From: an uncultured Acidobacteriota bacterium
Lineage (GTDB): Bacteria; Acidobacteriota; Thermoanaerobaculia; UBA5066
Direction: 5' to 3'
Assembly (NCBI GenBank): GCA_903845115.1
Contig: CAIMWE010000005.1
Coordinates: forward strand, 1 to 49,272
Length of the DNA: 49,272 nucleotides
Positions within the stretch are counted from its first letter, which is position 1; each line of letters begins with the position of its first letter. Made by a program: the position numbers and the translations under genes. The notes beneath the pieces were generated by a model. The model was not told the DNA's origin. It saw nothing but the letters and a program-made list of their open reading frames with translations, and searched no databases. Positions 1-49,272 of the stretch are shown here, piece after piece.

Positions 1-1221
1 CGAGAGCCCCTCCCCCAGGCCCCACGCGCTCCCGAAGCGCTGGACGGCCGACGGAACGCCGAGGGCCTCTTCGAGACGGGTCCTGACCGCGGGAGGAAGG
101 ACGATGCCGCCCAGCTGGAGGCGGGGGACGACCTTCTCGACGTTGTCCTCGGCTTCCGTCTCGGGCTCCGCGCGCCTCTCCTCGGGCGAGGAGACGCTGA
201 TCACGGGGAAGATGCGGCGGAAGACGGGGCGGGGGACCAGCGCTTCCGTGGTGGCGCCGGACCGGCCGGTGGATCGCACCTCCACCAGGCCGCCCGTGAC
301 GAGCCGCGAGTCCGGACGCAGCCAGACGGAGGGCTCGTCGTCGGGTGACTCTGCCCCCAGCGCCAGGTCGAGGAGCGAGCCGGCGAGCGTGGCGTTGGCG
401 CCGGAGCGCTCGGCGACGAGGAGAAAGGCCGAGGCCTCCCCGATCGTCTGGATCCCGGCTCCGCCGAGGGCCTCGCCCAGGGGGTCTCCCGTCCGGTCGA
501 GGGCGTCCGCGGCGAATCGACGGAGGGCCCTGCGGACCGGCGCGATCCGGTCCCACCCGGGGCCGTCGACGAAGGGCTCGGCCCACCGGATCGGTCCGTT
601 TTCCCCCGCCACGACCGCCGAGAGGAGCGAGGCGGCGACGGAGAGCGCCCTGGACGTGAACGCCGCGTAGCCCTCGGGGATGTGGGGCTCCGCCGGCTCG
701 AACGCCGTCTCCCCCCGGAGAAGGGCCTCCCTGGCGGCGGCAGGGACGCGGTAGTAGCGCTTCTGGGAATCGGGGTCCGCGTCGCTGTGGACGAGGAGGT
801 GCGCCCGGAGCCGGCCGCTCTCCTCCAGCCGCGTCCGGGCCATCTCCTGCTGGACGTGGGTCGCCGCGCCGGCCGCGTCGCAGAGCTGCGCCAGGACGAG
901 GCCTCCGTTGGACCGGGCGTCGAACGAGTCCCGGACGAGGGCCAGGAGGAGGAGGCGGTCGAGGAGGTCGAGCCCGCTGGTGCCGTCCGGCCCGAACGAC
1001 TCGAGGGCGTCGAAGAACGGGAGCTTGACTCCGGACGCGCGGGTCGCTACGTTCCTGGCGAGGAGCCCGCGGATCTCTCCCAGGCGCCTCTCGACCGGGA
1101 AGATCCCGGAGCGGTACTCCTTTCCCGAGGAGCCGTTCATCGGCCCCAGGACGTCGAACCACCCCTCCAGGCAGGCCGCCTGGCTCGGGAGCGGGGCGGG
1201 GGGCGAGGCGGCTTTCGTCAT
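1..1221 (-). CDS. ATPase-like protein, N-terminal 407 residues (runs off left edge)
   Basis: Read on the minus strand, an open frame runs from ATG at 1221 to the window edge with no stop for 407 codons, and nearly every codon ends in G or C. AGGAGG at 1230-1235 lies 8 bases before the ATG. The N terminus (CLEGWFDVLGPM) is followed by helical sequence, then a basic stretch near residues 150-160 (DSQKRYYRVPAAAREALLRG) that looks like a winged-helix or linker region. The last visible part (LQLGGIVLPPAVRTRLEEAL) resembles the segment just before the AAA module in bacterial AAA ATPases that carry long N-terminal domains. The Walker motifs would lie beyond the window. The coding call is firm; the ATPase assignment is inference. 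It is divergent from the sbcDC-derived frame at 1420. Confidence 0.72.
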   Translation of the reverse strand, partial: MTKAASPPAPLPSQAACLEGWFDVLGPMNGSSGKEYRSGIFPVERRLGEIRGLLARNVATRASGVKLPFFDALESFGPDGTSGLDLLDRLLLLALVRDSFDARSNGGLVLAQLCDAAGAATHVQQEMARTRLEESGRLRAHLLVHSDADPDSQKRYYRVPAAAREALLRGETAFEPAEPHIPEGYAAFTSRALSVAASLLSAVVAGENGPIRWAEPFVDGPGWDRIAPVRRALRRFAADALDRTGDPLGEALGGAGIQTIGEASAFLLVAERSGANATLAGSLLDLALGAESPDDEPSVWLRPDSRLVTGGLVEVRSTGRSGATTEALVPRPVFRRIFPVISVSSPEERRAEPETEAEDNVEKVVPRLQLGGIVLPPAVRTRLEEALGVPSAVQRFGSAWGLGEGLS

Positions 1222-1419
1222 CGGTCGTTCCTCCTGAACTCAAGGTACCCGCGGGGGTAGGACAGAAGGTGACCCAGGTGGGCCGCGGCTGATGGCGAAC
1301 GTGTACGGGGCGTAGGACCGCCAGGCTGCTGCAAACCAAACCGGACGGGTGTACGCCATCTGTCCCAGGTGACGAAGTGCCGTGTCACCGTGAGCAAGAA
1401 GACGAACGAGGAGGTCCCG

Positions 1420-2691
1420 ATGCGGATCGTCCACACCGCCGACTGGCACCTGGGGCACGCCCTGTACGACCGGGACCGCGAGACGGAGCACGGCTTCTTC
1501 CTCGACTGGCTCCTCGGCCTCCTGGAGGAAAGGGAAGTCGACGCCCTCTCCGTCCGCGTCGTCGGCCTCCTCCCGCGGAACTCCGAAGGGCTGGACCTCG
1601 AGCGCCTCGTCGTCCCGCTCCGGAAGCGGACCGGGAAGGGCGAGGAGGGAGAGGTCGGTGCCTGGGTAGCCGCCGTCCCGTTCCTGAGGCTGGGCGACGT
1701 CCCGGGCGGCGAGATCGAGCCCGGGAGCGTCGTGGAGGGGGTCCGCGCGGTCTACGCGAAGGCGATCGGCGCCGCGCGGGAGAAGCGGAAGGAGGGCCAG
1801 GCGCTCGTCGCCACCGAGCACTGTAAGCTTCCCCCGGCGCTGCCCCTGCCGCCTGGTGCCGAGGACCTCCGCCCCTATCTCGAGGTGCGCCTCCGGTTCG
1901 AAGCGGCCGAACACGGATACCAGGCCGAGATCGCCGACGTGCGGGCCGTCGAGGTGAAGACGCAGGCAGCCGAGGCGATGGAGCGCCTGCAGGCCGACAG
2001 GGCGAAGGCCGGTCTCCCGGCCGAGGTGGCGGTCGACGCCGCCCTCGCCAAGGCCGCGGGCGCGCTCGCCGCTGCCCAGGAGGCCGCGAACGCCAGGCAG
2101 GCCGCGAAGCTGGGCGACGACGCGGCTCGGGTGAAGCTCGCCGGGCTGGAAAAGGAGATCGACGAGCACGCCCGGACGAGCCGCGTCTGGCTCAAGATGG
2201 ATGACCTCGTCGGTTCCCAGGACGGGAAGAAGTTCCGGATCTTCGTCCAGAGCCTCACCCTGGAGGCGCTCGTTCAGGCCGCGAATCACCACCTCCGGGA
2301 GCTGGCGCGCCGCTACCGGCTGGAGCGCGTCCCTGGGACCGACATGGATCTCCAGATCGTCGATTCGATCCTGGGGGACGAGCGGCGGAGCGTCCAGAGC
2401 CTCTCGGGGGGCGAGACCTTCCTCGTCTCGCTCGGTCTCGCCCTCGGCCTCTCGTCGCTTGCCACGCAGCAGACCCGCGTCGAGACCCTGTTCGTCGACG
2501 AGGGATTCGGGACGCTCGACGCCGACACGCTCGACAAGGCCCTCTCGGCCCTCGAGGCGCTCCAGGCCTCCGGCCGGAGAGTCGGCATCATCTCCCACGT
2601 CGCTGCCCTCACCGACCGGATCGCTACCCGCGTCGTCGTCACCCCGAAGGGCGTCGGCAGGAGCACCATCAGCGTCGTGGGGTTGTCGTGA
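1420..2691 (+). CDS. SbcD-SbcC composite frame, internally deleted, probably non-functional
   Basis: One uninterrupted 423-codon frame joins pieces of both subunits of the SbcCD (Mre11-Rad50) nuclease. Residues 1-41 are the SbcD start with metal motif I (HTADWHLG). Residues 42 to about 175 are SbcD middle and C-terminal pieces. From about 185 onward it is the SbcC C terminus, with the ABC signature SLSGGE (about residue 327), Walker B and D-loop LFVDEGFGTLD (about 357) and H-loop ISHV (about 391). The SbcD motifs GDxxD, GNHD and GHxH are absent, as are the SbcC Walker A and most of the coiled coil, so neither ATP hydrolysis nor nuclease activity should be possible as written. The start at 1420 is chosen because MRIVHTADWHLG is the canonical SbcD start and AGGAGG sits at 1409-1414. 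Each deletion kept the frame. A decayed locus or an assembly collapse are both possible. Confidence 0.8.
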   Translation: MRIVHTADWHLGHALYDRDRETEHGFFLDWLLGLLEEREVDALSVRVVGLLPRNSEGLDLERLVVPLRKRTGKGEEGEVGAWVAAVPFLRLGDVPGGEIEPGSVVEGVRAVYAKAIGAAREKRKEGQALVATEHCKLPPALPLPPGAEDLRPYLEVRLRFEAAEHGYQAEIADVRAVEVKTQAAEAMERLQADRAKAGLPAEVAVDAALAKAAGALAAAQEAANARQAAKLGDDAARVKLAGLEKEIDEHARTSRVWLKMDDLVGSQDGKKFRIFVQSLTLEALVQAANHHLRELARRYRLERVPGTDMDLQIVDSILGDERRSVQSLSGGETFLVSLGLALGLSSLATQQTRVETLFVDEGFGTLDADTLDKALSALEALQASGRRVGIISHVAALTDRIATRVVVTPKGVGRSTISVVGLS

Positions 2692-2838
2692 GGGGCATCA
2701 GCGTCACGGGGAGGTGAACCTCCAAGCTCGAAGGCCGGGGCCTGTGCCCTTCGTGCGGCGCAACCGGTCCCCTCGGCGAACGCCACTAGACCGGTGGAGG
2801 TCAAACAGGCCCCTGAAGACATGCCCTTGTGACAGACG

Positions 2839-3423
2839 TCAGTCGAGGAAGAGCCGGCCGAGGTCGATCCGGACAGACTCGAACGGCGGCGCCAGAAACA
2901 TCCTGTCGGGACCAGACGTTACCTCTGGAACGAGCGTGCCTCGCACGTTGACGAACGACTCGACGGTCTTCTGGTACGGGTCGGCGAGCCACAGCCAGCC
3001 GATCCCCATGGCGCCGTAGGCTTCGCATTTCGGGCCGCGATCGGCTTCTCTCGTGCCGGGCGAGATCACCTCGAGGACCCACTCGGGCATGCGGGCGATC
3101 AGCGCCTCGTCCGGCCCGGGCCAACCCGTCGTCGAGCGCCGCCAGCCCGCTACGTCGGGTATGAGCCGCGAAAAGGCGCGGGGCGAGCGGAGCTCGGGCT
3201 CGACGAGAAAGAGCCAGTCCGGGATCTCCGAACCCTCCCCGCTTCCGACCGCGGCATCGAGAATTCGCACGAGCTGGGCCTGTGTATGGCTATGGCGGAC
3301 GGAGGGACGGGGTGACATCAAGAAGACGCCAGAGGCAATCTCGGCTCGAACGTTCTCGGGCTGGGCCTCGACGAGCCGCTCGAGCCCGAGGAAGTCGGCC
3401 TTGAAATCTGGGACGGCTGACAT
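2839..3423 (-). CDS. Uma2-family endonuclease-like protein (DUF820)
   Basis: A 194-residue protein of the Uma2/DUF820 family, small PD-(D/E)XK-fold proteins often present in many copies and of largely unknown cellular role. The fold core is visible: IPDVAGW supplies the first acidic residue, WVLEVISPGT the second acidic residue and the typical E-V-x-S-P turn, and GPKCEAY the lysine, followed by GIGWLWLADP. The length is normal for the family. There is no clear Shine-Dalgarno sequence before ATG 3423, but TACGAT about 10 bases upstream could be a -10 box, which would give a very short leader. No partner gene is coupled to it. Confidence 0.85.
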   Translation of the reverse strand: MSAVPDFKADFLGLERLVEAQPENVRAEIASGVFLMSPRPSVRHSHTQAQLVRILDAAVGSGEGSEIPDWLFLVEPELRSPRAFSRLIPDVAGWRRSTTGWPGPDEALIARMPEWVLEVISPGTREADRGPKCEAYGAMGIGWLWLADPYQKTVESFVNVRGTLVPEVTSGPDRMFLAPPFESVRIDLGRLFLD

Positions 3424-3466
3424 ACGGAGGGAATCGTATCCGGGCGAAGCCTGTCAGATCAAATCA

Positions 3467-3499
3467 AGGGCGAAAACAAACGGAACAACAGCTCGACTC
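3467..3499 (-). repeat. 33 bp copy of the S9 peptidase signal-peptide coding region
   Basis: This stretch matches the bases that encode the signal peptide of the S9 peptidase near 10620-10652 (residues RAVVPFV and neighbours) at about 31 of 33 positions, in the same minus orientation. The rest of the peptidase is not here. The match is in a gap with no complete gene. Confidence 0.5.
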
Positions 3500-3638
3500 G
3501 GCGGCTCCTTACGGCGAAGAAGAGCAACCCGACTCTGGGAACGGTTGTTCGCTTGGCGGGAGCGGTCGGCCTTCGCCTGGAGCTCCGCCCGGCCCGTTCG
3601 CCGAGCCGAAGACGGCGAGCGGTCGCGCACGCCTGACG

Positions 3639-3850
3639 TCAAGCTGCAACGCTTCGGGGATTCCGCTTCTGGAATTCGCGCACGAGTTCGAGGACCTGGT
3701 CGTAGTCACGACCCGAAAGTTTGGTCTGGTATGGCTTGTCCAGGCCGGCCACCAGAACGAGGCTGGGGCCGCCGAGTCCGAGGTCTGCACCGGCCCTCTC
3801 CAGAAGGCAAGAGAGCCGGTAGTGGTGGCGGTCGGGGCCATCGACCCGGC
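3639..3850 (-). pseudogene. C-terminal remnant of an unidentified small protein
   Basis: In the 470-base gap before the TPR gene, one minus-strand frame reads as good protein for about 70 codons (DVYESRVDGPDRHHYRL, then GGPSLVLVAGLDKPYQTKL, ending KRNPRSVAA and TGA at 3641-3639). A TAA lies just upstream in frame and no ATG, GTG or TTG precedes the protein-like part, so the 5' end is missing. I do not recognise the family. The sequence VxGPDxHxYRLxCLLER suggests a small soluble protein and not a membrane protein. The rest of the gap (3500-3638) shows nothing I can name. Confidence 0.45.
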
Positions 3851-3894
3851 TCTCGTAAACGTCGCGAGGGCGTTACCATCGCCAGGGGGAATGC

Positions 3895-6800
3895 ATGGGA
3901 AAGCGCGGCCGGCGGGAATCTCTCCCGAGCCCTGAGGACGTCCTCGCGGGACGGGTCGAGGCCCGTGCGGCAGACCTCTTCGCGCTCGTCCACGACGTGA
4001 ACCCGACAGGGGAGGAGAGCCCTCGCGAGCGCGAGCGATACGCTCTGAAGTCCCGCCTCCAGGGTCTTCTCGTGACCCGGTTCCCTGACGAGATCGAGGT
4101 CGCCCTGGATGGGGAGAATCCCGACCTCGTCAGCCTGCGGCACCGGTCCGGACTCCGCGACGCATGCCACGCGCTCCTCTCCCAGCTGCCTGTGGAGGCC
4201 CGGGCGCTCCTGCGCCGGAGACTCGACGAGGCGCGGTCCGAGGCGGGGCGGGCAACGGATGAAGGCGCGGACATGACGAAAGGCGCCCGTGATGCCGGCC
4301 CTTCGCTCCGGATCGGCTCTGGCGCTGGCGACGAAGCGGACTCCGGGACTCTCCTTGCCCGAGGGCGCGAGGCGGTCGAGGCCTACGACTACGAGGAGGC
4401 GCAGCGCCTCCTCACGGCGGCTCTCGAGCGAGGGGCCGGCGTCCCGGCCGCCCGCGAGCTGCTCGAGCTGCTGGTCGATTTTCTGGCGGACGACGAGGGG
4501 GCGCTCGCGCTCGAGACCCGGCTCACCAGACCCGAGGCGGCGGACTTTTCGGTGCGCGCTCTCCTGGGGACGGCCGCCGCCCGGAGCGGCGCCGCGGAAC
4601 ACGCGTCGAGGCTGGTTCGCGGCCTGGAAGGGCCTCGGGTCGCGGCCGTCCACGCCGCTCTGGCCCGGCAGGCGCTCGACGCAGGCGACCCGCAGGGTGC
4701 GGCAGCCAGGCTCGAGGAGGCGAGGCGGTGCGACCCGGCCGAGCCTTCGCTCCGCGAGCTCGAGGGCGAGCTTGCCGCACGACGGCAGAAGGAGCGCAGC
4801 CCCGCGGAGGAGGCTCTCCTCGAGCTCCTCGGGGCGGGCGATCGGGACGCGGCCGAGGCCGCCGCGCGCGACATCGTCCGCCGATGGCCCGACAGCGGCA
4901 CCGGCAGGCGCGTCCTGCGCGAGATCGAGGAGACGCGCCGGACCGAGCGGGCGGAGGCCCTGGAGCGGGACGGACGGGAGGCACTCGACCAGGGTGATCC
5001 GGCGCGAGCAGCCCGGCTCTTCTCACAGGCATTGGCCGAGGGAGCAGGCTCACCGGCGCTGGGCGGGCTCCTCGAGCGCGCCCGGGCCGAAGTGGAGAGG
5101 CGAGCTGCCGACGCCTCGGTGAAGACGGCCAGCGAGGCGCTGGCCGGGACCGATCGTCTGGGAGCGCTCGTGCGATACGCGGAGCTACCGCCGGCCCTCC
5201 GGTCCCGGGTGCGGGCCGGTTCGAACGAGCACCTGCTCGCGATTCTCGACGAGGTCCTCGCCGCCGCGCTGGACCCGCGGCCCCGTCCGTCGGCCGAAGC
5301 GGCGTTCGCCGTGGCGGCTGCCGAGGCGGCGCTCGCGCGGGGAGATGCCCGCGCACCCGTGGAGGCGCTCGAGGCCCTCGGCCCTCACGAGAAGGTCCTC
5401 TCACGCGTCCCGAGGGCGTCCACTCTCCTGGCGGAGGCCGAGCAGCGTCTCTTTGCTCAGCGGAACGCCAGGGCCAGGGATGCGCTGGACCGCGCTGCCG
5501 CCGCTTTCGACGCGGGAAACCTGGACGGAGCCGCCGAGGCGCTTCGTGCGGTTTCCAAGAGCGATCTAGACGGGGAGGGGCGCGAGGGCCTCGCGCAGCT
5601 GAAGGGGCGGCTCCTCGAGGAAGAGGGGCGGGAGAAAGCCCGGCGCGAGGCGAACGCTCGTGCCGAGCAGCAGAGGGCCTGCAGGCTCCAGGTCTCCTCC
5701 GAGCCGTACCCGGCCGACGAGCTCGCCGACAGCAGCTCCGCCGCCAGAGTCGAGAACGCCTGCCCGTCCCTCAGCGCGGACGGGCGGGAGCTGGTGGTCG
5801 CAGACGTCTTCGACCAGTGGCTCTTCTTGCGCGTCGTCGACGTGGCCAGTTCTCAGGTCGTCCGCCGGCTGTCACTTCGCACCCCCCGGCCGCTGGGCGA
5901 CTTCCCCTCGGTCCTCGTGGAAGGCCTCAAGGTGACCGTGATGGGAGACGACGGCCGCTTCGTGAGTGTCGACCTCGAGAGCGGAGCCCTGATCCGGTCT
6001 GGCTCGCTGGCCCGCTCGCTCCCCGACCAGACCCGGATCGAAGGGGTCGAGCTCGTCCCTGGCTCGGACACCGTGTGGCTCGATGCGACCCTCGGCCAGG
6101 AACGCGGGCAGGCCGTCTTCGCGGTGGACCTCACCCACTCGAAACTCCTGAGGAGAATCCACGGCAGACGGAGCCTGGACGTGGTTTACCGGGGAGCGGA
6201 CTCCGTCCTCGTTCTCGAAGACGACGGGCTCGTCGAGATCTCGACCCCGGCGGGACTCAACTCGAGTGGCGCCGTCCCGCTGCTCCCGAGCCACGTCCAT
6301 GCCGTTGCTCCGGCGTCAGTGGGACCTGGCATCCTCGTGGCAGGTCCGACGACTGACGCCTTCCTTTCCGAAGACGATGTCGAAGAGGGCGACAGCGCGC
6401 TCAACGTCCTCGAGCTCAAGATCGACGGGAGCTGGGAAGTCGGGGTCAGGGTGAGGTTACCCGGGACCTATGGTGACTCCCCTTCCGCCCTTGCGACCGC
6501 GCGCGAGGAGGGTGCGTCCTTCGTCCTGAACACCCCGGCGGAAGAAACCCTCGTCTTCACCCTCGGGCCCGACCTCGTCGCCTCGGCCGCGGTGCCGCCG
6601 TCCGTCGTACCGAGGGAGACCGTGTTCTTCGTCGACGCCGCCTCGAGGCACGCCGTCGCTGGCTGCTGGTGGGGCGAGCGTTTCGCGGTGGTCCCTCTCG
6701 GGCGATCCACGCTCTGGCCGGCCTGGAATGGGCCGCTCGAGGCACGGTTCCCCTATGGCTCCATCCCGGGCCTCCAGGAAAGCTACGGGTGCGGCTTCTC

Positions 6801-7635
6801 GGGAAGGGCGTCGAAGGCTCATGCGCTGGCGGTCTACGCCCAGCTCGTGGACGTCCCGGAAGGCCGGCTCGCCCACGAAGTTGGGAAGCTGATCCAGACC
6901 GAGCGGACCGGCGACGATCTGACGGCCTTGGCCGGCGCCCTCGATCGTCTCGGCCGGACCTGGCACCTGCGGCAGCGGGTGGAGGAAGGCCTCCTCAGGC
7001 GCTTCCCGGAGCATCCCGCCGCGGTCCTCCTCCGCGCGAGAAGGGCCGCCGAGGCCGGAGACTGGGAGGCGGTCCAGGAAATCACCGGGGGCGCCCTGTC
7101 CGGCGCCGCTTCCGAGGGCCATCAGCACCTCCGCCACCTGCACGCGATCGCCCTCGCGCGGGCTGGGCATTGCCAGGCGGCGCTGAGGGTGCTCGAGCAG
7201 GAGCTCGCGAGCGGCGATGGCGATTGCGATCTCGGGCTTCTCGCTCGCTTTCTCCGGGAGTTCGTCGCCGACGAGCCCTCCGGATCCCCGGCCGGACGCC
7301 TTCTCACGCTGCTGAGAAGCGGAGTTTCCGCTCTCGCGGCCGGCGAGCCCCTCCGTGCGATCGAACACCTCGACCGTGGGCTGATCTGGGCCGCGGAGTT
7401 GCTGCAAGGGCATGCCCTCCTCGCCCGGGCCTGGCTCGAGACTGAGGCCGCCACGCCGCGGGACCTCTTCCGCAAGCGCCGGGCCCTTGCCCGGCTCCTC
7501 GACCTCCTCGGGGAGCCCGCGCTCTTCCGGCGCGACCTGCCGCCGCTGACGGGAGGGCTCGACGAGAAGGCCGTCGCCGAGGTCGCCGAGCGGGCACGGG
7601 CCTTCCTCCTCCTGGAGACCTCGGCCCGGAGCTGA
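3895..7635 (+). CDS. Large TPR / beta-propeller-like / TPR protein
   Basis: A 1246-residue soluble protein without signal peptide or membrane segment. Residues 1-130 form a charged N-terminal domain. From about 140 to 590 it is alanine-, leucine- and arginine-rich helical repeat sequence of TPR type (for example LLARGREAVEAYDYEEAQRLL, split here as repeat helices). About 600-970 changes to beta-rich sequence with repeated blade-like phrases (PSLSADGRELVVADVFDQW, LVPGSDTVWLDATLG), probably a propeller. About 990-1240 returns to TPR-like helices. Such proteins usually scaffold complexes; no enzyme motif is seen. AGGGGGA at 3884-3890 is a suitable ribosome site for ATG 3895. An overlapping ATG at 3891 is in another frame that stops soon. 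It appears to be monocistronic. Confidence 0.8.
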   Translation: MGKRGRRESLPSPEDVLAGRVEARAADLFALVHDVNPTGEESPRERERYALKSRLQGLLVTRFPDEIEVALDGENPDLVSLRHRSGLRDACHALLSQLPVEARALLRRRLDEARSEAGRATDEGADMTKGARDAGPSLRIGSGAGDEADSGTLLARGREAVEAYDYEEAQRLLTAALERGAGVPAARELLELLVDFLADDEGALALETRLTRPEAADFSVRALLGTAAARSGAAEHASRLVRGLEGPRVAAVHAALARQALDAGDPQGAAARLEEARRCDPAEPSLRELEGELAARRQKERSPAEEALLELLGAGDRDAAEAAARDIVRRWPDSGTGRRVLREIEETRRTERAEALERDGREALDQGDPARAARLFSQALAEGAGSPALGGLLERARAEVERRAADASVKTASEALAGTDRLGALVRYAELPPALRSRVRAGSNEHLLAILDEVLAAALDPRPRPSAEAAFAVAAAEAALARGDARAPVEALEALGPHEKVLSRVPRASTLLAEAEQRLFAQRNARARDALDRAAAAFDAGNLDGAAEALRAVSKSDLDGEGREGLAQLKGRLLEEEGREKARREANARAEQQRACRLQVSSEPYPADELADSSSAARVENACPSLSADGRELVVADVFDQWLFLRVVDVASSQVVRRLSLRTPRPLGDFPSVLVEGLKVTVMGDDGRFVSVDLESGALIRSGSLARSLPDQTRIEGVELVPGSDTVWLDATLGQERGQAVFAVDLTHSKLLRRIHGRRSLDVVYRGADSVLVLEDDGLVEISTPAGLNSSGAVPLLPSHVHAVAPASVGPGILVAGPTTDAFLSEDDVEEGDSALNVLELKIDGSWEVGVRVRLPGTYGDSPSALATAREEGASFVLNTPAEETLVFTLGPDLVASAAVPPSVVPRETVFFVDAASRHAVAGCWWGERFAVVPLGRSTLWPAWNGPLEARFPYGSIPGLQESYGCGFSGRASKAHALAVYAQLVDVPEGRLAHEVGKLIQTERTGDDLTALAGALDRLGRTWHLRQRVEEGLLRRFPEHPAAVLLRARRAAEAGDWEAVQEITGGALSGAASEGHQHLRHLHAIALARAGHCQAALRVLEQELASGDGDCDLGLLARFLREFVADEPSGSPAGRLLTLLRSGVSALAAGEPLRAIEHLDRGLIWAAELLQGHALLARAWLETEAATPRDLFRKRRALARLLDLLGEPALFRRDLPPLTGGLDEKAVAEVAERARAFLLLETSARS

Positions 7636-7747
7636 CGCGGGCCCACCTCCAACCCTCCAACCCTCCGTTCCTCTGTCGCCGAAAATCAAAGTTCCGTGAC
7701 GGCCCTCCCCCGGGGTGCGCGTTCGCGAGCGGCGCATAGACGAGCCG

Positions 7748-7822
7748 TCAGCCGAGCGCGTCGAGGTTCTTCCCCATCAGTCCCCGGATCCGCTCCGAGC
7801 CCGACTCGGTGACGAATGCGAA
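7748..7822 (-). pseudogene. Short C-terminal gene remnant
   Basis: A minus-strand frame reading AFVTESGSERIRGLMGKNLD and ending at TGA (7750-7748) has codon use like real genes here, but no start codon or upstream coding continuation. It lies in the 238-base gap between the TPR gene and a toxin-antitoxin pair. The family is not recognised, and chance is not excluded at this length. Confidence 0.25.
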
Positions 7823-7873
7823 AGAAGGCAAGGCTGGGGCCGGTGGGGAAGGCCGAAAGGAGCGAGCTGTAAA

Positions 7874-8110
7874 ATGAGCGCCGTGACGAAAGAAGACCTC
7901 CTCTTCGAGGCCATGAAGCTCCCGCTCAAGGAGCGCGCCGATCTTGCGGGCGAACTCCTGAAGAGCCTGGAGGAGCCACCTGAAGCCGAGCGCAAGGAGC
8001 TCTGGCTCGACGTGGCCGAGCGCCGCCTGCAGGAAATGCGCGACGGCAAGGTGAGGGAGATCCCGGCGGAAGAGGTCTTCGCACGTGGACGAGCGCGCCG
8101 AGCCTCGTAG
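7874..8110 (+). CDS. Antitoxin, putative addiction-module component family
   Basis: A 78-residue helical acidic/basic protein matching the small addiction-module component family that pairs with RelE/ParE toxins: KEDLLFEAMKLPLKERADLA is followed by GELLKSLEEPP and a C-terminal region that would wrap the toxin (EIPAEEVFARG). The start at ATG 7874 is preferred over upstream alternatives because family members begin just before this helix and AAGGAG lies upstream around 7857-7862. The gene overlaps the toxin gene by 26 bases, as usual for coupled antitoxin-toxin pairs. It probably neutralises the toxin and represses its own promoter. Confidence 0.85.
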   Translation: MSAVTKEDLLFEAMKLPLKERADLAGELLKSLEEPPEAERKELWLDVAERRLQEMRDGKVREIPAEEVFARGRARRAS

Positions 8111-8402
8111 AGCCGTCTTCCATCCGGAGGCCCAGGATGGATACGATGAGATCCTCGCCTACCTGGAGATCGAAGCGCCCGCCGTCGTGGAGGCCTTTCA
8201 GGAAGAGCTGATCCGGACGGTCGGCTTCATCGAGGCGCATCCCGAGGCCGCGCCCGCCGAGCGCGCCAGCGTCCGGTGCAAGCTTCTGATGCGCTTCCCC
8301 TACGAGCTTTACTACGTGGTGGAGCCCGACCGTCTCCGGGTGCTGGCCGTGGCTCACCAGAGGCGCCGGCCCGGCTACTGGATCGACCGGCAGAAGTCAT
8401 AG
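8085..8402 (+). CDS. RelE/ParE-family toxin
   Basis: A 105-residue protein with the RelE/ParE pattern: an N-terminal strand (RRAVFHPEAQDGYDEIL), a helical pair, then RCKLLMRFPYELYYVVEPDRLRVLAVAHQRRRPGYW, the typical beta-sheet and C-terminal basic/aromatic tail. RelE members cut mRNA in the ribosome and ParE members inhibit gyrase; sequence alone does not decide which applies. GTG at 8085 is the start and overlaps the antitoxin gene. Length and order are normal for the family. Confidence 0.85.
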   Translation: MDERAEPRRAVFHPEAQDGYDEILAYLEIEAPAVVEAFQEELIRTVGFIEAHPEAAPAERASVRCKLLMRFPYELYYVVEPDRLRVLAVAHQRRRPGYWIDRQKS

Positions 8403-8454
8403 CGGCTTCCCGCCCTCATGAGCCGCGTGAAGGCCACGCGGCCCTTCGTGCTTC

Positions 8455-8508
8455 GCCCGGCTCCTCGACCTCCCCGGGGAGCCCGCGCTCTTCCGGCGCG
8501 ACCTGCCG
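8455..8508. repeat. 54 bp copy of the 3' part of the TPR gene
   Basis: Positions 8455-8508 match 7489-7542, inside the last part of the TPR/propeller gene, at 53 of 54 bases and in the same orientation. The copy lies in the gap after the RelE/ParE toxin and before the end of the S9 peptidase gene. The toxin-antitoxin pair therefore sits between the gene end and a fragment of the same gene end. Confidence 0.8.
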
Positions 8509-8547
8509 TGGTGTTCCTACAGGCTTCGTCCCGGGCCCCGAGGCGTC

Positions 8548-10656
8548 CTACTCCGCGTCTTCGGCACGCGTGTCTGGCGCCGCGGCCGGTGCTCCCGAGG
8601 TCCAGCGCCCGATCCAGGCGAGAACCGTGTCGTGCCACTTGAGGCTGTTGTTCGGCTTGACGACCCAGTGAGACTCGTCGGGGAAGTAGAGGAACTGGCT
8701 CGGAATTCCCCGGCGCTGGAGCGTGTTGAATGCCGCCAGACTGTTCTCGACCGGGACCCTGAAGTCGTACCCTCCCGAGATGGCGAGGAGAGGGACTCGC
8801 CAGCGGTCGGTGTGGTTCGCAGGGTTGAACCGCTGGTACCCTTCCGGATTCCTCCAGGGCGTCCCACCGAACTCCTTTTCCGCATACCAGAGCTCTTCGG
8901 TTGCCCAGAAGGAGCCGGTGTTGAAGATCCCGCAGTGCGCGACGATCGCCCGGAATGGCTCCGGCCAGTTGCCTGCGATCCAGTACATCATGTAGCCGCC
9001 GAACGAGGCGCCCAGGGCGGCCATCCGTTCCCGGTCGAGCCATCCATAACGGGAGAGCGCCGCATCGAGCCCTAGCTGGAGGTCCCTGAGCGGTTTCCCC
9101 CCCCAGTCGTTCAAGACCGACCGGGTGAACTTCTCCCCGTATCCCAGGGAGCCGTGGTAGTCGATGAGGACGACGCCGAACCCCGCACCGGCAAAGACCT
9201 GCGCGTTCCATCGGTTGTTGAACGAGTTGGCCAGGCTGATCTCCGGCCCGCCGTGGACGACGAGTGCCACCGGAAAGCGGCTCGCGGGCCCGGCCCCCGG
9301 CGGCCGGACGGCGTAGCCGAACACCGTCTCCCCTCGCGCCCCCGTGAAAGCGAATTGCTCGGCGGTGCCCATCTCCACTTCCGCGAGCCGGGCCGCGTTC
9401 ACCGAGGTGAGACGCGCAACGCTCGAACCCCCGATCGCGACGGAGTAGACGTCGGGAGGATTCGAAAGGTCGTTCCATGCGAAGAAGACTCTCCCGCCCG
9501 CCACCGCCTGGGCGTCGACGTTTCCGCCGTAGACGAGGGTCCGCACCTGTCCGGTCGTGACGTCGAACGCGAAAAGAGAGCGCTGGCCGAGGTTCTGGGA
9601 GAGGATCGTGACCGTCCTGGCATCCGCCCAGGCCAGGGTCTCGACCGAGCGGTCCCACCGTTCGCTCACCCATCGCGCGGGTCCGACCGCGAAGTCGAAC
9701 CGGCCTCCCGTCGAGTGCCCTTCCCACGTCCTGAGGACGAGCCGGAACCGGTCCGACTCGTAGCCCGGCTCCTTCTGCGCCTGGTAGGCGAGCGTTCGCC
9801 CGTCCGGCGAGAACGCCGGCATGCTGTCCCAGGCCTTGTTCTCCTCGGTGATGTTGACCGCCTGGCGCGAAGCGTCGATCGGAGCGACCCAGAGATCGAA
9901 GTTCGTCGACCAGGGTTCTTTCGGCCCGACGTTGCGCGACGTGAAGACGATCCCGAGGCTGTCTGGGGTGAAGACGAACTCCTCGGGGCCACCAAACGGC
10001 TTGGACGGGACGTCGGAATCCATCCCCTTCGAGACGTCGACCGCCGAGGTCGCTGCCGGGAGGGACGTGACGAAGAGGTGACTCCGCCGGCCGTCGGCCC
10101 AGGCGTTCCAATGCCTCACGAAGATCCCCTCGTAGAGGACACCGGTCGAGACGGCCTTCTTCTTCTCGTCGAGCCGCTGCACCGTGCATTCCATCGTCGC
10201 GCAGTCGACGAAGACGTCGGTCGAGAACGCGAGGCTGTGACCGTCCGGCGACAGCTTGATGTTCGCGACCGGCAGCGGGAACCGTGTCACCTGTACCGGA
10301 TCTCCCCCGGCGACGCCGGCGCGCCAGACCTGGTCAGAGCCCGACCGGGACGAGACGAAATAGACCTCGGCCGAGTCCGGGCCGAAGACGGGATTCGTTC
10401 CCCCGTCCGGGAGTGGTGTCAGGAGCCGTGGCCCGCTCCCGTCCGCCTTCATCAGCCAGACGGTCGAGACCCGCCCGGTCCCCGCCTGGTCGAGGCTGCT
10501 CACCTCGAACGCGACGAACCGGCCGTCGGCGGAGACCTGAGGGTTCGAGACCCGGTCCAGCGAGACGAGGTCCTTCGCGCTGAAGGGCCTGAGTGCCAGG
10601 GCCGGCTCCGCGAGAGCAAGGGCGAGAACAAACGGGACAACAGCTCGACGGAACAT
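8548..10656 (-). CDS. Secreted S9-family peptidase (acylaminoacyl/prolyl oligopeptidase type)
   Basis: A 702-residue exported serine peptidase. Residues 1-22 are a signal peptide (MFRRAVVPFVLALALA, then ALA). About 25-430 form a seven-bladed WD40/TolB-like propeller with repeated phrases such as VSADGRFVAF and LSPDGHSLAF that gates access to the active site. The C-terminal alpha/beta-hydrolase domain carries Ser551 in GASFGGYM, Asp631 in GGYDFRVP and His663 in DESHWV, so the triad is complete; HGGPE earlier supplies the oxyanion turn. Expected activity is cleavage of oligopeptides in the periplasm or outside. The start at 10656 is set by the signal peptide. An upstream open stretch in the same frame lacks protein character. 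Confidence 0.93.
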   Translation of the reverse strand: MFRRAVVPFVLALALAEPALALRPFSAKDLVSLDRVSNPQVSADGRFVAFEVSSLDQAGTGRVSTVWLMKADGSGPRLLTPLPDGGTNPVFGPDSAEVYFVSSRSGSDQVWRAGVAGGDPVQVTRFPLPVANIKLSPDGHSLAFSTDVFVDCATMECTVQRLDEKKKAVSTGVLYEGIFVRHWNAWADGRRSHLFVTSLPAATSAVDVSKGMDSDVPSKPFGGPEEFVFTPDSLGIVFTSRNVGPKEPWSTNFDLWVAPIDASRQAVNITEENKAWDSMPAFSPDGRTLAYQAQKEPGYESDRFRLVLRTWEGHSTGGRFDFAVGPARWVSERWDRSVETLAWADARTVTILSQNLGQRSLFAFDVTTGQVRTLVYGGNVDAQAVAGGRVFFAWNDLSNPPDVYSVAIGGSSVARLTSVNAARLAEVEMGTAEQFAFTGARGETVFGYAVRPPGAGPASRFPVALVVHGGPEISLANSFNNRWNAQVFAGAGFGVVLIDYHGSLGYGEKFTRSVLNDWGGKPLRDLQLGLDAALSRYGWLDRERMAALGASFGGYMMYWIAGNWPEPFRAIVAHCGIFNTGSFWATEELWYAEKEFGGTPWRNPEGYQRFNPANHTDRWRVPLLAISGGYDFRVPVENSLAAFNTLQRRGIPSQFLYFPDESHWVVKPNNSLKWHDTVLAWIGRWTSGAPAAAPDTRAEDAE

Positions 10657-10808
10657 GTTCAACCCCCCCGAACAGAATGATCTGCTCCGCGTTTGACCGT
10701 GACAAGGAGGAAACGACGGGAGTGCCCGTGGAGGTCTCGAGGACGCGGCCCTCGCGGTCGAAGACGATCTTGCCGTCCCCGATCCGGTCCCTGACTTTCC
10801 CAGGGTTT

Positions 10809-12806
10809 CTACCGGCGCTTGACGGCCATCAGGTCGTCCACGTGGTCCACCACCTGGCCCGAGAGGGCGTAGGACGTCATCGAGATGGTGTCGTTCCGCG
10901 TGCGGAAGATGCAGTACCCCTCCTGGTTCGAGACCGTCTCCGCCGTCCAGGGCTTTCCCTCCCTCGCGTAGGCGTAGTAATTTGCCCCGCCGTTCCCCGA
11001 GACGATCTGCCAGACGGGGAGCGTGAAGTCGGGGTTGGGGGAGAAGCGGTCGAGGACCCCGTCCCCGTCCGTGTCGTCCTGCGGCAGGATCCCGACGGGC
11101 GTCGTCGAGTCGACGAGGAGGCGGGAATACCCGTGCTGGTGACCGGCCACGAGGGCTGCCGTCTTGGGGTTGCGGGCCAGGACTCTCCAGAATCGGTTCC
11201 TCACGTCGATGACTCCGTCCCCGGCCGGGACGAGGGCGTTCCCTCGGACGACATAGGGGCGGACGGCGTTGTTCCCGTCCCACCAGAGTCCCCTCTCCCC
11301 GGTGAACGGGCCCGGCGGGAAGGGGGGTTCGTGCAGGAAGACGACGATGAACTTCACCTTCGGTGATTTCTGGCCCCAGGTCATCACGTTCTCGAACCAG
11401 CGCAGCTGGTCGTCCATGAGGTATCCCTCGGGAGCCCCCCCGTATCTTGGAAAAGCCGCGTCGCTACTCCACCAGTAGAAGTCGTTGAGACCGACGAAGA
11501 GGACGGGACCGTACTGGAAAGAGTAGGCGGTCCCGGTGTAGGGGGGACGCCGGGGATCATCCGGCACCGGCCCGTTCGTGGGCATGTCGAACTCGTCGGC
11601 GAAGACGACCTCCGCACTCTCCTGGGAGTACGGCCAACGGTCCAGGCCCAGGCCGTAGGGGGTGCCGTCCTGGAAGTAGCGAGCCAATGTCTCGTGGTTC
11701 CCGGGGACGGCGTACACGGGGGCGGAGTGCCAGAAGGGGGCCCAGGCATCCTTCCACGCGCGGAGCTGGAACCTGTAGTCGGACGCGTCGTCGGCGAAAC
11801 CGTATACGAGGTCCCCACCGAAGAGCACGAGGTCGACGGCCTCCCTCGCGGCTCGCGTGGCCACCATCTCCGCCACCTGCCGATTGATCCCCATCGCGGC
11901 CCGCTCCCCGCCGCCGGCGGCGTCGGGCGCGTCCGAGACCGCGAGGAACTTGACCTCCCCCTTTCCCGCGGCGGGGGCGGTGGTGAACTCGAAGACCGGG
12001 GAACGGGCGACCGAGCCGTCCTCTGCGGCCGATTCGACGAGGTAACGGTAGCGGGTCGAAGGGCGTAGACCGGTCACCGAGACCTTGTGCCCGCGCTCCG
12101 GCGCGGCCGAGAACTCCGTCCCGCCGGCCACCAGCGTGTCGGATGAGGCAGCTGTCCGCGCCAGGGGTCCTCCGGCGGGAACGATGCGCACGCGCCCCGT
12201 CGCGGTGCGGTCGGTACGCCACGAGACGGAGACCCGCGTCGGGTCGCCGCTCTCGACGCGGCCCAGGAGCGGGCCCTCGACGATCGTCACGGCTGGGAGC
12301 ACGGCGGTTCCCGACATCCGGAACGAGAAGCGCCCGTCCACCGGGCCGAACGACACCACGCCCCCGTTCAGCTGGCGCAAGACGTCGAGCCGGGCGGTCA
12401 CGGTCATCGTGGGAGGGAAGAGGCCGAGACCGTCTGGCCACCCGTTCACGTTGACGGTACTGCCGAGGAAGGCGGCCACAGGCAGGTCGACCTTGCCGTT
12501 GCTGAATGGGCCGGAGAAGCGAAAGCGGGTGTAGGCGAGATCGGCGTCCCCCTCCCCGAAGGGGTAGATGCCGAGATGGTACGTTCCCTGGAGGGTCTCG
12601 TCCCCCAGGTCCAGGTGCAGCGCCTTTCCGTCCGCCGTCGCCGTGGCGGAGTGGAAGGTGTCGAAGGAGAACGGGATGCGTGCCGCGACCACCCTGGGGG
12701 GAAGGCTGGGAACCAGGACGGGGAGCTCCTCGGAAACTGCGGACCCGGAAAGGGAAGCGAGGACGAGGGACAGCAGAGCGGCCCGGCCGAGCATGGAGAC
12801 GTTCAC
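10809..12806 (-). CDS. Secreted purple-acid-phosphatase-like metallophosphoesterase with FN3 domain
   Basis: A 665-residue exported enzyme. A signal peptide follows the start (MLGRAALLSLVLASLSGSA). Residues to about 190 form a beta-rich N-terminal domain, about 195-290 an FN3-like domain (VSVSWRTDRTATGRVRI, LRPSTRYRYLVES), and the rest a calcineurin-like phosphoesterase with GGDLVYG, GNHE, FLHEPPF and GHQHGYSR metal motifs. The first aspartate motif is less standard (AVSDAPD). The likely role is phosphate release from phosphoesters outside the cell. DTDGDGVLD near the C terminus resembles a calcium-binding loop. The start chosen is GTG 12806, because GGAGG at 12812-12816 lies 5 bases before it; ATG 12794 is the alternative. 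It is divergent from the WYL regulator. Confidence 0.88.
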   Translation of the reverse strand: MNVSMLGRAALLSLVLASLSGSAVSEELPVLVPSLPPRVVAARIPFSFDTFHSATATADGKALHLDLGDETLQGTYHLGIYPFGEGDADLAYTRFRFSGPFSNGKVDLPVAAFLGSTVNVNGWPDGLGLFPPTMTVTARLDVLRQLNGGVVSFGPVDGRFSFRMSGTAVLPAVTIVEGPLLGRVESGDPTRVSVSWRTDRTATGRVRIVPAGGPLARTAASSDTLVAGGTEFSAAPERGHKVSVTGLRPSTRYRYLVESAAEDGSVARSPVFEFTTAPAAGKGEVKFLAVSDAPDAAGGGERAAMGINRQVAEMVATRAAREAVDLVLFGGDLVYGFADDASDYRFQLRAWKDAWAPFWHSAPVYAVPGNHETLARYFQDGTPYGLGLDRWPYSQESAEVVFADEFDMPTNGPVPDDPRRPPYTGTAYSFQYGPVLFVGLNDFYWWSSDAAFPRYGGAPEGYLMDDQLRWFENVMTWGQKSPKVKFIVVFLHEPPFPPGPFTGERGLWWDGNNAVRPYVVRGNALVPAGDGVIDVRNRFWRVLARNPKTAALVAGHQHGYSRLLVDSTTPVGILPQDDTDGDGVLDRFSPNPDFTLPVWQIVSGNGGANYYAYAREGKPWTAETVSNQEGYCIFRTRNDTISMTSYALSGQVVDHVDDLMAVKRR

Positions 12807-12860
12807 GTTCACCTCCGCAGGTCGCCTTCTATTTCGCGCCCGTCTCGAGAGAATAGACCT

Positions 12861-12876
12861 CTTGCCGGACGGCAAG
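12861..12876. promoter_or_regulatory. Inverted repeat in a divergent intergenic region
   Basis: CTTGCCG-GA-CGGCAAG is a perfect 7-base inverted repeat with a 2-base spacer, in the 205-base region between the divergent phosphatase and WYL regulator genes. It could be an operator for the regulator. The same region also contains short coding-like pieces on both strands, so it may be partly gene debris. Confidence 0.3.
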
Positions 12877-13011
12877 GCGGTCGACGACGAGACCAGGAGC
12901 CAGGACAGGCCGGTTCGCGACCTTCCTCCAGGACGAGGTCGTCGGCGACAAGATCGCTCCCTGGGTGGGACAGGGGGTGACCGTGGGGTCGCTGGCCGGT
13001 AAACTCGCTTC

Positions 13012-13995
13012 ATGGCTTTCAAAGACCGCCCGTTCTTCCGCCGGATGCTCGACTTCGACGAGCTGATGCGCAGGGGAAGACCCGTGAATGCCTCGGATCT
13101 GGCGAAGAAGTGGGAGACCTCCACGAAGACGGTCCAGCGGTTCGTGGACGAGATGCGCAACCAGTTCGACGCGCCGATCGAGTGGAAGGCGAAGGAGGGC
13201 CGGTACGTCTATGCCGACCCGAACTATCACCTCCCGTGGCTGCCGGTGGAGGGAAGCGACCTGTTCGCGATCGGCGTCGCGATGAAGGTCCTCCAGATGT
13301 ACGAGGGGACGCCGGCGGCGGCCGACATGAAGGCGATCTTCAAGCGACTCTCGGAATTCATGCCGCCGGAAGTGAAGATCAGCCCCTCCTCGCTGGTGGA
13401 GAAGCTCTACGTCCAGCACCAGGCGGGACGGCCGGTGGCGGCACCGGTCTGGGATGCGGTGGCGACCGCGCTCCGGGAGAAGGTCGCTCTCGAGTTCGAA
13501 TACACCAAGCCGACCGGCGAGCACCGGAAGCGGACCGTGGAACCGTACACCCTGGTCCTCGCCAGTAGCGACTGGTTCCTGCTGGCGCACGACCCCGACG
13601 AGGACGACGTGCCCGTGAAGGTCTTCTACCTGACGCGGATCTCGGAGCCGAAGGTGACGACGCGACGGTTCGTGCTGCCGAAGGACTTTCGGCCGGAGAA
13701 CTACCTGGGTCAGTCGATGGGGGCCTACGTCGGGAAGAAGCCATTCCGCTTTCGCGTGCGGGTCGACGCCGAGATCGCGAACTGGGTGGTGGAGGTCCAC
13801 TGGCACGAGAAGCAGAAGATCGAGCGGCTGAAGGACGGCTCGATCGAGCTGGAACTCCCTGCCGCCACGCTGCTCGAGGCTCGGCGCTTCATCCTGTCGA
13901 TGGGAAAGTACGCCCGGGCGATCTCGCCGGACGAGGTGGTCGCAGACGTGAAGGAGCACGTGGCGGCGCTGGCTCGAGCTTATGCCGGGACCTGA
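13012..13995 (+). CDS. WYL-domain transcriptional regulator
   Basis: A 327-residue regulator of the YafY/PafC type. Residues 1-70 contain a winged helix-turn-helix (NASDLAKKWETSTKTVQRFVDEM). About 135-230 is the WYL domain (VALEFEYTKPTGEHRKRTVEPYTLVLASSDWFLLAHDP), with the W-F-L variant of the signature. About 235-320 is the C-terminal WCX domain. Members sense nucleic acids or small ligands and control DNA damage or defence genes. The adjacent divergent gene encodes a secreted phosphatase, so the target is not obvious. ATG 13012 has no strong Shine-Dalgarno sequence; the protein start fits the family. Confidence 0.9.
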   Translation: MAFKDRPFFRRMLDFDELMRRGRPVNASDLAKKWETSTKTVQRFVDEMRNQFDAPIEWKAKEGRYVYADPNYHLPWLPVEGSDLFAIGVAMKVLQMYEGTPAAADMKAIFKRLSEFMPPEVKISPSSLVEKLYVQHQAGRPVAAPVWDAVATALREKVALEFEYTKPTGEHRKRTVEPYTLVLASSDWFLLAHDPDEDDVPVKVFYLTRISEPKVTTRRFVLPKDFRPENYLGQSMGAYVGKKPFRFRVRVDAEIANWVVEVHWHEKQKIERLKDGSIELELPAATLLEARRFILSMGKYARAISPDEVVADVKEHVAALARAYAGT

Positions 13996-14099
13996 CGTCG
14001 CTACTGTCTGCCCGAGGTTCAGCGAATAACGGGGGCGCTCCGGCCCTCGAAAGGCCACGGGCCGCTTCGTGTGCAGGGGAGCGCGGAGGGAGGGGTTCG

Positions 14100-14489
14100 C
14101 TACGGAGTTGGTTTAGGCGGCCCGAGCAGCCACGCCAGGGCGCTCTTGCGGTCGTAGAAGGAACAAACGACGAGACCTTGGTCGAGGCACGCGGACTCCC
14201 ATAAGCGCAGGGCTTCGTCCCAGAAGGGGAGCCGGGGCAAGACAACCGCATCGCGGATCGATCGGTCAGCTGGGTCTTTCGCCAGCCCCGATGCGAACTC
14301 GAGCAGATCGAGCAGCGAGAGCGAGTCCCCGAGAGCCGTGCAGTCCGCGAGACTGAGAGAGGTCCCGTGCTTCCTGGCGAGAGAGGTGACTTCGCCGGCC
14401 GCAGCCCCCATCTCTCCGTCGGCGAGAGACCCGGTATAGATAGCCTCGACGTAGGAAGGGGCCGAGTGGACCTCGATGTGAATCGGCAT
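14100..14489 (-). CDS. SpoIIAA/STAS-like small protein
   Basis: A 129-residue protein resembling STAS/SpoIIAA-like domains: an N-terminal strand (PIHIEVHSAPSYVEAIYTG), a helix (GEMGAAAGEVTSLARKHG), a buried strand with LADCTALGDSLSLLDLLEF, and a C-terminal strand-helix (GLVVCSFYDRKSALAWL). Related proteins work as anti-anti-sigma-like or lipid-binding modules; a precise role cannot be given. The start at ATG 14489 is preferred because GGAGGGGG lies about 9 bases upstream and the domain begins at once. It stands alone, convergent with the WYL gene. Confidence 0.7.
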   Translation of the reverse strand: MPIHIEVHSAPSYVEAIYTGSLADGEMGAAAGEVTSLARKHGTSLSLADCTALGDSLSLLDLLEFASGLAKDPADRSIRDAVVLPRLPFWDEALRLWESACLDQGLVVCSFYDRKSALAWLLGPPKPTP

Positions 14490-14712
14490 CCGGGCGCCCC
14501 CTCCTTCCAGTAGCGGCTGAAGTGGGCCGGGCATCGGTAGTCTATCCCGGCGGCCCCTGGCCCGCGTTCGAGGATAATTGCGCCCCGCGCCTTGTATTCC
14601 GCAGCTCGCGGCCCCACATTAACAATGGCCACGACAACTGGCACAGCCAGGCACCCAGGGCGCGACGGCGCACAAGGGCCAGACGGCACAGCCAGAAACA
14701 GACCGTGGCAAG

Positions 14713-14736
14713 GGACCGGGACTAACCTCCCGGTCC
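14713..14736. terminator. Strong hairpin, possible terminator of the flavoprotein gene
   Basis: GGACCGGGA (14713-14721), a 6-base loop, then TCCCGGTCC (14728-14736) make a perfect 9-base-pair stem. It lies 78 bases past the stop codon of the minus-strand flavoprotein gene. A T-rich run (TTCCGATTTT) follows on the plus strand but not on the minus strand, so classical intrinsic termination of that gene is uncertain. Confidence 0.4.
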
Positions 14737-14813
14737 TTCCGATTTTGGGGTCAGGTCTCTACTCTGTGGTTTTCGCCGGGGCCCTTCGCCCGGGGGGAAT
14801 CGCCTCGCTCCGG

Positions 14814-15932
14814 TCAGCCCCCGACTCGCTCGAGGAACCGCTCGCGGCGCTCCTCCGGCCAGCGGGCGCAGAACGCCGGCTTCTGCTCCACGATGCGCTT
14901 CGTGCAGAGGCTGCAGGTGGGCGCGCACGGGTTGATCGGCTCCAGGATCTCGCCGGACGCCTTCCTGGGCCAGAGCGGGTCCGCGAAGATCACGCGCGCC
15001 AGCCCGACCAGGTCGGCCATCCCCTCCCGCAAGATTCGCTCGGCCGTCTCGGGGCGCTGGATCCGCCCAGCGGCGATGACCGGGACCCCCGGGACGGCCG
15101 CCCGGATGGTCCCCGCGAACGGCGCCATGAACCCTTCCTCCCGGTCCGCCTCGACGTAGCCGGGAAGCGAGAAGGAGTCGTAGCAGCCGATCATGACCGA
15201 GAGGTAGTCGACGCCCGCGCGGGCCAGCTCTCCCGCGAACGGCGTCGTCTCCGCGAGCGTCAGGCCGCCCGGAACGCACTCGTCGGCCAGGAACCGGTAG
15301 CCGACGGGGAAGCCCGCGCCAGCGGCGCCCCTGACCGCGGCCAGGACCTCGATCGGGAACCGCATCCGGTGGGCCAGGTTGCCGCCGTAGGCATCCGTCC
15401 GCAGATTCGTCCGCGACGAGAGGAACTGGGTGAGCAGGTACCCGGTCCCCCCGTGCAGCTCCACGCCGTCGAACCCGGCCTCCTTCGCCCTCCGCGCGCC
15501 GGCGGCGAACGCCGCGACGACGCGGTCCACGTCGGCCTGGTCCATGGCCTTCGGCGTCACGCCCCAGGTCGTGACCGCAGACGGCGCAATCCGGTCGGGG
15601 CGGCGGGCATAGCGTCCCGCGTGGTGGATCTGGAGCACGGCCCGCGCGCCTCTCTCCTTGATGGTCCCGGCGAGCCGGGCGAGGCCGGGGACGAAACGGT
15701 CGTCGGAGGCGAGGAGGGTCCGCGGATTGCCGAGTCCGCAGGGCTCGACCGTCGCGTTCTCCACGACGACGAGGCCCGCCCCCGAGTCGGCCATCTCGGC
15801 GTAGTAGTCGAGGACGAGGTCGTTCACCTCGTTGTCCGGGCCGGGATAGGCGAGGTAGAGGGGGAGGCAGCAGATCCGGTTCCGGAGCGCGAGGGGCCCG
15901 AGGCGCATCGGTTCGAAGAGGAGGCTGTGCAT
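14814..15932 (-). CDS. Old Yellow Enzyme-family NADH:flavin oxidoreductase with Fe-S cysteines
   Basis: A 372-residue FMN-binding TIM barrel of the OYE/2,4-dienoyl-CoA reductase class. Visible elements are the N-terminal MRLGPLALRNRI, the substrate histidine pair in LQIHHAGR, the barrel strand GFDGVELHGGTGYLLTQFLS with SSRTNLRTDAYGG, and late FMN phosphate strands (VPVIAAGRI, ADLVGLARVIFADP). The C terminus has CAPTCSLCTKR and a further Cys (PAFC), the 4Fe-4S spacing found in dienoyl-CoA reductase-type members, but the protein lacks their C-terminal NAD(P)/FAD domains. It probably reduces activated C=C bonds using an external electron donor. The start is ATG 15932, with a purine-rich leader. 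Confidence 0.9.
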   Translation of the reverse strand: MHSLLFEPMRLGPLALRNRICCLPLYLAYPGPDNEVNDLVLDYYAEMADSGAGLVVVENATVEPCGLGNPRTLLASDDRFVPGLARLAGTIKERGARAVLQIHHAGRYARRPDRIAPSAVTTWGVTPKAMDQADVDRVVAAFAAGARRAKEAGFDGVELHGGTGYLLTQFLSSRTNLRTDAYGGNLAHRMRFPIEVLAAVRGAAGAGFPVGYRFLADECVPGGLTLAETTPFAGELARAGVDYLSVMIGCYDSFSLPGYVEADREEGFMAPFAGTIRAAVPGVPVIAAGRIQRPETAERILREGMADLVGLARVIFADPLWPRKASGEILEPINPCAPTCSLCTKRIVEQKPAFCARWPEERRERFLERVGG

Positions 15933-16052
15933 GGTTTTCCCGGTCTCCCCGCCGGTTCGGCCGGAAGGCTAGCACGCACCCCCGCGAGCTTCCGGGGCCA
16001 CGATCCTCTACGTGGGGATGATGACCTTCTTCGGCGTGCGCGCCTGTATTGC

Positions 16053-16490
16053 CTAGACCCGGAACGTGTCCGGCCTCCAGACCTTGATCCGCTTCTTGAT
16101 CTCGGCGTTCGAGAGGGACGACTGAAGTGTCTGTTCGACCAGCGAGGGGAGCTCGGCGTCCGGGGCGAAGCGGAGGGCGACCAGCTGCGCGGGGGTCAGC
16201 TCGGGGATGCGGGCGCGAAGGGGCTCGGGGAGCACCTGAGAAAGCCGCAGCCGCTCCTCCAGGCGGATCAGCCGGTCCTGTGCCCGGAGCGGAAAGGCCC
16301 GGACGTACCAGGCTATCCCGATGAGGCCGAGGGCCAGGACGATCGACCACGCGGTGAAGAAGCCAGGGGCCTTCACTGTGGCGGCGATCGAGACGATGAG
16401 GTTCAGTGCCAGGATTCCCAGGACGCCCCGGTGGAATCCGGGAACGACCTGGGCGTGGTTCGCGTAGGTCTGTGGTTCTTTTTCGGTCAT
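16053..16490 (-). CDS. DUF6526-type membrane protein
   Basis: A 145-residue protein with the N-terminal KEPQTYANHAQVVPGFH signature of the DUF6526 family, two transmembrane helices (about residues 22-42 and 47-66: VLGILALNLIVSIAATV and AWSIVLALGLIGIAWYV), then a soluble region LRAQDRLIRLEERLRL and a C-terminal tail. The function of the family is unknown. The ATG at 16490 is chosen over one 8 codons upstream because the family starts with MTEKEPQTYANH and GGAGAGA precedes it. Confidence 0.85.
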   Translation of the reverse strand: MTEKEPQTYANHAQVVPGFHRGVLGILALNLIVSIAATVKAPGFFTAWSIVLALGLIGIAWYVRAFPLRAQDRLIRLEERLRLSQVLPEPLRARIPELTPAQLVALRFAPDAELPSLVEQTLQSSLSNAEIKKRIKVWRPDTFRV

Positions 16491-16658
16491 CACGTTCTCT
16501 CTCCGATCGATCATGGGCGCGGGATTGCCGGGCCCGGCGTACCCCCAAAGGGACGTTCGGGCGGCACGTAAATTGCGTCAATCCGGTAGGGTCCGCTCGA
16601 GGACCGACGCCAGGCAAAGCACTCCTCTGGACTCCGGCGGTATCCTCGGAGGTGAATC

Positions 16659-18029
16659 ATGTCGTACCAGGTAGCCAGGCGACTCCTCGTCGTGACGGTC
16701 CTGACGGGAATTTCCCTCCTTGCCGTGGCGCAAGAGGTGCGGCCGGCCGTGGATTCCGGGGACCTGGTCAAGGTGCAGGCCGAGAGGCTGCCGCCGGATC
16801 AGCTGGCCGACCTGGTGGCCCCCATCGCCCTCTATCCCGACTCGCTGCTCAGCCAGGTCCTCGTGGCGAGCACCTACCCGCTGGAGGTCGTGGAGGCCCA
16901 GCAGTGGCTGAAGCGAAACGGGGAGCTGCAGGGCCGGCTCCTGACGGATGCGGCGCTGGAGCAGGACTGGGACGCCAGCGTGGAGGGCCTGGTGGCCTTT
17001 CCCGAAGTCCTGGCGGTGCTGAACCAGGACGTCCGGTGGACGACGGCGCTGGGTAACGCCTTCCTCGCCCAGCAGTCGGACGTCATGGCCGCGGTGCAGC
17101 GGATGCGCGGGCGGGCACAGGCCAGCGCCAAGCTCGTTTCCACCCCCGAGCAGAACGTGTCGACCGAGACGAAGGACGGTGTGACGGTCGTGGAGGTCGC
17201 GCCGGCGGACCCCCAGCTGATCTACGTGCCGGAATACGACCCGGCCGAGATCTGGGGCGCCCCGGCGTACGGTGCCTACCCGGCGCTCGAGTACGCGCCG
17301 AACTACGGGTTCGGCCCGGCCATGGACATCGGCTTCTGGTTCGGCCCCTGGGCCGGCTGGGGCTGGGGCTGGGGCCCGTCCTGGTGGGGCGGCTCCGTGT
17401 GGGTCAACCACGGGTTCTTCCGCCACTATGGTTTCCATGACGGTCGCGGGCACCACGGTGGCGGCGGCCACGGCGGCGGCGGCCACCCGCCCGGCGGCCC
17501 CCACGGGGGCCAGGTCGCCGGCGTCCAGCCCTGGCGCCACGACTCGGGCCACCGTCAGGGAGTCCCCTACCAGAACGGCGGGGTCTCTCCCCGTCACCAG
17601 GCGGTATCGACACCCCGGAACTCGACGGGGAGTCCGGGAAGCTGGAGAGAGCGTGGAGCGGGGCCGGCACCGCAGCCCGGGAGTCGATCCGTGGCGCCGG
17701 GCTCCCGCAGCGCCGAACCGCGAAGTCCCGCCCCTCGCAGCGCGGCCCGCTCCACCGAGAGGCAGCAGTGGCGAAACCCCCAGGGCGCAGCGCGCGAACA
17801 GGTCGTGCGACGGAATTCGCCCTCGGTCCCGCGCTACACGGGCTCGACGCCCCGCTACCAGCCGGCGCCGCGGGCGCAGTCTGCGCCCCGGTCGTTCGCG
17901 TACGCGCCCCACGGTGGGGGGAGTGCCCCCGGAGGCGGCGGCTCATACAGGTCTGGCGGCGGAAGCGCGCCCAGCACCGGCGGCGGCCACACCTCGGGCG
18001 GTGGCTCGCACGGTGGCGCCCGTCACTGA
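16659..18029 (+). CDS. DUF3300 envelope protein with Gly/His/Trp- and Ser/Pro/Arg-rich tail
   Basis: A 456-residue exported protein. The signal peptide is residues 1-25 (LLVVTVLTGISLLAVAQ). DUF3300 follows (about 40-200: PIALYPDSLLSQVLVASTYP, AFPEVLAVLNQD, then PQLIYVPEYDPAEIWG). After that come a Trp/Gly-rich segment (GWGWGWGPSWWGGS), a His/Gly cluster (HHGGGGHGGGG) that may bind metal, and a low-complexity Ser/Pro/Arg tail. The family is widespread in Gram-negative envelopes and its role is unknown. GGAGGTGA just before ATG 16659 supports the start. The 3' end is directly upstream of the methyltransferase promoter. Confidence 0.9.
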   Translation: MSYQVARRLLVVTVLTGISLLAVAQEVRPAVDSGDLVKVQAERLPPDQLADLVAPIALYPDSLLSQVLVASTYPLEVVEAQQWLKRNGELQGRLLTDAALEQDWDASVEGLVAFPEVLAVLNQDVRWTTALGNAFLAQQSDVMAAVQRMRGRAQASAKLVSTPEQNVSTETKDGVTVVEVAPADPQLIYVPEYDPAEIWGAPAYGAYPALEYAPNYGFGPAMDIGFWFGPWAGWGWGWGPSWWGGSVWVNHGFFRHYGFHDGRGHHGGGGHGGGGHPPGGPHGGQVAGVQPWRHDSGHRQGVPYQNGGVSPRHQAVSTPRNSTGSPGSWRERGAGPAPQPGSRSVAPGSRSAEPRSPAPRSAARSTERQQWRNPQGAAREQVVRRNSPSVPRYTGSTPRYQPAPRAQSAPRSFAYAPHGGGSAPGGGGSYRSGGGSAPSTGGGHTSGGGSHGGARH

Positions 18030-18099
18030 CGACGCCCCGAAGCTCCGCGCGGCGAGACCCTTCCCGGACGTGAGGGAACCCTGCCCGGCGGGCCTCTCC

Positions 18100-18128
18100 T
18101 TGACTCCGCCCAATACATGCATTAATGT
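18100..18128 (+). promoter_or_regulatory. Promoter of the methyltransferase-ArsR pair
   Basis: TTGACT at 18100-18105 lies 16-17 bases before TTAATG/TAATGT at 18122-18128, which fits a sigma-70 -35/-10 pair in DNA that is otherwise very GC-rich. The putative -10 lies inside the inverted repeat at 18116-18141. Confidence 0.55.
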
Positions 18129-18141
18129 GCACGCATGCATG
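18116..18141. promoter_or_regulatory. 12-2-12 imperfect palindrome, likely ArsR-type operator
   Basis: CATGCATTAATG and CACGCATGCATG are separated by 2 bases and match as an inverted repeat at 9 of 12 positions. A 12-2-12 imperfect palindrome over the -10 box is the classic form of ArsR/SmtB operators, and an ArsR-family gene is second in this operon. Confidence 0.6.
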
Positions 18142-18164
18142 GAAGAGGGGAAGGAGGACGCGGG

Positions 18165-18980
18165 ATGAAACGCAGCGGGATTCACAGGCCGACGGTCGAG
18201 GACGCCGTGGAGATCTCGGGAATCGAGACCTTGCACCCGGGAGGCTTCGCCCTGACGCGCCGCACGGCCGAGGTGGCCGGTCTCGAGCCGGGGCTTCGAG
18301 TGCTCGACGTCTCGAGCGGCCGGGGGACGCAGGCCGTCTTCTACGCGACCGAGTACGGCGTGGACGTGACCGGCCTCGACCTCTCGGAGGAGATGGTCCG
18401 GACGGCCACGGAGCGCGCCTCGGAGACGCCGGTGAGCGGCCGGGTCCGGTTCGACCTGGGAGATTCTCAGAAGCTCCCCTATCCCGACGCCACGTTCGAC
18501 GTCGTCATCAACGAGTGCGCGGTCGGCATCCCGGACGACTCCCAGGCGGTCCTCAGCGAGATGGCGCGCGTCGTGAAGCCGGGGGGGCGGGTCGTCATCC
18601 ACGAGTCCACGTGGCGGAGGCCGCTGGGCAACGACGAGAAGCGCGAACTGGCGGAGCGGTACGGCACCACCCCGCTGGAACGCGAGGAGTGGACGGGGAT
18701 GATGCGCGCGGCCGGCCTCGAGCAGGTGGAGGACGAGGCGGAGCCCTGGTCGCGCCCGCAGGTCTTCTGGAACGTCCGCCAGGGGCGAGAGGTCTGCTGC
18801 CCGCTGATGGTGCTGACGCCGGGCGAGCGGCTGCGGACCCTGAGACGGCTGCTTCCTCGCCACGGGCTGAAGGGCGTCGCCAAGGTCCTGGCGAACGAGC
18901 GGGTCTTCTTCAGGGCCGTCAAGGCTGGGAAGATCGGGTACGGCCTCTACTGGGGGCGGCGTCCCGGGCTGGCGGGTTAG
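18165..18980 (+). CDS. SAM-dependent methyltransferase (arsenite-methyltransferase-like)
   Basis: A 271-residue class I methyltransferase. Motif I is RVLDVSSGRGTQAV (the GxG part), followed by VDVTGLDLSEEMV, then DATFDVVINECAVGIPDD and VVKPGGRVVIHE. The cysteine in VINEC sits where ArsM-type enzymes have a conserved arsenic-binding cysteine, and GREVCCPL gives two more. Together with the coupled ArsR gene this suggests methylation of a metalloid or other thiophilic substrate, but the typical N-terminal ArsM cysteine is not apparent, so the substrate is inference. AAGGAGG at 18151-18157 supports ATG 18165. The stop overlaps the next start. Confidence 0.85.
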   Translation: MKRSGIHRPTVEDAVEISGIETLHPGGFALTRRTAEVAGLEPGLRVLDVSSGRGTQAVFYATEYGVDVTGLDLSEEMVRTATERASETPVSGRVRFDLGDSQKLPYPDATFDVVINECAVGIPDDSQAVLSEMARVVKPGGRVVIHESTWRRPLGNDEKRELAERYGTTPLEREEWTGMMRAAGLEQVEDEAEPWSRPQVFWNVRQGREVCCPLMVLTPGERLRTLRRLLPRHGLKGVAKVLANERVFFRAVKAGKIGYGLYWGRRPGLAG

Positions 18981-18982
18981 TG

Positions 18983-19384
18983 GTGAGCGCACGGCCGAGG
19001 GCCGCGAGCCGGCGGACTCCGGTCCGGGCGACGACCTCGGGGAGAGTGCCATCGCCGCCCCCGAGCGGCCTGATCTCGCCGCTCGACTCCACCTTTCTCA
19101 AGGCGCTGACGGAGCCCGCGCGGCTGGAGATCCTCAAGCTGTTGCTGGTGCGCGGCCCCGCGAACATCGAGACGCTCGCCGGACACCTGCCGCAGGACCG
19201 CTCCGTCATTTCGCGCCACCTGGCGGTCCTGCATCGGGCGGGAATCGTGCGGTCCGAGCGAAAGGGCCGGGAACGGATCCACGCCGTCGACGGACCCGGA
19301 ATCGTCGCGGCGCTCGAGCGAATCCTGGAGCAGGCGAAGGCCATCATGGCCTGCTGCTGCCCGCCCGTTTTGCCGGACAGGTAG
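18983..19384 (+). CDS. ArsR-family repressor with C-terminal Cys-Cys-Cys
   Basis: A winged-helix regulator. After a variable N-terminal tail, residues about 35-110 read LDSTFLKALTEPARLEILKLL, then LAGHLPQDRSVISRHLAVLHRAGIVRSERKGRE, the ArsR/SmtB DNA-binding region. The C terminus has MACCCPP, three adjacent cysteines positioned to bind As(III), Sb(III) or a soft metal; some ArsR proteins bind arsenite through C-terminal cysteines. Two GTG codons overlap the methyltransferase stop (18980 and 18983), so translation is coupled; GTG 19046 is a shorter alternative of normal ArsR length. It probably represses the operon through the palindrome at 18116. Confidence 0.85.
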   Translation: MSARPRAASRRTPVRATTSGRVPSPPPSGLISPLDSTFLKALTEPARLEILKLLLVRGPANIETLAGHLPQDRSVISRHLAVLHRAGIVRSERKGRERIHAVDGPGIVAALERILEQAKAIMACCCPPVLPDR

Positions 19385-19470
19385 GAGCGGTCAGGGGACG
19401 GGCTCGCACCGCACCTCGGGGCGAAGGGTCACGCGGGTCCTCGCCACCCCGCCGCCGGCGTCCCTCGCCG

Positions 19471-19603
19471 TCAGCCCGACGGCGCCAGGATCCTCGCCAG
19501 GGCCTCGCCCACCGATGCCAGGTCCTCCTGGCCGGTCACCTCGACGCGGGAGGGAAGGACGCGCCTGGCGATGCCACTCACCTGGTCGCCGAAGGCGCCC
19601 GCG
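19471..19603 (-). pseudogene. C-terminal remnant of an unidentified gene
   Basis: In the gap after the ArsR gene, a minus-strand frame of about 44 codons (AFGDQVSGIARRVLPSRVEV, then GQEDLASVGEALARILAPSG, TGA at 19473-19471) has coding-like composition but no upstream gene body. A GTG inside could start a 36-residue peptide. A second short piece in another frame follows (TLRPEVRCEPVP). It is probably debris. Confidence 0.3.
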
Positions 19604-19679
19604 TCCTTACGCTGGCCGGGCGGTCCGGGACTAACATCCACGGTCGAGAGGCCTCCCTTCGGGGACGAATCGGGAGGAA

Positions 19680-20105
19680 ATGCTCGTGGGACTCTACGTC
19701 CTGGCCCTGGGGATCGTGAGCGTCGGGGTCCTCCTGACGTACCTGGGCTTGAACCGGATCGCGATCACGAGGAGACGGCTCTCGACCTGGATCCGGGTCG
19801 AGGGAACCGTTATCGGACTCGTCGCGCGATACCCGAGCAGCCGGGGCCCTCTCTACGCCCCGACGTACCGGTACGCCGTCCTGGGCACCGAGCACACGAC
19901 GACGGCGGACACGGCCGCATCGCCGCCCGACTACGCCGTCGGCGACGCGATCAGGCTCGTCGTGAACCCGGCGAAGACGGGCGAATCGGTCGTCATCGAC
20001 AGGAACACCGCCCTCGAGTCCTGCGGGCTCCTGGCCCTCGGCCTAGGTGCGGCCTGGCTCGGGCTGCTCCTCGGCTGGCTTCGGGCCACCGGGCGAGCGG
20101 GGTAG
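19680..20105 (+). CDS. DUF3592-type membrane protein
   Basis: A 141-residue protein with a transmembrane helix at each end (LYVLALGIVSVGVLLTYLGL and GLLALGLGAAWLGLLLGWL) and a soluble beta-rich centre (RVEGTVIGLVARYPSS, YAPTYRYAVLG, DAIRLVVNPAKTGESVV). This is the DUF3592 arrangement, of unknown function. GGGAGGAA directly before ATG 19680 is a good ribosome site. It appears to be single. Confidence 0.85.
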   Translation: MLVGLYVLALGIVSVGVLLTYLGLNRIAITRRRLSTWIRVEGTVIGLVARYPSSRGPLYAPTYRYAVLGTEHTTTADTAASPPDYAVGDAIRLVVNPAKTGESVVIDRNTALESCGLLALGLGAAWLGLLLGWLRATGRAG

Positions 20106-20137
20106 CCGCCACCGTTTCCCGGGACGGTCCTGACTCT

Positions 20138-20437
20138 TCAAGGACCGAAGAGATCGCGCTGGTTCTCCTCGCCGAGCCACCCGTCGGCCGACATGCCAGC
20201 GCCATTGGCGATCGACTCGTCGGGTGATCCCTTGCGGAGCTCGAGTCGGGCGAACGGTTCGAACGCGAGGTCGGCCCACGGCAGTGCATCGAGGACGGCG
20301 TCCTGCGGGGAAAGGAGCGCCAGCGCCCTGGGCCCATCCGGTCCGGCGACGAAGACCGCCGGTTCGGACGAGGGCAGCCCCAGGGCAAAGCTCCGCCCGT
20401 CGTCGAGCCGTCCGGTGGCCAGGAGGCGACGCCTCTC
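20138..20437 (-). pseudogene. Truncated coding remnant, about 100 codons
   Basis: Most of the 474-base gap before the outer-membrane barrel gene is covered by a minus-strand frame with clear coding character (LLATGRLDDGRSFALGLPSS, VFVAGPDGPRALALLSPQD, ENQRDLFGP, TGA at 20140-20138). It has no usable start codon, and a different frame with a stop (VSAWKERRAAR) precedes it. The protein is not recognised. It looks like a 5'-truncated gene. Confidence 0.4.
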
Positions 20438-20579
20438 ACCTGGCCGCGCGGCGCTCCTTCCAGGCCGACACGATGAAACCGCGAACTTCGGTCGTGTCGG
20501 TCACTTCGGTCGCGGAGGCACCCTGCACCGGTCGAAGAAGTTCGTCCCGGCCCTGGTGCTCCCGATGAACAATGGCCCC

Positions 20580-21368
20580 ATGATCCGGCGCCGGTGGGTG
20601 AGAGCGAACGCCGGCGGCACCCGGGTCGTCGTCGTCGTGGCGCTGCTGCTCCTCGCGGTTCGCGCCCCCGCCCAGGATGCCGCCGCCGTCGTCATCTCGC
20701 CGGACCGGCCGACTTACGCGAACGGCATCCAGATCGTCCCCCTCGGTCACGTTCAGGCCGAGGCGGGCGCGGCGGTCTTCCGGATCGGCGGCGCGACCGA
20801 GGTCACGGCCGGCGAGATGACGGTCCGGATCCCGGTCTCCTCGCGCGTCGAGGCGCGAGTCCAGCTCTTCAGCCACATGACGGCCTGGGGAGAGGAGACC
20901 TCGAGCGGTGTCGTGGACCCCACGCTCGACGTGAAGTGGAAGCTCTTCGACACCGACGCGACGGACTTCGGCCTGATCGCCGGGACCAGCCTGCCCGCCG
21001 GGGCGAGGGCCCAGGGCGAGGTTCACCTCCAGCCGTTCGCGACCTTCTCCCTGGACCAGGTCGTGACGGAGGCGCTGTCGCTCACCGCCAACCTGGGCGC
21101 CGCATCGGCGAGCGATCGAGGGGAGACGTTCGGAAAGCTCTACGGGGGGCTCGCCGCGGCGCTCCAGATCTCTCCCAGGGTGACCCTCTTCCTGGAGGGC
21201 TACTGGTGGAGCCGGACCAAGGCGGGAGGGCCGGGCGAGGCGGCCCTCGACGCCGGCCTCCAGTACTTCGTGACCGGCAGGTTCGCGCTCGACGCGAGGG
21301 TTGGCCTCGGCCTGGGGCGCACCGCCCCGGACTGGTCCCTCGGGCTCGGGGTCGCCTACATGTTCTAA
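20580..21368 (+). CDS. Outer-membrane beta-barrel, MetA-type transporter-like
   Basis: A 262-residue exported protein. The signal peptide (VVVVVALLLLAVRAPAQ) is followed by alternating amphipathic strands (EVTAGEMTVRIPVSSRVEARVQL, split by turns) and an aromatic C terminus (LGLGVAYMF) ending in Phe, the outer-membrane insertion signature. The order DRPTYANG, a middle LIAGTSLPAG and the last strands fit the Phenol_MetA_deg transporter family, small barrels proposed to pass hydrophobic compounds. ATG 20580 or ATG 20565 may be the start; neither has a clear Shine-Dalgarno sequence. Confidence 0.8.
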   Translation: MIRRRWVRANAGGTRVVVVVALLLLAVRAPAQDAAAVVISPDRPTYANGIQIVPLGHVQAEAGAAVFRIGGATEVTAGEMTVRIPVSSRVEARVQLFSHMTAWGEETSSGVVDPTLDVKWKLFDTDATDFGLIAGTSLPAGARAQGEVHLQPFATFSLDQVVTEALSLTANLGAASASDRGETFGKLYGGLAAALQISPRVTLFLEGYWWSRTKAGGPGEAALDAGLQYFVTGRFALDARVGLGLGRTAPDWSLGLGVAYMF

Positions 21369-21471
21369 GGGACGAGCAAATAGCGGTCAGGGGAGCGAAG
21401 AGACTACCCCTGTGGGCGAAAAGCGATCCCTGATCGACACCTCAGCCTTCGTCCTGCGGGAAGATCCCGTC

Positions 21472-21867
21472 ATGAACAGACGCGTGACCGGCATCGGCGG
21501 GATCTTCTTCAAGGCCAGGGACCCCAAGGCTCTTCAGGATTGGTACCGGGTCCACCTCGGCATCGACGTCCAGGAATGGGGCGGAGCGGTCTTCCGGTGG
21601 CATGACCCGAAGGCGCCCGAGCCTGACGGCTGCACCGCCTGGTCGATCTTCCCGGCCACCTCCGACCACTTCGCCCCGAGCCAGGCTCCGTTCATGGTCA
21701 ATTACCGGGTCGGGGACCTGGCTGCCATCCTGACCGCCCTCCGCGAGGAAGGATGCGCCGTGGACGAGAAGACGGATGCATCGGAGTTCGGGAAGTTCGG
21801 CTGGGTGATGGACCCCGAAGGGAACAGGATCGAGCTGTGGGAGCCCCCCGCGGCCCCCGTCGGCTGA
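21472..21867 (+). CDS. VOC (glyoxalase/bleomycin-resistance) family protein
   Basis: A 131-residue protein with two beta-alpha-beta-beta-beta units: GIGGIFFKARDPKALQDWYRVHLGI at the start, then FMVNYRVGDLAAILTALREEG, and the typical end GWVMDPEGNRIELWEPP. The last glutamate is a metal ligand in many members. The family includes dioxygenases, lyases and antibiotic-binding proteins; the substrate is unknown. The start ATG 21472 fits the domain border. No neighbour is coupled. Confidence 0.9.
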   Translation: MNRRVTGIGGIFFKARDPKALQDWYRVHLGIDVQEWGGAVFRWHDPKAPEPDGCTAWSIFPATSDHFAPSQAPFMVNYRVGDLAAILTALREEGCAVDEKTDASEFGKFGWVMDPEGNRIELWEPPAAPVG

Positions 21868-21917
21868 CGATCCGGAAGAGCACGAATCAGGGTTCTGCCA
21901 TCGGCTCGCGGCGATTC

Positions 21918-22180
21918 AGAGGAATGCGGTGATGGCCTTTCCCTCGGCCACTAGGAGAGGCCGGCCCGGCGGACGGTCTCCTCGGTCAGCTGGTGGAAGG
22001 CGCCGATCCAGAGCCTGGAGGGGCCGGCGCCGCCGCCGGAGGTGTTGTCGCGTTGAGGCCGAGGTACACGAGCTAGACGTTGAAGGGGTCGGGCAGGGCC
22101 GCGAGCGAGCGGACGAACCGCTCCTCCGCGCCCCGCGGGGCCGGGGCGTCGGGCGGGATGGCGGGGAAGAGGCCGGCCAT
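21918..22180 (-). pseudogene. Broken N-terminal fragment, NERD/helicase-like
   Basis: Starting at ATG 22180, a frame reads MAGLFPAIPPDAP, then RGAEERFVRSLAALPDPFNV, and then meets TAG at 22075-22073. Protein-like sequence goes on (LVYLGLN), then continues in another frame (SRLWIGAFHQLTEETVRRAG, then a stop). At least one nonsense change and one frameshift are therefore present. The N terminus resembles the start of NERD-domain proteins, often fused to UvrD-type helicases; this is a tentative call. GATAAT lies about 10 bases before the ATG. Confidence 0.45.
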
Positions 22181-22297
22181 GGGTATGGCATTATCGGGGC
22201 GGCCGGATTCCGTGCTGGCGGACGCTGACGTGGACTTCGTCTGATGGGCTGGTGTGAACAGAACCTAAGACTATTCAATGGCTTAGCATCTTAGTTC

Positions 22298-22323
22298 GAG
22301 GCTAGGTATATATACCTAGCCTC
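22298..22323. promoter_or_regulatory. Perfect 26 bp palindrome 1 upstream of AbiEi-like gene
   Basis: A perfect palindrome with arms GAGGCT / AGCCTC around the core AGGTATATATACCT. It does not extend further on either side. The core is shared with the palindrome at 22359, although the outer arms differ. AbiEi-type antitoxins bind inverted repeats in their own promoter region, so this is a likely operator. The TATATAT core may overlap a -10 element. Confidence 0.75.
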
Positions 22324-22358
22324 TTGAAACTCGGGAAGTGGGGCAGGCCTCGTCGCAC

Positions 22359-22384
22359 GTCTCAAGGTATATATACCTTGAGAC
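22359..22384. promoter_or_regulatory. Perfect 26 bp palindrome 2 upstream of AbiEi-like gene
   Basis: A second perfect 26-base palindrome, arms GTCTCA / TGAGAC around the same core AGGTATATATACCT. The two centres are 61 bases apart, near six helical turns, which would place two bound dimers on nearly the same face. It ends 39 bases before the ATG at 22424. Confidence 0.75.
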
Positions 22385-22423
22385 TGAGCGCCGGTGCCTA
22401 TATCCTGTCGATTGCTGAAGCAG

Positions 22424-23296
22424 ATGCCTCGATCCGTGATCTCCGACCCGGTCCTAGACGCCATGGAGAAGGCGCTCCGTGCATCCGCTCGGAAGGTCTT
22501 CGCCGTCAACGAACTCCTCCTTTTCCTGGCCGCTCAGGCCGAGGCGCTCCACTGCACGGCTAGGCCGACGGTTCTGATGGACCGGCTCGTGGAAGCGGGT
22601 CTGGTGACGGAGCTGTCCCTCAAGTCGCCCGACTACCCCCCGATCAGGCGGTACGCGGTAGGGGACCCATCCCCGTTCGAGCTTGCGCAGAGCCTTCGCG
22701 GCGGCGCCTATCTCTCGCACGCCTCGGCCGTGTCGCTCCTGGGACTGAACGATCAGATCCCGAAGACCCTGTACGGGAACAAGGAGCAGAGCCCGAAGCC
22801 GGTCCCGACGACGCCGTTGTCGCAGGAGAGGCTGGACCGGGCATTTCGGGGGTCGCCCAGGCGCTCGAACTACTTCTACCGTCACGCCGAGTACCACTTC
22901 GTCCTGCTGAGCGGCAAGAACACGCAGGACTTCGGCGTCGAGGCGATGACGGGGCCGCACGGGGAGCCCCTTCGTGTGACGAACCTCGAGCGGACTCTCC
23001 TGGACATCGCCGTGCGGCCCATCTACGCCGGGGGCGTCTACCAGGTGCTGGAGGCGTACCGGACCGCGGCTGACCGGCTCTCGGTATCGGGTCTGCTGGA
23101 GGCGCTGAAGAAGCTCGACTACGTCTATCCATACCATCAGGTCCTCGGCTTCTACCTGGAGAAGGCCGGCCTGCCGGCGGAGAAGACAAAGCCCTTCCGG
23201 GATCTCGGCCTCGAGTGGGACTTCTACCTCACGCACGGCCTCCGGGACTTCGAGCACGTCCCGTCCTGGCGCCTCTACGTGCCGCGCGGGTTCTAG
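22424..23296 (+). CDS. AbiEi-family type IV antitoxin / autorepressor
   Basis: A 290-residue protein with the AbiEi plan. An N-terminal winged helix (about 1-75: KVFAVNELLLFLAAQAEAL, LVEAGLVTELSL) is followed by the antitoxin C-terminal domain with YLSHASAVSLLGLNDQIPKTLY, NYFYRHAEYHFVLLSGK and RVTNLERTLLDIAVRPIYAGG. The family represses its own promoter and blocks the nucleotidyltransferase toxin without stable binding. ATG 22424 is used; GTG 22394 and ATG 22463 are alternatives and no strong Shine-Dalgarno sequence decides. Its stop (TAG 23294-23296) overlaps the stop of the convergent AbiEii-like gene. Normally the two genes are codirectional. Confidence 0.85.
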   Translation: MPRSVISDPVLDAMEKALRASARKVFAVNELLLFLAAQAEALHCTARPTVLMDRLVEAGLVTELSLKSPDYPPIRRYAVGDPSPFELAQSLRGGAYLSHASAVSLLGLNDQIPKTLYGNKEQSPKPVPTTPLSQERLDRAFRGSPRRSNYFYRHAEYHFVLLSGKNTQDFGVEAMTGPHGEPLRVTNLERTLLDIAVRPIYAGGVYQVLEAYRTAADRLSVSGLLEALKKLDYVYPYHQVLGFYLEKAGLPAEKTKPFRDLGLEWDFYLTHGLRDFEHVPSWRLYVPRGF

Positions 23297-24144
23297 GCCG
23301 TCAGCCTCTTCGCGATGGCGACCACGAAGTCGAAATAGAAGTCGAAATCGCCGGCCAGAGAACGAACGGAGCCCTCGACCGAAGGCCAGTCGACGCGGTG
23401 AAACTCCCGGGTCGTCTCGATGCGGGCCAGCAGGCCGATCGGGACTCGCTTCGCCTCGAACGTCTTCTCGAGGAGTTCCCGGTTTCCACTTGCCGCGAGG
23501 TCGGTGCTGGCCTCCGTGCAGATCGAGTGGATGTCGAAGAAGTCGCGCGCCCTGGGATGCGGGTATCGGGCGTACGGGTACTCGGGCATTTGCTGGCAGA
23601 TAGCCCGGACCTTCTCGGCCGCGATCAAGGCGGGCGAGTAGACGAGGATGGACGTGTCGTCGACAAGCCTGACGGCGACGTCGCCGACGAACTCGTGCCG
23701 GCTGATCTGGACCCGGAAGACCCGCTCCTGAGCCGGGCCGATCACGGTGGCCGAGCGCCGCGATCTTTCGACATCCGGTCCGGATCGCCCGGCCGGGATG
23801 AGCTTGAAGAGGACCTCGTATCCGCCCCACCAGCTTTCGTGCGGCTCCGGCGGCCGGAGGAGGAAACGGACGTCGAAGAGGTGGTAGCCGGCGTTGCGGA
23901 AGCCCGCGACGAGGCACTCGACGATTCGAATCTCCGCCTGTCTGACGTCGGGGAAGTCCCCCCGTAACGAGTAGTCGAGATCGAGAGAGGTACGGCCTCC
24001 GATTCCGTAGACCAGGGAGAGAGCATTCCCTCCCTTGAGGATCAGGCCGGCCGGTCCAGGGAGCGCCGCAGAGACCGCCTTCATGGCGATGAGACGGATC
24101 GCTTCTGCATCACCCGGCTTCGATGGGGTCTTCCCTGTGGTCAT
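23293..24144 (-). CDS. AbiEii/AbiGii-type nucleotidyltransferase toxin
   Basis: A 283-residue nucleotidyltransferase. The catalytic motif is KGGNALSLVYGIGGRTSLDLDYSL, with Gly38-Gly39, Asp55 and Asp57 forming the GG...DxD metal site. A later HEFVGDVAVRLVDDTSILVYSP and a helical LIAAEKVRAIC with ARDFFDIHSIC match the AbiEii substrate-side region. AbiEii toxins add nucleotides to tRNA 3' ends in studied cases. It is transcribed toward the antitoxin gene, so it is not under the twin-palindrome promoter. The start is ATG 24144; no clear ribosome site is seen, so translation may be weak. Confidence 0.88.
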   Translation of the reverse strand: MTTGKTPSKPGDAEAIRLIAMKAVSAALPGPAGLILKGGNALSLVYGIGGRTSLDLDYSLRGDFPDVRQAEIRIVECLVAGFRNAGYHLFDVRFLLRPPEPHESWWGGYEVLFKLIPAGRSGPDVERSRRSATVIGPAQERVFRVQISRHEFVGDVAVRLVDDTSILVYSPALIAAEKVRAICQQMPEYPYARYPHPRARDFFDIHSICTEASTDLAASGNRELLEKTFEAKRVPIGLLARIETTREFHRVDWPSVEGSVRSLAGDFDFYFDFVVAIAKRLTA

Positions 24145-24217
24145 GGCTGGCTAGCTTAGCGGCATCCTGGGAAGGTGTTCGGGCGGCTCATTCAGATCCT
24201 GGCGCCGACCGCGATCA

Positions 24218-24337
24218 TCACGCGGCTGGTAGGTCGGCTCCATCGTCTGCCACCACCACCAGCCGATGCCGCGCCCGTGACGACGCGACGTAAAGGTTCG
24301 CGCCGGTCGATGACGCGCCGGGCGGCGGCGGACGCTC
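24218..24337 (-). pseudogene. C-terminal remnant of a UvrD/Rep-type helicase
   Basis: A minus-strand frame reads STGANLYVASSRARHRLVVV, then ADDGADLPAA and TGA at 24220-24218. NLYVAxSRARxRL is motif VI of superfamily 1A helicases, close to the true C terminus. Upstream sequence loses similarity at once, so only about 30-40 codons survive. It lies just before the AbiEii-like gene. Confidence 0.55.
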
Positions 24338-24341
24338 GCGC

Positions 24342-24629
24342 TCAGATCGTCTCGTAGGTGACGACGTCGCGCGACTCGAGAGACGCGAATGCCCGGCCGA
24401 CGACGTGCTCCTGGAAGTGCGCCGTCGCCCGGTGGTCGTCGTATCCCTTCTGGTCCACGTACTGCTCGTAGAGGACGAACGTCCGGGGATCGCGGGGCGA
24501 GACCTGGGCCTGGTAGAAGAGGCAGCCCGGCTCCGCCAGGGAGAGCGGGGTCATCACGGCGATGACCTCGCGGATCCGGGCCTCCTCCCCGGGCTTGGCC
24601 TTCCAGGTGGCGAGAACGACGAATGCCAT
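24342..24629 (-). CDS. Antibiotic-biosynthesis-monooxygenase (ABM) domain protein
   Basis: A 95-residue dimeric alpha-beta-barrel protein of the ABM/quinol monooxygenase group: FVVLATWKAKPGEEARIREV, LSLAEPGCLFYQAQVSPRDPR, FVLYEQYVDQKGYDDHRATAHF. Members oxidise quinol-like compounds without cofactor, or have other small-molecule roles. GGAGGAGG just before ATG 24629 sets the start; an upstream ATG at 24683 adds a non-family extension. The length is typical. Confidence 0.88.
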   Translation of the reverse strand: MAFVVLATWKAKPGEEARIREVIAVMTPLSLAEPGCLFYQAQVSPRDPRTFVLYEQYVDQKGYDDHRATAHFQEHVVGRAFASLESRDVVTYETI

Positions 24630-24714
24630 GGAACCTCCTCCGGGCGCCAGCGGCGAGCGGCGGCCCGTCCGTCCCTGCATCATCGCCCGACGGAGAGCAT
24701 TTCGGCGGGGTCGT

Positions 24715-25161
24715 TCATGGGGTGGGACTTCCGTCGCCTGTCACCCGGAACAGGCCGTCGTCCAGGGCTTGTACCCGGAACAACGTATCGAAGCCCTCGG
24801 CGACGGACGGAATTTCCAGGCGCCTCAACGTTCCAAGAACCACGACCTCCGGAACCCTGGCCCTTCCGCTGCGCGCGGCATTCCGGGTCAGGACGCTCTC
24901 GATCGCGGTCTCGAAGAAGTAGCCGGTCACCTTGAACCTGGTGCCCCTGACCAGCTCTATGTACTTCGCGCGGTCGTCCCTGGTCGGGTTCGTGTTGTCG
25001 ATGACGAAGCTCTGCCTCATGCCGATGCAGGCATCGATGAGAAGGGCCTCGCGCTTCCGTGTCTTGAGCCTGTCCGGGTTGACCCGGACGTGCGTGTGAA
25101 GGAACGTCGACGTGTAGAAGGTCGTCTTTCCAGCCCCCTGACACCCCGTGAGGATCACCAT
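24715..25161 (-). CDS. P-loop kinase of T4 polynucleotide-kinase type
   Basis: A 148-residue minimal P-loop phosphotransferase. Walker A is GCQGAGKTTF (Lys12). VRVNPDRL and the strand QSFVIDNTNPTRDDRAKYIEL are the D-x-T-N region that in T4 Pnkp-like kinases holds the 5'-OH acceptor. TAIESVLTRNAAR supplies the lid arginine. No phosphatase or ligase domain is fused. It probably phosphorylates a nucleic-acid end or a nucleoside-like substrate. ATG 25161 is used because the P-loop strand starts immediately. The same strand carries two RlaP-like nucleotidyltransferases about 0.5 kb upstream. Confidence 0.85.
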   Translation of the reverse strand: MVILTGCQGAGKTTFYTSTFLHTHVRVNPDRLKTRKREALLIDACIGMRQSFVIDNTNPTRDDRAKYIELVRGTRFKVTGYFFETAIESVLTRNAARSGRARVPEVVVLGTLRRLEIPSVAEGFDTLFRVQALDDGLFRVTGDGSPTP

Positions 25162-25203
25162 TTCCACGACGCCAGAATACCGCCTCGCTGCTGTCGTGAG
25201 CCC

Positions 25204-25635
25204 ATGTGGGTACTCACGACCTTCGGGTTCTTCAGCGTTGTCCAGAAGCGGGATACGAAGCACCTGACCGTGTGGGCCCGGGTGCGATCGGACCTGGACC
25301 GGTTGCGAGCCCGGGACCCTGATCTCCGTGAACAGCCGGCACGAAACCCTCGCCGGGAAGCTCGCCACCTTGCTGGAGCGGTCGGAGATCCGGGATCTCG
25401 TGGACGTGAAGACCTTGATCGACGCCGGCGCCCGGGGGACCTCGAAGCCGGCCTTCGCGATGCGCCGAAGAAGGACGCTGGATTCTCTCCACTGACGCTG
25501 GCGTGGGTGCTGAGGGGCTTCGATCTCGGGCCGCCCGCCCGGGGGCTCGGGTGGGCCGAGAGCGAGGAGCGGGAGCTGAGCGCCTTCCGTGACTGGCTGG
25601 TAGAGCGGCTGACGGCCGGCGCCGCGCCGGGCTAA
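25204..25635 (+). pseudogene. Chimeric pseudogene: MWVLTTFGFFSVV protein start fused to AbiEii C terminus
   Basis: Residues from ATG 25204 (MWVLTTFGFFSVVQK, VWARVRSDLDRLRAR) match the start of a short hypothetical family. After about 25318 the better frame changes to ISVNSRHETLAGKLATLLER and SEIRDLVDVKTLIDAG, the C-terminal part of an AbiEii-type nucleotidyltransferase. Near 25430 it shifts back (DLEAGLRDAPKKDAGFSPLT, then FRDWLVERLTAGAAPG, TAA at 25633). The join and at least one frameshift make it non-functional. The AbiEii piece is distinct from the intact copy at 23293. Confidence 0.65.
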
Positions 25636-25687
25636 CGAGGCGCTACCTCGTCTGCCTCCCTCTTGCGGACCCCTGAACAGCTGCGAT

Positions 25688-26851
25688 TCAGGACCGAGAA
25701 ACGCTGAACGACACCCGTCTCGCCACCAGCTCCTCGAGAAGCCCTTCCGCGAACCCGTGGTCGACGTCCAGCGGGAGGGCGCTTCGCTGCGCCGCTTCCT
25801 CTACCTTCTCTCTCAGCGCCCCGGCCTCGTGGAGCAGTTCGTCGAACGTCATCGCCCCGTCGCGAATCGCGTTCAGCTCCTCGGCGTCCGGGCGGCGCAC
25901 CCGGAGCTCCCCCGATTCCAGCGCCTCCAGCCCCGTACGCATCAGCCGGAGAAGGTGCATCGCGTGCTTCGTGTCGTAGCCGTGCCGCCGTTCCAGGTCC
26001 GCCCTGACCGGATTCCGTCCGGCCTTCCACGCTTCGAACGCCTCCCAGTGCCTTGCAGCAGCCCGGTACCTTCTTTCCGCTTCCAGGGCCTCGGCCACGT
26101 CGCGGGGGAGGCCGAGCGCCTTCATCGCGACCGTCCGGAGTGCGGCGGGGCCGTCCATGTCGTCCAGGTGCCCGCTGAAGGCGTCCCTCCAGAATTCACC
26201 GAGCCGCTCCTCGACCGCGATCCGCGCCTCCTTCGGCAAGTCCACCGTCTCCAGCGCGTACGCCCGTACCTTCTCGGCCACCGCCTTCTCGATCCGGTCC
26301 CTGTCGTCGGGCGCCAGCGTCGGCCCGTCCGGGAGACCGAATTCGCGGCGACCTGGCCTCTGTCTCGGCGGGTTCAGCAGCCAGCCGCGATGCGTCTGGA
26401 TCCGCTTCAGTTGCGCCATGGCATAGCCCAGGAAGGTCTGCCGGACTTTCATCGTCAGAAACCGGTGTCGTTCTTGGTGGAGGCGCCGCCAGGTCGGGGT
26501 CTCGAAGAGCCAGTCGTTCTCGTCTGCGAAGAGGATCTCCAGGGCATTCGGGTTGGCCGCGGCGCAGAGGCCCACGAACTTCGCCACGTCGAAGAGGACG
26601 CACTCCGTCTTCACCGCAAGCCCGGCCGCCGCGGACGGGTGCCTCTCCAGTCTGGGTCGGATGTGGTTCCAGAGCGCCCCCTCGACGATCCCCTGGAACT
26701 CCTCGACCCGGCGGAACGGGGAGATCCGGTCCCTGAGGGGCACGATCCAGACTCCACGCAGGTCCACGTCCGATCCGGCCCGTGACGTTCCGTGGGCCTG
26801 GCTGCCGGCCAGCGTCACGAAGATCGTTTCGCGAGGGACGTCGAGCGTCAT
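25688..26851 (-). CDS. RlaP-family nucleotidyltransferase, copy 1
   Basis: A 387-residue protein of the Pol-beta-superfamily group that includes RNA-ligase-associated polymerases (PF10127). The catalytic motif is LAGSQAHGTSRAGSDVDLRG, with Asp28 and Asp30. Later ANPNALEILF and HRFLTMKVRQTFLGYAMAQL, then DTKHAMHLLRLMRTGLEAL, are the typical helical part. It transfers a nucleotide to an unknown acceptor; the family name comes from its link to RNA repair. ATG 26851 overlaps the stop of copy 2 by ATGA, so it is the last gene of a coupled four-gene operon. Confidence 0.88.
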   Translation of the reverse strand: MTLDVPRETIFVTLAGSQAHGTSRAGSDVDLRGVWIVPLRDRISPFRRVEEFQGIVEGALWNHIRPRLERHPSAAAGLAVKTECVLFDVAKFVGLCAAANPNALEILFADENDWLFETPTWRRLHQERHRFLTMKVRQTFLGYAMAQLKRIQTHRGWLLNPPRQRPGRREFGLPDGPTLAPDDRDRIEKAVAEKVRAYALETVDLPKEARIAVEERLGEFWRDAFSGHLDDMDGPAALRTVAMKALGLPRDVAEALEAERRYRAAARHWEAFEAWKAGRNPVRADLERRHGYDTKHAMHLLRLMRTGLEALESGELRVRRPDAEELNAIRDGAMTFDELLHEAGALREKVEEAAQRSALPLDVDHGFAEGLLEELVARRVSFSVSRS

Positions 26852-27648
26852 TGTTCGGCCCCCCTCTGGGGCTCCAGCCTCAGGCGGATCACGAAGTCCT
26901 CGAGGGCTGCCCTGGAGGTAGGTTCGTCGGGAAGACGACTCGAGGCATGGGCTGCCGTCAGGGTCTCCTCGAGCCGGTCGAGCCGAATGTCGTGGTGGGC
27001 GACCTCTCCCGGCTCCAGGGCCATCCGCTCACTACCTGACCGCTTCCGTTCCACGAGATCCGGCACCTCGGGCTCACCAAGCAGTTCCGCCAGCCGCAGG
27101 ACGTTCGCTTCGACCTCACCCGTTCTCATGAGGTGGATGCCGGTGAGAAGGACACGGTAGGCATAGAGAAGGTGTTTCACGCTCGGCCCGGGTTCATGGA
27201 GGCGCTGACGCCTTCCCCGGGCGAACCCCTGATAGTGGCGGACGGTCGGCCGCGTGACGCAGCCCCGACCCAGTTCGCGGAGCTCCGCGAAGGCAGCCGT
27301 CGAGACCACGACCAGGGGCGAAAAGAGCTGCTCCAGGACGTACCCGTTGTGGCTCACGAGCAAACGGGCGAACTTCCTGAGGTCGTGTGCCACCCAGTCG
27401 AGGTCGTACCGCCCCTTCTCCGAGAGTGTGATCGTCTCCTCCGCCGTCCGGAGTCCCAGCACTTCCCGGATGTCGAGGACGAAGGCGCCCCGCAGGTCGA
27501 CGTCGCTGTCGGGAGAAGCGAAGCCGTACAGGTGCGCGCCGCTCACGGTCGCGAAGACCAGGCGCGGGGAACGCCGCACGACCTCCGCCAGGAACTTTCG
27601 ATCCAGCAGTCTCCAGACGTCTGAAACCGGGTCGTCGGGCGGAGCCAT
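26848..27648 (-). CDS. RlaP-family nucleotidyltransferase, copy 2
   Basis: A 266-residue paralogue-like relative of copy 1. The motif is TVSGAHLYGFASPDSDVDLRG, with Asp49 and Asp51. ALRxxA-type helices follow (VLEQLFSPLVVV, SVKHLLYAYRVLLTGIHLMRTG, EANVLRLAELLG). It is shorter than copy 1 and has a G-A-x-x-Y-G version of the motif. The ATG at 27648 follows AGGGA at a good distance; ATG 27654 overlaps the VapC stop as ATGA and is the alternative. Either way translation is coupled to the PIN toxin gene upstream and to copy 1 downstream. Confidence 0.86.
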   Translation of the reverse strand: MAPPDDPVSDVWRLLDRKFLAEVVRRSPRLVFATVSGAHLYGFASPDSDVDLRGAFVLDIREVLGLRTAEETITLSEKGRYDLDWVAHDLRKFARLLVSHNGYVLEQLFSPLVVVSTAAFAELRELGRGCVTRPTVRHYQGFARGRRQRLHEPGPSVKHLLYAYRVLLTGIHLMRTGEVEANVLRLAELLGEPEVPDLVERKRSGSERMALEPGEVAHHDIRLDRLEETLTAAHASSRLPDEPTSRAALEDFVIRLRLEPQRGAEQ

Positions 27649-27650
27649 CG

Positions 27651-28019
27651 TCATTTCCCTGCCGCCTCCATCCGGGTGTCCAGGGTGGCGAGTGGGGCCT
27701 TCAGCGTGCGGGCCAGCCAGAGGTAGGCCGCGTCGTAGGCGGTCACGTTCCTCTCGATGGCGACTTCCAGGACGGCGTCGTGGTCCACGTCGACGTGGCG
27801 GATGTCCAGGTCCATCGCCACGCGGAGCGCGCGGGCGATCAGGTCCGCCTGCCTGGGGGCACGGCGCGCCTTCTTCCACGCGATGTTCGTGACCTCGTAG
27901 CGCAGGAGGGCGGGGGCCACGAGCTCGTCGTCCCCGAGCAGCCTCGCCGCGCGATCGGCGTCCGGCTCGCCGAACACGATCGCCGCGATGACGGACGCGT
28001 CGACGACCTTAACGGGCAT
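27651..28019 (-). CDS. VapC-type PIN-domain ribonuclease toxin
   Basis: A 122-residue PIN protein. Acidic residues appear in order: VVDASVIAAIVFGE (Asp7), LRYEVTNIAW (Glu), TAYDAAYLWLA (Asp) and LATLDTRM (Asp), so the metal site is complete. VapC toxins cut tRNA or rRNA. The gene overlaps the antitoxin gene by 11 bases upstream and its stop overlaps the next gene's first ATG. This makes it the second of four coupled minus-strand genes. Confidence 0.92.
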   Translation of the reverse strand: MPVKVVDASVIAAIVFGEPDADRAARLLGDDELVAPALLRYEVTNIAWKKARRAPRQADLIARALRVAMDLDIRHVDVDHDAVLEVAIERNVTAYDAAYLWLARTLKAPLATLDTRMEAAGK

Positions 28020-28233
28020 CGCGCATCTGGCGGAGGATGCGGACGGAGTCGCCCCTCGTCGTCAGGCCCAGCGCGCGGACGCGCTCCATCGCGTCGCGGG
28101 GGCTCAGTCTCGGGGCGGCGGCCTCCTCTAGGATCACCATCAGCTCGCCCTGCAGCGACCGCCGGTTGCGCTCGGCGCGCTCGCGCAGCCGTTGGGCGAG
28201 CTCCTCGGGGACGTTCTTGACGGACAGGTTCAC
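28009..28233 (-). CDS. FitA/VapB ribbon-helix-helix antitoxin
   Basis: A 74-residue antitoxin. NLSVKNVPEELAQRLRERAE is followed by RNRRSLQGELMVILEEA, the ribbon-helix-helix of FitA-like antitoxins, then a flexible tail (GDSVRILRQMRDAR) that would occupy the VapC site. An upstream ATG (28281) lies above the -10 box at 28261-28266, so GTG 28233 is preferred; CTG 28239 is closer to GGAGG (28245-28249) and also possible. It is the first gene of the operon and a likely autorepressor. Confidence 0.85.
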   Translation of the reverse strand: MNLSVKNVPEELAQRLRERAERNRRSLQGELMVILEEAAAPRLSPRDAMERVRALGLTTRGDSVRILRQMRDAR

Positions 28234-28260
28234 GGACAGGGGCGCCTCCAGAACGGATCC

Positions 28261-28266
28261 ATTATA
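28261..28266 (-). promoter_or_regulatory. Consensus -10 box of the VapBC-RlaP operon
   Basis: TATAAT on the minus strand, with CTGACA at 28281-28286 as a possible -35 at a short 14-base spacing. It places the transcript start near 28254, just before GGAGG and the GTG start, and argues against the upstream ATG. Confidence 0.55.
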
Positions 28267-28304
28267 GCTCCGCTCCCGCATGTCAGGCCTGGGAAGGCCG
28301 CGAG

Positions 28305-28688
28305 CTACGGGAGCCGTGGAGAGAGGGACGCGGCGTTCGCGCGGTACACGGTCCGGAGTGGCTCGTTGATCGGGAGGTTCAGGAATCGCTCGAGCTGAAG
28401 CGACAGGCTCGGGATGCCCTGCTCGGAGGCGGGGAGGACGGCGCCCGTCCGGACGAGGTCGCTGGCCCGGTCGTTCATCCCCCTGAGAAGGGCCACCCGG
28501 AGCGGGGTCCCGTAGGTCGTCGTCGACTTCCGGAGCAGCTCGGGGGTCCGGTGCGCGGCGGAGTAGATGGCCGCGGCGACTCCGGCCTGGTCGTCCCCGG
28601 GGGTCGTCACGATGGTCCAGACGAGGGGATTCCCGGACCGGGCCCGGTCGTCGGGGAGGGTGACCCGCAGTCTGGCGACCTCCGCCAT
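28305..28688 (-). CDS. Hypothetical protein, possibly N-terminally truncated
   Basis: A 127-residue protein I cannot assign. It has good coding character (ARLRVTLPDDRARSGNPLVW, VTTPGDDQAGVAAAIYSAAH, SLQLERFLNLPINEPLRTVY). The protein-like frame continues about 10 codons upstream of ATG 28688 (EEQAGDAKLDW) to an in-frame TGA with no start codon in between, so the gene may have lost its 5' end and restarted at the internal ATG. No membrane segment is present. Confidence 0.6.
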   Translation of the reverse strand: MAEVARLRVTLPDDRARSGNPLVWTIVTTPGDDQAGVAAAIYSAAHRTPELLRKSTTTYGTPLRVALLRGMNDRASDLVRTGAVLPASEQGIPSLSLQLERFLNLPINEPLRTVYRANAASLSPRLP

Positions 28689-28827
28689 CCAGTCGAGCTT
28701 CGCGTCGCCCGCCTGCTCCTCTCTCGCTCCCCGAACGGGCGGTGAAGGTCCCGGCCGACGGAGATAGTTGAGAAGTCAAGCCTGGCATCCCTCTCCCCCG
28801 CGGTCCGGGGGGCTTAACATTTCAGCC

Positions 28828-29412
28828 GTGAGGCGGCCCCTTCCGTTCCTTGGCTGTCTTCTCCTGGCCGCGGCTCTCGGCGGGTGCTGGAGCTACGTCT
28901 CTCCCGAGGCCCGGACGCGGTTCACGGAACGCCAGGGCCGATTCACCGTGACCGTCTACCCGGTGAACGTCGCCTGCGGCGGGAAGCCCACCGTCGGCGA
29001 CTTCCGGCTGGGGGACGACCTTGCGGCGTGGCTGAACGCTCAGGGCATCGCCGACGCGCGGCCCGGCAGGCCTGGCGCGCGGGTCCCGGTGAAGTGGGGG
29101 TACAACCAGGCGAAGATGGCGGAGCAGAGCGCAAGGGCGTTCGGTGCGTGGGTCCAGCAGGCCAACCTGACGACGGACTACGCCCTGCTGGCCGAGATCC
29201 TCTGCAATCCCGACGAGACGAAGGTGATCGGGGTGCACTTCTCCCTCGCGGAGAAGTCGGGTCTGGTGGCGGCGGGAGGGTTGACCAACTCTCACTGGGA
29301 CGAGTTCAAGGAGGTCGACCCTGTCGATCGGCAGGGCGGGCTGACCGTGCTCAAGAAGATGATCCTGAAAGGTCTTGCGACCGAAACGACGTCGCGAGGG
29401 GGAGTTCGATGA
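28828..29412 (+). CDS. Lipoprotein of unknown function
   Basis: A 194-residue protein with a lipoprotein signal: RRPLPFLGCLLLAAALGGC has the lipobox LGGC, so Cys20 would be lipidated. The mature part is soluble (FTVTVYPVNVACGG, RLGDDLAAWLNAQG, DYALLAEILCNPDE, TVLKKMILKGLAT). The pattern of a small periplasmic lipoprotein with a conserved Cys is seen but no known domain. GTG 28828 is the start that best exposes the signal. It overlaps the next gene by ATGA, so both are one operon. Confidence 0.75.
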   Translation: MRRPLPFLGCLLLAAALGGCWSYVSPEARTRFTERQGRFTVTVYPVNVACGGKPTVGDFRLGDDLAAWLNAQGIADARPGRPGARVPVKWGYNQAKMAEQSARAFGAWVQQANLTTDYALLAEILCNPDETKVIGVHFSLAEKSGLVAAGGLTNSHWDEFKEVDPVDRQGGLTVLKKMILKGLATETTSRGGVR

Positions 29413-29831
29413 ACAAGGCTCCGGTCTGGTTCACCGTGATCGTGGTCGTGGCCCTGCTCTGGAACGTGGCCGGGCTCCTGGCCGTCCTTGCAGACCTGCG
29501 CCTGACGGCGGCCGACATCGCCGCCCTGCCGGTCCAGCAGCAGGAGCTCTACAAGGCCCGCCCGATCTGGTCGGTCGCGGCCAGCGTCGTCGCCGTGCTC
29601 GGCGGCACACTCGGCTGCCTCAGCCTCCTGCTCCGGAAACGGTGGGCGCTCAACCTGCTTTACGCGTCGCTGGCCGGCGTCGTCCTCCAGGACGTCGGCC
29701 TCTTCGTCGTGGCCGGCGCGGCGAAGGTCCGGGACCCGGTCCCCTTCGTCCTGCAGGGCCTGGTCCTCGTGGTGGCCGTGGGCCTGATCGCGCTCGGCCG
29801 GCTGGCCGCGCGCCAGTCGTGGCTCTCGTAG
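29409..29831 (+). CDS. Four-helix small membrane protein
   Basis: A 140-residue inner-membrane protein with about four hydrophobic helices (PVWFTVIVVVALLWNVAGLL, ASVVAVLGGTLGCLSLLL, LNLLYASLAGVVLQDVGLFV, VLQGLVLVVAVGLIALG). It is typical of small sugar-transporter-like or DoxX-like unknowns. The ATG at 29409 overlaps the lipoprotein stop. A role together with the lipoprotein is likely but unknown. Confidence 0.8.
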   Translation: MNKAPVWFTVIVVVALLWNVAGLLAVLADLRLTAADIAALPVQQQELYKARPIWSVAASVVAVLGGTLGCLSLLLRKRWALNLLYASLAGVVLQDVGLFVVAGAAKVRDPVPFVLQGLVLVVAVGLIALGRLAARQSWLS

Positions 29832-29923
29832 TGCCTGGCGGCACGGTCCGCGGGGGTGGCGAGCCGGGGCCCGGCCCGATGCCGTGCCGCGCCCGACGGT
29901 ATTCCCCGTAGTAGGCTCGTTCA

Positions 29924-30604
29924 ATGCGCATGCCGCTCGCCGGACGCCGGATCCTCGTCACGCAGTGCAGGGAGTTCATGGGCCCCCCGCTGTGCGAGGT
30001 CCTGGCGGAGCACGGCGCGGAGGTCGTCGCCGACCCGCGCCCCCTCGCGGAACCGTCCGCCGCCGCCCAGCTGGTGCGGGAGACCGGCCGGATCGACGTC
30101 CTGGTGGCGAACCTGGCCCTCCGGGCCCCCACGACCGCCGTCGCGGAGGTGTCCGAGGCGGAGTGGCGCGAGGTCTTCGCCGCGCTGGTCGATCCGCTCC
30201 CCCGGCTCTTCGCCGCCGTCCTTCCGGAGATGACCGCCAGGCGGCAAGGCAAGATCCTCGTCATCGGGAGCGCGTCGGCCCTGAGGGGGATGAAGCGCGC
30301 GTCCACCTACAGCGCGGCTCGTGGCGCGCAGCTCTCCTACGTGCAGGCGGTCGGCGTGGAGGTGGCCCCGCACAACGTGCAGGTGAACGCGATCGCCCAG
30401 AACTTCGTCGACAACCCGACCTACTTCCCGCCGGAGGTGCAGGCGAACCCCCGGTTCCAGGAGAGGCTGCAGCGCGAGGTGCCCCTGGGCCGGCTGGTCT
30501 CCGCCCGCGAGGACGTGGAGTTCGCGGCCTACCTGTGCAGCGATGCCGCCAGCTGCTTCGTCGGCCAGGTCTTCCCGGTGTGCGGCGGGTGGGTGACGAG
30601 GTGA
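29924..30604 (+). CDS. Short-chain dehydrogenase with halohydrin-dehalogenase-like S-Y-R triad
   Basis: A 226-residue SDR-fold protein. The usual glycine-rich NAD(P) motif is replaced by VTQCREFMGPPLCEVL, and the catalytic segment is GSASALRGMKRASTYSAARGA, Ser...Tyr-x3-Arg instead of Tyr-x3-Lys. NFVDNPTYFPPEVQANPRF, then PLGRL and FVGQVFPVCGG, match the halide-pocket side of halohydrin dehalogenases. Such enzymes convert vicinal halohydrins to epoxides and do not need NAD. The exact substrate is unknown, and a non-dehalogenase divergent SDR is possible. It is a single gene with no clear ribosome site at ATG 29924. Confidence 0.85.
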   Translation: MRMPLAGRRILVTQCREFMGPPLCEVLAEHGAEVVADPRPLAEPSAAAQLVRETGRIDVLVANLALRAPTTAVAEVSEAEWREVFAALVDPLPRLFAAVLPEMTARRQGKILVIGSASALRGMKRASTYSAARGAQLSYVQAVGVEVAPHNVQVNAIAQNFVDNPTYFPPEVQANPRFQERLQREVPLGRLVSAREDVEFAAYLCSDAASCFVGQVFPVCGGWVTR

Positions 30605-30675
30605 CCGGGTGGGGGGCGACGAACGGGCTTCACCCTGCGGCGTTTCCAGGCCCCGGGCGGCTTGGAAGACGCCCT

Positions 30676-31239
30676 CTACGACAACACCGTCGACGTGAAC
30701 CCTGAGAATCTGGACGACGTGGTGGTGGCCGGGAACGCGAACGACACCGTCCTCTGGCCGGACTCGGTGGCGAGCTCCACGCGTCTCCTCGAGGTCCCCT
30801 GGACGGGGAAGGTCTTCCGCTCGCTCGACGGCAGCGCCCGAGAGAAGGCGAGCGTGACGCCCTGTCGGTCGCGGCAGACCCGGTCCATCCAGCCGAACAG
30901 CTCCTCGAGGTCGTAGTCGCCTCCGTGACCCTGAGCCCAGGGGAGAAGGAAGTCGACCTCCGCACCGCTGTTAGCCAACCAGGCGGCGAGGATGGTGGGA
31001 ATCGCTAGGGAGGTGTCCCGGTCGACGGTGCCGTGACGGATCCGCCAGTGCCTGGCGACGGTGGTGCCCTTCGCTCCTATGTAGCGGATCGGGTTCATCA
31101 GCTTGACGACGCCGGCATCGGCCAGCTTCCCGGCGTTGGAGATGGTCGATCTTGCCAGGCCGGGAGGTATCCCTCGTTTCTGCCTCCGCGCCGATCGAAA
31201 GGCGGGGACCCGATGCCTTGACAAAGATGCGATCTGCAT
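30676..31239 (-). pseudogene. C-terminal remnant of a subtype B tannase / feruloyl esterase
   Basis: Within this frame, about residues 35-125 read LMNPIRYIGAKGTTVARHWRIRHGTVDRDTSLAIP and then FLLPWAQGHGGDYDLEELFGWMD (each piece only partly quoted), the C terminus of subtype B tannase with the conserved RIRHG and catalytic His region. The N-terminal two thirds with the active serine are absent, and both ends of the frame are unrelated in character. It is most likely a decayed fragment that happens to remain open. The region also precedes the promoter at 31218 on the other strand. Confidence 0.6.
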
Positions 31240-31246
31240 ATATGTT
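31218..31246 (+). promoter_or_regulatory. Near-consensus promoter of the SPFH cassette
   Basis: TTGACA at 31218-31223, a 17-base spacer and TATGTT at 31241-31246 form a strong sigma-70 promoter in an AT-rich patch, 80 bases before the SPFH start. The palindrome CATATATG at 31237-31244 overlaps the -10. Confidence 0.75.
31237..31244. promoter_or_regulatory. CATATATG palindrome, copy 1
   Basis: This 8-base palindrome (in GCATATATG) overlaps the -10 box. The same 9 bases occur before the Nudix regulator gene at 33318-33326. In such GC-rich DNA the repetition suggests an operator, possibly for the NrtR-like regulator of this cassette. Confidence 0.4.
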
Positions 31247-31325
31247 AATTGTAGATAAGTGGTCGGGCCAGGTCGGACCCGATCACCGCCACCCCGGCAA
31301 GAGCCGGGAGAACAGGAGCGACGAC

Positions 31326-32390
31326 ATGGCAGAGATCCGTTCCTATCCTTTCTTCCGTCACGTGCGCGCGGACGCGAGCTCCTTCGTGCTCCACTACCGC
31401 GGGACGCGCCTCCGCCACTCCGGGCGGGGGCTGGCCTTCTGGTTCCGCCCCCTCGAGGACAGCGTGGCCGAGATCCCGGCCGACGACCGGGAGCTGGCCC
31501 TCGTGATCCACGGCCGCAGCGCCGACTTCCAGGACGTCAGCGTCCAGGGACTGGTCACCTACCGGGTGCTGGATCCCGCGAAGCTGGCCGAGCGAGTGGA
31601 CTTCACGGTGGACCCGAGGACCGGCGTCTTCCTTCGCCAGCCGCTGGAGAAGATCGCCCAGTTCGTGTCGCAGCTCGCCCAGCAGCACGCGGCCGACTTC
31701 ATCGCCCAGGCGCCCGTCCGCCAGATCCTCACGGAGAACCAGGCGCGCATCCGCTCCCTGGTCGAGGAGGGGCTCGCGCGGGACGCCCAGCTGGAGGCGA
31801 TGGGCCTCGCGATCCTGGGGGTCCGGATCATCTCCGTGAAACCGTGCCCGGACCTGGAGAAAGCCCTCGAGGCGCCGATGCGGGAGAAGATCAAGCAGGA
31901 GGCGGACGAGGCCGCCTTCGGCCGGCGCGCGATGGCCGTGGAGAAGGAGCGGGCCATCCAGGAGAACGAGCTCCAGAACCGCATCGAGCTCGCGAAGCGG
32001 GAAGAGCAGCTGATCGGGCAGCAGGGCCAGAACGAACGGCGCAAGGCCGAGGAGATCGTGGAAGCGCAGCACGTCACCCTCGCGGAGGAGGTGCGGGCCC
32101 AGTCCCTCAGGGCCGAGGCCGCCGCGAAGGCCGAACGGATGCGCTTCGAGGCAGAGGCGGAAGGGATCCGGGCGGTGGAGGGCGCCAGGGTGGAGGCCGA
32201 GCGGGAGCGGCTGGAGGCCCAGGCCAAGCTGCCCACGGGGATCATGGTGGGGCTGGCCCTGCGGGAGCTGGCGGGCAAGCTCCGTCGCATCGACCACCTC
32301 AACCTGGGTCCAGACCTGATCGGGCCGGCCTTCGTGAACCTGCTGGAGGCCGGAACGCAGAAGCTGGAATCGGGCACGAGAGGCAAGTGA
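31326..32390 (+). CDS. SPFH/band-7 domain protein
   Basis: A 354-residue protein of the SPFH (stomatin/prohibitin/flotillin) type. The N-terminal part has HYRGTRLRHSGRGLAFWFRP. The SPFH core follows (about 60-190: LVIHGRSADFQDVSVQGLVT, VRQILTENQARIRSLVEEGL, MGLAILGVRIISVKP), then a long charged coiled coil (about 200-310) with repeated E/A/K/R heptads. It lacks an obvious N-terminal membrane helix, so it may be soluble or peripheral. GGAG lies 9 bases before ATG 31326. Its stop is 1 base before the start of the next gene. Confidence 0.88.
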   Translation: MAEIRSYPFFRHVRADASSFVLHYRGTRLRHSGRGLAFWFRPLEDSVAEIPADDRELALVIHGRSADFQDVSVQGLVTYRVLDPAKLAERVDFTVDPRTGVFLRQPLEKIAQFVSQLAQQHAADFIAQAPVRQILTENQARIRSLVEEGLARDAQLEAMGLAILGVRIISVKPCPDLEKALEAPMREKIKQEADEAAFGRRAMAVEKERAIQENELQNRIELAKREEQLIGQQGQNERRKAEEIVEAQHVTLAEEVRAQSLRAEAAAKAERMRFEAEAEGIRAVEGARVEAERERLEAQAKLPTGIMVGLALRELAGKLRRIDHLNLGPDLIGPAFVNLLEAGTQKLESGTRGK

Positions 32391-32391
32391 G

Positions 32392-33291
32392 ATGGCCGGC
32401 ACGACGCCCCGGGTGATCCTGGTCACCCGGCCCACGGACCTGGAGGCGCTGCTGGCGCGCCACGGGACCCGTGACCAGGCCCGGTTCTTCCTGGAATCGC
32501 GGGGCCAGCGCATCGAGGACGTGGAACGGCATCATTCCCTCTTCCTGGCCGCGCTGCAGACGGTGCTCCAGGGGATCCCGGCGAGGTGGCGGCGGGCCAG
32601 GATCGACCGCTCCGACCTGGCGGGCTTCGTGTTCGAGCCCGAGGACCTGATCCTGGTGCTGGGGCAGGACGGGCTGGTGGCGAACGTCTCGAAGTACCTC
32701 GAGGGACAGCTGGTGCTGGGGGTCAATCCGGATCCCGAGCGGTTCGAGGGGGTCCTCGTGCCGCACCCGGCGGCCGCGTGCGCCGATCTGCTCGTGGGCG
32801 CGGCCGAGGGCCGCGCCAGGGTGGAGGAGCGCACGATGGTGGAAGCGGACCTCGACGACGGCCAGAGGCTGCTGGCCCTGAACGAGCTCTTCGTCGGCCA
32901 CCGCTCCCACCAGTCCGCGCGCTATCGCATCCGGATGGAGTCCCGCGAGGAGCGCCACTCCTCCTCGGGCCTCATCGTCGCCACCGGAACGGGCTCCACC
33001 GGGTGGGCGAAGTCGATCCATCAGGAGCGGCACGCGGCGCTGAAGCTGCCGGGGCCCTCCGCCCCCAGCCTGGCCTTCTTCGTCCGCGAGGCCTGGCCGA
33101 GCCGCTGGACGCAGGCGGGGCTGACCGAGGGCAGCCTGGAGCCGGGGGTGGCGCTCGAGATCACCTCGGAGATGAACGAGGACGGGGTGGTCTTCGGGGA
33201 CGGGATCGAGGCGGACCGGCTGGAATTCACGTGGGGGATGACGGTCGTGGTCAGGGCGGCCGATCGTCGGCTTCGGTTGATCGCGGCGTGA
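32392..33291 (+). CDS. NAD kinase-like protein
   Basis: A 299-residue protein of the NAD(+)/NADH kinase superfamily. LVLGQDGLVANVSKYL takes the place of the GGDG loop (here G-Q-D-G), ALNELFVGHRSHQSARYRI is the NE/D dinucleotide-site segment, and GLIVATGTGSTGWAKS is the conserved phosphate/ribose loop. The second glycine of GGDG is Gln, which may alter ATP use. The probable function is NADP formation or phosphorylation of a related dinucleotide. Tight spacing to the SPFH gene shows one operon. The Nudix regulator follows after 56 bases. Confidence 0.87.
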   Translation: MAGTTPRVILVTRPTDLEALLARHGTRDQARFFLESRGQRIEDVERHHSLFLAALQTVLQGIPARWRRARIDRSDLAGFVFEPEDLILVLGQDGLVANVSKYLEGQLVLGVNPDPERFEGVLVPHPAAACADLLVGAAEGRARVEERTMVEADLDDGQRLLALNELFVGHRSHQSARYRIRMESREERHSSSGLIVATGTGSTGWAKSIHQERHAALKLPGPSAPSLAFFVREAWPSRWTQAGLTEGSLEPGVALEITSEMNEDGVVFGDGIEADRLEFTWGMTVVVRAADRRLRLIAA

Positions 33292-33318
33292 GCCGGACCT
33301 TGGCTCGAGGCTCTTCGG

Positions 33319-33326
33319 CATATATG
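33319..33326. promoter_or_regulatory. CATATATG palindrome, copy 2
   Basis: The second GCATATATG (33318-33326), in the 56 bases between the NAD-kinase-like gene and the Nudix regulator gene, with flanks CTTC and GAAG that form a wider imperfect dyad. It matches the copy at 31237. Confidence 0.4.
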
Positions 33327-33347
33327 GTTGAAGGCGGCGGAATTCGC

Positions 33348-34109
33348 ATGACGAGACGACGCCGCGCCGGCGGCAAGAATCCCGGGCGCTCCGACGAGCA
33401 GGCCTTTCTCGCCGCCTACGACCCGTCGGCCTTCGAGCGCCTCTCGGTCACGGTCGACGTGGTCCTCCTGTCGCCCCTCGAGGGACATCTCCACACCCTG
33501 CTGATCCGCCGGCCGGATCACCCCTTCAAGGGCTGCTGGAGCCTGCCGGGCGGGTTCGTCGAGAGGACCGAGTCGCTGGACGAGGCGGCGGCGCGGGTGC
33601 TGCTCGCGAAGACCGGACTGAAGAAGGTGTTCCTGGAGCAGCTCTACTCCTTCGGGCGGCCGGAGCGCGACCCCCGGACCCGCGTGATCAGCGTGGCCTA
33701 CTACTCGCTCGTGGATCCCAGGCGATTCGCGGAGATGAGCGTGCCGGGAGAGGACGCCCTGGTGGTCCGCGTCCCGCCATTCAGGGCGGGAGCCTCCGTC
33801 GTGAGCCTGGATGCCAGGGACGGCAAGCCGCTGGAGCTGGCCTTCGACCACTCGGAGATCCTGGCCGTCACGCTCCAGCGCATCCGGGGCAAGATCGACT
33901 ACACCCCCATCGGATTCGAGCTTCTCCCCAGGGCGTTCACCCTTTACGAGCTCCAGAAGGTGCACGAGATCGTCCTCGGGCGGAAGCTCAACAAGGACTC
34001 CTTCCGGCGCCGGATGCTGGCTTCGGGCCAGCTCGAAGCGACCGGCGAGAGCCAGCAGGATGTCGATCACCGTCCTGCATCCCTGTATCGATTCGCCAGG
34101 AGGCGCTGA
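33348..34109 (+). CDS. NrtR-like Nudix-domain transcriptional regulator
   Basis: A 253-residue protein. Residues about 28-165 form a Nudix domain: LSVTVDVVLLSPLEGHLHTLLIRRP, then CWSLPGGFVERTESLDEAAARVL. The Nudix box lacks the REUxEE glutamates (RVLLAKTGL), so hydrolysis is unlikely. About 180-250 is a winged helix (LLPRAFTLYELQKVHEIV, LNKDSFRRRML). This is the NrtR design, where ADP-ribose or a related NAD product releases a repressor from NAD genes. ATG 33348 is used; ATG 33324 overlaps the CATATATG box. It probably regulates the preceding NAD-kinase-like and SPFH genes. Confidence 0.88.
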   Translation: MTRRRRAGGKNPGRSDEQAFLAAYDPSAFERLSVTVDVVLLSPLEGHLHTLLIRRPDHPFKGCWSLPGGFVERTESLDEAAARVLLAKTGLKKVFLEQLYSFGRPERDPRTRVISVAYYSLVDPRRFAEMSVPGEDALVVRVPPFRAGASVVSLDARDGKPLELAFDHSEILAVTLQRIRGKIDYTPIGFELLPRAFTLYELQKVHEIVLGRKLNKDSFRRRMLASGQLEATGESQQDVDHRPASLYRFARRR

Positions 34110-34158
34110 AACCGACCGCGGTCGTGCCGCCGGGGCGGGAGACCCGAAGCCGCCGGCT

Positions 34159-34420
34159 GGATCATGGGGAGCTTCTTGTCGAAGGTCGGGGCGTAGAGAG
34201 CGCTCGGCCGGAGCCCCTTCGTGAAGAGCGCCGGGTCGATCCCGGAAGCGCGGACGAGGGCGAGGCTGACGCCGAACGACGCCGTCAACGAGCCGATCAG
34301 GTGGCGATTGCGGACCTCCACGCCCGGGTCCGGCCCGGCACGGATGCGGCCCGCCGCGACCCGCTGACCGCGACGCCGTACCACAAGCACGTGAACGTGC
34401 GCCTGCGGCCGATGGACGGA
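34159..34420. pseudogene. Collapsed collinear copy of the 43.0-46.7 kb locus
   Basis: The 360-base gap 34110-34469 is mostly a mosaic. 34159-34302 matches 43055-43198 (dehydrogenase gene) at about 141 of 144 bases without indels. 34303-34341 matches 45008-45046 (molybdopterin gene) less well. 34341-34420 matches 46591-46670 (3' end of the same gene) at about 89 percent. Order and orientation are kept, so two internal deletions of about 1.8 and 1.55 kb would make it from an intact copy. Neither gene can be made from it. Confidence 0.85.
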
Positions 34421-34469
34421 CTGCCGGACGGAGCGCCGGTCCCGACGTCGTGACTTCGCGGACGGAGCC

Positions 34470-35099
34470 CTAGCGCAGCCCCGCGGCGGCGCGCCGCGCC
34501 AGCTCCAGGCGGGTCGCCGTGCCGGTCTTCTTCAGGAGCTTGCCGACGTGGAACTTCACGGTCGACTCGGTGATGCCGAGCCGGTGGCCGATCTCCTTGT
34601 TCGAGAGCTCGTCCAGGACGCCGGCCAGGACCCGCTTCTCGGCGCGCGTGAAGGCGAAGTCACCGGCCGTCCCGGAGCCTGGGTGCGAGACCTGGTCGAC
34701 CCACCGCGAGAGGAGGGAGCGGGGCGCCCAGAGGGAGCCACCGATGACGCAGCAGAGCGCGGAGTGGACCTCCTCGGGAGTGGCGTCGACCGGGAGGAAC
34801 CCCTTCACGCGGAGCCGGAGCGACGGGAACGTCATCTCGGGCCCGAGGTCCTCCACGAAAGCGACGACGTGCGGATCGTCCAGCTCGCGCGAGAGGCGCT
34901 CGAGGGAGTCCCGCACCTCTGGGCCGCGCCACGCCAGGTTCGCGAGGACGACCTCGGGCTCGAGCCCTGGCTCGCGATCGGTGAGCACCTGGAAGCCGGA
35001 TGAGCTCAGGTGCGTGACGAGGCCCGAGCGCCGCCAGCGGTCGGGCTCCAGGAGGAGGAGCCGGACACCCCGATCCGCCGCCCGGTCGCGTACGTGCAT
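34470..35099 (-). CDS. LuxR/NarL-type regulator with degenerate receiver
   Basis: A 209-residue regulator. Residues about 12-125 have the receiver fold (RLLLLEPDRWRRSGLVTHL, GFQVLTDREPG, PEVVLANLAWRG, VVAFVEDLGPEM, VKGFLPVDATPEEV), but the phosphoacceptor position is Asn in VLANLAW and the acidic pair is reduced to EPD. It is therefore a pseudo-receiver that is probably not phosphorylated. About 140-209 is the LuxR helix-turn-helix (LDELSNKEIGHRLGITESTV). TATAAT at 35109-35114 lies only 10 bases before ATG 35099, so the mRNA may be leaderless. It is divergent from the PQQ-propeller gene. Confidence 0.87.
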   Translation of the reverse strand: MHVRDRAADRGVRLLLLEPDRWRRSGLVTHLSSSGFQVLTDREPGLEPEVVLANLAWRGPEVRDSLERLSRELDDPHVVAFVEDLGPEMTFPSLRLRVKGFLPVDATPEEVHSALCCVIGGSLWAPRSLLSRWVDQVSHPGSGTAGDFAFTRAEKRVLAGVLDELSNKEIGHRLGITESTVKFHVGKLLKKTGTATRLELARRAAAGLR

Positions 35100-35108
35100 C
35101 GAACAGAA

Positions 35109-35114
35109 ATTATA
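35109..35114 (-). promoter_or_regulatory. -10 box of the LuxR-type regulator
   Basis: A perfect TATAAT on the minus strand ending 10 bases before the start codon, with no good -35. Transcription would begin about 3-5 bases before the ATG. The rest of the 248-base divergent gap shows no further signal to me. Confidence 0.5.
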
Positions 35115-35347
35115 AGAGGGGCTCCGCGAGGCCAGGGCCGTGATCTTCGCGCGGCAGGCATGGTCCGGAACTCGACCAAGGCGTGAGCGGGGCCCGCACC
35201 TCGACTGTCCTTCGTCCGGACTGCCGCTCGACCTGTTCCCGCGCAAGAGTGACAGCGGAATCCAGGGGCGACCGACTCCGCCGCGGCCAACTTTTCGTTC
35301 ACGTCCACTGAAACGTAGAACTCGCTCACAACTGGAGCACGAAGAAG

Positions 35348-36880
35348 ATGACGATGACGAACGCCCTCCTCATCCGGCTGGCTCCCGCGCTCCTGGTCTG
35401 CGCCCTCCCGCTCCCGGCGGCAGACTGGCCCCAGCAGCAGCAGAACCCCGCCCGCACCGGCCGGACCGCCGACTCGGTGGCGCCGCCGTACCGCGCTCGC
35501 TGGATCTGGCTCGGTCCACAGAAGGTCCTGCGCAACAAGGCTAGCGACGCGACGTGGCCCGACGATCTGACGGCCCGTCCCGGATACAGCTACCCGATGT
35601 CCGCCGCCTCGTCGTTCACGCTGGCGGACTCGGTGCAGGCCGTGGTGGCCGGCGGCAAGGCCTACTTCGGCGCGCTCGAAGGTCAGGTCTTCGCCGTCAG
35701 CATGAAGGACGGCTCGACCGCGTGGTCGGCTCCGCTGCCGGGAGGAACGGCCTATGCCGGTGGACTCACGGGCGACCTCTCGCTGGTGGTCTTCCTGTCG
35801 CTTGCGGGCGACGTCACGGCGTTCCGCACCGCCGACGGCACGCAGGCCTGGACCTATCACTGCCGCAAGATCCTCACGCACGCTCCGCTGATCGTCGGCG
35901 GCCACGTGTACGCGGCGGACCACGCCGGCTGGGTCTACGCGCTGGACGTTTCGACGGGAGCGCTGGCCTGGAAGCGGCGCCTGCCGGCCCCCGTGCAGGG
36001 CGGCATGGCCGGCGACGGCGCCACCCTCTTCGTGGGCGCGGAGAACATGGTCGTCTACGCGCTGCGCCTGACCGACGGCGCCGAGGTGGCCTCCCACCGG
36101 GTCCGCGGCCAGAGCTTCCGCACCCAGCATCCCGTGGTCTTCGGTGGCCTCGTCTGGATGCAGTCGGCGATGGTGCCGGCGGTCGGGAGCGAGTACGTCA
36201 TGGACAGCCTGATGGCCGACTCCGGCAGCCTGGCCGCGGAGGAGGCCAACATCGTCCGCTATTTCAACGGCGACACCAACGGGGGACGCTGGCCCGAGGC
36301 GTCGCAGGACTGGCGGCACCTCTTCGCCATGCGCACCTCCGACCTGAGCGAGCCTTTCACCGTCCTCTCGGGGCCGGTCGAGGGCTGCGGCACGCCCGCC
36401 GAGCCGGTGACCGTGGACAACAGCGGACGCGTCCTGACCTGGTGGAAGACCCGCTACCCGTTCTTCACCAACGTGGGAGCTTTCGGGACGAACTACTCGA
36501 TCGACCTGGCCGCGGTCAACCAGGCCACGGGATATCGCTCGCCCATCGACAACGGCAGGTTCAGTAACCCCTGGCCCGGCATGGAGACCGACAACCTGTG
36601 GGCGCTTTCCGTGGGCGGCGACTACGTCTGGCTGAGGCAGAGCTTCCGCGGCACTCAGGTGCTCGGGCTGAAGGACAGCTCCCACAGCTTCGTCTCGGCG
36701 CGCATCCGCAATCAGGACGGAGGGACCTACGACGCCGACGTCGTCTACGCCGATCAGCCGGCGGGCGACATCCGGACGCCGCAGACGGAGATGGAGGGGC
36801 GCGCCGCGCCGGCGATTGCCGGCAGCTACGTCCTGATCGTGGAGCCGTTCGGGATCGTCTGCGTCGAGCACGCGCAGTGA
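35348..36880 (+). CDS. Secreted PQQ-like beta-propeller protein
   Basis: A 510-residue exported protein. The signal peptide is residues 1-25 (LLIRLAPALLVCALPLPA). About 45-330 has PQQ-type blades with repeated A-x-D/G-x-V-Y-A-L and T-G-x-x-x-W motifs (FAVSMKDGSTAWS, TAFRTADGTQAWTY, YALDVSTGALAWKRRL). It continues in a less regular C-terminal part with GRVLTWWKTRYPFFTNVG. No catalytic Cys-Cys or calcium-PQQ ligands are evident, so a binding or sensing role is more likely than dehydrogenase activity. GGAG lies 12 bases before ATG 35348. The next gene starts 10 bases after the stop, so they form one operon. Confidence 0.87.
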   Translation: MTMTNALLIRLAPALLVCALPLPAADWPQQQQNPARTGRTADSVAPPYRARWIWLGPQKVLRNKASDATWPDDLTARPGYSYPMSAASSFTLADSVQAVVAGGKAYFGALEGQVFAVSMKDGSTAWSAPLPGGTAYAGGLTGDLSLVVFLSLAGDVTAFRTADGTQAWTYHCRKILTHAPLIVGGHVYAADHAGWVYALDVSTGALAWKRRLPAPVQGGMAGDGATLFVGAENMVVYALRLTDGAEVASHRVRGQSFRTQHPVVFGGLVWMQSAMVPAVGSEYVMDSLMADSGSLAAEEANIVRYFNGDTNGGRWPEASQDWRHLFAMRTSDLSEPFTVLSGPVEGCGTPAEPVTVDNSGRVLTWWKTRYPFFTNVGAFGTNYSIDLAAVNQATGYRSPIDNGRFSNPWPGMETDNLWALSVGGDYVWLRQSFRGTQVLGLKDSSHSFVSARIRNQDGGTYDADVVYADQPAGDIRTPQTEMEGRAAPAIAGSYVLIVEPFGIVCVEHAQ

Positions 36881-36890
36881 GGAGGAAGCC

Positions 36891-39800
36891 ATGAGAACCA
36901 AGACCCTCGCGACCTGGCTCTCCCCGATCCTCTTCACCGCCGTCCTGAACGCGCAGACGGTCGACGTTGCGCGGTATGCGTGGGAGACGCCCGCGGCGTC
37001 CGGCGTGACGGGGGCGGACGACCTGCAGACGGAGCTGCAGGAAGAGGTCCAGAAGGTGCTCGACGCCGGGCACCTGGCGCCGATCAACGTCCACTACGCC
37101 GACGCCAGCCCCGTCGGCTACGGCGAGACCTATTTCCTCTACCTGGAGCCGGGCCGCATCGTCACCACGCTGGCCGCCGCGTATCCCTACCTGACGGCGG
37201 CGCAGCAGGCCGCGGCGAAGACGTACGTGCGAGCCGAGCTGGCGGACTCTCGCTTCGCCCCGTGGGGCTCCTACCCCATGGCCAAGGACGTCGGCGCGCG
37301 GCGCGAGCTGCACCCCATGGACCGGATCTGGGGCCTCCCGATCGACTGGGGGATGAAGCGGCCCAGCGTCCACACGATCTACGGGCTCTGGCTCTACGGC
37401 TACCGGACCGGCGACTGGAGCGCGGTGCAGCCCCGCTGGAGCGACATCAAGAGCATGTACTCGGCCCGGCTGGGGCAGGCCGACCTCTACGGGACGATGA
37501 GCGCGCACATCGCGATGGTGCGGCTGGCAGCGCGGTTCGGGGACGGGGCGGCGCAGGCGAGCGCCTATGCGAACCTCACGTCCGCTCTGCAGGCGGGGCT
37601 GGACTTCGCCGCCGTCGAGAACAACGTCTGGAACAAGACGCCCTACTGGGATTCGCCCTACCGCGAGTTCTACACGGGGCGCGACGACGGGCTGGTGTAT
37701 CGCGGCTTCCAGTTCCTCAACCTCTCCGGCGAGATGGCCCGCTACCTCGGCGAGAACCTGCGCGACACCGTCCTCGCCCGGCACAACACCGGCGCGGCCT
37801 ACTTTCCGCGCTGGTGGATGATCCAGGCGCCCTACTTCACGCGGCTCACCGGAGACGAGGGGATCGGACAGACGTCCGAGCTCTTCTCGATGAGGATGCC
37901 CGTGGAACGCTACCTCCTGGCGACGGAGGCGCGGACGCTGCGGACGTACATGAGCAGCGCGCCCACCGGCCTGGGCGACTGCTACTGGCTGGAGGCGCTG
38001 GTCCTCACCATCGAGGCGCACGGCTCGCTCTCCTGGGTGGACGTGCGCACGGCGCCGCCCGGCAACGCTCCGCCCGTCGTGACGCTGACGGCTCCCGCCG
38101 CCGGCGCCACCTTCACCGCGCCGGCCAGCGTGACGATGCAGGCGGCCGCCTCCGACAGCGACGGGACCGTCGTCAAGGTGGAGTTCTACGCCGGCGCCGC
38201 CCTGGCGGGCACCTCCACGGCCGCCCCGTACACCGCCACCGCAGGGCCGCTCGCGGCAGGCAGCTACAGCCTCACCGCCAAGGCGTACGACAGCGGCGGC
38301 GCCTCCACGACCTCCGCCGCCGTGCTCATCACGGTGAACGGGGCGGGCGACACGCAGGCCCCGACGGCACCCGCGAGCCTGGCCGCCACGGCCTCGGGCT
38401 CCTCGCAGGTCAACCTGTCCTGGGCGGCCTCCACCGACAACGTGGGGGTGAAGCTCTACGAGATCGAGCGAAATGGCACGGTCCTCGCGGCCACCTCCGC
38501 CACCACTGCGTTCGCGGACACGGGGCTGGCGGCATCGACCGCCTACACCTACCGGGTCCGCGCCGCCGACGCGGCCGGGAACCGGTCCACCTGGAGCGCC
38601 GCCGCCGCCGCCACGACGGCCCCGGCGCCGCCCGTGACGAATCTCCTGACGAACGGGGGCTTCGAGACCGGGTCGCTTTCAGGATGGGAGGTGAGCTGGG
38701 GCGTCACCGTCGACTCCGCGTCGGCGTACTCGGGGAAGTACGGGGCCAGGATCGCGAGCAACGGGCGCGTCGACCAGCAGTTCCCGACGAAGTCCGGGAC
38801 GACCTACTACGTCATGGCCCGGCTCCGCCTGGACGGCGTGGTGAAGGCGGGGACCTGGGGCGGCGTCCGCATCCAGGTCGTCAACTCGGGCTGGGCCGAT
38901 CTGGGGACGCAGACGATCAACCCGGGCAACGCCGCGATCGGAGCCTGGAAGCGGGTCGACCTCGTCTTCAAGGCCAGCACCAGCCGTTCGCGGATCATGT
39001 ACCTTACCTTCTCCGACGGGCTCTACGCCTCGTCGGCCGACGACGTCGTCGTCAGCACCAGCCCCATCCCGCCGGATGGCGCCGCGCCGCTCGCGGCGCC
39101 CACGAACCTGACGGCGACGCCCTCGGGCGTGGGGGTCGCGCTCGCCTGGACCGACGCCTCGACGAACGAGACCGGCTTCCAGGTGGAGCGCCGGTCGGCC
39201 GGCTCCTTCGCCCCGATCGGAACGACGGTGGCGAACGTCGCCGCCTACACGGATGCGAGCCCCGGGGCGGGGACCTTCGTCTACCGGGTGCGCGCCGTGA
39301 ACGCGACGGGAACCTCGGCGTACAGCAACGAGGCGACGGCAACGATCGCCGCCTCCAACCAGCCGCCGTCGGTGGCGCTGACGAACCCCGCGAGCGGAGC
39401 GACGTACACCGCGCCGGCCTCGTTCACGCTCTCGGCCTCGGCCTCGGATCCCGACGGGACGGTCGTCCGGGTCGAGCTCTACCGCGGGACGACTCTTCTT
39501 GGCCCGGTCACGGCCGCCCCCTGGAGCTTCGCGGTCGCCGGCCTCGCCGCCGGGACCTACTCCTTCACCGCCAGGGCCACCGACGATCGCGGCGCCTCGG
39601 CCACGTCGGCGCCGGTGACGGTGACCGTCTCGGACCCGGGAGGCTCCGCGGGCGGGAACCTGCTCACGAACGGCACGTTCGAGTCGGGCACCCTGAGCGG
39701 GTGGACCGCTGGCGGCGCCACGACGACGAGCGCGGACGCCCACACGGGGCAGTGGTCGGCGCGGACGACGAGCGCCAGCATGGAGGCGCTCTTCCCGACG

Positions 39801-42800
39801 GCGGTCGGGCAGACGTACAAGGCGACGGGGTGGGCGAGGATCGTCTCGGAGAGCGGTTCCGACTGGGGCGGCTTCCGGGTGGAGGCGATCAGCTACGACT
39901 GGGCAAGCCTGGCGAACACCGGGCCGCTGACCACCGCCACGAGCGGGGGAGGGTGGTCCAAGTTCGCGATCACCTTCACCGCGACCACCACCCGGACCCG
40001 TCTGGAGGTCGGCTACTTCGGCGGACCGGGCCGGCAGATGGTGACGCTGGTGGACGACCTGGCGGCCTTCCAGCCTGGCGCGGGCATCTCCCCGACGCTC
40101 GGCCCGGTGATCTCGCTAGCCTCGACCACCTCGGTGCCGACGACGATGACGTTTCGCGCCGGAGCCGACGACGCCGACGGGACGATCCGTCGGCTGGACT
40201 GGGACTTCGGCGACGGGGTGCACGCTCAGACCGACGCCGGCACGCGGGTTGTCGGCGTGCCCGGGACCTACACCGCTACGGTGCGCGCGGCGGACGACGG
40301 CGGCAACCTGGTCTCCAGGACGCTGACCTGGTCGGTGACGGTCCCCGGCTCGCCGGTGCTGACCCTTTCGGCCGAGCCCCCTGCCGTCTCGGCATCGCCC
40401 ACGCTGAGCCTGGCCGGAACGGCGACCGGGGCCCCGACGCGCATCGTCGTCAGCACGGACCGGGACGAGGTGGCCACGGCGGCCGGGACGGCGTCGTGGA
40501 GCGCGTCGGTCCCGCTTCACCCGGGGCGAAACCGCGTCCTGGTCCAGGCGGAGCTCCCCGACGGGCGGGTGGCGACGCAGGAGCGCACCCTGCGTTACGA
40601 GCCGCCCGGAACGCTCGCCGTCTCGGCGCCGGTCCCCGCCTCGTCGACCGTGGGGCTGTACGACCCGCTAACGCTGACCTTCGCGGTGAGCGGCTCCGCC
40701 GCCACCTACCCGCAGTTCCCGTTCGAGGCGGCCCCGGTCCGGGGTCTGGAGTTTGCCGACGGCCTCACCGTGGACGCCCTCTTCTCGCCCGACGGCTGGG
40801 CCACGGTCTATCGGCGGCCCGCGTTCCTCCTGGAGGGCTTCACCCGTGCCCTGAAGGACGGAGAGGAGTGGCTCTATCCCGACGGCACGGCGACGTGGGC
40901 CGTCCGGTTCGCGCCGCCCTCGCCGGGCTCCTGGAAGGTCCGGATCGAGGCGCGGGAAGCCAGGGGGTCGGCGCAGTCGGTCGAGGCGGGCTTCACCGTC
41001 GCGCCGGCGTCCGGTACGCTGAATCACGGGCCGGTGCGGGTCTCGGCGAGGGACAGCCGCTATTTCGAGTACGGGGACGGCACGCCGTTCTCGGGGACCG
41101 GCCACAACACCGGGGCCTCGCCGGAGCTCTTCTCGTACGACCTGGAGAGCCAGCTGGCCGCGATGGGAAGCGGCAACCAGGACCTACTGCGCTGGTGGAT
41201 CGGCGGGAACGTCTGGGGCTCCGCCTGGTCGGCCTGGAGGTCCCGCACCCTGAGCTTCGAGGGGTACCTGCCGGCGACGGGACTGAGCCTTGCGAGCGCG
41301 TACGGGGACGGGATCGCGGCGATGCGTCTGGACGCGCAGAACCCGCTGATGTTCAACGGCTGGAACACCGGCCACGCGCCGCTCGTCCCCGGGCGGACGT
41401 ACCGGATCCGCGTGCGGTGGCGGACCGAGGGAGTGACCGGCCCGGCCACGTCCGGCCAGCCGTTCGGCGTCTGCGTGAAGTTCACCGGGTGGCCGGAGCC
41501 CGGCCAGACCGGTTCGCTCCCGGTGCTGGTGGCCCACGTCGCGGGGCACACGCCGTGGCACGTGGCGGAGGGGACCTTCACGGCGACGGGGAATATCGCG
41601 CCGAACCTCGCGGTGATCCTGGAGAACGCGATGGGCGGGGCGGCCTACGTCGACCAGGTCCAGGTCTACGAGTGGACCGGCGCCGCGCAGGGAGTGCAGG
41701 TGCTGAGGGGGAGCAAGACGAGCTCGCACCTCCGGTACGACGGGAACCGCGCCGCGGGGCTCGACGCCGCCCTCCTCGCAGCGCAGGCCAGGGGCGTCTC
41801 CCTGAAGCTGGTGATCAGCGAGAAGGGGGACTGGCTGCTGAACCGGATCGGTCCCGACGGGCTCCCCGACACCACCGCCTCGAGCTTCTTCAACGGCGGC
41901 GGGTCGATGAACCAGAAGCTGCACGAGTTCTACTGGCGGTACCTCTCCGCCCGTTACGGCGCCTACCGGTCGGTCCACTCGTGGGAGCTGGTCAACGAGG
42001 AAGCGCCCGGCTTCGACGCGGGGTTCGTCCTGACGGACCTCCTGGCGGAGAAGAGCCTGGCGGACGGAAACCCCCACCTGGCGAGCACCTCCACCTGGGC
42101 CACGCTGGCCACGGACGCCTGGAAGAACCCGGGCGCCTCCGCCATCACCCACGCCGACTTCCACGCCTATGCCCGCTCCACGGGATGGCTCGGGCCGAAG
42201 GACGACCTGGCGAACGACTCGGCGCGGTTCGTCTCGGAGTACGGCGCCGCGGCGGCGCAGGCCGCCTTCGGCAAGCCGGTGATCTGGGGCGAGGCGGGCA
42301 TCGACGGGACCGCCGGCTCGGACCTGGAGGACCCGGGGCTCGCGAGCGATACGGCGGGCGTCTGGCTGCACAAGATGGTCTGGGTTCGGACCGGCCCGGC
42401 GGCCGTGGTGCCGCTCTACTGGTACAGCTCCAACTTCTTCGCCCGCGGCCTCCACTCCTTGTACGGCAACTGGCGGCGCTTCATGCACGGCGTCCCGCTG
42501 ACGAACGGCCGCTACGTCGACGCGGCCGCGCAGGTCAGCACGGCGGCGCTCCGGGTCTTCGGCCAGAAGGACGTGAGCGGGGGCGCGGCGCACCTCTGGA
42601 TCGACAACCCGCAGCACACGTGGCGGCGCGTCGTGGACGGCGCGGCGCCGGTCCCGGCGAGCGGGACGGTGACGGTGGCGATGGGATCGCCGGGAGCGGC
42701 CTACACCGCCGCCTGGTGCGACACCTCGACGGGCCTCGTGACGCGTAAGGAGACGGTCACCGCCGACGCCTCGGGCTCGGTCGTCCTGACGGTGACCGGC

Positions 42801-42836
42801 CTGGCCGCGGACACGGCGGTTCGGCTGTCGCGGTAG
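36891..42836 (+). CDS. Giant secreted multidomain glycoside hydrolase (clan GH-A-like)
   Basis: A 1981-residue exported protein. After a signal peptide, residues about 25-385 are helical, (alpha/alpha)-barrel-like (MDRIWGLPIDWGMK, YGLWLYGYRTGDWSAV). Then come an Ig-like domain (about 395-485), FN3 (490-580), carbohydrate-binding-like (585-720: LLTNGGFETGSLSGW), FN3 (730-820), Ig-like (823-920), carbohydrate-binding-like (922-1060), PKD (1067-1150: WDFGDG), another Ig-like domain and DUF5060-like sequence (1243-1380). The C-terminal TIM-barrel hydrolase has SWELVNEEAPG (about residue 1698, acid/base Glu) and PVIWGEAGIDG (about 1797, nucleophile Glu). It probably degrades a complex polysaccharide. 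The duplicated Ig/FN3/binding set suggests internal duplication. GAGGAAGCC precedes ATG 36891. Confidence 0.88.
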   Translation: MRTKTLATWLSPILFTAVLNAQTVDVARYAWETPAASGVTGADDLQTELQEEVQKVLDAGHLAPINVHYADASPVGYGETYFLYLEPGRIVTTLAAAYPYLTAAQQAAAKTYVRAELADSRFAPWGSYPMAKDVGARRELHPMDRIWGLPIDWGMKRPSVHTIYGLWLYGYRTGDWSAVQPRWSDIKSMYSARLGQADLYGTMSAHIAMVRLAARFGDGAAQASAYANLTSALQAGLDFAAVENNVWNKTPYWDSPYREFYTGRDDGLVYRGFQFLNLSGEMARYLGENLRDTVLARHNTGAAYFPRWWMIQAPYFTRLTGDEGIGQTSELFSMRMPVERYLLATEARTLRTYMSSAPTGLGDCYWLEALVLTIEAHGSLSWVDVRTAPPGNAPPVVTLTAPAAGATFTAPASVTMQAAASDSDGTVVKVEFYAGAALAGTSTAAPYTATAGPLAAGSYSLTAKAYDSGGASTTSAAVLITVNGAGDTQAPTAPASLAATASGSSQVNLSWAASTDNVGVKLYEIERNGTVLAATSATTAFADTGLAASTAYTYRVRAADAAGNRSTWSAAAAATTAPAPPVTNLLTNGGFETGSLSGWEVSWGVTVDSASAYSGKYGARIASNGRVDQQFPTKSGTTYYVMARLRLDGVVKAGTWGGVRIQVVNSGWADLGTQTINPGNAAIGAWKRVDLVFKASTSRSRIMYLTFSDGLYASSADDVVVSTSPIPPDGAAPLAAPTNLTATPSGVGVALAWTDASTNETGFQVERRSAGSFAPIGTTVANVAAYTDASPGAGTFVYRVRAVNATGTSAYSNEATATIAASNQPPSVALTNPASGATYTAPASFTLSASASDPDGTVVRVELYRGTTLLGPVTAAPWSFAVAGLAAGTYSFTARATDDRGASATSAPVTVTVSDPGGSAGGNLLTNGTFESGTLSGWTAGGATTTSADAHTGQWSARTTSASMEALFPTAVGQTYKATGWARIVSESGSDWGGFRVEAISYDWASLANTGPLTTATSGGGWSKFAITFTATTTRTRLEVGYFGGPGRQMVTLVDDLAAFQPGAGISPTLGPVISLASTTSVPTTMTFRAGADDADGTIRRLDWDFGDGVHAQTDAGTRVVGVPGTYTATVRAADDGGNLVSRTLTWSVTVPGSPVLTLSAEPPAVSASPTLSLAGTATGAPTRIVVSTDRDEVATAAGTASWSASVPLHPGRNRVLVQAELPDGRVATQERTLRYEPPGTLAVSAPVPASSTVGLYDPLTLTFAVSGSAATYPQFPFEAAPVRGLEFADGLTVDALFSPDGWATVYRRPAFLLEGFTRALKDGEEWLYPDGTATWAVRFAPPSPGSWKVRIEAREARGSAQSVEAGFTVAPASGTLNHGPVRVSARDSRYFEYGDGTPFSGTGHNTGASPELFSYDLESQLAAMGSGNQDLLRWWIGGNVWGSAWSAWRSRTLSFEGYLPATGLSLASAYGDGIAAMRLDAQNPLMFNGWNTGHAPLVPGRTYRIRVRWRTEGVTGPATSGQPFGVCVKFTGWPEPGQTGSLPVLVAHVAGHTPWHVAEGTFTATGNIAPNLAVILENAMGGAAYVDQVQVYEWTGAAQGVQVLRGSKTSSHLRYDGNRAAGLDAALLAAQARGVSLKLVISEKGDWLLNRIGPDGLPDTTASSFFNGGGSMNQKLHEFYWRYLSARYGAYRSVHSWELVNEEAPGFDAGFVLTDLLAEKSLADGNPHLASTSTWATLATDAWKNPGASAITHADFHAYARSTGWLGPKDDLANDSARFVSEYGAAAAQAAFGKPVIWGEAGIDGTAGSDLEDPGLASDTAGVWLHKMVWVRTGPAAVVPLYWYSSNFFARGLHSLYGNWRRFMHGVPLTNGRYVDAAAQVSTAALRVFGQKDVSGGAAHLWIDNPQHTWRRVVDGAAPVPASGTVTVAMGSPGAAYTAAWCDTSTGLVTRKETVTADASGSVVLTVTGLAADTAVRLSR

Positions 42837-42857
42837 AAAGGGGAAACGGGCCGCGGG

Positions 42858-43721
42858 TCAGGTCGTGACGGCTGCGGCGAGGGCCGAGTAGTCGGCGTCG
42901 CCCAGGCCCCGCGCGAGGGCGCGCTCCAGGATCGCCTCGACCGCCCGCGCGAGGCCCGGGTCGACGCCGAGCCGCGTGGCCTCGGCCTCGACGAGGCGCA
43001 TGTCCTTGAGCATGTGCCGTGCCGGGAAGTTGGCGGCCGCAAAGTCGCCCGAGAGGATCATGGGGAGCTTCTTGTCGAAGGTCGGGGCGTAGAGAGCGCT
43101 CGGCCGGAGCACCTTCATGAAGAGCGCCGGGTCGATCCCGGAAGCACGGACGAGGGCGAGGCTGACGCCGAACGACGCCGTCAACGAGCCGATCAGGTTG
43201 TTCAGGGCGAGCTTCAGGGCGGCCGCCTTTCCCGTCTCGCCCACCAGGACGGGGTCGGGGCCCAGCCGTTCGAGGAGCGGACGGCACCGCGCGAAGAGGG
43301 CCTCCTCGCCCCCGCAGAGGACGATCAGCTCTCCCGAGAGCGCCTGCGGGCCGCTCCCGAGGACGGGAGCTTCCAGCCACGAGCCGCCGAGCGTCTCGAC
43401 CTCCCGCCCGAGGGCGACGCTCTCCGCCGGCGCGATCGTCCCCATCTGGACGAGTGTCCTCCCCGCGAGGAGGCGGGCGGGAGAGGGGGCGAAGAGCAAC
43501 TCGCGGATCGCGGCGGCGTCGGCGAGGTAGAGGAGTGCGACGGGGGAGGCGCCCAGCGCGTCGTCGGCCGCGGACGCCACCTCGGCCCCCGCCCCGCGGA
43601 GGGCGTCGGCCTTCGCGCCTGTCCGGTTCCAGCAGGTGACGGAGAGGCCGGTTGCCAGGAGGCGGCGAACGACGGAGGAGCCGAGGAGGCCGGTGCCGAG
43701 GAGCGAGACGTCGGTGAGCAT
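42858..43721 (-). CDS. NAD(P)-dependent beta-hydroxyacid dehydrogenase family protein
   Basis: A 287-residue protein of the 3-hydroxyisobutyrate dehydrogenase family. The Rossmann loop is LLGTGLLGSSVVRRLL, LVQMGTIAPAESVAL follows, then GSWLEAPVLGSGPQAL (substrate DGPVSG-like region) and the catalytic Lys region ETGKAAALKLALNNLIGSL. The C-terminal helices are complete. The DGPVSGG motif is altered to EAPVLGSG, typical of the GLYR1/glyoxylate-reductase-like subgroup. The start is ATG 43721. It is convergent with the glycosidase gene (21-base gap). Part of it recurs at 34159-34302. Confidence 0.9.
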   Translation of the reverse strand: MLTDVSLLGTGLLGSSVVRRLLATGLSVTCWNRTGAKADALRGAGAEVASAADDALGASPVALLYLADAAAIRELLFAPSPARLLAGRTLVQMGTIAPAESVALGREVETLGGSWLEAPVLGSGPQALSGELIVLCGGEEALFARCRPLLERLGPDPVLVGETGKAAALKLALNNLIGSLTASFGVSLALVRASGIDPALFMKVLRPSALYAPTFDKKLPMILSGDFAAANFPARHMLKDMRLVEAEATRLGVDPGLARAVEAILERALARGLGDADYSALAAAVTT

Positions 43722-43819
43722 GGGGGAAGGATGCCACGCGGCCCCCGCGGATCTCGAAGGGGCCCCCAGCGAACGGTCCTGGGCGAGTGGGCGCCGGACC
43801 GAGCTACGATGGGCCTCGC

Positions 43820-44335
43820 ATGAACTTCCAGGAACTGCTCCTCGCGCGCCGCAGCGTCCGCGCCTACCGGTCCGACCCCGTTCCCGACGACCTCCTCGCG
43901 AAGGTGCTGGAGGCGGCGCGTCTCGCTCCTTCGGCCCACAACAACCAGGCATTCCGCGTCGTGGTGATCCGTACGCGGGGGCGGGAGGCGGAGCTGCTGC
44001 GCGTCTACCCGAAGGAGTGGTTCGTGGAGCCGCCGATCGTGCTGGCCGTCTGCGCCCTCCCGGCCGAAGGGTGGGTTCGGCAACGGTACGACGGCTGGAA
44101 CGCCGCCGGGACCGACGCCACGATCGCCACGGACCACATGCTCCTCGCCGCGGCGGACCTGGGCCTCGGCACCTGCTGGATCGCGGCGTTCGACCCCGGG
44201 GCCGCCCGCGAGGTGCTGGGCCTGCCGGAGGGGATCGTCCCGGTGGCGTTCACGCCGCTGGGCTGGCCCCGGGACGTGCCGGCCGCGAAGGAGCGGAAGC
44301 CGGCCGGCCGGCTGTTCCGGTACGAGCGCTGGTAG
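43820..44335 (+). CDS. Nitroreductase-family flavoprotein
   Basis: A 171-residue FMN-dependent nitroreductase. RRSVRAYRSDPVPDDLLAKVLEAARLAPSAHNNQAFR (shown here in parts) holds the FMN-phosphate arginines and the S-x-x-N-x-Q site. TDHMLLAAADLGLGTCWIAAFDP and GIVPVAFTPLGWP are the later FMN contacts. It is at the short end for the family. It reduces nitro groups or quinones with NAD(P)H, or another small substrate. TACGAT about 10 bases upstream of ATG 43820 is a possible -10 box. The molybdopterin gene starts 31 bases later. Confidence 0.9.
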   Translation: MNFQELLLARRSVRAYRSDPVPDDLLAKVLEAARLAPSAHNNQAFRVVVIRTRGREAELLRVYPKEWFVEPPIVLAVCALPAEGWVRQRYDGWNAAGTDATIATDHMLLAAADLGLGTCWIAAFDPGAAREVLGLPEGIVPVAFTPLGWPRDVPAAKERKPAGRLFRYERW

Positions 44336-44366
44336 GAGGCAAGTCCGAACGAACGAGGGAGACCGC

Positions 44367-46712
44367 ATGAAGGGTTCGAGCGCGCCCGCCGAGACCTGGC
44401 AGCCGACGGCCTGCATCCTCTGCTCGCGGAACTGTGGGGTCGAGGTGGCGGTGGAGGACGGCCACCTGAAGCGGATCCGGGGCGACAAGGCCAGCCCCCT
44501 GTCGCGGGGCTACATCTGCCAGAAGGCCACGCGGCTGGAGCACTACCAGAATAACGCGGACAGGCTCTCGGCCCCCCTGCGGCGGCGGCCGGACGGCTCG
44601 TTCGAGGAGGTCTCCTGGGAGGTGGCGGTCGCGGAGATCGCCGGCCGGATCCGGGCCATCCGGGACGCGCACGGCGGCCGCGCCCTCGCCTACTACGGCG
44701 GCGGCGGACAGGGGAACCACCTGGGCGGCGTCTACGGGCGCGGCCTGGTCGCCGCGATGCGGACGCGGTACCACTACTCGGCGCTCGCCCAGGAGAAGAC
44801 CGGCGACTTCTGGGTGAACGGCCGGCTCTTCGGCCGGCAGACGTGCCACGTGGCGGAGGCGGTGGAGGAGGCGGAGCTCGTCGTCCTGATCGGCACGAAC
44901 CCGTGGCAGGCGCACGGCATCCGGAACGCGCGCGAGACGCTGAAGAAACTGGCCGCGGACCCGGCGCGGAAGCTCGTTGTCATCGACCCGAAGCGGTCGG
45001 AATCGGCGGCGATGGCGGACCTCCACCTCCGGGTCCGGCCGGGCACCGACGCGTTCCTGCTGGCCGCCGTCCTCTCCGTCATCGTCCGCGAGGGGAGGGA
45101 GGACCGGGCCTTCCTGGACCGGCGGACGACCGGGTTCGAGGCGGTGCGCGAGGCGCTCCTGGCCGTCCCGGTGGAGGAGTACGCCGAACGGGCCGGGATC
45201 TCGCCCGAGGAGGTCACACGCGTCGCCCGGATGGTCGCGGGGGCCCGGAGCGTGGCCATTCGCGTGGACCTGGGGCTGCAGCAGAGCCTCCACTCGACGC
45301 TCAACTCGTACCTCGAGAAGCTCCTCTTCCTCGTGCCCGGGCACTTCGGGCGGGAAGGGTGCAATGCCCTCCACACGGCCTTTATCCCGCTCGTGGGCCA
45401 CTCCGGACCCGCCGAGCCGGAGGGGTCCTCCTGGCGGACGGCGGCGACCGGCGTGGCCGAGATCGGGAAGCTCTTCCCGCCGAACGTCCTGCCCGCGGAG
45501 ATCGACAACGACAGGCCGGACCGGATCCGGGGCCTGGTCGTCGACAGCGCCAACCCCGCCCTCACCGGCGCCGACACCCAGGCCACCCAGTCCGCCTTCG
45601 CCAGGCTGGAGCTGCTCGTCGTCGTGGACGTCGCCCTCACCGAGACCGCGCGCCTGGCCCACTACGTCCTCCCCGCGGCGTCGCAGTTCGAGAAGTGGGA
45701 GATGACGTTCTTTGCGATGGAGTTCCCGACGCAGGTGGTCCACCTGAGGAAGCCGCTCCTGGCGCCCCGGCCGGGGACGCTGCCGGAACCGGAGATCTAC
45801 AGGCGACTCCTCGTTTCGCTCGGGGAGCTTCCCCCGGGCGGTTTTCCGCTCCTCCGTGCCGTCGCCCGACTGGATCGCCGCTGGAAAGGGCTGCGGCTCT
45901 TCCCGGCCGCGCTCGCGGCGTTCTTCCGGCTGCGCCCGCGTCTCGCTCCTTACGCCGCGTTCGTCCTGCAGGACACGCTGGGGCAGGCGCTCGGCGGGCC
46001 CGCCGCCGCAGCGCCCCTCTGGGCGGCGTCCCAGCTCTACGCGAGGAAGCACGCCGGGGCGGTGCGGCGGACGGGGCTCCAGGGAGACGGGGCCGGCCTG
46101 GGGGAGGAGCACTTTTCCCGGCTCCTCGAGAGCCCCTCCGGCGCTCTTCTCAGCACGCACACCCACGAGGAAATGTGGGGCCTGGTCCGAACGGCGGACG
46201 GGCGGATCCACCTGGACGTGCCCGAGATGCTCGAGGAGCTCCGGCGGCTCACGAGCGAGCCGCGGCCCCTCGCGGACGAGGAGTTCCCTCTCGTCCTCGT
46301 CGCGGGGGAGCGGCGTTCCTACAACGCGAACCAGATCTTCCGGGACCCGGCCTGGCGCGTCTCGGACCCGGAGGGGGCCCTCCACCTCCACCCCGAGGAC
46401 GCGAGGCGGTTCGGACTGGGCGGCGGGGACCGGATCGTGTGCGAGTCGCGGCGGGGGGCGATCGAGGTGAGGGTCGAGCTGGACGCGGCCCTGCCCTCGG
46501 GCGTCGTCACGCTACCGCACGGGTACGGGATGGACTACCCGGACGGCGCCGGCGGAAGGAAGGTCGTAGGGCCCCTCCTGAACTGGCTCACGGATGCGGA
46601 GCACCGCGACCCGCTGACCGCGACGCCGTACCACAAGCACGTGAAGGTCCGCCTGAGGCCCGTGGAGGGAGGGTCGGTCGGACGCGCTTCCGCCGGGCGG
46701 CAAGCGCGATGA
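44367..46712 (+). CDS. Molybdopterin oxidoreductase (bis-MGD family)
   Basis: A 781-residue single-subunit enzyme of the DMSO-reductase superfamily. The N-terminal 4Fe-4S site is CILCSRNCGVEV with the fourth Cys in SRGYICQKA. Molybdopterin-binding segments follow (ALAYYGGGGQGNHLGG, VVLIGTNPWQAHGIRNAR, GLVVDSANPALTGADTQ, YVLPAASQFEKWEM), and the C-terminal MopB domain has NANQIFRDPAW and HPEDARRFGL. No Tat signal is present, so the enzyme is cytoplasmic. The Mo-ligating residue cannot be named from sequence alone. GAGGGAG before ATG 44367 supports the start. Pieces of this gene occur at 34303-34420. Confidence 0.9.
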   Translation: MKGSSAPAETWQPTACILCSRNCGVEVAVEDGHLKRIRGDKASPLSRGYICQKATRLEHYQNNADRLSAPLRRRPDGSFEEVSWEVAVAEIAGRIRAIRDAHGGRALAYYGGGGQGNHLGGVYGRGLVAAMRTRYHYSALAQEKTGDFWVNGRLFGRQTCHVAEAVEEAELVVLIGTNPWQAHGIRNARETLKKLAADPARKLVVIDPKRSESAAMADLHLRVRPGTDAFLLAAVLSVIVREGREDRAFLDRRTTGFEAVREALLAVPVEEYAERAGISPEEVTRVARMVAGARSVAIRVDLGLQQSLHSTLNSYLEKLLFLVPGHFGREGCNALHTAFIPLVGHSGPAEPEGSSWRTAATGVAEIGKLFPPNVLPAEIDNDRPDRIRGLVVDSANPALTGADTQATQSAFARLELLVVVDVALTETARLAHYVLPAASQFEKWEMTFFAMEFPTQVVHLRKPLLAPRPGTLPEPEIYRRLLVSLGELPPGGFPLLRAVARLDRRWKGLRLFPAALAAFFRLRPRLAPYAAFVLQDTLGQALGGPAAAAPLWAASQLYARKHAGAVRRTGLQGDGAGLGEEHFSRLLESPSGALLSTHTHEEMWGLVRTADGRIHLDVPEMLEELRRLTSEPRPLADEEFPLVLVAGERRSYNANQIFRDPAWRVSDPEGALHLHPEDARRFGLGGGDRIVCESRRGAIEVRVELDAALPSGVVTLPHGYGMDYPDGAGGRKVVGPLLNWLTDAEHRDPLTATPYHKHVKVRLRPVEGGSVGRASAGRQAR

Positions 46713-46764
46713 GGCGCTCGTGGAGCCGCACCATCGCGAGCGTGTCCCGCCCGCAGTAGCGCCT
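46703..46764 (-). pseudogene. C-terminal remnant of a DUF2779-type protein
   Basis: A minus-strand frame reads YCGRDTLAMVRLHERLIA, the typical end of DUF2779 proteins (nuclease-like, linked with mobile DNA). No other part of that gene is found. It overlaps the last bases of the molybdopterin gene and lies directly before the VapBC pair. Confidence 0.4.
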
Positions 46765-46858
46765 TCTCCGTCGCCGCCACGCGACGGCCGTATTCGTCGT
46801 GCGGAAGGTCGAAGGGTCTTCGTCGTCCAGGAGTTATGGCGGTGTTATTATGGCGGTC

Positions 46859-47122
46859 ATGGCTACCCGCTCCGATTCCGGCATGAGACGGACAACCGTG
46901 ATGCTCTCCACGGACCTCCGCCGCCGCGCCCACGCTGCCGCCCGGAAGCGGAATGTGTCGCTGGGCACGCTGGTCCGGGAATCCCTGGACGCGGCCCTCC
47001 TGACGTGGGAAGCCCCCAGGGAAGACGACCCCCTCCTGTCCGACCACGCGGTCTACGAGGGGCGCGCCCCCCGCGACCTGGCGAAGGCCCACGACCGCTA
47101 CCTCTACGACGACGGAGCGTGA
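46859..47122 (+). CDS. CopG/Arc-type ribbon-helix-helix antitoxin (VapB-like)
   Basis: An 87-residue antitoxin. MRRTTVMLSTDLRRRAHAAA is followed by RKRNVSLGTLVRESLDAALL, the ribbon-helix-helix, and then a toxin-binding tail (SDHAVYEGRAPRDLAKAHDRY). ATG 46859 is used; ATG 46850 adds three residues. TATTAT at 46846-46851 just before it could be a -10, giving a leaderless mRNA. Its stop overlaps the GTG start of the toxin. Confidence 0.85.
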   Translation: MATRSDSGMRRTTVMLSTDLRRRAHAAARKRNVSLGTLVRESLDAALLTWEAPREDDPLLSDHAVYEGRAPRDLAKAHDRYLYDDGA

Positions 47123-47520
47123 TCTTCGTCGACACCGGTCCGTTCCTGGCCAGGCACGTTGCCAGGGACCAGTTCCACACCAGGGCGGTGCGAGGCTGGA
47201 AAGCGGCCGCGAAGAAGGGCGAGGCCCTCTTCACGAGCAGCTTCGTCCTGGACGAGACGTTCACCCTGCTGGGGCGTCGGACGTCGTACGCATTCGCCGC
47301 CGACCGGGCGGACGCGATCCTGGCGTCGCGGGTCCTGACGGTCCTCCGTCCCGACGCCCGCGACGAGTCGGCCGCCGTCGCGCTCTTCCGGAAGCTGGCC
47401 GATCAGCAGGTCAGCTTCACCGACAGCATCTCGTTCGCCCTGATGACCCGACACCGGATCGCGAGGGCCTTCACCTTCGACCGCCATTTCGAGGCAGCGG
47501 GCTTCACGATCTGGCCCTGA
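47119..47520 (+). CDS. VapC-type PIN-domain toxin
   Basis: A 133-residue PIN ribonuclease with IFVDTGPFLARHVARDQFH (first Asp), SSFVLDETFTLLG (Asp/Glu), QVSFTDSISFALM (Asp) and FTFDRHFEAAGF (Asp). GTG 47119 overlaps the antitoxin stop as GTGA. This is a normal VapBC pair, the second in the window, and a different subfamily from the one at 27651. Confidence 0.92.
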   Translation: MIFVDTGPFLARHVARDQFHTRAVRGWKAAAKKGEALFTSSFVLDETFTLLGRRTSYAFAADRADAILASRVLTVLRPDARDESAAVALFRKLADQQVSFTDSISFALMTRHRIARAFTFDRHFEAAGFTIWP

Positions 47521-47559
47521 GGCCATCGGCTTTCCGGCAGGAGCGGCATCCTCCCGCCC

Positions 47560-48414
47560 ATGTCGATCGGCCGAAACGACTCTTGCCCCTGCGGAAGCGG
47601 GAAGAAGTTCAAGACCTGCTGCCTTCCCCTCCGCCGGAAGCACGCCTCGTCTCCCGACGACGAGGTCCCGGCCGACCCGGCGACGCTCTTCCACGAGATG
47701 CGGGCCTCGTTCCTCGCCATCGGCGATGGGGCCGAGCTGGCGGAGCTCCGGGCGGCGGCCGGCACCGTCGCGTACTACACGCGCTCGTCCGAGGGGGAGG
47801 AGGGCCCCGAATTCGCTCCCCTCGCTCGCGCCGCCGACATCGTCGAGGACGTCCTGGAGGGTAGCGACGTGGGGACGGAGGAGATGATCAGCGTCTTCTT
47901 TCCCCGGCTCCCGTTCGACGTGGTGGTGGGTCCGGGAGGGGAGACGGCGGCGGACCACTTCCTCCTCCGGCACGGACCGAGCCTTCCTCCGGTGGCGGTC
48001 GAGGCCGTGCAGGCCCTGATCGAGGCCGCGGATGCCGCCGCGGATCTCCTTCTCGAGGATGGCATCCGGCTTCGCAGCCGCTACAAGGGGGTCGCTCTGG
48101 GCGACGAGATCCTCGTGCCGGAGGGCAACCCCGAGGAAAAAGAGCGGAGGAGCCCTCGGAGCCCTGACCCCCTACGGCGCGCCCCCCTGCTTCTTCACCC
48201 ACACGCCGATCGTCCGGACGACCTCCGCGGGGACGTTCGCCTCGCGCCCGTACTCGGCCCCGCTGGCGTCCCCCTCCACCGGGAAGAAGAGGTGGTTGAG
48301 TTCCGGGTACCAATGCGCCTCGCCCATCCCGGGGGCCTTGCCGGCCAGCGCCTTCAGGGCCAGGTCGTAGTCGGCCTTCAGCACCTGGACGTCCTTCCCC
48401 CCTTGCAACAGTAG
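47560..48414 (+). CDS. SEC-C motif protein, probably 3'-truncated
   Basis: Starting at ATG 47560, residues 1-25 hold the SEC-C zinc motif (CPCGSGKKFKTCC). About 30-195 is helical sequence (PATLFHEMRASFLAIGDGAE, AADIVEDVLEGS, AVQALIEAADAAADLLLE). After about residue 200 the frame runs into the antisense of the next gene (48172-49272) and loses protein character until a stop at 48414. The natural end was probably lost. SEC-C is found in SecA and many unrelated proteins and binds zinc. The function is unknown. Confidence 0.68.
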   Translation: MSIGRNDSCPCGSGKKFKTCCLPLRRKHASSPDDEVPADPATLFHEMRASFLAIGDGAELAELRAAAGTVAYYTRSSEGEEGPEFAPLARAADIVEDVLEGSDVGTEEMISVFFPRLPFDVVVGPGGETAADHFLLRHGPSLPPVAVEAVQALIEAADAAADLLLEDGIRLRSRYKGVALGDEILVPEGNPEEKERRSPRSPDPLRRAPLLLHPHADRPDDLRGDVRLAPVLGPAGVPLHREEEVVEFRVPMRLAHPGGLAGQRLQGQVVVGLQHLDVLPPLQQ

Positions 48415-49272
48415 GACCGGCGCCTTCAGCCGCTTCAGGTCGCCGAGCGGATCGTGGGCCATCACGCTCCGCCAGTAGTGGGCGTTGACGAGAAAGACCA
48501 TCTCCTGGTCAGGCGCTTCGCCGCTCCGGACGCGGGCGAAGGTCTTCTTCAGGCCGGCCACCTCCTCCGCGATCTCCTTGTCGGTCTTCCCGGCCTTCTT
48601 GCCCTGAAAGGCGATCTGCTCCTCGATGGCCTGGTCGACCGGGCGCTCCAGCGGCGCCATCAGGATCGCGCCGCGGGCCTTCGCCCTCTCCGCGATCGCG
48701 GGGGCGAAGGTGGCCCCCTGGCTGTGGCCCAGGACGAAGAGCCGGTCGGGATCGGCCTCGGGGAGCGTCCCCGCGAAGGCCAGCGCCGCGACGGCGTCGT
48801 CGATGGTCTCCTCGTCGAGGGTGAGGGTGCTGGGGTTGATCTGGGCCATGAAGGCGTGCGTTCGCTTGTCGTAGCGGAGGGTCGCGATCCCCTCGGCGGC
48901 GAGGCCGCGTGCCAGGTCGCGGAACGGCTTGTTGGGCCCGATCGTCTCGTCCCGGTCGTGCGGGCCGGAGCCGTGGACCAGGACGACGAGCGCCAGCTTC
49001 CCCTTCGCGCCCGCGGGGATGCAGAGCGTGGCCGGGAACGAGAGCGGGCCGCTGGGGAACTTGACCTCGCGCTCCGCGAACGACGGGGGGGCGGACGTCG
49101 CGAGGGCGGCGGCCTTCGGCGCGAGGGCAAATCCTTCCCGGACCATCTCGACTCTCTGCAGCGGCACCTCCACCCTCATCAGCCGGTTCGTCTTCACCTC
49201 GGCCCACACCAGCTCCAGGACGCTGGCCAGCTCGATCGAGTACTTGTTGAGGAGGACCGGCTTCCCGTCCAG
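48172..49272 (-). CDS. Alpha/beta hydrolase (5' end beyond window)
   Basis: The open frame reaches the right edge: 367 codons are visible and the N terminus is missing (LDGKPVLLNKYSIELASVLE is the first part seen). The hydrolase core has KLALVVLVHGSGPHDRDE (oxyanion region), GIATLRYDKRTHAF, LFVLGHSQGATFAP (nucleophile Ser in GHSQG), KAPVLLLQGGKDVQV (Asp) and WYPELNHLFFPV (His). The triad is complete. A GTG at 49209 would give 345 residues, but the sequence upstream is coding-like, so the true start is probably outside. It is an esterase or peptidase-like enzyme of the DUF3887/dienelactone-hydrolase-related type. Confidence 0.85.
   Translation of the reverse strand: MDGKPVLLNKYSIELASVLELVWAEVKTNRLMRVEVPLQRVEMVREGFALAPKAAALATSAPPSFAEREVKFPSGPLSFPATLCIPAGAKGKLALVVLVHGSGPHDRDETIGPNKPFRDLARGLAAEGIATLRYDKRTHAFMAQINPSTLTLDEETIDDAVAALAFAGTLPEADPDRLFVLGHSQGATFAPAIAERAKARGAILMAPLERPVDQAIEEQIAFQGKKAGKTDKEIAEEVAGLKKTFARVRSGEAPDQEMVFLVNAHYWRSVMAHDPLGDLKRLKAPVLLLQGGKDVQVLKADYDLALKALAGKAPGMGEAHWYPELNHLFFPVEGDASGAEYGREANVPAEVVRTIGVWVKKQGGAP

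Follow-up and report, generated by a model that had tools for sequence, protein, structure and literature searches.

Two-gene RlaP nucleotidyltransferase module located directly behind vapBC in an uncultured acidobacterium

RESULTS

RlaP1 and RlaP2 form a two-gene module

The window, i.e., the whole stretch of 49,272 nucleotides analyzed here (contig CAIMWE010000005.1 of assembly GCA_903845115.1, from an uncultured Acidobacteriota bacterium), carries two adjacent nucleotidyltransferase genes, rlaP1 and rlaP2, directly behind a vapBC toxin-antitoxin pair. Comparison of RlaP loci established that these two genes are an old module, in which two sister clades have been kept together across phyla, and the genomic contexts of the pair point to RNA-end repair. 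The VapBC toxin-antitoxin pair looks like a regular type II one and appears to be a local newcomer beside the RlaP pair.

Both nucleotidyltransferase genes lie on the minus strand, rlaP1 at 26848..27648 (PF10127, E = 2.9e-42) and rlaP2 at 25688..26851 (PF10127, E = 1.7e-13), the product of the latter containing a helical insert at about residues 150 to 280. The two proteins scored above the curated PF10127 cut-off of 23 bits (145.5 bits for RlaP1 and 51.3 bits for RlaP2) and were the only matches to this family in their own genome. In RlaP1, S36, G37, D49, and D51 were invariant and position 84 was D or E in 30/30 alignment rows; G16, S17, D28, D30, and E83 of RlaP2 were invariant in 22/22 rows. 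As judged from their sequences, RlaP1 and RlaP2 are thus active-looking nucleotidyltransferases of the Pol-beta type.

Two adjacent RlaP genes were found at 37 of 68 RlaP loci, in line with a first-pass annotation that had described the two nucleotidyltransferase genes as coupled; the single-RlaP loci in this count include single-gene types and contig-end cases, unsorted. Wherever both genes of a locus were on the tree (36/36 loci), one fell on each side of a split supported at 100/100. The tree omits 5 of 106 hits, each under 190 residues (L008, L024, L040, and two fragments from L039), one gene is listed as both L113 and L131, and the second RlaP gene of genome G405 was left without clade placement. 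The peptide-pattern search of genome contigs finds close relatives only. A recent tandem duplication in the genome under study was rejected, as the tree puts the two copies on opposite sides of the split. Among the 13 closest loci that share this gene order (L009, L013 to L023, and L042), the rlaP1/rlaP2 junction measured -4 to 0 bases in 12, the sole exception being L009 with a gap of 228 bases; therefore, the coupling of rlaP1 to rlaP2 exceeds chance. In all three Deinococcus loci, where the gene order is reversed, the junction was -4.

We compared all ORFs against each other across 49 loci, and no recurrent extra partner of the pair stood out among the 45 largest clusters. What did recur was RlaP, along with shadow ORFs, synteny in Streptomyces and in planctomycetes, and, at 6 loci, a cluster resembling protein kinases. 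A CRISPR array lies 1.2 kb from the RlaP pair in genome G003, and in D. gobiensis, as in the window, AbiE genes are found near the pair. As for viruses, relatives of RlaP1 were seen on one partial contig, and in 130 phage records the identity to RlaP1 was 25 to 31% among the 20 matches listed.

The vapBC genes and their junction with rlaP1

The first-pass annotation had placed an antitoxin, a PIN toxin, and two PF10127 nucleotidyltransferases on the minus strand, and ORF and Pfam checks confirmed all four genes at those positions. The VapB/FitA-like ribbon-helix-helix antitoxin occupies 28009..28233 of the minus strand (GTG start at 28233, TAA stop at 28011-28009; PF22513, E = 1e-11), and the VapC PIN toxin occupies 27651..28019 of the same strand (PF01850, E = 7.2e-12). 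The architecture is that of type II VapBC, with a ribbon-helix-helix antitoxin followed by an overlapping PIN toxin. Inspection by eye of the VapC translation located acidic residues D7, E42, D96, and D114, which we take to be the catalytic acids. The nearest VapC relatives stood at 47% (G003), 42% (G014), and 51% (on a plasmid), and the VapB proteins adjoining the two nearest VapC homologues were 64% and 59% identical to the one studied here.

Successive overlaps of 11 bases, ATGA, and ATGA had been proposed for the four genes. The first and the third hold, since the vapB stop ends at 28009 with the vapC start at 28019, and rlaP1 and rlaP2 share an ATGA. The ATGA overlap of vapC with rlaP1 exists only if the ATG at 27654 is used, whereas the ATG at 27648 leaves a 2-base gap. 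We prefer 27648 as the predicted rlaP1 start because an AGGGA shortly 5' of the gene is better spaced to this ATG than to that at 27654, which is still possible; homologues do not settle the choice. The first-pass annotation had named a promoter and separate transcript between vapC and rlaP1 as counting against a single system; a simple scan found no promoter there, where intergenic room for one is absent, so co-transcription of vapBC with rlaP1-rlaP2 in this genome is still likely. A candidate -10 box (TATAAT, 28261..28266, minus strand) can be read in the sequence 5' of vapB, but it is weak because a sigma-70 scan gave no full promoter there.

VapBC is absent from the other RlaP loci examined

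A conserved four-gene VapBC-RlaP system was rejected on co-occurrence counts. No PIN gene was found within 1 kb at any of 67 other RlaP loci (56 of them with 1 kb or more of sequence on either side, one gene being represented twice among the 56), and the flanks, up to 1.5 kb long, of VapC at 29 further related loci held no RlaP gene. By the first-pass annotation's own refuting condition, a lack of VapBC next to the nucleotidyltransferases elsewhere, these counts speak against its proposal of a single system that includes VapBC. PIN genes were counted with a home-made profile of 21 sequences, which found a PIN ORF in 30/30 loci fetched with VapC, and the toxin count at RlaP loci covers the PIN family only. 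The nearest PIN genes to RlaP elsewhere were 3.3 kb (L017) and 5.7 kb (L023) away. At L016, a ParE toxin gene lies about 0.75 kb from the RlaP pair on the other strand.

The coupling of vapC to rlaP1 was likewise without a second example among the loci examined. Elsewhere, the coupled slot 5' of the RlaP pair is taken by a pseudouridine synthase (L034) or an ADP-ribosylglycohydrolase (L035 and L039), and that 5' of RlaP2 is taken by Hen1. Since unrelated genes fill the same slot, the vapC-rlaP1 overlap is weak evidence for one system. The argument that tight coupling denotes a single system applies to rlaP1/rlaP2 but is not supported for VapBC, whose linkage was conserved nowhere among the loci examined. 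PIN genes occurred in 33 of 34 RlaP genomes searched, with at least 61 in one genome among the matches listed, so a chance meeting of vapBC and RlaP is not far-fetched. We saw no empty site in relatives: contig 5 of G003 matches two genes right of the locus, and no other window gene matches there. Among the papers we searched, none was found that brings together vapBC, a nucleotidyltransferase, and RNA repair.

Genomic contexts of the RlaP pair point to RNA-end repair

On a D. gobiensis plasmid, the gene order is Hen1-RlaP2-RlaP1-Pnkp; a D. ficus plasmid carries Hen1-RlaP2-RlaP1, one extra gene, and then Pnkp, and a D. taeanensis plasmid carries a kinase, Thg1, two small genes, and Hen1-RlaP2-RlaP1. 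Thg1 was detected in 6/392 genomes of the phylum, all of which carry RlaP, 5 of them as the adjacent pair. Together, these contexts bear out the first-pass description of the family as linked to RNA repair. The association of Thg1 with the RlaP pair had a Fisher P of 1e-7 by genome and of about 0.003 by family, the latter assuming 90 families, a total that is an estimate and not a count. These P values are inflated by kinship (G138 and G149 belong to one family, G269 and G428 to one genus), and the phylum samples of 396 and 392 genomes, whose members lacking a match were listed in part, were treated as one set. Thg1 was absent from 8 of the 13 pair genomes in the phylum sample.

A gene for a small PNK-like P-loop kinase (24715..25161, minus strand; AAA_33, E = 1.6e-11; ATG at 25161 and stop checked) lies 0.5 kb downstream of rlaP2 on the same strand. 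The kinase matched the PNK-3'Pase model with an E value of 4e-12 but reached only 45 bits versus a cut-off of 503. Its homologues directly adjoin Thg1 at L141, L144, L147, and L148, a neighborhood published in 2010 (PMC2904730). Within the phylum, such kinases were present in 13/392 genomes, 5 of which are pair genomes (P = 2e-5 by genome and 0.06 by family), and in genomes holding all three, the kinase and Thg1 are on other contigs than the RlaP pair. The kinase may be a third component of a set for RNA-end repair. The interval separating its gene from rlaP2 holds, on the plus strand, a broken remnant of an AbiEii-like nucleotidyltransferase (25282..25635), whose open piece at 25328-25492 matches PF08843 (E = 1.5e-5) and which, in our reading, continues in another frame.

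In a set of 35 RlaP genomes spanning several phyla, full Pnkp was present in 11, of which 5 were Streptomyces, a count that has no baseline rate. Within the phylum, an association between the RlaP pair and full Pnkp was not seen, as 10/396 genomes exceeded the cut-off and only G115 was among the 13 pair genomes. None of the 45 largest ORF clusters was a Hen1/Pnkp cluster common to the close Acidobacteriota and Myxococcota pair loci. The genome under study (G000, a 96% complete assembly) had no TIGR04075 match for Pnkp and no match for Thg1; it also lacked a PF09414 RNA ligase, so that the usual association of RlaP with an RNA-ligase gene, which is not a Pfam condition, was not found there. A scan of 17 ORFs of the window gave no ligase, Hen1, Thg1, or Pnkp. 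The genome has RtcB on another contig, and RtcB was weakly commoner in pair genomes than in unmatched controls (13/14 versus 11/18, P = 0.05).

Fold comparison of RlaP1 and RlaP2

A sequence search of solved structures gave no credible relative of either protein. AlphaFold2 models had pLDDT values of 93.7 (RlaP1) and 92.7 (RlaP2). The top solved-structure match by Z for both was Hailong HalB (Z 11.1, 3.7 Å over 175 residues, and Z 9.1, 4.2 Å over 172), a remote fold match at 12 to 16% identity that indicates no substrate. For RlaP1, the HalB Z was tied with those of DrrA and aminoglycoside nucleotidyltransferases, and the model also matched the MNT antitoxin (Z 8.5, 3.8 Å over 113). Regarding type VII MntA/HepT, RlaP2 scored 15 bits with the MntA profile versus a cut-off of 60, and RlaP1 matched no family.

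DISCUSSION

We favor, as reasonably probable, a reading in which the locus consists of two modules, VapBC and a two-subunit RNA 3'-end nucleotidyltransferase made of RlaP1 and RlaP2, probably within one transcription unit. RNAs, probably tRNAs, that have been cut or trimmed would be extended with nucleotides at their 3' ends by RlaP1 and RlaP2, acting as the two subunits of one template-independent enzyme. Ligation may then be carried out by a ligase encoded elsewhere, RtcB being a candidate in this genome, and 5'-end enzymes such as the PNK-like kinase might cooperate with the pair. Given its place directly behind vapBC, the pair probably shares a transcript with those genes, and its expression would rise as VapB is degraded.

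The four genes could instead make up an integrated cut-and-repair or cut-and-tag unit, in which the 3'-OH ends that VapC creates by cutting tRNA or rRNA are restored or tagged by the RlaP pair, so that the toxin becomes reversible or its products persist. Their head-to-tail arrangement with overlaps or a 2-base gap and the presence of RlaP relatives within RNA-repair operons agree with this proposal, and PIN nucleases leave 3'-OH ends usable by a nucleotidyltransferase. We nonetheless consider it quite unlikely, given that the arrangement is confined to one genome among all the RlaP and VapC loci compared and that unrelated genes occupy the same coupled upstream slot elsewhere. At the opposite extreme, vapBC and the rlaP pair would be chance neighbors expressed independently, with no shared transcript; the abundance of PIN genes and the lack of a second example of the gene order fit this, but the lack of intergenic room for a promoter between vapC and rlaP1, where the scan also found none, makes it very unlikely.

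RlaP1 and RlaP2 might also be a toxin-antitoxin-like or defense-signaling pair, acting by modification of one by the other or through a HalB-like oligonucleotide signal and not in repair. The HalB and MNT fold matches, the CRISPR array in G003, and the nearby AbiE genes lean in this direction. Against it, the HalB match of RlaP1 is tied in Z with those to DrrA and aminoglycoside nucleotidyltransferases, no effector-like neighbor recurs across phyla in the 45 largest clusters, and the Hen1, Pnkp, and Thg1 contexts indicate RNA ends, so we regard this alternative as unlikely. More speculatively, vapBC may have captured an RNA-end repair pair, with one promoter then serving both VapC and the pair: VapC would cut tRNA, whose 3' end RlaP1-RlaP2 would rebuild or tag and whose 5' end would be readied by the PNK-like kinase, yielding a reversible toxin. 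More broadly, the RlaP pair (3' end) with the PNK-like kinase and Thg1 (5' end) would then be one two-ended bacterial RNA repair system. We consider this whole scenario quite unlikely.

Returning to the two-module reading, the locus is one natural case where a single promoter may serve both an RNase toxin and a pair that possibly mends RNA. The RlaP family was reportedly defined in a 2016 paper, and its name rests on a predicted function. In passages of PMC7824862 and PMC6514570, this function appears as a prediction or a passing mention, and PMC7824862 gives as the predicted role the replacement of lost nucleotides ahead of RNA ligation. The sister-clade pair, which five of the six Thg1-bearing genomes of the phylum sample carry (RlaP being in all six), offers a concrete unit for study.

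Compared with known systems, RlaP1 and RlaP2 share with the RlaP (PF10127) family a score over the cut-off and the GS motif, DxD motif, and third acid but differ in the absence of an RNA ligase gene alongside, in the pairing of two sister-clade copies, and in having VapBC upstream. The toxin-antitoxin genes resemble type II VapBC/FitAB in gene order and in the 11-base overlap, whereas the locus here runs on into two nucleotidyltransferase genes. Hailong HalB is the top solved-fold match to both RlaP models by Z, but a remote one; identity is low and, for RlaP1, other nucleotidyltransferases tie with it. The window kinase is homologous to the polynucleotide-kinase-type P-loop kinases adjacent to bacterial Thg1, but its own genome has no Thg1 match. 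Finally, although this genome lacks a Pnkp match, the pair has a counterpart in Hen1-Pnkp operons, as RlaP2-RlaP1 directly follows Hen1 on three Deinococcus plasmids and precedes Pnkp on two of them.

Organization of the locus

On the minus strand of the window, four genes follow one another in transcription order: vapB (28233-28009, a FitA-like RHH protein by Pfam), vapC (28019-27651, PIN), rlaP1 (27648 or 27654 to 26848) and rlaP2 (26851-25688), the last two both assigned to RlaP. The window is contig 5 of a 5.85-Mb assembly of 305 contigs that is 96% complete. The open reading frames and overlaps stand as the first-pass annotation described them, except for the ATGA junction between vapC and rlaP1, which requires a start codon that rlaP1 probably does not use. 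None of the four genes had an NCBIfam match near the cut-offs, and the sole PADLOC match among them was a weak one of PDC-S09 to RlaP2 (E 0.05).

The surroundings of rlaP2 resemble a cluster of toxin-antitoxin genes in decay. An AbiEii-type toxin gene (22394-23296, plus strand; PF08843, E 5e-19) meets tail to tail a minus-strand gene (23293-24144) whose product has a weakly AbiEi-antitoxin-like C terminus (E 0.0017, under the cut-off); AbiE on opposite strands would be unusual. Between rlaP2 and a small PNK-like kinase gene (24715-25161, minus strand) lies what is left of another, now broken, AbiEii-like nucleotidyltransferase gene (25282-25635, plus strand).

RlaP1 and RlaP2 across genomes

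Scanning 84,980 species genomes by peptide patterns yielded 31 RlaP1 relatives. Together with phylum genomes, plasmids and one viral contig, the scan gave 68 RlaP loci for comparison, including the window. Adjacent RlaP gene couples occur in 37 of the 68, the other 31 being a mixed group of single-gene types and loci that end at a contig end. Within the phylum sample, PF10127 was found in 35 of 396 genomes, 13 of which have adjacent pairs. A maximum-likelihood tree of 101 RlaP sequences is divided by a split with 100/100 support, 61 rows falling on the RlaP1 side and 40 on the RlaP2 side; the program flagged long branches meeting (40 rows including RlaP2 members versus 15 rows of distant RlaP1 types). 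All 36 loci with two tree rows place one on each side, and the window group, planctomycetes, Streptomyces, Deinococcus and other Acidobacteriota each turn up on both sides. Gene order varies (RlaP1-RlaP2, RlaP2-RlaP1, or convergent in Streptomyces) while the neighborhood is constant, and the rlaP1/rlaP2 junction measures -4 to 0 bases in 12 of the 13 closest same-order loci. Judged by these sequence comparisons, RlaP1 and RlaP2 are a true pair.

The AlphaFold2 models are confident (pLDDT 93.7 for RlaP1 and 92.7 for RlaP2), each with a nucleotidyltransferase domain and a helical part. The top solved matches of the RlaP1 model were Hailong HalB (Z 11.1), DrrA (10.9) and aminoglycoside nucleotidyltransferases (∼10), and that of RlaP2 was HalB (Z 9.1); Z values of this kind bear on fold, not function. 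RlaP1 residues 131-236 match a HEPN bundle (Z 9.3). HEPN RNases carry the motif R-x4-6-H, which is not kept in the RlaP1 alignment, where H138 is invariant and position 133 varies (A, G, K, R or S). Window-group RlaP2 has a helical insert that is missing from the aligned Streptomyces and planctomycete proteins. Planctomycete RlaP2 (four loci: L026, L029, L031 and L043) has an extra N-terminal region of ∼90 residues, missing from the window group.

VapBC and the RlaP pair

The first-pass annotation had taken the tight coupling to suggest that VapBC and the nucleotidyltransferases form one system. With a PIN profile, no PIN gene was found within 1 kb of RlaP in the 67 other loci (56 with 1 kb or more of sequence to either side); the closest PIN genes lay 3.3 kb (L017) and 5.7 kb (L023) away. 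Conversely, a search of 29 further VapC loci in relatives, with flanking sequence of up to 1.5 kb, turned up no RlaP. VapB adjoins both closest VapC relatives (genomes G003 and G014); in G003 the next gene past VapC is an unrelated 748-residue open reading frame, and VapBC lies ∼30 kb from the RlaP pair on the same 86-kb contig. PIN genes are frequent in RlaP genomes, present in 33 of 34, with up to 61 in one genome among the matches listed. Elsewhere unrelated genes fill the coupled slot ahead of the pair: a pseudouridine synthase (L034), an ADP-ribosylglycohydrolase (L039) or a relative of the latter (L035), and in Deinococcus Hen1, ahead of RlaP2. The four-gene order was seen in one genome, VapBC appears to fall outside the conserved pair, and the one-system reading fails on this co-occurrence search. 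In the window organism the placement of VapBC, a one-off local arrangement, would bring the RlaP pair under toxin-antitoxin control; VapC and the pair may or may not share an RNA target.

Several neighborhoods have features of their own. An Acidibrevibacterium plasmid (L142) carries a relative of the window VapC with a second RHH/PIN pair, beside drmD of a DISARM system. In the same-family genome G003, a CRISPR array (∼72-base period, 49 copies found) preceded by Cas_GSU0053-type, Cas4-Cas1 and Cas2 genes lies ∼1.2 kb from the RlaP pair (L010, 2800-6330; L124, contig 29). In five Streptomyces loci, an ADP-ribosylglycohydrolase gene, called by Pfam in L039 and by clustering with the L039 gene in L028, L035, L036 and L037, stands just ahead of RlaP1, and in L039 an NrtR-type NUDIX regulator precedes it; a link of the pair to NAD or ADP-ribose is possible.

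Genomic links to RNA-repair genes

Thg1 was found in just 6 of 392 phylum-sample genomes, all of which have RlaP, as an adjacent pair in five and as two unlinked genes in G405. Its co-occurrence with the pair has a p of 1e-7 by genome and ∼0.003 by family (family total assumed). No Thg1 was found in 8 of the 13 pair genomes of this sample, and phylum genomes carrying both have them on different contigs. Of the 392 genomes, 13 encode a member of the PNK-like kinase family, and five of these have an RlaP pair. Pnkp showed no link to the pair within this phylum sample and was over the cut-off in 11 of 35 RlaP genomes drawn from several phyla, and the link between RtcB and the pair was weak. A same-family genome with the pair (G011) has a full Pnkp gene (27032-29560) and an RtcB gene (22976-24106) at most 3 kb apart on contig 258.

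From these associations and the Deinococcus neighborhoods described below, the RlaP pair probably functions in RNA-end repair. RlaP1-RlaP2 would act on 3' ends, the kinase and Thg1 on 5' ends, and RtcB or another ligase would join them. In the window genome, the pair, the PNK-like kinase and RtcB are present and searches for Thg1, Pnkp and PF09414 ligases gave no match, so any RNA repair there would use a reduced set. The valuable part of the locus is the pair with its Thg1/kinase link.

In three Deinococcus plasmids the RlaP pair comes immediately after Hen1, followed in two by Pnkp; the repair operon of Deinococcus ficus (L138) encodes an unnamed 237-residue protein (5714-6427) between RlaP1 and Pnkp. 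On the third plasmid, genes for a small kinase and Thg1 lie upstream, and this kinase is 36% identical to that of the window, encoded 0.5 kb downstream of RlaP2. By coordinates, the kinase directly adjoins Thg1 in three genomes (G149, G269 and G428) and lies 2.2 kb away in G138, an association in bacteria that a 2010 paper already reports (PMC2904730).

Follow-up and report, generated by a model that had tools for sequence, protein, structure and literature searches.

A conserved bacterial cassette of an SPFH-domain protein, an NADK2-related kinase and an NrtR-family regulator

Introduction

Why should a gene for an SPFH/Band 7 protein stand directly ahead of a NAD-kinase-like gene and an NrtR-type regulator gene, and do the three form a unit that responds to NAD or ADP-ribose? 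The question is raised by a locus in a 49,272-nt stretch of DNA from an uncultured Acidobacteriota bacterium (the window, meaning here the whole stretch that was analysed), for which a sequence-only reading had proposed such a unit, with a membrane-type scaffold working alongside an unusual dinucleotide kinase. The analysis presented here compares the locus with related cassettes across bacteria and weighs what the three proteins may do together.

Results

The three genes lie head to tail behind one promoter, in the order SPFH, NAD-kinase-like protein and NrtR-type regulator. The start of the kinase-like gene follows the SPFH stop by 1 nt, and a 56-bp gap containing the second copy of the box GCATATATG separates the kinase-like gene from the regulator gene. 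The features of the locus are as follows.

31218-31246, + strand: sigma-70-type promoter (TTGACA 31218-31223, 17-nt spacer, TATGTT 31241-31246)
31224-31257, strand not assigned: 34-bp putative NrtR operator, AAGATGC-gatct-GCATATATGT-taatt-GTAGATA
31326-32390, + strand: SPFH/Band 7 protein, 354 aa; Pfam Band_7, no transmembrane segment, charged C-terminal half strongly conserved
32392-33291, + strand: NADK2-related kinase with GQDG motif, 299 aa; D93, N164, E165 and T203 conserved
33318-33326, strand not assigned: second copy of the operator core GCATATATG; arms not conserved
33348-34109, + strand: NrtR-family regulator, 253 aa; Nudix domain with degenerate catalytic box and NrtR winged helix

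The gene set and coordinates agree with the sequence-only reading, as do the Pfam matches to Band_7 and NrtR_WHD and the GQDG loop. The promoter that it placed ahead of the SPFH gene is likewise borne out, TTGACA-17-TATGTT being the sole sigma-70-like match in 30600-35300 (4.7 kb; 0.1 expected).

Comparison with other genomes revealed that the linkage of these genes extends far beyond the window. Among 297 genomes of the same phylum, the SPFH subfamily (E below 1e-15) occurs in 7, exactly those that encode the kinase (E below 1e-50), and the two genes are adjacent every time; the chance of two identical 7/297 sets would be about 1 in 10^13 if the genomes were independent, which they are not fully. 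The three other kinase matches in this set (L010-L012) are distant, carry GGDGT and lack an SPFH neighbour. A scan of GTDB species genomes yielded at least 582 kinase loci, and the best 80 of these, a non-random sample, were combined with plasmid and whole-genome loci to give the 91 loci examined. An SPFH gene is present in 88 of these 91 and an NrtR gene in 71, so that the lack of linkage elsewhere between SPFH and the two NAD genes, which would have refuted the sequence-only reading, is not seen. The gene order is NrtR-SPFH-kinase at 41 loci, NrtR is divergent at 26 and lies downstream, as in the window, at 4, and no NrtR was found at 17, part of them at contig ends. Carriers include Acidobacteriota, Planctomycetota, Myxococcota/Deltaproteobacteria, Pseudomonadota, Actinomycetota and one Spirochaetota plasmid, and cultured non-pathogens such as Methylorubrum rhodesianum (L101) and a Sphingomonas are among them; judged by gene neighbourhood, the three-gene unit is conserved across at least six bacterial phyla. 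Systematic clustering of cassette neighbours gave no fourth recurrent gene. We found no paper describing the SPFH–kinase pair in the literature searched, and the unit is apparently widespread yet undescribed.

The palindromic box proved to be part of a larger element. Exactly two copies of GCATATATG occur in the 5.85-Mb genome, both inside the cassette. No copy appears when the window is dinucleotide-shuffled 100 times, and copies with one mismatch are no more frequent than background. The first copy (31236-31244) overlaps the -10 and forms the core of the 34-bp element at 31224-31257, which begins directly behind the -35 and ends past the -10. In relatives, with loci aligned on the core, the consensus reads TAGATGC-N5-GCATATATGC-N5-GCATCTA. 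The window matches it at 19 of the 24 fixed positions, a score that none of 200 shuffled versions of the region reached, and whole-window shuffles peak at 14-16 positions. Conservation of the box in homologous cassettes, which the sequence-only reading had proposed as a check, is thus found, with matches of 24/24 (L068), 23/24 (L030) and 20-22 at ten more loci. The second copy (33318) has the core without conserved arms and is missing in L031, a relative with the same gene order. Of the repeated box described earlier, the positions over the -10 and before the regulator gene and the conservation in relatives stand, but the 9-mer is only the core of the larger operator.

Enrichment upstream of the relatives' cassette genes points the same way, with the octamers CATATATG in 19 loci (1.5 expected), ATATATGC in 20 (1.2 expected) and ACATATAT in 23 (1.7 expected), and a palindromic motif search gave a log-likelihood of 252 on real against 31 on shuffled sequence. 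The 34-bp palindrome is kept in Planctomycetota, Myxococcota/Deltaproteobacteria and Acidobacteriota. Actinomycetota cassettes carry a different palindrome, around TTATCGTCA...TGACGATAA, within a divergent promoter; NrtR motifs are commonly clade-specific (PMC4666351, PMC5343134). The GCATATATGC 10-mer is present in 103 of the 297 genomes and is unspecific in AT-richer ones, so that it is no marker by itself and only position and the 34-bp context count. Taken in that context, the 34-bp palindrome is likely the operator of the regulator.

The regulator matches both NUDIX (9.1e-12) and NrtR_WHD (2.2e-24) above the Pfam cut-offs, and reaches 181 bits against the NCBIfam NtrR equivalog NF050029, below its curated cut-off of 400. 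Its Nudix box, GGFVERTESLDEAAARVLLAKTGL, reads RVLLAKTGL against REUXEEXGU; with REUXEE replaced by RVLLAK and the glutamates lost, the box is degenerate, in agreement with the sequence-only reading, and this degeneracy is common to the clade of the window regulator. The Nudix box is intact in the cassette regulators of Actinomycetota and in those of L017, L020 and L038, which cluster with NrtRs adjoining NAD-salvage genes (L115-L117). In a tree of 52 NrtR sequences the cassette regulators fall into more than one group, and the well-supported branches require at least 6 changes of cassette label, gain and loss not being distinguished. Because these regulators sit in different branches, the one SPFH-kinase pair is accompanied by NrtRs of differing ancestry, and NrtR-type control and the pair were probably joined, or rejoined, more than once.

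The window kinase has no match to Pfam PF01513, which 26 of 45 family members match weakly (best 4e-5), and gives weak NAD-kinase matches in NCBIfam (best 7.7e-7). Its closest solved relative is human mitochondrial NADK2 (C5orf33; PDB 7r4j, 7n29), found at 5e-8 with the single sequence and at a profile E of 7e-19. The changed loop noted earlier is present, G91-Q92-D93-G94, with GQDGL in place of GGDGT. Among 89 cassette kinases, 87 have GQDGL, one GPDGL and one GRDGL, the second Gly being replaced in every one, and NADK2-like proteins without an SPFH neighbour retain GGDGT; GQDG is the hallmark of the cassette kinase family. D93, N164, E165 and T203 are invariant across 45 sequences, as is the Gly after the catalytic Asp. 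Activity of M. tuberculosis Ppnk needs the Asp of GGDG, the Asn and Glu of NE/D and the region II Thr (PMC8553519), and by our reading of the motif positions the four invariant residues would correspond to these. The GG-to-GQ substitution in this loop could alter the substrate or reduce activity. Elsewhere the genome encodes a separate canonical GGDGT NAD kinase, which makes the cassette kinase an extra, specialised paralog. Members of the family are currently annotated 'sugar kinase' or 'hypothetical protein'.

The SPFH protein matches Pfam Band_7 at 5.6e-15 (56.3 bits against a cut-off of 23.6) and HflK weakly in a profile comparison (8e-4), and its second half is strongly conserved and charged. 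A hydropathy scan found no transmembrane segment (highest 19-aa value 1.38; family median 1.19), so the label 'membrane-type' given to this scaffold is unsupported; peripheral membrane attachment is possible.

Several neighbourhoods connect the cassette with NAD and ADP-ribose. The strongest clue to an ADP-ribose link is the pair G065 and G260, two genomes of one genus. In G065 a box-led operon comprises SPFH, kinase and an ADP-ribosylglycohydrolase, with NrtR about 3.4 kb off. G260 gave no SPFH or kinase match; its ortholog of the regulator, 62% identical to that of the window, heads an NrtR-macrodomain arrangement (PF01661, 1.7e-45), and the single box in that genome, which shares the 34-bp geometry (20/24), precedes a vWA gene and an ADP-ribosylglycohydrolase (PF03747, 4.6e-47). 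Other cassettes contain an ADP-ribosylglycohydrolase (L037), a microbial PARG (L020; 1.1e-50), NAMPT and a Nudix protein (L055) or a nucleoside-deoxyribosyltransferase-like gene (L021), and in three alphaproteobacterial cassettes (L048, L052, L065) a PncA-like gene adjoins NrtR. These NAD/ADP-ribose gene matches lie within the cassette or at most 0.6 kb away, except in L086 (4.1 kb), and the majority of cassettes have no additional adjoining NAD gene. The proposed NAD/ADP-ribose-responsive unit is thus tied to this metabolism by its neighbours (macrodomain, ADP-ribosylglycohydrolase, PARG, NAMPT).

Discussion

A conserved cassette, an NrtR-family regulator, a promoter-overlapping palindrome and an NADK2-related kinase that keeps the Asp and the NE pair provide a framework, read from sequence, for what the unit may do. 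In our preferred explanation, which we consider probable, the cassette is a response unit for NAD/ADP-ribose, self-contained and under NrtR control, in which an SPFH assembly works jointly with a kinase for NAD(H) or one of its derivatives. An NrtR dimer would occupy the operator and block RNA polymerase until NAD consumption raises the level of free ADP-ribose, or of a related derivative of NAD; the ligand would then fill the inactive Nudix domain, and the repressor would release the operator so that SPFH and kinase are produced together. The kinase would phosphorylate NAD(H) or, with lower probability, a nucleotide derived from NAD, and it would be held or organised by SPFH proteins assembled into something like a ring or shell. 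The unit would likely serve to restore balance in the NAD(P) pool, or to protect it, during NAD turnover. Repression, relief by an effector, NAD(H) phosphorylation and SPFH scaffolding are steps that we infer, and strict pairing is the one observation that suggests a physical cooperation of SPFH with the kinase. NrtR proteins are known to let go of DNA on ADP-ribose (PMC6800001, PMC4666351), MsNrtR among them (PMC6800001). Because effectors in the family vary, from ADP-ribose to NAD and even arabinose (PMC4666351), ADP-ribose as the effector here is a guess helped by context.

The altered loop invites other views of the kinase. One is that this NADK homolog is catalytically dead or has a regulatory role, gating the SPFH assembly as a sensor of nucleotides without making NADP(H); replacement of the second GGDGT Gly in all 89 cassette kinases, its retention in SPFH-less NADK2-like proteins and the separate canonical kinase in the genome would all fit. 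We regard this as rather unlikely, however, since none of 45 sequences departs from the catalytic Asp, the next Gly, the N-E pair or the region II Thr, which a dead enzyme need not retain. It is unlikely, too, that the acceptor is ADP-ribose or another NAD breakdown product which the unit detoxifies or traps: ADP-ribose is not phosphorylated by the NAD kinases tested so far (PMC8553519) and the substrate of NADK2 is NAD(H), although recurrent ADP-ribosylglycohydrolase, PARG and macrodomain neighbours, the GQDG loop and the sensing of ADP-ribose by the regulator family (PMC6800001) speak for such an acceptor. A bolder proposal is in our view quite improbable: a soluble SPFH ring or shell would bind ADP-ribose or NAD, a docked GQDG kinase would phosphorylate a nucleotide that derives from NAD but is not NAD itself, and the unit's own ADP-ribose-sensing repressor would switch it on.

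Two further readings concern the cassette as a whole. Patchy distribution, presence on plasmids and the common involvement of NAD and ADP-ribose in phage conflict (PMC13174449) could suggest an anti-phage unit or a counter-measure to NAD depletion. This is very unlikely: PADLOC gave no notable match, a phage collection held no kinase homolog and cassette neighbours included no recurrent defence genes, so that the defence-system reading was unsupported when examined with PADLOC and the phage collection. That three unrelated genes and a repeat came together by chance is barely conceivable given a linkage and an operator conserved across phyla, and is refuted by SPFH in 88 of 91 loci, the identical 7 of 297 genomes and the conserved operator.

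That the cassette is conserved across at least six phyla points to an unrecognised branch of NAD/ADP-ribose biology. A defined operator, regulator and kinase motif offer a direct test of bacterial NAD turnover and ADP-ribose handling, which would also assign a partner to a bacterial NADK2 relative. Should the bolder SPFH-shell proposal prove true, it would describe a new type of ADP-ribose-handling assembly that is widespread in bacteria.

The closest known systems each resemble a part of the cassette. NrtR regulons such as those of MsNrtR and SoNrtR share with it a Nudix-like effector domain with an impaired Nudix motif, the NrtR winged helix, a palindromic operator (known computationally in the window) and local NAD-connected targets. 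Those targets are NAD synthesis or salvage genes, whereas in the window they are SPFH and an NADK2-like kinase, the regulator falls below the NtrR cut-off and the genome holds no further exact copy of the box. SPFH/Band 7 proteins such as HflK, stomatins and flotillins share the Band_7 domain with the window protein, which differs from them in having no transmembrane segment and in its kinase partner; no recurrent NfeD- or FtsH-like partner was seen among cassette neighbours. The shoulder of the RNA vault has been reported to bind ADP-ribose (PMC13174449, preprint). Provided that this shoulder is SPFH-like, it would, by analogy only, offer a precedent for an SPFH-type assembly holding ADP-ribose. 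NADK2 shares with the window kinase the GVN-DPER and TGTGS-W stretches and the NE motif; it carries GGDGT and acts on NAD(H), whereas the window kinase carries GQDGL, is bacterial and is paired with SPFH.

Genomic context of the cassette

In its former genomic setting, tet(H) appears to have adjoined the NUDIX/SPFH/kinase cassette: plasmid pALWED1.1 of Acinetobacter lwoffii carries the whole cassette with tetR(H)-tet(H) immediately behind it, and portions of the cassette flank tet(H) on pHHV216 and p405tetH.

L131 (pALWED1.1), 4094-8841: complete NUDIX/SPFH/kinase cassette
L132 (pHHV216), 5426-8844: the same kinase gene with a partial SPFH gene, flanking tet(H)
L135 (p405tetH), 428-2797: 3' fragment of the same kinase gene, flanking tet(H)
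Window, 30676-31239, minus strand: ORF resembling an alpha/beta hydrolase C-terminal end, recognised by eye

On a Streptomyces plasmid (L130, 2165-5888), a vWA-domain gene is followed by the SPFH-kinase pair. In the same-phylum genome G260 (L114), too, one of the genes led by the operator box codes for a vWA protein.

Within the family of the window's genome, the cassette was not found in any of the three sampled genomes (G055, G098 and G176), and its distribution is therefore patchy, by transfer or loss. In the window, the minus-strand ORF, which we take by eye to encode an alpha/beta hydrolase-like C-terminal end (HWRIRHGTVDRDTSLAIP), extends into the cassette promoter and probably represents a gene remnant.

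Comparison of the cassette regulators

In the clade of the window's regulator the Nudix box is no longer intact. By contrast, a number of Actinomycetota cassette regulators, among them those of L043, L050 and L091, have a complete box (RELxEETG), and these proteins may be active hydrolases.
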